The notes under the pieces are model-generated. The model saw nothing but the letters and a program-made list of their open reading frames with translations, was not told the DNA's origin and ran no database searches. A DNA stretch of 25,502 nucleotides, taken from the IMG/VR virus record IMGVR_UViG_3300043571_000023, positions 1 through 25,502 of that record, one strand, 5' to 3'. Below, piece after piece: positions 1 through 25,502 of this stretch (positions within the stretch are counted from its first letter, which is position 1; each line of letters opens with the position of its first letter). The translations under genes and the position numbers were made by a program. Origin of the DNA: a virus.

Positions 1-1275
1 CCATACCAGCACGAAGCCGCCGATTTCCTCTTCGCCCATGATCGGGCAATGATTCTTGCGCCGGTCGGCGCAGGCAAGACAGCGATTACGTTGACGGCGA
101 TGGCGGACATGACAACGCATGGCCATTGCGACCGTTGGCTTGTGCTTGCGCCGAAGCGCGTTTGCCTGTCCGTCTGGCCTGTTGAGATCAAAAAATGGGC
201 CGAGCATCTTAGCATCGCAGTTGCAGTCGGCACGCCAGCGCAGCGCAAAAAAGCGTTTGAAAGCAGCGCAGATATAGTCGTGACCAACTACGACAACATT
301 CCGTCGATTGACCCTAAAGACTTCGACGGCATTGTATTTGACGAGCTGACGCGGCTAAAAAATCCATCCGGTAAGCGCTTCAAATTCCTGCTCAAGATCC
401 TTGACCAGTTCAAGATCCGATGGGGACTTACCGGATCATTCACGTCAAACGGTCTGGAAGACGTGTTCGGGCAATGCAAGGTCGTCGACCAGACGCTACT
501 AGGCCGCAGCAAGGGCGCGTTCTTGCAACAATACTTCTACTGCGTGAACCGCGACTTTGGCCAATGGGAGCCGCTGCCGCAGGCGCTGCCCAAGGTCATG
601 GAGGCGATCAAGCCGGCGACCTATGTGCTGGAGCCTGGCGAGTATAAGGACAAGCTGCCGCCGCTCAACATCGTCGAGATCCGGTGCGAACTGGACGACC
701 GCGAGCCATACGAAAACATGAAGAAGGAATATGTGCATGAAGAGATCACGGCTCCGACAGCGGCTGCTGCCACAAACAAACTTCAGCAGCTCACCTCCGG
801 CTTCGCTTATGATAGTCAAGGCCATGCTCAGTGGTTTGGACGCCAAAAGTTTGAATCTCTCCGAGACATCCTCGACGAAAACCAGCGCGACAACACCATC
901 ATCGTCTACAATTACAAAGAAGAACTAGCCGAGCTTCAGCGCAGCTTTAACGTCACGACGATTGACGCGCCTGACGCCATCGAACGCTGGAACGCCGGCA
1001 AGATCGAACTGCTGGCGATCCACCCCAAAAGCGCCGGCCACGGGTTGAACTTACAGTTCGGCGGCAACAAGATCGTCTTCCTGTCGTTGCCATGGTCGCT
1101 GGAGTTGTTCGAGCAGACGGTTGGCCGGCTGCATCGCAGCGGGCAGACGCGCGATGTTTGGTGCTACATCATCATGTGTAATAAAACTATTGACGAAAGG
1201 ATCTTGTCTAGTTTACAAGACAAGAAATCTTTAGCGGAAATCGCCCTTGCAGAACTTAACGTGGAAAACCCTTAA
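1..1275 (+). CDS. SNF2-type DEAD/DEAH-box helicase, 5' end cut by window edge
   Basis: A superfamily 2 helicase/ATPase of the SNF2 type common in phage replication regions; it should use ATP to remodel or translocate on DNA. The frame is open from base 1, and codons before the first ATG (base 49) read PYQHEAADFLFAHDRA, a typical start of this family, so the real start lies left of the window. Visible motifs: Walker A GAGKT (bases about 67-81), motif II as DELT (about 340-351, in place of DEAH), LTGSF motif III (about 427), and C-terminal motif VI with QTVGRLHRSGQ (about 1117-1150). The end overlaps the next gene by 29 bases. It belongs to the plus-strand early block that converges on the late operon. 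The helicase call is firm; its exact role in replication or recombination is inferred. Confidence 0.93.
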   Translation, partial: PYQHEAADFLFAHDRAMILAPVGAGKTAITLTAMADMTTHGHCDRWLVLAPKRVCLSVWPVEIKKWAEHLSIAVAVGTPAQRKKAFESSADIVVTNYDNIPSIDPKDFDGIVFDELTRLKNPSGKRFKFLLKILDQFKIRWGLTGSFTSNGLEDVFGQCKVVDQTLLGRSKGAFLQQYFYCVNRDFGQWEPLPQALPKVMEAIKPATYVLEPGEYKDKLPPLNIVEIRCELDDREPYENMKKEYVHEEITAPTAAAATNKLQQLTSGFAYDSQGHAQWFGRQKFESLRDILDENQRDNTIIVYNYKEELAELQRSFNVTTIDAPDAIERWNAGKIELLAIHPKSAGHGLNLQFGGNKIVFLSLPWSLELFEQTVGRLHRSGQTRDVWCYIIMCNKTIDERILSSLQDKKSLAEIALAELNVENP

Positions 1276-1465
1276 CGATCAGCTTGCTGATCTTACCGAG
1301 ACAGAAGTGAAAGATCTTCTGGAGGAAGAGATGCGTCACGCCCGGCGCTCTACGATCCTAGTGCGGCTGCATCAGCGCTTTACGGTGCTGAGAATGTTGC
1401 GAGAAAGGGCGGCCATTATGGAGATGATAGATGAATCCTCAAGAACTACTGCTGCAAGCCGCTAA
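1247..1465 (+). CDS. small conserved phage protein (72 aa), TTG start
   Basis: Function unknown. The frame starts at a TTG inside the helicase 3' end, with a GGAA upstream as a weak ribosome site; no ATG fits better, and translational coupling to the helicase is likely. The protein is charged and probably all-helical. Residues about 6-57 have the look of a short phage family found next to replication genes: a TWKTLND start, an LTETEVKDLLEEE helix, then LHQRFTVLRMLRERAAI. Its 3' end overlaps the next gene by 35 bases. Overlaps on both sides argue for a genuine co-translated gene. The exact start is uncertain. Confidence 0.7.
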   Translation: MQNLTWKTLNDQLADLTETEVKDLLEEEMRHARRSTILVRLHQRFTVLRMLRERAAIMEMIDESSRTTAASR

Positions 1466-1814
1466 CATCATTGACCAGCGCGGTCAGGGCTACGGCGGTA
1501 TCGAGAACAATTTCCAGCTTGCGGCGGATCTGGCGACGCTGCGAATTGGGCGTGATTTTCACCCCTACGAGATCGCCATTATCCTTGCTTGCGTCAAGAA
1601 TGCCCGCGCGTTCAATGCGCCGAATCACATGGACAGCCATGTTGACGCGGTAAACTATGAACTGTTCGCGGCGACGTTCGCGGACGATTACGCCATGTCA
1701 CGCCAGCAGGTCCAGTATAAAACGCGCGCTAACCTAAAGCCGGCACGTTCGACGAAGCTGACCGTAATCGACGACAAGCCGAGCGACAGCGCTGTCGCTG
1801 GGGAGAGCGCGTAA
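1431..1814 (+). CDS. DUF6378-like phage protein (127 aa)
   Basis: Conserved phage protein of unknown biochemical function, recognised as DUF6378-like from memory of the family pattern: an RGxxYGxxExNF motif near residues 17-28, a central PYEIAIILACVKNAR helix, and HMDSHVDAVNYE around residues 66-77. Residues 1-90 are the conserved part; the tail from about 95 is basic and variable. The ATG follows GGAG with a 7-base gap, so the start is well supported. The gene is last in the plus-strand block, and its final 81 bases overlap, on the opposite strand, the end of the Rz1-like lipoprotein gene. A role in nucleotide or replication metabolism is plausible from context only. Confidence 0.75.
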   Translation: MNPQELLLQAANIIDQRGQGYGGIENNFQLAADLATLRIGRDFHPYEIAIILACVKNARAFNAPNHMDSHVDAVNYELFAATFADDYAMSRQQVQYKTRANLKPARSTKLTVIDDKPSDSAVAGESA

Positions 1815-1949
1815 CTCTTTAGCCGCTTTGGTTTGGAGTTCGGCTGAATAGTCGACCAGCGGGGGGCACCTGCTGGTCGATTGACACCCACTAAAACTTG
1901 CCAGCATCAAGATCAGCGGCAGTTTCGTCTTTGGTTTTAGGTGCTGCAA
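1734..1949 (-). CDS. small lipoprotein, candidate outer-membrane spanin (Rz1-like), TTG start
   Basis: Predicted 71-aa lipoprotein at the end of the late operon. The N-terminus has a basic stretch (KPKTK), a hydrophobic core (LPLILMLASF) and a lipobox-like FSGC with the cysteine at residue 22; position -3 is Phe, which is unusual for a lipobox. The mature part contains CPPLVDYSAEL and an Arg-rich end, as in short phage lipoproteins from lysis regions. I chose TTG at 1949 over the longer open frame (to 2093) because it gives a complete signal peptide, follows GAAGGGG with a 5-base gap, and lies 10 bases after the stop of the previous gene. The likely role is the outer-membrane half of a spanin pair in the last step of lysis. 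That role is inferred from position and lipobox. Confidence 0.68.
   Translation of the reverse strand: MQHLKPKTKLPLILMLASFSGCQSTSRCPPLVDYSAELQTKAAKELRALPSDSAVARLVVDYGQLRRTCRL
1850..1882. repeat. 9-bp perfect inverted repeat at the convergent gene junction
   Basis: TCGACCAGC (1852-1860) and GCTGGTCGA (1872-1880) form a perfect 9-bp stem with an 11-base loop; a G-U and an A-U pair could extend it. It starts 38 bases after the stop of the last plus-strand gene and lies inside the lipoprotein gene read on the other strand. There is no clear U-tract, so it is not a textbook intrinsic terminator. It could still end or stabilise the plus-strand transcript where the two convergent blocks meet. Confidence 0.5.
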
Positions 1950-1959
1950 CCTGACCCCT

Positions 1960-2136
1960 TCAATCGTTTGGCTTGGTGCCGCCCGTGACGTTCCAGTCTT
2001 TAGCGGCGACGAGGCCCAGCCCGACCAGTGCATTCTGAAGGTCATCCCAGTTAATAGTCTTAGTTTGCCAAGCGTGCCAGACAACGCTGGCAAGAGCGAT
2101 AAGACCCGGAACGGTCGTCATCCAGTTAACTAACAT
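1960..2136 (-). CDS. holin-like small membrane protein (58 aa)
   Basis: A 58-aa protein with one clear hydrophobic stretch (TTVPGLIALASVVWHAW, about residues 7-23), a short polar link (QTKTINWDD), and a second weakly hydrophobic helix (NALVGLGLVAAKDW). The C-terminal VTGGTKPND tail is typical of a short phage family I recall from lysis regions. The ATG follows AAAGAGGC. It lies between the two small lipoprotein genes and near the endolysin, so a holin or other lysis membrane protein is the natural guess, but no lysis activity can be read from the sequence. The reading frame differs from the longer open frame over the same bases, which I treat as a shadow. Confidence 0.65.
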   Translation of the reverse strand: MLVNWMTTVPGLIALASVVWHAWQTKTINWDDLQNALVGLGLVAAKDWNVTGGTKPND

Positions 2137-2147
2137 TTTAGCCTCTT

Positions 2148-2273
2148 TTAGTTACATGGTCGCGACGTGCTATCACGGGCGATACATTCGTAATACTTCA
2201 GGTCGGCGCAACCTGTCAGCGCGAGCATAAGTCCCGCACAACAGCATAAACGTCGTTTATTCGGTTCGACCAA
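2148..2273 (-). CDS. very small lipoprotein nested over the endolysin 3' end
   Basis: A 41-aa frame that begins inside the endolysin gene and ends just before the holin-like gene. Its N-terminus reads as a signal peptide: basic NKRR, a hydrophobic cysteine-rich core (LCCCAGLMLA), then the lipobox LTGC with the lipidated Cys at about residue 22. The mature peptide is short and ends RDSTSRPCN. I place the start at TTG (2273) because the in-frame ATG at 2228 leaves too short a signal peptide; neither start has a strong ribosome site. Small lipoproteins overlapping their upstream gene are characteristic of Rz/Rz1-type lysis genes. It could be a second spanin-type or immunity lipoprotein. Existence is probable, function open. 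Confidence 0.5.
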   Translation of the reverse strand: MVEPNKRRLCCCAGLMLALTGCADLKYYECIARDSTSRPCN

Positions 2274-2722
2274 CCACGACCAAAGGTAGCCCATGTCGGT
2301 AATCCTTTTAGAAAGCCCAGTCGCATGTCTGTCAGTCTGACGCCAAGATAGGCTTTAGCGGCGGCGATAGTCTTTGGCCCGATTACGCCGTCCTGAGTGA
2401 CGCCGACCATAGACTGAAGATACTTGGCCGCACGGCTGACACCGCTGTTGACCGCAAAGTCAAACACGGCGAAGTCGAGGCCATCCGGCAGATCGTCACC
2501 CCGGATCTTGTCCCAATATTCCTGACGGTAGATCGCCGCGACTTCTGAATCCGCGATCTGAAACACGTCCTTCTGGCTAAGCCCATGCTTTGCCCGCCAC
2601 GCATTGTAGGTGTTCTGCGTGATTCCGTAGGCAGTTCGGCCGCCAGGGTCGCGCGGGTCGTCGACCTTGCCACCTTCGTAGCGTAGCGTCGCCTTCAGCG
2701 CGGCGTCGTAATTCTCTTTCAT
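2216..2722 (-). CDS. endolysin, GH108-type N-acetylmuramidase with peptidoglycan-binding domain
   Basis: A 168-aa lysozyme that should cleave the glycan strand of host peptidoglycan at the end of infection. Residues 1-95 hold the GH108 domain with the YEGGKVDDPRDPGGRTAYGI region; Glu16 in YEGG is the expected catalytic acid. A Trp-rich stretch (YWDKIRGDDLPDGLDFAVFD) follows. Residues about 110-165 match the C-terminal peptidoglycan-binding domain of this family (TQDGVIGPKTI). Length is normal for the family. No signal peptide is visible, so release should depend on a holin. The start codon overlaps the previous stop as ATGA. The last 58 bases overlap the nested small lipoprotein frame. Confidence 0.93.
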   Translation of the reverse strand: MKENYDAALKATLRYEGGKVDDPRDPGGRTAYGITQNTYNAWRAKHGLSQKDVFQIADSEVAAIYRQEYWDKIRGDDLPDGLDFAVFDFAVNSGVSRAAKYLQSMVGVTQDGVIGPKTIAAAKAYLGVRLTDMRLGFLKGLPTWATFGRGWSNRINDVYAVVRDLCSR

Positions 2723-2970
2723 CGTTGGCTCACCAAGTCACGGATGCGGTCTAGGCGTTCGAACACCTGATTCAGCACTTGATTAAAGTCCTCGCGGGTC
2801 ACATAGCGCCCAGCGACTAGCACTTCAATCTGGCCGACCTTTTCGGCCAGTTCCTTGTCGGCTTGCTGTAGATCCTTTACAGCCGCCCAAACGGTGTTGA
2901 GCGTCCAACCGCCCAGCACGCCGATGACGCCGATGGCCACATCAAAAAGAACTTGATACTCGACCATCAT
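2719..2970 (-). CDS. membrane-anchored coiled-coil protein of the lysis region (holin or inner spanin candidate)
   Basis: An 82-83 aa protein with an N-terminal transmembrane segment (about residues 8-30, VLFDVAIGVIGVLGGWTLNTVW) followed by a charged, probably coiled-coil helix (KDLQQADKELAEKVGQIEVL) and a second helical part ending QVFERLDRIRDLVSQR. One membrane anchor plus a long soluble coil is the architecture of inner-membrane spanins; an XhlA-like or holin-type protein is the alternative. It starts with two ATGs: the first (2970) overlaps the previous stop by four bases, while the second (2967) has better spacing from GAGG. It directly precedes the endolysin, overlapping it by four bases. 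Confidence 0.72.
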   Translation of the reverse strand: MMVEYQVLFDVAIGVIGVLGGWTLNTVWAAVKDLQQADKELAEKVGQIEVLVAGRYVTREDFNQVLNQVFERLDRIRDLVSQR

Positions 2971-5597
2971 TGCCTCGACATTGCGTTTTGGTTTTCAGGG
3001 GCTAACATATTTTGCGCAGCGATACCGCCAGTTATGGCAGCGCGGCCTAGCGTTCTTGCCCGCGATTCTGGTGGGCGAACAGCAGTGCGGCGCGCAACGG
3101 CTTGCTCAAGAAGATCTGCCGCTTTTGCTGGATCGCGCGTCAAAACGTCCGCCAGCACCGCCGCCGTTTTACGGTTCAAATACCGCCCTGCCGTATCAAG
3201 GATTTTTTCCATGATGTTCAGCTTGCGATCTAAGAAGCCTGACGTGGCGCGTTTGGCTTCTTCAATGTCAGCCGTTGCAATTTTCTTGACTGGCTCTGAC
3301 GGGCGAAGGCCGGCCATAGCGCTTGCTTTCTCAATGCGGTCGATTTCTCTTGCCACCATGCCAAAATCGGTCAAGACTTCGGGCGGGACTGCGGATAGAT
3401 CAACATCTAACGCCACGACAGGCTTAGTAGCACGCGCTTCGACCGATTGAAGTGCTTTTTGATTTTCAGTCAATTCAATTAGCCGATCATAATACGGCTT
3501 GTCTATAACGCGGCGGATTGCGTTTTTATTTTCGGTCAGATATTTAAGCGCCTCTTCAGGCGTCCGTTTGTCAATAAGCCTAACCGCGCGGTCGACGATT
3601 TCTTTTGTGAGGGCTGATCTGCCAGCATCTGACAAACGACGTAAACCAGCCTGCATAGCCGCCGGATCTTTAAGCATCACGTCAACGAAATCCGACCCTT
3701 TGCGGAGCGCTTCACCTGTGCTTGTGCGGAAGAATGCCGCCTCACGATCAAGTTCGGCGCGTCCAGCGCGCAGCATTTCGGCCTGTTGGCGAACAGGTGC
3801 TAACAGACGTTCGCCGTCTATGCCGATTGTTTGAAACTGACGTTCGTATTTACGAAGAAAGTCGTCTATTCTTTCAGGATTAACTGCGCCTGATGTCTCT
3901 ACAATCCCAGCGCTGGGGCTATGCGCCATATCTAAAATGCCATGCTCCATAGCATTTCGCGCGATAGCATCATCGCCAAACGTCGCGGCGAACTGGGAAG
4001 CTGTGTCTTCATTGGCTAAAAAACCCTCCACAGTTTTGGACGGGATTATGCCGGACTGATTCTTCTTAGTCGTCCGAAATACGTCGTACGCAACGCCAGT
4101 CTTAAATCGGGGGACAAACTCAGTTCTGTATGCGTCAAGCGCTGCGCCATATTCTAGCTTAGCGCGCGTAGGAATACGGCTCTGATCGACAGCCGCGTCA
4201 ATAGCATCGTGCAACGCATGTAAATCACCGAGGTCTTTCCCCGATACTTGTGCCGCCGCTATATCTTTATTGATTGATTTACGGACACGATCAATTTCTT
4301 CTAATGTCGCTCCGCGCTCCAATCGTCGAAGATCGCGTATAGTTCTATTAGCCACGCCGAGCGGCACATCAGCTAAACGGCTACCTAGAATATCCTCTGC
4401 GGTTTGAATTATACTGCGCGTAGGTATAGTGACATTTCCCGCAGACGCGAATGCGGCTTGATATAACGGCTGGATACGATCTCTACGGAATGTATCGCGT
4501 AAATCAACGGCGCGAGCGGCTACAGCTTCGCCAGGAGCGCGCTGGCCGACAGCGGGGATCATAGCGCCAGCGGCCTGTTCGCGCGGTACAAACGCAGCTT
4601 GTGCTGCCGCTTGTTCGCGCAAAAGGCTGTTACGAACTTCATCAAGCTGCGCTCGCGCTTCGGGCGACATAGCGCGGCCTTGCTGAACAATTTGCTGGTC
4701 AATAGCAAAAAGTTGTTGCTGGATAGCCTGCAATCGCTGTTGTTCGCGGGTAAGCGCTTCGCGACCTATAGCTGTCTCACCAGTCGTGAGATCGGCTTCA
4801 AGTGTCGCCAGCTTTGGTTCGTAAAGTCTAGCTTCAGCTAAACGTTGCGATGCTGGAACTTGACCAATAATGCTGGCTGGCTCCTGCCGAAAAGCCGCCG
4901 CAACATCTTCAGGGCGTCCCATAACAGACTCATATAGTTTGTTCGCCGCTGCGCGTTCTGCACCGCCTTGTGAAACGATAGGCGAAACAAACTTTTCATA
5001 CCCAGTCGCAATGCCTTTGCCCGCCAGTTCAGGAAAGGCAAGCGGATTAGTAAATCGTGAGACGGCGGCGAGATCCGCTGCGCCAGTTAAACCGCCCAAT
5101 CCGCCGGTAAGCCCCGATACCGCCGACAAAGCGCCAAGCGGATCTTTTTTAGCGAATTGCGCCGCACGTTCTATGGCTTCAACAGGCGACGTGACGGCGC
5201 GCATAATGCCTTTATGCACCGTCTGCGGGATAGCTTCGACAGCCGCGCCAGCTACTTTTGGCCAACTCTCAGGAGACATGGCAAGATTGGCCAGCTCATA
5301 ACCCGCCGCGCCCATGCCTACAGCGCTCTCAGGAAGATTAAGCGCGGCTTCGCCCATACCCGCAACGACTTCTTCAGGCGACGGCGCGATACGTTCCGCT
5401 ATGTTCGCCAGTTTTGCGACCGCCGGGCTTTTACGGACAGACTCTAAAAATCCGACCTCACCTGTGACTTGAGGTTGTTTGGCCTCGAACCCGCTAACGT
5501 CATAACCTTTACCGCGCAGCTTATCTATAAGCTGCGATCTGGTCATGTCTTCAGGCACATTCTTAATGACCGCGCCGTTAGGAAGCCGAACGTCCAT
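2967..5597 (-). CDS. large ejection/internal virion protein (P22 gp16 position)
   Basis: An 876-aa protein last in the structural block, at the position of P22 gp16, which is ejected into the cell with the DNA. The first 30 residues carry the motif VRLPNGAVIKNVPEDMT seen at the start of many large phage internal proteins. Residues about 78-200 are rich in Gly and Ala and amphipathic (MGEAALNLPESAVGMGAAGY), suiting membrane interaction. Residues about 255-345 are strongly coiled-coil with many Gln, and long helical segments follow to the end. No transglycosylase motif is visible. The start overlaps the previous stop as TAATG after GAGGG. The ejection role is inferred from order, size and composition. 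Confidence 0.75.
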   Translation of the reverse strand: MDVRLPNGAVIKNVPEDMTRSQLIDKLRGKGYDVSGFEAKQPQVTGEVGFLESVRKSPAVAKLANIAERIAPSPEEVVAGMGEAALNLPESAVGMGAAGYELANLAMSPESWPKVAGAAVEAIPQTVHKGIMRAVTSPVEAIERAAQFAKKDPLGALSAVSGLTGGLGGLTGAADLAAVSRFTNPLAFPELAGKGIATGYEKFVSPIVSQGGAERAAANKLYESVMGRPEDVAAAFRQEPASIIGQVPASQRLAEARLYEPKLATLEADLTTGETAIGREALTREQQRLQAIQQQLFAIDQQIVQQGRAMSPEARAQLDEVRNSLLREQAAAQAAFVPREQAAGAMIPAVGQRAPGEAVAARAVDLRDTFRRDRIQPLYQAAFASAGNVTIPTRSIIQTAEDILGSRLADVPLGVANRTIRDLRRLERGATLEEIDRVRKSINKDIAAAQVSGKDLGDLHALHDAIDAAVDQSRIPTRAKLEYGAALDAYRTEFVPRFKTGVAYDVFRTTKKNQSGIIPSKTVEGFLANEDTASQFAATFGDDAIARNAMEHGILDMAHSPSAGIVETSGAVNPERIDDFLRKYERQFQTIGIDGERLLAPVRQQAEMLRAGRAELDREAAFFRTSTGEALRKGSDFVDVMLKDPAAMQAGLRRLSDAGRSALTKEIVDRAVRLIDKRTPEEALKYLTENKNAIRRVIDKPYYDRLIELTENQKALQSVEARATKPVVALDVDLSAVPPEVLTDFGMVAREIDRIEKASAMAGLRPSEPVKKIATADIEEAKRATSGFLDRKLNIMEKILDTAGRYLNRKTAAVLADVLTRDPAKAADLLEQAVARRTAVRPPESRARTLGRAAITGGIAAQNMLAPENQNAMSRQ

Positions 5598-6952
5598 TAG
5601 TCCCTCATCTGGTCAAGATCAATGGTGCCTTCTAACGGCTTTAACTTAGGCTCTTCGCCAGCTTTACCACGCCCGCGCGGCGACTCAAACCGCGTTGCTT
5701 CGCCAGTGCCGAGAAGCTGATTGATTGTGTTTAAGCGGCGCGTCGCAGACGCCAAACCTTCGGCGCTAGGTTCGCCGCCAACAATCTTCTCAAACGCTTC
5801 CATTTCCTTGGCGGCGTCCATCTGGCGCGCGGTAAGCCCAATAGCGCCTGCAATACGTTGCCGCATGATACCAGCAATCGTGCGAAGGTTATTATATTCT
5901 TCGGCGACCTGAGAATCGGAAAGACTACCAATTGCAAGACCAGCTCTAGTAGCCCGCGCTTTGGCTTTCCAATTTTCAGCCGTAGGATTGCCCGCGACTG
6001 TAAGTCCACCGGCTTGAGCAAGCCGCCCAAGACCTTGATTGGCAGCTTGAACTGTTTCAGCAAGATCAAACTGTGATTGAACTTTAGACCGATCTTCAGG
6101 CGGCACTTGGCCAAGAAGTGCGCGACGATCCATAGTCCGTTTGACAATCTGTTGTTCAGCAGAAAGAGGCGCATTTACTTCGCCTGCAATCGGTTGCATA
6201 CGGCCTTGATTGACAAACGCATTCGTCGGCCCCGGTTCTGGCGGAGCCATACGATTAGAAGGAACAAACGTCGGTTCAGTTTCAGAAAATTCGCCCGGAC
6301 GTCCTGTGCCGTATGTAATGGTTTCGCCGGCTTTGCGAACAACAGGTTTTTTAGCTTCGGCAATGGTTTCTGGCGTCGACATGATTGCTTCGACCGCTGC
6401 TATATCGGGCCGCGCGCCAAGTCGTTTACGAATGCTGTCGGGTAGATCATTATAAACCTGCGCGTATTGCGCCGCAAACACGTCTGGTTCGCGCGCCATA
6501 TACGCTGGGGCTAACAACCGTTGAGCAGTTTTAATATCTGTTTCAGTTCGCTTGCCTTTAGCTTCGCCGGCTTCAGCTTCAGCCTTACTTAATGCTGATG
6601 GAAATAGCTGACTTTTTTGCGCTATGTCTTGGCCGATAGATTTTCCGCGCATGGTTTCAGCTTCAAAACCCGCGAACGGCGTTATATATTGCCGAAAATA
6701 CGCGGGGTTAGTGCGCGCGATTTCCATTAATCCTTGTCTTGTCAAGGGATTAAACCCCGGCCGCGCAAATAATCCGGCGGTCGCCGCGTCTTGCTGCGCT
6801 TCGCGCTGAGCTTGCTCAAGCTGCATTTGCGCGAGCGCGTTCTGCTGCTGGCGATAGCTCATCGCCTGCATCGTCGCAAAAGCGTTCATGGGGTCGAAGC
6901 CGCCGCCTTGGGCCTGCGGGACGCCAGCGGCTATGTCATAACGAACGGGCAT
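5597..6952 (-). CDS. ejection protein (P22 gp20 position)
   Basis: A 451-aa protein between the gp7-like and gp16-like genes, the place of gp20 in P22. The N-terminal 60 residues are Gln/Met-rich and helical (NAFATMQAMSYRQQQNALAQ), which fits a protein threaded through the portal. A central segment (about 200-260) is Pro-rich and probably extended. The C-terminal half is helical, with LRTIAGIMRQRIAGAIGLTARQMDAAKEME-type segments around residues 350-390, and the end is charged. No enzymatic motif is recognisable. It probably forms part of the trans-envelope channel or is ejected ahead of the DNA; this rests on gene order and composition. Confidence 0.7.
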   Translation of the reverse strand: MPVRYDIAAGVPQAQGGGFDPMNAFATMQAMSYRQQQNALAQMQLEQAQREAQQDAATAGLFARPGFNPLTRQGLMEIARTNPAYFRQYITPFAGFEAETMRGKSIGQDIAQKSQLFPSALSKAEAEAGEAKGKRTETDIKTAQRLLAPAYMAREPDVFAAQYAQVYNDLPDSIRKRLGARPDIAAVEAIMSTPETIAEAKKPVVRKAGETITYGTGRPGEFSETEPTFVPSNRMAPPEPGPTNAFVNQGRMQPIAGEVNAPLSAEQQIVKRTMDRRALLGQVPPEDRSKVQSQFDLAETVQAANQGLGRLAQAGGLTVAGNPTAENWKAKARATRAGLAIGSLSDSQVAEEYNNLRTIAGIMRQRIAGAIGLTARQMDAAKEMEAFEKIVGGEPSAEGLASATRRLNTINQLLGTGEATRFESPRGRGKAGEEPKLKPLEGTIDLDQMRD

Positions 6953-6962
6953 GATTTATCCT

Positions 6963-7829
6963 TTAGCCGAATAAATTACCGAAGAAACTACCGTCCGAAT
7001 TATAACCCGGTTGCGGGCCATAACTGCCGAAAGACTTCTGCGCCGGTACGAATTTATTCATCATGCTATACATCATATAATTCTGCGCCGGAGCCTGAAG
7101 CGCCTGACCGAGAGCGCTCGCGCCGCCCATGTAGCCAGACGCGCGGGCCTGACCGGCATTTTCAGCCGCTTGGCCGTAGGGATTCATCAGCATCGCATTG
7201 CCGATGTTTTGGCCTGTATTGGCGTACATATTCGCCGCCGCGCCAGCCAACTGGCCTTTACCTTGCGCCGCGCCCAAACCCGTGCCAACGCCGCCCTGAA
7301 GCATTCCAATCACATTGGCGCGGTTGGCCATGAAACGGTTGTAGGCGTTGCCGTATTCAGTTGAAGCTAGACCTTGGCTATAATCCTGAATACCTTTCAA
7401 CATTGAGCCAGACAAAAGATCGCCTCGCGCCGCCGCCGACTGCTGAAGCGCCTTCATGCCCTGCTGTTCACGAAACTTATAGCCGGGGTCCATCTGAAGC
7501 TGCGCGATGGTGGGCTGCTCCATCAAACTGCCAGATTCCGCGCCGGGGCGCAGGCCCATTAAAGTCGCATAGCGGTTAGTCGCTTCTTGACCAAACTGCG
7601 TATAAGGGTCGTAAGCCTGCGCGCCTTTTTCGAGCGCCGCCGCGCCCTGACGTTGAGCCTCTTGCTGAGCCTGAATAGCCTGTTGCTGCGCAATAAGTCC
7701 ATACAGACCCGATGTCTGCGCGGCTTGCTGTTGAGCGCCGGCGGCGCGCTGCGACGCGCGCGAACCCATAAGGCCGCCAACGGCGCTGGCGGCGCTACTA
7801 CCCAAAAGGGCTAATGTGAACGGGTTCAT
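6963..7829 (-). CDS. DNA-transfer/ejection protein (P22 gp7-like)
   Basis: A 288-aa protein matching the pattern of short ejection proteins: an N-terminal hydrophobic Ala/Gly/Ser segment (LALLGSSAASAVGGLMGSRA, residues 5-24), a Gln/Ala-rich helix, then DPGYKFREQQGMKALQQSAA (about residues 113-132) and GDLLSGSMLKGIQDYSQGLA (136-155), which are typical of this family. The rest is Gly/Ala/Asn-rich with low complexity, and the C-terminus is aromatic and Gly-rich. It probably leaves the virion with the genome and helps it cross the envelope. It starts at a TAATG overlap with the gene upstream. Confidence 0.82.
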   Translation of the reverse strand: MNPFTLALLGSSAASAVGGLMGSRASQRAAGAQQQAAQTSGLYGLIAQQQAIQAQQEAQRQGAAALEKGAQAYDPYTQFGQEATNRYATLMGLRPGAESGSLMEQPTIAQLQMDPGYKFREQQGMKALQQSAAARGDLLSGSMLKGIQDYSQGLASTEYGNAYNRFMANRANVIGMLQGGVGTGLGAAQGKGQLAGAAANMYANTGQNIGNAMLMNPYGQAAENAGQARASGYMGGASALGQALQAPAQNYMMYSMMNKFVPAQKSFGSYGPQPGYNSDGSFFGNLFG

Positions 7830-8164
7830 TACGTTATGATCCTTCCGCTGGCGCGTATATTAATCGCACTAGCCGTTCCTGCCAAGGTCGAGATAAAATC
7901 GCCGGGAGCCAGCGCTGCGCCAACCAATTCAGGAAACGTATAGACTTCGTTAGGCTGCAAAGTCTTTGTTTTCGTTATGATATTGCTGTTACCGGCCGTC
8001 CCGGCCGAAGTCACCAGATTGACGCTGATCGTAGCAGCCGCTGCGCTGTAGTTTGTAGCCGTAAACTTATCGATAAGCGTAGTCACGCCCGTCGAAGTAT
8101 ATTGCGTCGTCTGAGAGCTTTCGGCAATTTTGGCCGGGATTAGGACTGCTACTGTTACGGTCAT
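7829..8164 (-). CDS. small beta-rich structural protein (P22 gp14 position)
   Basis: A 111-aa protein without a known domain name. It is rich in Thr, Ala and beta-branched residues, with alternating strands (TTLIDKFTATNYSAAAATIS, then a VNLV strand) and LQPNEVYTFPELVGAALAPG in the second half. The pattern suggests a small beta-sandwich seen in other phage virion operons. It occupies the slot of P22 gp14, a small virion assembly factor, between the needle-like and gp7-like genes, but there is no sequence evidence for equivalence. GGAGTCTAAT precedes the ATG and provides a good ribosome site. Confidence 0.7.
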   Translation of the reverse strand: MTVTVAVLIPAKIAESSQTTQYTSTGVTTLIDKFTATNYSAAAATISVNLVTSAGTAGNSNIITKTKTLQPNEVYTFPELVGAALAPGDFISTLAGTASAINIRASGRIIT

Positions 8165-8165
8165 A

Positions 8166-9185
8166 TTAGACTCCTTGGAGTGTCGGCACGGACACTAAAT
8201 TCATAGTGACAATAACAGAAGGCGTGCTAGGACGCACCGGCCCTGTTTGAGCGCCGATATACTGGATAGTAGTAGTCGCGTCATTTGTCGCCCACATTAG
8301 CTCAACATACTCATCGGCGGCTAGATCTATAAATAGATTAAGCGCGCCAATGTTATGGCCATCAACGCCGGCGTGTTTTGAGGGGACTGAAAATTTACTG
8401 TTTGTGGCTGTTACATTAGATCCGTTCTTGCGTAGCCAAATGTCAATATCATGGATATTAGCATCAGTATTGACCATCTGCACGCTAAACTGCACGTTAT
8501 AAACGCCGGCTATTTCAGCTTTTAACTTAGACGCGCAAGTCCCGGTAATCGTTGTTGATCCAACCGTCTGCGCCGTGCTTACAACGTATGTGCCAGTGCT
8601 GCCATCTGTGCCGCTTGATTGAGATACAATGCGCGTCCCTGCCGTGACGCCGGTGCCTGTTATAACCATGCCAGGATAAATAGGCCCAGATCCTATGGCC
8701 GTGACTGTCATAGTCGTAGACGCCGGGCCGATAGACGCCGTAAAAGATGCTGTGCGGTCAACAAACGTCACATTTTTACTGTACGCCGTAGAATCATAAA
8801 TTAAGGGATACGCGGTAGTCGTAGACCCATCCGACTGATTTGCGGTGCTATAAAAACAACCGTAGACATATTGAGGTATTTGCGGCGTCGGTCGCGGAGC
8901 CAATTCTAAAGCTTGAACGTCTTTAGCCAGCTCCATAAGATCGCTTTGCGCCTGCGAAAGTGCGTTCGGCAGACCACCAAGATTAGACTCTAATATCGCC
9001 AGCGCGGCCTCATAAGACGTTAGTGCAGACGCCGTAGCCGGTGCGCTATCAAGTATGTCTTGGCTATCGTTCTGCGCTGTCCATAAGGATAAAAAAAATC
9101 TATACCACTCGCGAGAGATCGCGCCGGTGCGGGGATCAATAAACGCTACGCGCGGCGGCGTTATCTGAGTAGGGTTTATCGCCAT
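8166..9185 (-). CDS. needle/plug-like tail tip protein with a nested beta-domain (P22 gp26 position)
   Basis: A 339-aa protein in the slot of the P22 tail needle. Residues 1-40 have the pattern PPRVAFIDPRTGAISREWYRFFLSLW seen at the attachment end of such proteins. Residues about 55-96 are a helical/coiled-coil rod. Residues 106-143 and 219-336 read as one C1q/TNF-like jelly-roll (YGCFYSTANQSDG; then VYNVQFSVQMVNTD, DIDIWLRKNGSNV). Between them, about residues 144-217, sits a separate Gly/Thr-rich module (MTVTAIGSGPIYPGM, GTGVTAGTRIVSQSSGT). The likely job is plugging the portal-tail channel and touching the host surface. The fold assignments are pattern-based. Confidence 0.75.
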   Translation of the reverse strand: MAINPTQITPPRVAFIDPRTGAISREWYRFFLSLWTAQNDSQDILDSAPATASALTSYEAALAILESNLGGLPNALSQAQSDLMELAKDVQALELAPRPTPQIPQYVYGCFYSTANQSDGSTTTAYPLIYDSTAYSKNVTFVDRTASFTASIGPASTTMTVTAIGSGPIYPGMVITGTGVTAGTRIVSQSSGTDGSTGTYVVSTAQTVGSTTITGTCASKLKAEIAGVYNVQFSVQMVNTDANIHDIDIWLRKNGSNVTATNSKFSVPSKHAGVDGHNIGALNLFIDLAADEYVELMWATNDATTTIQYIGAQTGPVRPSTPSVIVTMNLVSVPTLQGV

Positions 9186-10627
9186 TAGGCGTTCGTCCCG
9201 CTAAGTAAAAGCTCAGCGCCCATGATATACAGCCGAACAGGATCAGTGCCTGACACTTCATAAACCCGGTCGCGGATCTTTAACGTCATGCCAAGACGCC
9301 GCCAAATGGTGCGATAGCCAAACTGGCCTATCTTTCCCATGTAGCGCCAGTTCTCATTCGACCATGTATGGCCACCGTCATCAGACCATCGCAACATAGC
9401 TTGGGGGTCGCTGCCTTGGCCTAACACAAGGCCAACACCTGTCTCACAGTCAAGCTGAAGACTATGCTGCGTCGTGCGTTTTAGATCGTTCTGGCCTGTC
9501 GGCAACGCTCGCCATGACCGGAGCCATTTTTGCGGCTGGCCATTATCGGCGTAAACATCAAGATCGAATGTATAAATATTGCCGTTTTGGTAATCTCCAA
9601 CAACGATGTTGTTGTCGAAATTACACATATTATTGGCGCGATGACGGCTGAACTCGCCGTTATTGAACGCGGCGCGTTCATGCCAAACGCCAGTCGACGC
9701 GTCATATACCCAGGTAGTATTGGCGGTCGGAAAGTTTAAAACATAAAAGCTATGGCCGTCTTGCTGGTAAGTATAGCCGACAGCATCGCTAATATCGCTA
9801 TACTGCTGGATCTGCCATTCGACGGCGTGCGTAGAAATACGCTGGCCGATATAGCCGGCGGCTTTATACACCATGCCATTACCGCGCTGATCGCGGCCAA
9901 GCCAATAAACTTGGTTGTCCATCTTGGCGACAGAATACGCTGCCGCGCAGCCTAGCTCGTTGAACGCGCCTTGAATGCGCGTGAGCGGGAAATCCGGCTG
10001 GCCGGCGTTATACCAAACTTCCGTGGTGTCCGTGCCAAGAACCCATAACTCACGGTGATCCGTATAAACCGCGACGACGCCATCGGGCGAACCTTCAGCG
10101 CTGGCAAAATCCAACGGATCTATTGACGTGCCGTCTAAAAGCGCCGTCACCCAGATCTTTTGGCTATTGGGCTCGTTGAAGACAAAATAGCCGTCTAAAT
10201 ATGTGACTGTGACTGCGCCGGGAAAATCAGGGTCCGTGATCTTTCCGAATGCGCCGGTGCTTTCGTTATAAATATAACCGTCGGGATTGGCGGCGATAAA
10301 GATTTGCGTGCCATTGTCAGCTATGCTGACCGGACCAGAACCACTGACGGTGCCGATGAGCGTCGGCGTAGCAGTCAACCCGGTGAGTTTATAAAACTCA
10401 TTGCCAGACACGACGTAAAAATCGCTGCCGTTTGTTTGATGCGCCCATAGCCCCCGGATAGGTCCAGTGCCAATAGTTTGCTGAAAGTTCAGCCCAGGGC
10501 AACGCTGAAGAAACGCCGGTTCTTTACCGCCTTCTGGTACAATTTCAGGGAAGAGATTGACCATACGATTGTCGGCCGCGTTGACGGATCGAGCGACATA
10601 CGCAGAGCCTAGAATCGGCGTTTTCAT
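9185..10627 (-). CDS. tail hub / packaged DNA stabilisation protein (P22 gp10-like)
   Basis: A 480-aa protein similar to P22 gp10, the hub that closes the tail tube after packaging and holds needle and spikes. Recognisable features: an N-terminal AYVARSVNAADNRMVNLFPE motif (residues 9-28), then a repeated WD-like beta pattern through the centre (GPIRGLWAHQTNGSDFYVVS; DGVVAVYTDHRELWVLGTDT; YKAAGYIGQRIS). The length agrees with gp10 (about 470 residues). Its neighbours are the gp4-like adaptor upstream and the needle-like protein downstream, as in P22. The ATG overlaps the adaptor stop codon as TGATG. Confidence 0.88.
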   Translation of the reverse strand: MKTPILGSAYVARSVNAADNRMVNLFPEIVPEGGKEPAFLQRCPGLNFQQTIGTGPIRGLWAHQTNGSDFYVVSGNEFYKLTGLTATPTLIGTVSGSGPVSIADNGTQIFIAANPDGYIYNESTGAFGKITDPDFPGAVTVTYLDGYFVFNEPNSQKIWVTALLDGTSIDPLDFASAEGSPDGVVAVYTDHRELWVLGTDTTEVWYNAGQPDFPLTRIQGAFNELGCAAAYSVAKMDNQVYWLGRDQRGNGMVYKAAGYIGQRISTHAVEWQIQQYSDISDAVGYTYQQDGHSFYVLNFPTANTTWVYDASTGVWHERAAFNNGEFSRHRANNMCNFDNNIVVGDYQNGNIYTFDLDVYADNGQPQKWLRSWRALPTGQNDLKRTTQHSLQLDCETGVGLVLGQGSDPQAMLRWSDDGGHTWSNENWRYMGKIGQFGYRTIWRRLGMTLKIRDRVYEVSGTDPVRLYIMGAELLLSGTNA

Positions 10628-11340
10628 CAGTAATTGCCCGCGTAGATGTTATAGCGCTGACGTGTGCCAACGATGCTATAAGGCAGCGCCATGATGTCAT
10701 CGGGGTTATTGATACGCTTCAGATTGCGCTTGCTATACATTGCAATACGTTGCACTTGCGCGGACGGCTCGACGCCAAATTCAGGCGCAAGTTCACACGC
10801 CAGATTATAACGAAATGCGCGAAGATAGCCCGGCGGAAAGGTCAGCGGCGTGGACAAAACAGCCGGCTGCGTTAGCTCCTCGACCGAAATGAAATGCCAT
10901 TCCAGAAGCCGCAACGGCACCGGATAGATAAACATTTCGATGTTCGGGTAGGTCATGTTCGTAAAAATGACCTGCGGATATGTAGACGTGACCGTTTTAA
11001 CAGCGATACCATCGTATTGCTGTTGATTGATGAATTTGATCCCGTAACTTACATTTGTTTGCGGATCGCGAAAATACGTTGCGTCATCAAGTAAAACAGG
11101 TCGATTACCGACAAAATCACCTGTTGGGCCAAGCGTCCGGCTAAGAGCGCTTGGCGGCCAAAGAAATGTTTGATCCTGAGTCGAAAAGACCGCCAGACGC
11201 TCTGTGTTCCATGAGTCGATCATCTGGTTCAGGGCTATCAGCGCGTCCTGCGATGTCGCGGCTGAAGGCGTTTCGCCTTCTGCGAGGACGCCCAGAAGTC
11301 TCAGGGCTCCGTTGATCTGATCGCCCGCCGTCGTTGTCAT
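10627..11340 (-). CDS. head-tail adaptor (P22 gp4-like packaged DNA stabilisation protein)
   Basis: A 237-aa adaptor that should ring the portal and extend it to the hub. The N-terminal helical part (TTTAGDQINGALRLLGVL, then SQDALIALNQMIDSWNTERL, residues 29-48) is characteristic of gp4-like proteins. The middle is beta-rich, and an LRAFRYNLACELAPEFGV helix lies near residues 180-197. P22 gp4 is shorter (about 166 residues), but larger versions of the family occur. The start at 11340 is preceded by AAAGG at 9 bases. The first 200 bases overlap the small upstream gene in another frame. Confidence 0.85.
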   Translation of the reverse strand: MTTTAGDQINGALRLLGVLAEGETPSAATSQDALIALNQMIDSWNTERLAVFSTQDQTFLWPPSALSRTLGPTGDFVGNRPVLLDDATYFRDPQTNVSYGIKFINQQQYDGIAVKTVTSTYPQVIFTNMTYPNIEMFIYPVPLRLLEWHFISVEELTQPAVLSTPLTFPPGYLRAFRYNLACELAPEFGVEPSAQVQRIAMYSKRNLKRINNPDDIMALPYSIVGTRQRYNIYAGNY

Positions 11341-11446
11341 TTGGATCGAACCTTTCCCAGCCGTTTTCTTCGTCGGCTTCGGCTTCCATTTCTAGCGTGG
11401 CAATCTTAACGCCATGACGCTCATGACGCAAATAAATCAGGGCCAT
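11141..11446 (-). CDS. small conserved phage protein overlapping the gp4-like gene
   Basis: Unknown function. The first 35 residues (MALIYLRHERHGVKIATLEM, then EAEADEENGWERFDPND) match a short phage protein I recall between the coat and gp4-like genes. The ATG at 11446 follows AGGTG at a normal distance; a longer open frame to 11605 crosses a hairpin and the previous gene and is rejected. After residue 35 the frame stays open for 66 Arg/Ser-rich residues that overlap the gp4-like start in another frame. Related proteins, as far as I recall, end soon after the WERFDP motif, so the tail may be recent read-through into the adaptor gene. Confidence 0.65.
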   Translation of the reverse strand: MALIYLRHERHGVKIATLEMEAEADEENGWERFDPNDNDGGRSDQRSPETSGRPRRRRNAFSRDIAGRADSPEPDDRLMEHRASGGLFDSGSNISLAAKRS

Positions 11447-11468
11447 TTTACACCTATGGAAAGGGCCA

Positions 11469-11486
11469 GGCGGGCCGTAGCCCGCC
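11469..11486 (-). terminator. GC hairpin with UACG tetraloop after the second decoration gene
   Basis: On the minus-strand RNA, GGCGGGC and GCCCGCC pair perfectly (7 bp, all G-C) around the loop UACG closed by C-G, a member of the very stable UNCG tetraloop class. It lies 12 bases after the stop of the 151-aa gene and before the ribosome site of the next gene. Only UGGCCCUUUCC follows, so a full U-tract is missing. It may act as a partial terminator or as a 3' stabiliser for the upstream mRNA. Confidence 0.6.
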
Positions 11487-11498
11487 CGTAAGGTTATA

Positions 11499-11954
11499 TT
11501 AAGACGCCAGAAGCGGGACTGAATACCAAGTCGTTGCGTCATATGCGATGAGCAGCGAGGAAGTATTGGCTGCAAGCACATAGTTGGAGTCAACTGTGAT
11601 TGCATTGATGCCGTCGCCCGTAGCAGGCCATACTTTCAAAACAGCATTAGCGCCATTTTTAATGATGACCGTGCGCCCTGCAATAGCCGCTGGAAGTTTA
11701 ACGCCTTTAGTAGCGTCAGCCGCTGTTACAAGCGTAAGCCCGTCTGATATTGATGCGGCGTCGGACTGTGTTGAGCCAGTCGCAGCTACAGTAGCCGTCT
11801 TTAGATAAAGACCGCCAGTTGTCGTGATGTCGCTTGCGCTAACCGAAGTCGCGCCAGATATAGTGCCTCCGCTGATCGTCGCGCCCGTAATGGTTGTGCC
11901 ACTTACGAGTTCGGGATCAGAAAAGGCAACACCTACAGGTTTTGTGTTTGGCAT
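11499..11954 (-). CDS. beta-rich virion protein, head decoration or fibre type (151 aa)
   Basis: A 151-aa protein downstream of the coat gene. The first 50 residues include ELVSGTTITGATISGGTISG, a short Gly/Thr/Ser repeat of about five residues typical of trimeric beta-helical fibres. The rest has TVIIKNGANAVLKVWPATGD (about residues 94-113) and ends TTWYSVPLLAS, a pattern found in small phage structural proteins. It pairs with the 160-aa gene upstream, with a 15-base gap that contains AAAGG. A role as head fibre or decoration is inferred from position and composition; no enzymatic motif is visible. Confidence 0.7.
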   Translation of the reverse strand: MPNTKPVGVAFSDPELVSGTTITGATISGGTISGATSVSASDITTTGGLYLKTATVAATGSTQSDAASISDGLTLVTAADATKGVKLPAAIAGRTVIIKNGANAVLKVWPATGDGINAITVDSNYVLAANTSSLLIAYDATTWYSVPLLAS

Positions 11955-11969
11955 TGCCTTTATCCTTTA

Positions 11970-12452
11970 TTACGAGATGCGGTAAAGCGCCCAAGTGGTA
12001 GCACTGGCCTTACGAGCGCGATAGCGCTGTGTCGTTCCAGCAACAGCCGCAATGGTCATCAGACCCTGACTACCAGAGGTGCCGATTGACCAACCCGTGT
12101 TTGTCGTCACAGTGATAACGCCAGAGCTAGAACCATCGACGTTGATGATCGAGAAGTCGAAGGTTGCGCCAACTTTAACGACCGCTATAAGTTCGGCTTC
12201 AAGATTAGCAACAGTCGGAAGCGTGTAAGCCGCCGCTGAAGCACCTGGGCTGCCAAGAATCAAGCCACCAACGACCTGTGCAGCCGTAAGCGTGGCCGCG
12301 CCAGCGGGGATAGCCGCCGGAGTTGGCGTATTGATAAAATTGGTGCCAGACAGATTGCCGTCACCGACCTGGTAGCCGCCTTCACCATTCGGAAGAGCGC
12401 CGTAAGGGCCAAACGTCTCAAGCGGATAAGCCGCATTCGAAGTAGTCGTCAT
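11970..12452 (-). CDS. beta-rich virion protein, decoration or head-fibre type (160 aa)
   Basis: A 160-aa protein directly after the coat gene. Features: a Gly/Asn-rich N-terminus, then AAAYTLPTVANLEAELIAVV (about residues 73-92), FDFSIINVDGSSSGVITVTT (98-117), and the C-terminal QRYRARKASATTWALYRIS. This is a widespread phage pattern that I associate with head decoration or fibre proteins, but I know no established function. A perfect AAGGAG ribosome site lies 7 bases before the ATG, implying strong translation as expected for an abundant virion protein. A UUCG hairpin separates it from the coat stop codon. Confidence 0.72.
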   Translation of the reverse strand: MTTTSNAAYPLETFGPYGALPNGEGGYQVGDGNLSGTNFINTPTPAAIPAGAATLTAAQVVGGLILGSPGASAAAYTLPTVANLEAELIAVVKVGATFDFSIINVDGSSSGVITVTTNTGWSIGTSGSQGLMTIAAVAGTTQRYRARKASATTWALYRIS

Positions 12453-12477
12453 GGATTAACTCCTTGAATTAGAAGAA

Positions 12478-12497
12478 GAAGGGGCCGAAGCCCCCTC
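12478..12497 (-). terminator. hairpin with UUCG tetraloop directly after the major capsid gene
   Basis: In the minus-strand RNA, GAGGGGGC pairs with GCCCCUUC (8 bp including one G-U) around a UUCG loop closed by C-G, the classic ultra-stable tetraloop. It starts 5 bases after the coat stop codon and is followed by UUCUUCUAAUUC, a pyrimidine-rich but not pure U-tract. It probably acts as a leaky terminator or as a 3' stabiliser that raises coat mRNA relative to the genes behind it. The next gene has its own strong ribosome site 18 bases after the hairpin. Confidence 0.72.
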
Positions 12498-12502
12498 TAA
12501 TG

Positions 12503-13699
12503 TTAGCCCCACAGACGGACAGCCATCTGCGGACGAATGACCGAATAGCCATACAGCACGTCAATACGGCACGGCAGGCGGTCGTTGTTGATGTCATACT
12601 GACGCACGACGCGCAGGCTGATACCATTATGGACCTGACGCGAAGCCATGTCGACGCCCTGCGGCATAAGCAGATCGGCGGTGGCGAACGCGATGGCGTC
12701 ACGATGGTAGATCAGGTTCTGCGGATACTGCGTCGAAGCAGAACCGTAGAAGGTGACAGCCGCGCCGGAAACCGGCAGAGCGTCGACCGTGGCGAGAGCC
12801 TGGCCAGCCGAATACATCGCCGGGACAGTGACCGAAGCCGTGGTGGACGCCGTAACGTCAGCCAGAGCCACGAACTGATACAGCGAGCCGGTCGACTCGC
12901 GAGTCTGCGGGTTGACGGCGTAAACGCTGCCAATCGTGAACACGTCACCAGCCTTGATCGTCGTCGAGCCAAGGCCCGTCAGAACGATGGTCGTCGAACC
13001 TTCGGTCGTGACCGAGGTGCTGACCGTCACGGTGCCGGCGCGCGAGCCGGTCGTGAACTGCTTGACCGACTGCGACATATTCAGCTCGTCATAGCCGAGG
13101 ATGCCTTCACCGAACATGCCGTTCTTGAACTGCTTGCTGATAGCCGAAACCGGGTTGAACAGGCCCTTCATGCCTTCGATCAGCGCGGCGTTAGCAGCCG
13201 GATTGACCGTCGCATAGCGCGGCGACATGACAGCGGCGTTCTCGTTCAGCTTCTGCTGCGCCTGCAACAGAACGAGCGAGGTGGCCGGAGTCGTGCCGGG
13301 CGTGCCGACCGAGTTGCCGATGTATTTGAACGAGTTCGCAACGTCAGCGTCGATGCTGGCGGCGAGCTGCGAAATACGCGGCTTCAGCACACGTTCCGCG
13401 AAGTCGTCCAACTGCATCGTCAGTTCGGCGGTCGTGAAGTTCACGCCGATATGCTTCTGCGAAGACACGGTCAGGGTCGTGTACTGTTCGTTGTCGTCCT
13501 GAACCTGGAGCGCAGCGCCGTCCGTGACCAGAGCGCGGTCAGGCAGGCGGATACGCAGGGTCGAGCCGATCTTCGCGCCTTCAACGGCGAAAGAGTCGTC
13601 ATACTGGCGGTTAACGGTGCGCGTCAGGACAAGATTATTCTCAAGGATCTCAAGAGCCTTGCGAGTAATCATGTCAATCGTAAGAATTGAGTTAGACAT
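12503..13699 (-). CDS. major capsid protein (P22 coat-like, HK97 fold)
   Basis: A 398-aa coat protein; P22 gp5 has 430 residues. Recognition rests on the N-terminus (LTIDMITRKALEILENNLVL, residues 5-24), the NRQYDDSFAVEGAKIGSTLR segment, an IGVNFTTAELTMQLDDFAER stretch, and its place right after the scaffold gene and before two decoration-like genes. It should form the icosahedral shell from pentamers and hexamers. The ATG is preceded by GGAGATAAGGT, a very good ribosome site. Its bases are more GC-rich, with steadier codon choice, than neighbouring beta-protein genes, as expected for a highly expressed gene. A UUCG hairpin follows the stop. Confidence 0.93.
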   Translation of the reverse strand: MSNSILTIDMITRKALEILENNLVLTRTVNRQYDDSFAVEGAKIGSTLRIRLPDRALVTDGAALQVQDDNEQYTTLTVSSQKHIGVNFTTAELTMQLDDFAERVLKPRISQLAASIDADVANSFKYIGNSVGTPGTTPATSLVLLQAQQKLNENAAVMSPRYATVNPAANAALIEGMKGLFNPVSAISKQFKNGMFGEGILGYDELNMSQSVKQFTTGSRAGTVTVSTSVTTEGSTTIVLTGLGSTTIKAGDVFTIGSVYAVNPQTRESTGSLYQFVALADVTASTTASVTVPAMYSAGQALATVDALPVSGAAVTFYGSASTQYPQNLIYHRDAIAFATADLLMPQGVDMASRQVHNGISLRVVRQYDINNDRLPCRIDVLYGYSVIRPQMAVRLWG

Positions 13700-13702
13700 A
13701 CC

Positions 13703-14482
13703 TTATCTCCGATTCTGCGCTTCCCACTTCTTGATCTGACGCTGCCGTTCCGCTTCAATCCATTCCGACGTTGACATTGACTTGATAGACCGAGGGTCTG
13801 CCGTATCGTAACGCGGGCCTGAGTTTGATCGAGTAGCCGTGACAGGAGCAAGAGGTGCGGGCGCGGTTGAGGTTTTCTTAACCGGCGGGTTCGTGGTCAG
13901 ATTGACCTCGATCTTCCCGATCTCTTTTGCCTGCAAGACAGGCGGCAGTTTGGAAATCCGCCCGGCTTCTTTTGGATTGGAGCCAAGGTAATAAATTACC
14001 TCTGGGCCAATATCAGAAGCCTGGATGGCTTGAGCCATAACGTCCGTGACGGGAAGGTTCGGGTTATACGCGACTTGTTCAAAGTCCTCGTATCGGTCCC
14101 TAGCCTCTTCTTCACGGTCCTTATAGGACTCCAAGATCGCTGCCTGTTGGGCTGCGGCCTCGCGCTGGGCTAGAAGATCTCGCGCTTTTTGCTCCGCTAA
14201 CGCTTCCGCGTATTGCTGAGCATTCTCGAAATCATCCGGCGCAGGTGGAGGTGCGGCGGGCGTTCTAGCCTGCTGCTCCGCAAGCCGTTGGGCCTGCTCT
14301 CTTTCCCATTTGCGCTGTTCTCTTGCAAGGCGCTTGCTTACAATCGCGTCCAACTCTTCCTGAGAGAACGATTTTGTAGGCTGCTGTTCCTCCGGCGTCG
14401 TATCAGCAGATTCCGGTGCTGCCGTAGCTTCCGGTTCCGGCGCGGGGCTGATCTCCGCTACAGCCTGTTCTTCTTCAGACAT
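13703..14482 (-). CDS. capsid scaffolding protein
   Basis: A 259-aa protein directly before the coat gene. I start it at the ATG giving MSEEEQAVAE because AGGAG lies 5 bases upstream; an open frame to 14554 has no such support. Residues 1-45 are acidic and rich in Pro/Ala/Glu. Residues about 45-130 are highly charged helix/coiled coil (SKRLAREQRKWEREQAQRLA; AEQKARDLLAQREAAAQQAA). The C-terminus is basic (SEWIEAERQRQIKKWEAQNR), like the coat-binding helix-turn-helix end of P22 scaffold. It should guide procapsid assembly and then leave. Composition, order and length all agree. Confidence 0.88.
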   Translation of the reverse strand: MSEEEQAVAEISPAPEPEATAAPESADTTPEEQQPTKSFSQEELDAIVSKRLAREQRKWEREQAQRLAEQQARTPAAPPPAPDDFENAQQYAEALAEQKARDLLAQREAAAQQAAILESYKDREEEARDRYEDFEQVAYNPNLPVTDVMAQAIQASDIGPEVIYYLGSNPKEAGRISKLPPVLQAKEIGKIEVNLTTNPPVKKTSTAPAPLAPVTATRSNSGPRYDTADPRSIKSMSTSEWIEAERQRQIKKWEAQNRR

Positions 14483-14525
14483 TACGTCTCCTGTCCTAGC
14501 TATCCGGCTAGTCGGTCTATGTAGA

Positions 14526-14684
14526 CTACGCTTTTGTTTCGGCGTCGTCAACACTAAGCGCTTGTTGCGCTTGAGCCTTTACATCTGGAATCAAATGCGC
14601 GACTTCAACATACGGCCGTTCGGCCAAGGCGCGGATAATGATATTCCAATCGTCAACTGAGAGCGTCATCGTGATATATTTCAT
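14526..14684 (-). CDS. small conserved phage protein (52 aa)
   Basis: A short helical protein of unknown function. It reads YITMTLSVDDWNIIIRALAE, then RPYVEVAHLIPDVKAQAQQA and an acidic end. I recall similar 45-60 aa proteins near capsid genes in phages, with the same TLSVDDWN-ALAxRPxxEV pattern. A beta-strand followed by two helices could form a small ribbon-helix-helix or dimerisation unit, but nothing more can be claimed. It sits 2 bases after the stop of the gene upstream and about 40 bases before the scaffold ribosome site. Confidence 0.7.
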   Translation of the reverse strand: MKYITMTLSVDDWNIIIRALAERPYVEVAHLIPDVKAQAQQALSVDDAETKA

Positions 14685-14686
14685 TG

Positions 14687-15010
14687 TTAAGCCCAAGGAA
14701 GCGGCTTAACGACCGGCACCGAAGTAATTTCAGCCAGTCGAGCATCAAGATGATCTTTTATGGCGGCGAGCATTTCAGCCCCCAGCGCCGTCTCAAGCCA
14801 AGATTCGACCTGCGCTTTGGTCAGCGCGTCATACGGCGTGAATGGAGCGCCAGCCAAAAGTTCTATTTCCTGCGCGCCGTATGTATCAACGATTTTCGCG
14901 CCGTCAGCCGCTTCACGATGCCAGTGAATACGAAACACGACATCTTTTTTGCCGTTCTCATCAGGATAGCTGTCTAGGGCGTTGATAACCCACGAATATT
15001 TAACCGCCAT
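14687..15010 (-). CDS. conserved phage protein, DUF7936-like (107 aa)
   Basis: A 107-aa protein of a family I recall as DUF7936, common in phage structural operons. The conserved pattern is YSWVINALDSYPDENGKKDV, then VFRIHWHREAADGAKIVDTY, APFTPYDALTKAQVESWLET and a Pro-rich end with a terminal PWA. The N-terminal half should be beta-strands and the C-terminal half helical. It stands between the host-recognition genes and the capsid genes, and its role is unknown. A tail-fibre chaperone or a small virion component are both possible; the sequence does not decide. Confidence 0.72.
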   Translation of the reverse strand: MAVKYSWVINALDSYPDENGKKDVVFRIHWHREAADGAKIVDTYGAQEIELLAGAPFTPYDALTKAQVESWLETALGAEMLAAIKDHLDARLAEITSVPVVKPLPWA

Positions 15011-15021
15011 AATTTGAGTCC

Positions 15022-15699
15022 TTATGCAACAGCCAGAGGGGTCACGGTGCCGCTGGAGCCTTTATAGTAAAGAGCGCCCGCACTGACATACAGATAGCCT
15101 CCGCCTGTAGGCGTAGCAGGTGCGCCGCCCGTGTTATAGATCAACACGTTACCATTAGGGTCAATCTGAAGCGAATTAAGCGTTGACGAACTACGGCGGA
15201 AATATACTGATCCGGCAGTTCCGCCAAATCCGGCGTCTATGTATAGGTCATTGAGAAAAGAGTATATACGACCCTTATTTGTAGAGTTCGTAACAGTTAT
15301 ACCCGCGCCGCCAGCGGCATATACCGTTAGCCGCTGACCCGCAACGGGCGTTGTTCCGACAGCCGCGTTGCCATTGCCGTCAACCGAAAAAACGGGGGTC
15401 GCGCCAGATGTCCTAAAGATATGGTTGTCGGCGTCATAATAATTATATGATGTGTCCGCGTATCCTATCAATAACTTAGCGCTCGTTGCAGTTATCGATA
15501 CGGGCCCCGTAACCGCGACAGCATCAGTGCCAATCGTAGCGCCGCCGACAGCGACCGACGACGCCGCAATAGCGCGGCCAGCCGTAAGATTAGCGATAGA
15601 CACTTGTTTGGTCGTGCTGCTCTGCACAATCGGAAGGACTTCGGTTCCAGCTACAGGTGTAGTAGCGGAAGGAAGTTGGGATATTTTAAGGTCAGCCAT
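15022..15699 (-). CDS. tail fibre-like protein (225 aa)
   Basis: A 225-aa fibre protein. Its first 45 residues (LKISQLPSATTPVAGTEVLP, then IVQSSTTKQVSIANLTAGRA) are a widely shared N-terminal module of phage fibres, probably the attachment part. The middle is beta-rich with short repeats (IFRTSGATPVFSVDGNGNAA; SLQIDPNGNVLIYNTG), like the shaft of fibres that carry an S74 chaperone, but no S74 domain is present. The C-terminus ends GALYYKGSSGTVTPLAVA. It probably helps in receptor binding beside the tailspike encoded just upstream. Confidence 0.78.
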   Translation of the reverse strand: MADLKISQLPSATTPVAGTEVLPIVQSSTTKQVSIANLTAGRAIAASSVAVGGATIGTDAVAVTGPVSITATSAKLLIGYADTSYNYYDADNHIFRTSGATPVFSVDGNGNAAVGTTPVAGQRLTVYAAGGAGITVTNSTNKGRIYSFLNDLYIDAGFGGTAGSVYFRRSSSTLNSLQIDPNGNVLIYNTGGAPATPTGGGYLYVSAGALYYKGSSGTVTPLAVA

Positions 15700-15710
15700 T
15701 TCTTTTACCT

Positions 15711-17378
15711 TTAGTAAGTAGTGGCGACAACGCCCACGTTAGCCGCAAAATTTGTAGGGGCATTTGACGAACTATTAGACAGAGTTCCAAATACTGTCGG
15801 TGAGCGGCCAACTGCGCCGAAAGTCCCCAGCGCATAAGTTCGGATTCTATTGGTTCCGGCGTTATTATCGCATTGAACAGCGATATAATATTTCCCCGGG
15901 CCTTTGGCGAAATATTGCGATGTGAAGTTATTTCCAACCAGTTGGAACGTAGCACCTGTAACGCTGAAAGATGCTGTTTGCGCTAACACATTTCCCGCGC
16001 GATCCAGAAGATAGATCTTCGTATTTCCATTAGCCACGGAACCAGTTAATACGGTAGCGCCCGTCAACAGGCAAGAATATGGTATGTTGAGTGAGCAAAT
16101 ATATGTTGTAGTCGCCACCGTGATGGTATCGTCGCCATTAGTATTAGCCAGAATTGATCCATAACCCGTCGCGTAACCGGAACTCGGCGTGAGGGTTCTA
16201 ATATCAAGTTGCTGAGCGCCGGCAACAGTATTATTAACATTCGTTATGATACTGTTGTTAATTCCAGTATCGGGGACCGTATGGCCCCAATTCGAATTAT
16301 ATTTTATGCTCGCGCCCCAAAGATCCCCGCCAGCATAAGTAGTCTGGTCAAAAATCGCACCAAAGTTTGCGTTAGCAGCAACAATATCTGCTTCGAAAAG
16401 TGTCGCTCCGCTATCCGTGCTTATTAATGTATAGCCGGGTATATTAGATGTTGCGCTGACGCGAAGACCGTAAAAATTACCCACAACCTTAATAAAAGTA
16501 TCGGCTGAAGTAGGCACAGTTCCGGTATATTCAATATTAGTGGCGTCCATTACAATGTTCTGACCAAATTGAATCAGAACGCCCACGTAGCTTGCGCGCA
16601 CAGCAAAATACACAGACTGCAGCGTCAAATTGTTGACAGAAAAAGCCTCTACGCAGTTGTGGACGGCAAAAAGTAGACATTGCCTAAATAAGTTGACGCC
16701 TAATGTAGCGCCGCCCGGAAAAGACTCCGCATAATAGGGCGAGATAATAGGGTTAGCCGATGCTGGGCCATATACGGAATTACCGTCAAGAATGACCGGC
16801 GTATCGGCGTAATACCAGCATTCTTCGTGCGTGTGGTGTTCCCCACGCTTATTCATAATGGCGATAGTGCCTACACCGCCATTAGCGCCCGGCGTTGATC
16901 CCATGCCAATAGCCAACCGGATAAATTTATTGTTCGCGCAATAGCCATTGCCGTTTACCGCGTTGACGCGCTGAAGATAAATGCCGATTGTTGATGCGTT
17001 ACTTGTTCCGGCGATTAACCCAATATCTTCAAATATCGTATTACAGCCGCCAGACATCTCGATCATGATGTAGCCGGTTTCACCAACTAATATGCTGCCG
17101 TAAGTGCTAGAGGCCGCGACTGTCGCTTGGCCCGACCCGACACCCCGCAGTTTAATATAGACGTTAGGCGTATAGGTGAGCTGAATTTTAAGCGTATTGG
17201 CGATTCTATAGCGACCAGCAGGGAAAAATACTTCGCCGCCGCCGGCATTATACGCCGCATCAATAGCGGCCTGAATAGCCGTGGAGCTATCCGCGACGCC
17301 CGTAGGATCAGCTCCATAATCAAGCGGGTTAAAAACCGCGCCTTGAATCATGGAGTATGAGACTTTGGTGAGCGCCAT
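15711..17378 (-). CDS. tailspike with pectate-lyase-type beta-helix
   Basis: A 555-aa protein likely to be the receptor-binding or surface-polysaccharide-degrading spike. Residues about 13-52 hold the classic start of the Pectate_lyase_3 fold: AVFNPLDYGADPTGVADSST, then a helix (AIQAAIDAAYNAGG) and GEVFFPAGRYRI. Residues about 55-390 show the repeating beta-strand/Asn/Gly texture of a right-handed beta-helix. From about 415, a beta-sandwich segment (YICSLNIPYSCLLTGATVLT; NTKIYLLDRAGNVLAQTASF; GKYYIAVQ) resembles C-terminal modules of other phage spikes. Catalytic residues cannot be assigned by eye. The head-binding part is encoded separately by the gene upstream. Confidence 0.85.
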   Translation of the reverse strand: MALTKVSYSMIQGAVFNPLDYGADPTGVADSSTAIQAAIDAAYNAGGGEVFFPAGRYRIANTLKIQLTYTPNVYIKLRGVGSGQATVAASSTYGSILVGETGYIMIEMSGGCNTIFEDIGLIAGTSNASTIGIYLQRVNAVNGNGYCANNKFIRLAIGMGSTPGANGGVGTIAIMNKRGEHHTHEECWYYADTPVILDGNSVYGPASANPIISPYYAESFPGGATLGVNLFRQCLLFAVHNCVEAFSVNNLTLQSVYFAVRASYVGVLIQFGQNIVMDATNIEYTGTVPTSADTFIKVVGNFYGLRVSATSNIPGYTLISTDSGATLFEADIVAANANFGAIFDQTTYAGGDLWGASIKYNSNWGHTVPDTGINNSIITNVNNTVAGAQQLDIRTLTPSSGYATGYGSILANTNGDDTITVATTTYICSLNIPYSCLLTGATVLTGSVANGNTKIYLLDRAGNVLAQTASFSVTGATFQLVGNNFTSQYFAKGPGKYYIAVQCDNNAGTNRIRTYALGTFGAVGRSPTVFGTLSNSSSNAPTNFAANVGVVATTY

Positions 17379-17390
17379 AGAAAACCCCTG

Positions 17391-17888
17391 TTAATTATAG
17401 ACCGCTTCGATCTTAGACGTGGTTGGCGGCGCAGCAGAAAATGTCAGCGTAGCTCCAGACACGGAATAAGTATTCTTATTCTGGTAGACGCCATTTATGT
17501 AGATGTTGACGGAGTTTGCCGCCAGCGCTGAGTTTGACAGCGTAAATACCGTCTGACTTCCCGTGCCCGTAAAATCATCGACTGCGAAGATGCCGCCGCC
17601 GCCAAACACATTGTCGTATGTGGCGATAGACACATCTGTGGAGGTCTTAACGATAAATTTGTATTTCTTACCTATAGACAGCCAGATCTCACCGCCGGGA
17701 ACGCGGCCCGCCGCGTCAAGAATGATGGGGTTGGTATGCGGGGTCCCCCCGGAAGAGCTCGTGTATGTGGCCGCTGGCGTGGTCGTTCCGGCGAGATAAG
17801 AATAGATCTTACCGCCGACTAACGGAACGCCATTATCGTCGAAAAGCTGCGCGCCTATGCCCGCAAAGAGTGAAATATTTACCGCCAC
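17391..17888 (-). CDS. head-binding adaptor for tailspike/fibre (165 aa), GTG start
   Basis: A 165-aa protein with two parts. Residues about 5-97 resemble the head-binding domain of P22-type tailspikes (GAQLFDDNGVPLVGGKIYSY, TNPIILDAAGRVPGGEIWLS, KKYKFIVKTSTDVSIATYDN). Residues about 104-165 are a second beta module common in phage fibres (DDFTGTGSQTVFTLSNSALA; NIYINGVYQNKNTYSVSGAT). The only suitable start is GTG at 17888, with GGAG upstream. In P22 the head-binding domain and the spike are one chain; here they are separate neighbouring genes, so this protein probably anchors the spike and/or fibre to the tail hub. Confidence 0.82.
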   Translation of the reverse strand: MAVNISLFAGIGAQLFDDNGVPLVGGKIYSYLAGTTTPAATYTSSSGGTPHTNPIILDAAGRVPGGEIWLSIGKKYKFIVKTSTDVSIATYDNVFGGGGIFAVDDFTGTGSQTVFTLSNSALAANSVNIYINGVYQNKNTYSVSGATLTFSAAPPTTSKIEAVYN

Positions 17889-17893
17889 CTACA

Positions 17894-18058
17894 TCACTCC
17901 AGAAGGATGAAGCCGCCGTTTTCTTGCACCAGATTAGCGCCAGATTCGGTGAGCAAGTTGTCTTTAGCTTCGCTGCTGGCCGGGCCGCCACTGACCAAGC
18001 TGGCTATACCGCCAAGGCCGATGGCGACCGCGTTGCGAAGTGCGACGCCCCAGCTCAT
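17894..18058 (-). CDS. small phage protein (54 aa)
   Basis: A 54-aa frame that begins inside the previous stop (ATGA overlap). It has an N-terminal hydrophobic/Gly-rich stretch (VALRNAVAIGLGGIASLVSG, residues 5-24) and a second part ending NLVQENGGFILLE. I have seen this short type next to portal and fibre genes in phages, where it has no known function. The hydrophobic start could insert in a membrane or bury in the virion. The tight overlap and its position in the operon are the main evidence that it is a gene. Confidence 0.65.
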   Translation of the reverse strand: MSWGVALRNAVAIGLGGIASLVSGGPASSEAKDNLLTESGANLVQENGGFILLE

Positions 18059-18357
18059 CGAATATTGATCGGCTTAGCGTAGACGTTGCCCGCCGACGAC
18101 ACCTGAATAGCGCTGACGCGCCAAGGAGAGCCGGTGCCAGGCGGCACATAGAACGGGATCGGCGTATTAGCCGGGATCGGCGTGCTGCTTGTCGTGGCTG
18201 TGGCGCCTTCACCGACAAGCACATAGCAAGCCGAGTCCGCCCACACTACGACGCCCTGCGCGCCAGCCGGCCAAGTTGCAGTAGAGCCAGCGGTGCCGGT
18301 AAAAGACGCCGTTTTAGCCGGAAAATTACTGTCCGCGAGCGGATTTAAGAGTTCCAT
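18055..18357 (-). CDS. small beta-rich phage structural protein (100 aa)
   Basis: A 100-aa protein of unknown function. It is rich in Ala, Thr, Pro and Gly, with beta-strand alternation: TASFTGTAGSTATWPAGAQG (about residues 16-35), VVVWADSACYVLVGEGATAT, then IPFYVPPGTGSPWRVSAIQV. The texture is that of a small beta-sandwich, as found in minor virion or decoration proteins. It lies between the Dps-like gene (7-base gap) and the 54-aa gene (ATGA overlap). No motif points to an enzyme. Confidence 0.68.
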   Translation of the reverse strand: MELLNPLADSNFPAKTASFTGTAGSTATWPAGAQGVVVWADSACYVLVGEGATATTSSTPIPANTPIPFYVPPGTGSPWRVSAIQVSSAGNVYAKPINIR

Positions 18358-18364
18358 ATCAGCC

Positions 18365-18721
18365 TCACGCTAAGAATTTCAATTTATACAGTGTGCTGAG
18401 ATATAAGTCCACAATCCCGTCGATGATGTTCTGGATGGCGGAGTCGTCCTTATACTCTTTTCGCGCTTCTTCGATCTCTTTCAGGGAATCCTCAAGAAAT
18501 TCAACGACATTGTTGGTTTTCTTGGCCGAATGCAGCGTAATCGGCCCGATTAAGCCATATCGACCCTGATAGGCTTCCGCCAAATCGTCCGCCAAGTCGA
18601 TGACTTTCTCATAAAAGCCGCCCAGAGCCTTGTGTTTGGCGTAAGACCGCGTATTCAGATGCACCGAATGGGTCACATCCCTAGCTAAAAACAAGTGTCC
18701 GATCAGATCCGCGCAGCTCAT
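18365..18721 (-). CDS. Dps/ferritin-like helical protein (DUF5856-like), possible iron-binding
   Basis: A 118-aa, nearly all-helical protein that I associate with the phage family DUF5856. It has the residue order of a Dps ferroxidase site: His18, His30, Asp45 and Glu49. The spacings 12, 15 and 4 are those I recall for E. coli Dps (His51, His63, Asp78, Glu82). The context also fits: THSVHLNTRSYAKHKALGGF, a helix into ADDLAEAYQGRYG, and a last helix IIDGIVDLYLSTLYKLKFL like the final Dps helix. Dps monomers are longer (about 165 residues). The Asp four residues after the second His is Gly here. It overlaps the portal stop by four bases. DNA protection, iron handling or a purely structural role are all open. 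Confidence 0.75.
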   Translation of the reverse strand: MSCADLIGHLFLARDVTHSVHLNTRSYAKHKALGGFYEKVIDLADDLAEAYQGRYGLIGPITLHSAKKTNNVVEFLEDSLKEIEEARKEYKDDSAIQNIIDGIVDLYLSTLYKLKFLA

Positions 18722-20835
18722 TGTCCCATCTCCCTCATGGGCGTGTTGCCCGGCACGATGTCGCCCATGTCCAGAGCCGCCGCAATGGTGCCTTGCACGA
18801 TGTCCTGCACCTGTTCAGGCGTCATACCCGCTTGCATGGCCGAAATACGCTTGGTTTCAGCGTCATAAGCCTTAATCTGCGCGTTTTGCTCGTCAATCGC
18901 CAGTTTCTGCATTTCATACGACTGCATAAGCTGCTGGATCTGAGCCGTTGTCTGCTCCATCTCCTGCGCCATCTGCTCCATCTGCATACGCATGGCCTGC
19001 GCTTCCGGCGATTCGTCGGTGTCCTGCAAGACTTTCGGGTCGAGCATCTTTTCAAACCGTTTGGCCATCGTCTCCGCGCCCGGCCAGTCCATGTTCTTGA
19101 CGAACAGATCGCCCGCGACCGACCAAAGAGCCGGATTGGTCTGGAGGATCTGGCCCATCGTGTCCATCGCCTCCTGCTTGCGCGTCATGTAGCTAGGACC
19201 AGAGCTAACTTGAACGTCGTAAGTGCCGACATTCGGGTTGTAGATCTTCATGATCTCAATACCCTGTTCATCGACGATCTTACGCACCGCCTCCGGCTGA
19301 GCCGGGTTGATGCGCGCCATGTCCACGTCGCCCTCGACGTTGATGATGCGAGCCACGCGCTGCGTGTCGTAGATCTTCGGAATCAGGTCGACGAGCTGGC
19401 GAGCGACGTATTTTACCGCCCGCGCGAGGTTGTCGACATAATGATAAGTAGACGTGTCGCCTTGCCGCTCCCGAGCGAGGATCGCACGCCCCGTCCGTTC
19501 GTTGGAAGTCGCCCCAATGCTACTATCGTACTGGCCAGTGGTCGACTTGATGTCTTCGCCAGCCCCCATCTTGGCTTGAATAAGGCCCGTTTGAGCCATC
19601 GGAGGCTGGGCGCGTTCAGGTAGCGGCAGCGGGTTTCCGGCCCCGTCAGTGACATCAGGATTGACCTCCAGATACGGCCAGTTGTTCGTATTGGCCGTCT
19701 TCCAGTTGGTTTCGTAGCCTTCGAACTGGCCACCATAGCCAATAAACGGCGCTTTGGGGGCTAGCGCGAGCATTTCAGCTTCTTGGCTGACCCAGTAGTT
19801 ATACATGCGCTGCGCGTCTTTAGCGTTACGCACCAGACCACTAATGTAGATCTGACCGTCGACCTCGAACTCGTTGCCGACAACGCGGATCATGGGGATA
19901 TACTTACCCGCCCAGTCGCGCTCCTCCAGCACCTCATAGCCGTTGGTTTTGATCCATTTGACCTGCTTGCGGTCGCTTTCACGGCTGCGCAGCGGCTTGC
20001 CATAGGCGGCCATGAGCCGCTTGTCCTCCGGCGTGCCTTTGAAAGCCGTGATGTTGTCCGGGTAGAGGTTCAGCGTCGCCTTACGATGTTCGATGTAGAA
20101 ATACTCAGCGATGCGGACAGTCTCTTGGCTGACCCACATGCTGAGCGTCTGGTCGCCCACACCCTGAGACATCATGCCCGTAACAGGCGTAGCGTCAGGA
20201 TACATGCGCTCATATTCAGCTTTCGGAATGTCTTCCGTAATAAAGCACCAGTTCGCGTCCTGACCGCACGGATCTTGGATCATCGGGTCCATGTAGACGC
20301 TGAAGCTGCTACGGACACGAGCGATCTTGATGTCCTGTTCAAAAGAATCTTCTTTCGTATATTCCGTCAGGATGCGGATGTAACCTTCGCCGTATGTGAC
20401 CTGGTTATCGCAGGCGGTGTCATAGGCAACGTCGGCGTCGGACATATATTCGATGTGACGCACGATGCCGTCGAAGATCTCCGCGACCTCCGGGTCGGCG
20501 TTCTCATCGGCCGGGATGACGCGCGCAGTCGGACGGTTCTGGCGCTGCTCGTTCGTCACGAGGCGCACATGCTGCGGCAGCTTGTTGATCGTCAGGCAGG
20601 GCCGCGCGTTGATGGTCTGCCCCTGCACCGCGCCACGTGTCGCCAGCACGTCCGCCGGCCACTGCCAGGCGTTGTCGGGCGAGCCCGCCATGAACCGCAG
20701 GTCGTCCAGCTCGTCCTCGCGGCTGTCGCTGTAGGCGGCCTGCGCCACCGTAAAGCGATGACGCATAGTGGCCAGACGGTCATCGTCCGGGTTGTCGGAG
20801 ACTTTGCCAGCGGCGATTACGTCATCAGAAGCCAT
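18718..20835 (-). CDS. portal protein (P22 gp1-like)
   Basis: A 705-aa portal; P22 gp1 has 725 residues. It should form the dodecameric ring at one vertex through which DNA is packaged and ejected. Recognisable features: an N-terminal helical part with EDELDDLRFMAGSPDNAWQW (about residues 39-58); NKLPQHVRLVTNEQRQNRPT (about 84-103), typical of this portal family; and a C-terminal Gln-rich coiled coil (MRMQMEQMAQEMEQTTAQIQ, about residues 617-636) equivalent to the P22 barrel. It is preceded by AGGAT and starts at a TAATG overlap with the ADP-ribosyltransferase-like gene. Length, order and motifs agree. Confidence 0.92.
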   Translation of the reverse strand: MASDDVIAAGKVSDNPDDDRLATMRHRFTVAQAAYSDSREDELDDLRFMAGSPDNAWQWPADVLATRGAVQGQTINARPCLTINKLPQHVRLVTNEQRQNRPTARVIPADENADPEVAEIFDGIVRHIEYMSDADVAYDTACDNQVTYGEGYIRILTEYTKEDSFEQDIKIARVRSSFSVYMDPMIQDPCGQDANWCFITEDIPKAEYERMYPDATPVTGMMSQGVGDQTLSMWVSQETVRIAEYFYIEHRKATLNLYPDNITAFKGTPEDKRLMAAYGKPLRSRESDRKQVKWIKTNGYEVLEERDWAGKYIPMIRVVGNEFEVDGQIYISGLVRNAKDAQRMYNYWVSQEAEMLALAPKAPFIGYGGQFEGYETNWKTANTNNWPYLEVNPDVTDGAGNPLPLPERAQPPMAQTGLIQAKMGAGEDIKSTTGQYDSSIGATSNERTGRAILARERQGDTSTYHYVDNLARAVKYVARQLVDLIPKIYDTQRVARIINVEGDVDMARINPAQPEAVRKIVDEQGIEIMKIYNPNVGTYDVQVSSGPSYMTRKQEAMDTMGQILQTNPALWSVAGDLFVKNMDWPGAETMAKRFEKMLDPKVLQDTDESPEAQAMRMQMEQMAQEMEQTTAQIQQLMQSYEMQKLAIDEQNAQIKAYDAETKRISAMQAGMTPEQVQDIVQGTIAAALDMGDIVPGNTPMREMGQ

Positions 20836-21986
20836 TACATATCCTGCCGCTGTTCTTGGCGAGCCAATATCTTAGCCGCTATCCCAGCGCCTATTGGCCC
20901 CATTAGACCGTATTTACGCATAATTTCAACCAATTTGTCGTCAAACACCACATAATTGCGGGTGCCTTCGCCGGCGGCGCGGGATTTTGCGTCTAAATAT
21001 CTGATCCCTTTTATGCCGGCTTCGTTATATGCTTTAGAAAATGCCGGGTCAGATATATCAAAAGAATGCGGCATAAGCCCCGATTCCATAAGTTGCCCGA
21101 CCGGCACATTTCCATATTCTTTTAACTTACGTTCGGCGTTTGGCAATTTCATAAAAGCCGCTAAAACTTCAGGGCTTTGCGCATTTAATGTTTTATCCCA
21201 ATCCAATAGTTCTTCGGGACGCGCATTAATATTAACTTCGTACATATGCCCCTTATTGCCTGTAAAATCTTCGGGTTTAATTGTCCGCGCGATTTTAGCT
21301 TGTTCGATAGCTTTTCGCGCATAATCTTCACGAATAGCTTTCAATTCAGGAGGCGATTCCCTAAATTCTTTAACTGCGTGTTGCGCGTATCTTAGGTGAT
21401 CTTTTTGCGCAAGTGCAATAGCTTCGCTTGGCGACATACCTTGTTTTATATCGTTAGAAATAATTTCGGCCACATCCATTTCAGCATGTGGTATATCTAT
21501 CTCACCTATTGGTTTTCCTTTGTATAATGGATGCGTTAATTTATCGCGGTAATATTTAGCTAAATTTTCAGCTTCTGCAAAATACAGCCCGTGTCCAAAC
21601 GACTGCGCGCCTTCGCCGGTGCCGATCTTGCTAATATCAAATTGCGGAAAGTCGTGTGGCGTTCCATGATACGCCCGTATGCCCTTGGCCACGTCCTGCG
21701 CAATAGCCTGCTCCGCCCTAGCCGCGACGTTAGCGCCGGGCAGCGGTAGCATGGCCATGATCGCGCCCTTGGTGTCGCCAGCGCGGGCAGCCTCTTGGCC
21801 CTGTAGCACGTTACCCGTGCCGGGCAGGTAGCCCAGTATGTCGGCTATGCCCGTCGCGAACTGACGACGCTCCGGCGACGGGCGTGTGTTTCCCATCAAA
21901 AAGGCCGCGATCTGCTCTTTCCATGACGGCTCATAGGGCCGTAGCATGGCGTTACGCGGTTCAGGAGCGAGCGCGTTGACAGGCAT
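20835..21986 (-). CDS. ADP-ribosyltransferase-like protein fused to a phage N-terminal module
   Basis: A 383-aa protein between terminase and portal. Residues 1-100 form a module with KEQIAAFLMGNTRPSPERRQ and a Gly/Pro/Ala stretch, as seen in virion-associated phage proteins. Residues about 104-355 look like the ART domain known from polyvalent phage proteins: YHGTPHDF (106-113, His107), GHGLYFAE (131-138, Tyr135), GHMYEVNI (246-253), GIKGIRYLD (324-332) and RNYVVFDD (343-350). In PARP1 the residue before the YIVYD strand is the catalytic Glu; here it is Asn344, giving His-Tyr-Asn. It might modify host proteins with NAD+, perhaps after ejection. Base composition changes from GC-rich to AT-rich at the module border. 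Confidence 0.78.
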   Translation of the reverse strand: MPVNALAPEPRNAMLRPYEPSWKEQIAAFLMGNTRPSPERRQFATGIADILGYLPGTGNVLQGQEAARAGDTKGAIMAMLPLPGANVAARAEQAIAQDVAKGIRAYHGTPHDFPQFDISKIGTGEGAQSFGHGLYFAEAENLAKYYRDKLTHPLYKGKPIGEIDIPHAEMDVAEIISNDIKQGMSPSEAIALAQKDHLRYAQHAVKEFRESPPELKAIREDYARKAIEQAKIARTIKPEDFTGNKGHMYEVNINARPEELLDWDKTLNAQSPEVLAAFMKLPNAERKLKEYGNVPVGQLMESGLMPHSFDISDPAFSKAYNEAGIKGIRYLDAKSRAAGEGTRNYVVFDDKLVEIMRKYGLMGPIGAGIAAKILARQEQRQDM

Positions 21987-22123
21987 TATTTCTTTTTCTT
22001 AGCCGCCGCACGCTTGGTCGAATACGCGATAGCGACGGCCTGCTTCGGCGGCTTACCGGCGGCGATTTCTTTTTTCACGTTCGTGCGGAACGCGGCCTTA
22101 GAGGATGATTTAACTAGAGGCAT
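21986..22123 (-). CDS. tiny basic phage protein (45 aa)
   Basis: A 45-aa, Lys-rich protein: KSSSKAAFRTNVKKEIAAGK, then PPKQAVAIAYSTKRAAAKKKK-like end. This pattern (NVKKEIxAGKPxKQAVAIAYS) recurs in many phages close to terminase genes. The motif is consistent with a short helix-turn-helix, and the charge with nucleic-acid binding, but no function is established. It starts at 22123, one base into the previous stop codon, and its own stop overlaps the next start as TAATG. The tight coupling supports a real gene. Confidence 0.82.
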   Translation of the reverse strand: MPLVKSSSKAAFRTNVKKEIAAGKPPKQAVAIAYSTKRAAAKKKK

Positions 22124-22275
22124 TACTTCTTCCTCGTCTTAGCTGACTGCTTGAACGCCTTGGCGGTCGGTGCGCCCTCTGCGCCGGGCTTCCGCATCTT
22201 TTCGCCTGATCCGGCTTTGATGCGCGCCCGCTTTGCGTGGATTGCAGCATACAATCCCGGTTTTTTTACGGGCAT
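22123..22275 (-). CDS. tiny basic phage protein (50 aa)
   Basis: A 50-aa basic protein with KPGLYAAIHAKRARIKAGSG followed by EKMRKPGAEGAPTAKAFKQS. The GLYAxIHAKxxRIKAGSGEKMRKPGxxGAPT pattern is one I recall from many phages, always as a separate short gene near terminase or portal. Function unknown; a basic DNA- or capsid-interior-binding role is a guess from composition. It overlaps the DUF6321-like gene by 10 bases and couples to the next gene through a one-base overlap. Confidence 0.85.
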   Translation of the reverse strand: MPVKKPGLYAAIHAKRARIKAGSGEKMRKPGAEGAPTAKAFKQSAKTRKK

Positions 22276-22514
22276 TTCCATCTCCGTAAACTAGCTTTAG
22301 CGCGTTCGCCATTTTTAGCTTTTGCCGCTACTGCGGACATTCTCGCGCAGAACGACTTCTTACGGCCCTCGTCGGCCTTGGTCTTAGGGTTAGGAGCCGG
22401 CGGCTTCAGCTTGCTGCCCGTCGCGGCGTTATACTTAGCCCGGCCCTTAGCCGTCAGCCCAGCGCCCGCCTTAGTCGACAGCTTCTCGCCACGCCCTACT
22501 GACAGCGATACCAT
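22266..22514 (-). CDS. DUF6321-like basic phage protein (82 aa)
   Basis: An 82-aa basic protein recognised as DUF6321-like: LSTKAGAGLTAKGRAKYNAA (about residues 12-31), KPPAPNPKTKADEGRKKSFC (37-56), ARMSAVAAKAKNGERAKASL, and an ending RRWKCP. The KxGAGLTxKGRAKYNxATGSxLKxPAPxPKT pattern and the paired Cys residues (56 and 81) are characteristic. The family has no firm function; the basic character and position beside the large terminase suggest DNA contact or packaging. Its ATG sits one base upstream of the terL-proximal... stop reading, i.e. it follows directly on the terminase stop codon without a gap. Confidence 0.85.
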   Translation of the reverse strand: MVSLSVGRGEKLSTKAGAGLTAKGRAKYNAATGSKLKPPAPNPKTKADEGRKKSFCARMSAVAAKAKNGERAKASLRRWKCP

Positions 22515-24044
22515 CTAGTGTCCCATCCATCCTGAAGAGGCTGCGTTGCCACCATAACTGACGCGCGGTCTGTTGTCCATTGGTCTTGCTTCCCTGTGCG
22601 CGACCGGATACGCGAACGTCACGGCGATAGCGTCGGCGGCGTCGGGTGAGGCCAGCCCCCGCGCCTTCATGTCCTTCTTACTCTCTAGGAATATAGTCCC
22701 TTTACTGTCGGGTTTCATCATCGGCCCGGTCAGGTCGCTCTTGAGGAAGCGGTCGTTTGGTATGCTGGCTGTCTTCAGCCACTCCCGCATGGCGTGCCAC
22801 ATCTCGGCCCGCTTGTTTCCAAACATGACGGGCTTGGTGGATCTCATGCCGAAGTTAACCCCACGGATCTTATACCGCTGCTCCTTCAGCCGGTCGACCA
22901 CGCCCGCGCCTAGCCCGCCCTCGTCGATGACGACCAGCGCGGGCCGGAACTCTTCTATGATGTCGATGACCCTGCCGACCACCTCCATGGTGTCGTCGCC
23001 CCGGTAGCGGCGTATGCCGATAATGTCGCGTCCCTGCCGGATGGCGATGACCGTGGCGTCAGCCCCGAACCGCGCCGGATCGACGCCCACAATTATCGGT
23101 GCCGTCTGATCTTTCGATGGTAGGCGTGTCTGCGCGTCTTGAACCAATGACGACGGTATGAACTGGTCGTCACTCGCGTTCGGGAAGGCTCCGTAAACCT
23201 CAACATGCGCTTGGCTAGAATCGGGTCCGTATTCGTCGATAATCTGTTGATAGACTGCCTTATCAGTGCCCTCCACGCTTCTGGCGTCAACAACCTTGTT
23301 TCGCCAGAAATCGCGCTTGCTGTTGAAGCACTCGTAGAAGTATCCGCTGTTACGGCGGGGGTTGCTAAAAGCAAGCCAAAAACGATTAGGAGTGTTCTCT
23401 GTAAAGAAGCCACTGGCCACCGCCCAGATAGAGTCATCAATACCGCTGGCCTCGTCGAACACCAACATGACGCCCGCGAAGTTATGCACGCCCGCGTAGC
23501 TGTCTGGGTTCTCGGCCGACCACAGCCGCCCCTCGACGCCCCAGTAACGCGTGCCTAGCTTCAGATCCCGCTCGACTAATTCGGCAATCCACTTAGCCGG
23601 CAGCACACGGGTAGCGCTCACCTCAAACCAATGGCTGTTGAGTGACATGGATAGCCACTTAGTTATCTCGGCCCAGGTGACAGATCTGAGCTGGGCTTCG
23701 CTGTTGGCCGACACGATGGTCGTTGAGCCGATCCGGGTCGTCAGCATCCAGATCACGAGCCAACTGACTAGGGCCGACTTGCCGATACCGCGCCCGGAGC
23801 TGGTCGCCATGCGGAAGGTTTCGAAATCGACCTTACCGTTGTTTTCACGGATGTGGTCGCGCAGGTCCATCAGCACCTGCAACTGCCACTGACGCGGGCC
23901 TGTGAAGCCCTCCAGCGGCGTGCCGGCCTTACCCCATGGGAACGCCATCCTCACGAACGCGACCGGATCGTTCTTCACTTGCGCCGACCATAGCGTCGCC
24001 ATCAGCTTCTGTTCTTCGTCGGCGCTATAAATAGGAACTTGCAT
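22515..24044 (-). CDS. terL: terminase large subunit (packaging ATPase/nuclease)
   Basis: A 509-aa packaging motor. Counting from the GTG one codon earlier, the ATPase part has a Walker A-like SSGRGIGKS (83-91) and Walker B VMLVFDEAS (193-201, Asp198/Glu199). The C-terminal RNase H-like nuclease shows GVDPARFGADATVI (Asp323), LVVIDEGG (Asp375) and SPDAADAIAVTF (Asp469/Asp472). It cuts concatemeric DNA and drives it through the portal. The start is ATG at 24044, or GTG at 24047; I prefer ATG because AAAGG lies at a better distance and the overlap with the previous stop is TGATG. All motifs are intact. Confidence 0.95.
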   Translation of the reverse strand: MQVPIYSADEEQKLMATLWSAQVKNDPVAFVRMAFPWGKAGTPLEGFTGPRQWQLQVLMDLRDHIRENNGKVDFETFRMATSSGRGIGKSALVSWLVIWMLTTRIGSTTIVSANSEAQLRSVTWAEITKWLSMSLNSHWFEVSATRVLPAKWIAELVERDLKLGTRYWGVEGRLWSAENPDSYAGVHNFAGVMLVFDEASGIDDSIWAVASGFFTENTPNRFWLAFSNPRRNSGYFYECFNSKRDFWRNKVVDARSVEGTDKAVYQQIIDEYGPDSSQAHVEVYGAFPNASDDQFIPSSLVQDAQTRLPSKDQTAPIIVGVDPARFGADATVIAIRQGRDIIGIRRYRGDDTMEVVGRVIDIIEEFRPALVVIDEGGLGAGVVDRLKEQRYKIRGVNFGMRSTKPVMFGNKRAEMWHAMREWLKTASIPNDRFLKSDLTGPMMKPDSKGTIFLESKKDMKARGLASPDAADAIAVTFAYPVAHREARPMDNRPRVSYGGNAASSGWMGH

Positions 24045-24685
24045 CACTCAGCCTTTCCGCCGCCGATCATGTGGAGCGATGGATACATGCGCAGGATCTC
24101 TGGCAGGTGCCCGGCCCCCATGAAATACGCTCCGTCAGGCTGGGCCAATAAAAACTTATTACGCCAGCGTTCCGCGCTCTTAGCGAACTTATGCGGTTCT
24201 TTTCCTCCCCACATCTTGTTTTCGCCTTCAGACAGGAATGCCGTTACGTTGCGCTCAGTCGCCGGTTTCTTTGACTGATTGAGCATACCCATCTCAGATA
24301 AGAACTTAGTCAGCGTTTCATCGTCGAAGTCACGGTCGTTAAAATAGTTTACGTCGCTGTCAAGAATCGACTGAAAGATCGTCTTGCTGCTGTCCGTTAC
24401 GCGCGCCGCCGTATGGTTTTCTTTGACGTTTGAGAACAGCACGAACAGGAACTCGACCGGGTAGCCTTTCACGGACTTGGCAAATTTGTCGTCCCATGAC
24501 CCTTTGTAGGGCACGGCAAAATATTCTTTATCCGCTCCGTCGCCTTCATACCACGCCCCGTCAGCGCGAGCGATCAGGTTGATCTTGTCGATCAGATCCT
24601 TCGACAACGGCGGTTTGCGCCCATGCGGCATTCCCACGAATACTTTGTTCGGGTTCTGGAAGATCACCCCGTATGGCGCTTGCAT
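24044..24685 (-). CDS. conserved unknown protein between terminase subunits (213 aa)
   Basis: A 213-aa protein of unknown function. Conserved-looking parts: PYGVIFQNPNKVFVGMPHGR (4-23), RADGAWYEGDGADKEYF (40-56), YKGSWDDKFAKSVKGYPVEF (60-79), PATERNVTAFLSEGENKMWG (141-160) and a C-terminal GAYFMGAGHLPEI (185-197). I recall proteins of this type beside phage terminase genes. The final GAGHL recalls a motif in TraB-family proteins, but the rest does not match, so I give no function. The ATG lies inside terS: the two genes overlap by 125 bases in different frames. Confidence 0.8.
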   Translation of the reverse strand: MQAPYGVIFQNPNKVFVGMPHGRKPPLSKDLIDKINLIARADGAWYEGDGADKEYFAVPYKGSWDDKFAKSVKGYPVEFLFVLFSNVKENHTAARVTDSSKTIFQSILDSDVNYFNDRDFDDETLTKFLSEMGMLNQSKKPATERNVTAFLSEGENKMWGGKEPHKFAKSAERWRNKFLLAQPDGAYFMGAGHLPEILRMYPSLHMIGGGKAE

Positions 24686-25094
24686 CTAATATTTCTCCCT
24701 GGATCACGCGCTGCTGCGCCTCTTCTAGCGCCGCTATGATGGATATGCGCTGCTCGACCTGCACCTGCACCGACTGCGGGGCTGTCCACTTGTGGACATG
24801 CTTAAGGATGTCCAGCGCCGCTTTGGTGTCGCCTTCGCGCGCCGCCTTGTGCAGCACTTCGGACATCTCCGCCTCACCCTCAGCGCGCCCTTTAAGTTCA
24901 GCATACTCCGCGATGGGGTCGAACTGCACGAGCCTGCGGTATTCGGTCGGCGTCATGCCAGCGGCGTAGGCGAGCGTGTCGCCTTTCAGCCCTTTGCGCG
25001 CGGCTAAGTAGATGCGCTCCAGCACCGCCTCAGTCGCTTCGATTTTGCGCGGTTCGTAGGGAAGAGATTCAAACGTCATAAAGTCTTTTAGCAT
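24561..25094 (-). CDS. terS: terminase small subunit
   Basis: A 177-aa protein that should bind the packaging start site and load the large subunit. An N-terminal helix-turn-helix lies near residues 22-55 (VLERIYLAARKGLKGDTLAY, then AAGMTPTEYRRLV), followed by a helical oligomerisation part (AEGEAEMSEVLHKAAREGDT, KAALDILKHVHKW) and a beta/helix end (VQVQVEQRISIIAALEEAQQ). Two starts are possible: ATG 25094 or ATG 25079; neither has a clear ribosome site and the leader is U-rich. The last 41 residues overlap the next gene in another frame and are charged. It is the first gene of the late operon in this window. Confidence 0.88.
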   Translation of the reverse strand: MLKDFMTFESLPYEPRKIEATEAVLERIYLAARKGLKGDTLAYAAGMTPTEYRRLVQFDPIAEYAELKGRAEGEAEMSEVLHKAAREGDTKAALDILKHVHKWTAPQSVQVQVEQRISIIAALEEAQQRVIQGEILDASAIRGDLPEPEQSIRGNAAWAQTAVVEGSDRQDQPDRSR

Positions 25095-25241
25095 ATAAAA
25101 AATAAAAATAAAAATTGTTCTTAATGCCTACGTATTTCTTAAAGGAGATCCCAAGGCCCAGCCCCCCGCCCTGTTTACATACCTGATACGTTATAACATT
25201 ACGTTTACAATTATGAATGTACACTTAAAGCATTACATTAG

Positions 25242-25268
25242 TTGACAATCAATAGCCGTGCTTATGCT
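25242..25268 (+). promoter_or_regulatory. possible sigma70-type promoter reading rightward
   Basis: A perfect -35 consensus TTGACA (25242-25247) is followed after 15 bases by TATGCT (25263-25268), which matches the -10 consensus at four of six positions. The spacing is shorter than the optimum of 17, so strength is doubtful. The first 9-mer repeat begins exactly at the last base of the -10 box, as an operator overlapping or following a promoter would. It would transcribe out of the window to the right. Confidence 0.3.
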
Positions 25269-25285
25269 TTATGCAGTTTATGCAA
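25268..25285 (+). repeat. 9-mer repeat cluster 1 (2 copies)
   Basis: TTTATGCAG (25268-25276) is followed directly by TTTATGCAA (25277-25285). A partial TTATGC precedes them at 25262-25267. This is the first of three clusters of the same 9-mer in the region upstream of terS. Confidence 0.8.
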
Positions 25286-25316
25286 GTCGCCAGCAAGTCG
25301 TGTTGAGCCTCCAGGC

Positions 25317-25352
25317 TTTATGCAGTTTATGCAGTTTATGCAGTTTATGCTA
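25317..25352 (+). repeat. 9-mer repeat cluster 2 (3 perfect copies plus 1 partial)
   Basis: Three perfect head-to-tail copies of TTTATGCAG (25317-25343) are followed by a degenerate fourth, TTTATGCTA (25344-25352). An AGCCT-CC-AGGCT inverted repeat ends on the first base of the cluster, and the DnaA-box-like TGTGGACAA begins at its last bases (25353). The arrangement is like iterons or operator arrays. Confidence 0.85.
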
Positions 25353-25361
25353 TGTGGACAA
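25353..25361. promoter_or_regulatory. DnaA-box-like nonamer
   Basis: TGTGGACAA differs at one position from TGTGGATAA, the complement of the consensus DnaA box TTATCCACA. It abuts repeat cluster 2. A single near-match can occur by chance, so it is of interest mainly because of the repeats and AT-rich DNA around it. Confidence 0.3.
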
Positions 25362-25432
25362 CATTGGCGCAGGGAAATTCCCGGTCGCCCTGTGATGACT
25401 GCGCGGGCGTGGGGCGAGGCGGTTTTAGGCGG

Positions 25433-25450
25433 TTTATGCAGTTTATACAG
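25433..25450 (+). repeat. 9-mer repeat cluster 3 (2 copies)
   Basis: TTTATGCAG (25433-25441) is followed by TTTATACAG (25442-25450), one mismatch from the unit, then an A-tract. Just upstream, GGCGGTTTTA and GGCGGTTTAT form a short imperfect direct repeat leading into the cluster. Confidence 0.8.
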
Positions 25451-25502
25451 CCAAAAAAAATCGGTTGCAGATAAATATGTATGTATACAACTTAACATTT
25501 TC

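Follow-up and report, generated by a model that had tools for sequence, protein, structure and literature searches.

Overlapped two-component spanins are known from lambda Rz/Rz1, P2 LysB/LysC and T7, and the survey of Kongari et al. distinguishes embedded, overlapped and separated forms; the parts of that survey on which we draw hold nothing like a spanin tail encoded behind a UGA (Kongari et al., 2018; PMC6139136). A leaky UGA followed by a C-terminal extension is known from coat/A1 of Q-beta, where, in the parts of the source used here, the long form amounts to about 5% and the UGA is read as tryptophan (PMC6071253). The locus described here lies in a virus record of 25,502 bases, the whole of which was analyzed and is called the window below, and contains two small lipoproteins, LP1 and LP2. 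It resembles the overlapped spanins in that an o-spanin lipoprotein gene lies over the end of an i-spanin in another phase and encodes two periplasmic cysteines, but the i-spanin of the window appears to have lost its start, transmembrane (TM) segment and coil, with 22-24 C-terminal codons left behind the UGA of another protein. As in Q-beta A1, a small protein would, judging in our case from sequence, be extended at its C-terminus past a leaky UGA; unlike that structural protein of an RNA phage with its long extension, ours is encoded by a lysis gene of a DNA phage and would gain 22-24 aa. Among sequenced phages, podovirus ctNMl277 (MW202483.1) has the same order of an 83-aa family protein, a GH108-like endolysin, a 58-aa family protein and an LP2 family lipoprotein; it differs from the window in that a full-length i-spanin of 70 aa lies between the 58-aa homologue and LP2, and in that the LP1 motif is absent. 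The lysis cassette of Septimatrevirus Kakheti25 (NC_017864) also begins with an 83-aa family member, but its endolysin is different, its annotated holin belongs to another type, and its annotated spanin pair is complete.

The lysis block of the window lies near its left end on the minus strand, from 2970 down to 1734 (Table 1). Read leftward, the frames found are those of the 83-aa protein, the endolysin, LP1, the 58-aa membrane protein and LP2, an order best explained as a leftward lysis operon.

Table 1. Features of the lysis block, in window coordinates.
Feature	Position	Strand	Basis or detail
83-aa membrane protein, N-terminal TM and polar, coiled-coil-like rest	2719..2970	minus	Frame; phrog_462, 7.6e-11
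GH108 endolysin, 168 aa	2216..2722	minus	Pfam PF05838, 2.3e-29; PHROG endolysin, 8e-50
LP1, 48-aa lipoprotein, ATG start, lipobox LTGC, mature CADLKYYECIARDSTSRPCN	2148..2294	minus	
58-aa small membrane protein, holin-like by position only	1960..2136	minus	
Conserved UGA ending the 58-aa frame, tail behind it in the same frame	1960..1962	minus	
i-spanin C-terminal tail RGQVAAPKTKDETAADLDAGKF and TAG stop	1891..1959	minus	22 codons 1894-1959, TAG 1891-1893
Proposed 81-aa readthrough product, i-spanin equivalent	1894..2136	minus	58 aa, residue at UGA, 22 aa
LP2, predicted o-spanin, 71 aa from TTG, lipobox Cys22	1734..1949	minus	PHROG matches; overlap in relatives
Conserved RNA/DNA hairpin within LP2	1852..1880	minus	Between lipobox Cys and CPPL

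The initial annotation had proposed a lysis cassette with two different small lipoproteins, and this stands: both frames have a basic n-region, a hydrophobic core and a lipobox cysteine, as it had described, and in our judgement they are the only two convincing candidates among the five matches of a loose window-wide lipobox scan. Relatives were taken from 80 viral contigs recruited by the endolysin, with the 55 nearest loci used for presence counts; separate scans share contigs, and their locus counts are therefore interdependent. Of these 55 loci, 50 contain LP1 and 48 contain LP2, and the remaining five and seven, respectively, end before the gene in question. Neither frame is frameshifted or truncated in any of them, so that neither the lack of conservation nor the frameshifts that the initial annotation had named as grounds for abandoning its proposal were found. 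By these sequence comparisons, the two lipoprotein frames are real, conserved and under selection.

LP2 begins at the TTG at 1949, with AAGGGG upstream, and stops at 1734; many relatives have an ATG six codons earlier, where the window has ACG, and one (L002) has GTG at the place of the TTG. The family conserves CPPL.DYS ... DYG.LR..CR, with two further cysteines after the lipobox cysteine, and its PHROG matches are phrog_26778, of unknown function (2.6e-13), and, weakly, the Rz-like spanin family phrog_456 (E 0.044). Homologues with the pattern CPPL..YS...DYG.LR..CR overlap the end of an i-spanin-like ORF in L057, L062, L065, L067, L070-L074, L077, L080 and L158, and likewise in podovirus MW202483, Rhizobium phage RHph_I20 and Roseobacter phage CRP-738; the i-spanin so overlapped is 69-70 aa long. 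LP2 thus has a lipobox cysteine signal, conserved among LP2 variants, an overlap in another phase with the 3' end of an i-spanin, and periplasmic cysteines, and it is a predicted outer-membrane o-spanin. A periplasmic cysteine in at least one subunit is a criterion for two-component spanins taken from the sections of the survey used here, where the commonest combination is the one seen here, with two in LP2 and none in the tail (PMC6139136).

In the clade of the window, nothing lies between the 58-aa gene and LP2. Read beyond its TGA, the 58-aa frame continues as RGQVAAPKTKDETAADLDAGKF to a TAG, and as KRQAEIAKPKTVEETAADLDAGRF in other members, in forms of 22 or 24 codons that differ by an in-frame 6-nt indel; the tail contains no ATG, GTG or TTG. 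It has the same phase relative to LP2 as the i-spanin of relatives, whose C-termini include ..VMAPKTVDDTATDLDNGTF in L065 and KKRAEIIAQPRTDDETIDRLDNGSF in L158, and alignment of the window tail with the i-spanins of L065, L158 and L077 gives scores of 64, 50 and 54, none of which is reached by any of 5000 shuffles. The i-spanin candidate of RHph_I20 gave no significant alignment with the tail. In addition, members of the 58-aa family lie just ahead of complete i-spanin genes in several phages, as they do in two alphaproteobacterial MAGs (L248, L249). We conclude from these comparisons that the tail is the C-terminus of a lost i-spanin, homologous to the i-spanin end of relatives, an element that the initial annotation overlooked. 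Neither the window nor 11 longer records (28.9-46.8 kb) yielded another i-spanin of the LP2-partner family, nor does any of them carry a separate type II gene with an N-terminal TM segment in that role; the sole i-spanin-family match in each of the 12 records, which may be incomplete, is the tail. What they do encode is the C-terminal segment of an i-spanin, and selection points to its translation.

Among 44 distinct tail sequences (197 loci), pN/pS is 0.255 in the tail frame, against 1.495 in the LP2 frame and 1.278 in the third frame, and polymorphic sites at the three codon positions number 9, 9 and 20 of 24 (Fisher p 2e-4). A first set of 25 sequences gave 0.22 in the tail frame versus 2.87 and 1.38 in the others, and its part upstream of the LP2 signal core gave 0.19 versus 2.89 and 2.74. 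As controls, the 22 codons beyond the endolysin stop have a pN/pS of 1.42, with stops in 9 of 22 sequences, and those beyond the LP2 stop one of 0.975, with stops in 9 of 25. Within the overlap, it is the n-region of LP2 that gives way (LQNLKPK vs SQRQRLL). Tree-based counts place 89 of 129 changes in tail codons 1-13 at third positions, a tally that we do not use as a p-value because recombination inflates the number of events. Taken together, these patterns make it very probable that the tail is translated.

The stop itself was invariant in all of these comparisons. In a set chosen by the endolysin alone, regardless of the tail (the 55 nearest loci and the window), TGA is present in all 50 rows that reach the site, and the tail is open in 49/49 rows that are long enough. 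TGA likewise precedes the tail in 197 of 197 loci, which overlap between scans. We also scanned 2.9 million viral contigs with two tail DNA patterns that left the preceding codon free and that catch only tails close to the known peptides: TGA precedes the tail at 105/105 contig stretches, and neither TAA, TAG nor a sense codon occupies its place at any of these pattern-scan sites. Upstream lies the 58-aa protein in 104 of the 105, the remaining stretch (L331) starting too close to tell. The codon before the TGA is GAT in 96, GAC in 3, GGT in 3, GCT in 2 and AAC in 1, and all 23 aligned sequences have A directly after it. Use of the short form alone should let the tail decay, and use of the long form alone should let a sense codon appear in some lineage; neither is seen, which argues that both forms are used. 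A stop that is kept in front of a conserved extension is the usual signature of programmed readthrough, and here the stop is kept and the extension is under coding selection. Readthrough of the UGA is, thus, the likely route to the tail. The arrangement was not found in a collection of 50,697 cultured-phage records at the sensitivity used.

LP1 overlaps the endolysin end by 79 nt. The initial annotation held that both lipoproteins start with TTG, which applies to LP2; for LP1, an ATG at 2294, giving 48 aa, lies in exactly the same place in 49/51 rows, and the remaining two (L054, L055) open a frame of 51 aa with ATG. The alternative start at 2273 is kept as TTG in no more than 29/51 rows and is, on this comparison, the weaker one. 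Over the LP1 signal peptide, in the last 14 codons of the endolysin, fourfold-site diversity is 0.022 (48/2156 pairwise comparisons); no 14-codon window that starts at codons 1-141 falls below 0.130, and 4 of 10000 random 14-codon sets are as low as the end; the LP1 overlap is thereby indicated to silence synonymous change in the endolysin end. In the non-overlapping part of LP1, fourfold sites differ by 0.434 and amino acids by 0.144. The mature part, about 20 aa long with two conserved cysteines, ends in C..RD.T.[RN]PCN in nearly all members, including those with unrelated endolysins and longer N-termini. LP1 as a mere by-product of the endolysin is ruled out, as the family survives beside other endolysins (L236, L246), which we take, by motif, to be M15-like. 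A tblastn search of phages gave no match, and comparison of LP1 with PHROGs and Pfam gave no convincing one. Some variants (L018, L047-L050) have Asp directly after the lipobox cysteine.

We classed 301 fully flanked, partly redundant loci, scoring those that failed the LP1 pattern as missing. On this basis, LP1 accompanies the tail and LP2 in 191, plus 8 in which the pattern missed LP2, an i-spanin and LP2 in 4, and an unrelated spanin pair in 2, and it is absent from 75 that have the tail and LP2. Because LP1 is found both in loci that have LP2 and in loci that lack it, and likewise whether or not a full i-spanin is present, it behaves as a separate module. The initial annotation likened its overlap to that of Rz1 with Rz, a likeness that is geometric only, as no i-spanin lies there: LP1 shows neither overlap nor linkage with an i-spanin of its own, the mark of the Rz1 type. 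Nor does either lipoprotein have the C-terminal TM segment of a u-spanin of the T1 gp11 type, the C-termini of LP1 and LP2 being polar. By its distribution, then, LP1 is an independent small lipoprotein module with its own family and not an Rz1 equivalent; at most, we would call it a small, putatively accessory lipoprotein of the envelope, with a part to play in lysis or on the infected cell's surface. The question of why two lipoproteins are kept is thereby answered in part, with LP2 as the predicted o-spanin and LP1 as an independent module.

Several other readings of these data have to be weighed. The tail might be a remnant of a deleted i-spanin, retained only through its overlap with the LP2 start and signal or because the deletion is recent; its position at the former i-spanin place over LP2 would fit, and some of the variation may have moved by recombination. 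Yet the changes fall at third codon positions of the tail, which coincide with second codon positions in LP2, and it is the LP2 frame that diverges, and the tail is open in every one of the nearest rows reaching the site, a set chosen regardless of it. With the UGA also invariant at all 105 sites, and with pattern scans yielding no intact i-spanin that carries these tail peptides, so that import from a donor is not supported, we regard a remnant as very improbable. A translated tail could, alternatively, be reached by another recoding route, namely selenocysteine, a host suppressor, reassignment of UGA, re-initiation or frameshifting, given that selection on the tail leaves the route to inference. 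A general change of the UGA code is rejected because, translated with table 11, window ORFs of 876, 705, 555, 510 and 480 aa are uninterrupted by TGA; neither the window nor the 11 longer records contain a tRNA gene and, hence, no phage suppressor is encoded there; and the window has no Rfam match. The tail has no ATG, GTG or TTG, and in most relatives a stop closes the LP2 frame a short way upstream. On these grounds, such routes are unlikely. No conserved RNA structure was detected right behind the UGA, where the consensus fold is weak (-3.67 kcal/mol).

Different partners might also be proposed. The initial annotation completed the spanin set with the 83-aa protein, and LP2 could indeed pair with it as a separated i-spanin, the UGA tail being translated for some other use such as tuning the 58-aa protein. 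Separated spanins exist, as documented in the part of the survey used here (PMC6139136), and, of the ordinary small ORFs in the window, that of the 83-aa protein alone combines an N-terminal TM segment with a polar rest, the other such match (23093-23437) sitting inside the terminase gene in another frame. The 83-aa family is, however, common to lysis cassettes (55 phage records) and occurs beside a full 70-aa i-spanin and LP2 (L065, L067, L071); in Kakheti25, its member gp1 accompanies a separate holin, an endolysin and two annotated spanins. Because of this co-occurrence with full spanin pairs we do not take it as the partner of LP2, and that part of the initial annotation falls. The tail, moreover, matches the C-terminus of the very i-spanin that LP2 overlaps in relatives. 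On these comparisons the 83-aa protein is probably not the i-spanin of LP2, and the separated-pair reading is rather unlikely. The window protein has no cysteine, so the label 'lipoprotein' of PHROG 462 does not fit and looks wrong for this family. LP1, finally, could be an Rz1-like o-spanin, a second one or an alternative to LP2, being a true lipoprotein frame under selection with two conserved cysteines in its mature part. Against this, it is kept beside complete pairs of the LP2 kind (L067, L070, L072, L073) and beside unrelated complete pairs (L160, L161), it is missing, by pattern, from the 75 flanked loci noted above, and its mature part is short. In E. coli, Asp at +2 keeps a lipoprotein in the inner membrane, which would apply to the Asp variants of LP1. 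An o-spanin role for LP1 is, to our mind, improbable.

We therefore favor, if by no wide measure, the UGA-readthrough tail on the 58-aa membrane protein as the i-spanin partner of LP2, which would have an inner-membrane partner without a gene of its own. On reaching the end of the 58-aa frame, ribosomes would sometimes pass the UGA, as they do in Q-beta A1, and append 22-24 residues corresponding to the old i-spanin C-terminus. A minority of the 58-aa protein would then bear a spanin tail in the periplasm, engaging LP2, and after endolysin action this contact would join or disrupt both membranes; we lean to a spanin function for the long form with similar restraint. The majority short form would do its own job, probably that of a holin judging by position only, and LP1, a small lipoprotein module apart from these, would play a role of its own. 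The 58-aa protein has no convincing library match, and a single hydrophobic stretch stands out clearly in it. The 81-aa product was modeled with low confidence (mean pLDDT 62), with helices at 5-25, 30-51 and 69-78. The residue inserted at the UGA, the topology, the binding of LP2, the lytic function and the role of LP1 are all matters that we infer.

If residues 52-81 are the sole periplasmic part, they and the 50-aa mature LP2 would make up about 80 residues, which lies within the range of 62-300 given for known spanins in the part of the survey used here (PMC6139136). More than 120 i-spanins have no predicted coiled coil in the same material, so that a partner without a coil would be compatible (PMC6139136). 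On the other hand, the extreme C-terminus of i-spanins is described there as variable and apparently outside the interaction sites, which fits poorly with the keeping of the tail only (PMC6139136). The full proposal, in which programmed readthrough at the UGA of a holin-like gene supplies the inner-membrane subunit of a two-component spanin, we consider evenly balanced between being right and wrong.

Were it right, recoding would fix the ratio of holin to spanin, and permeabilization of the inner membrane would be physically coupled to disruption of the outer membrane. It would add a fourth spanin gene architecture to the embedded, overlapped and separated ones. For tailed DNA phages, it would also be an example of stop-codon readthrough that is strongly conserved and that controls, by recoding, how much of a lysis protein is made. 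According to the sections of the survey used here, spanins could not be identified in about 13% of the Gram-negative phages covered, and in 31 genomes a lipoprotein lacks a linked i-spanin (Kongari et al., 2018; PMC6139136). An i-spanin that can shrink to a tail following a leaky stop would escape gene callers, and perhaps some of these spanin-less or lone-lipoprotein phages have the same answer. We did not find this arrangement in the open-license papers searched on spanins with stop-codon readthrough or fusion.

The type of endolysin has been swapped in several relatives with the 58-aa gene behind it kept (L142, L182, L236, L246, L146 and L001), and in all of these except L146 the UGA tail and LP2 are kept as well. 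The endolysins of L142 and L182 are presumably GH19-like and that of L146, like those of L236 and L246, M15-like, by motif; that of L001 is GH108. Two relatives have an extra TM protein between LP1 and the 58-aa gene, of 75 aa in L021 (offset 578-805 from the endolysin start) and of 61 aa in L052 (offset 513-698); the former, with its polar tail, could be an additional i-spanin-like or holin-like protein.

The hairpin within LP2, a strong one and I5 in the inverted-repeat list of the window, shows paired changes across relatives and is kept beyond synonymous shuffles, with a mean z of -3.13 in 34 tail-clade variants and -1.70 in 11 others; it was not seen in RHph_I20 (z 0.27). Since it occurs whether or not the UGA arrangement is present, including where the i-spanin is complete, we do not regard it as a readthrough element. 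It lies close to the meeting point of convergent genes, where it may shape a 3' end. The 3' end of LP2 is antisense to the end of a plus-strand 127-aa ORF (1431-1814), the two overlapping by 81 nt (window 1734-1814).
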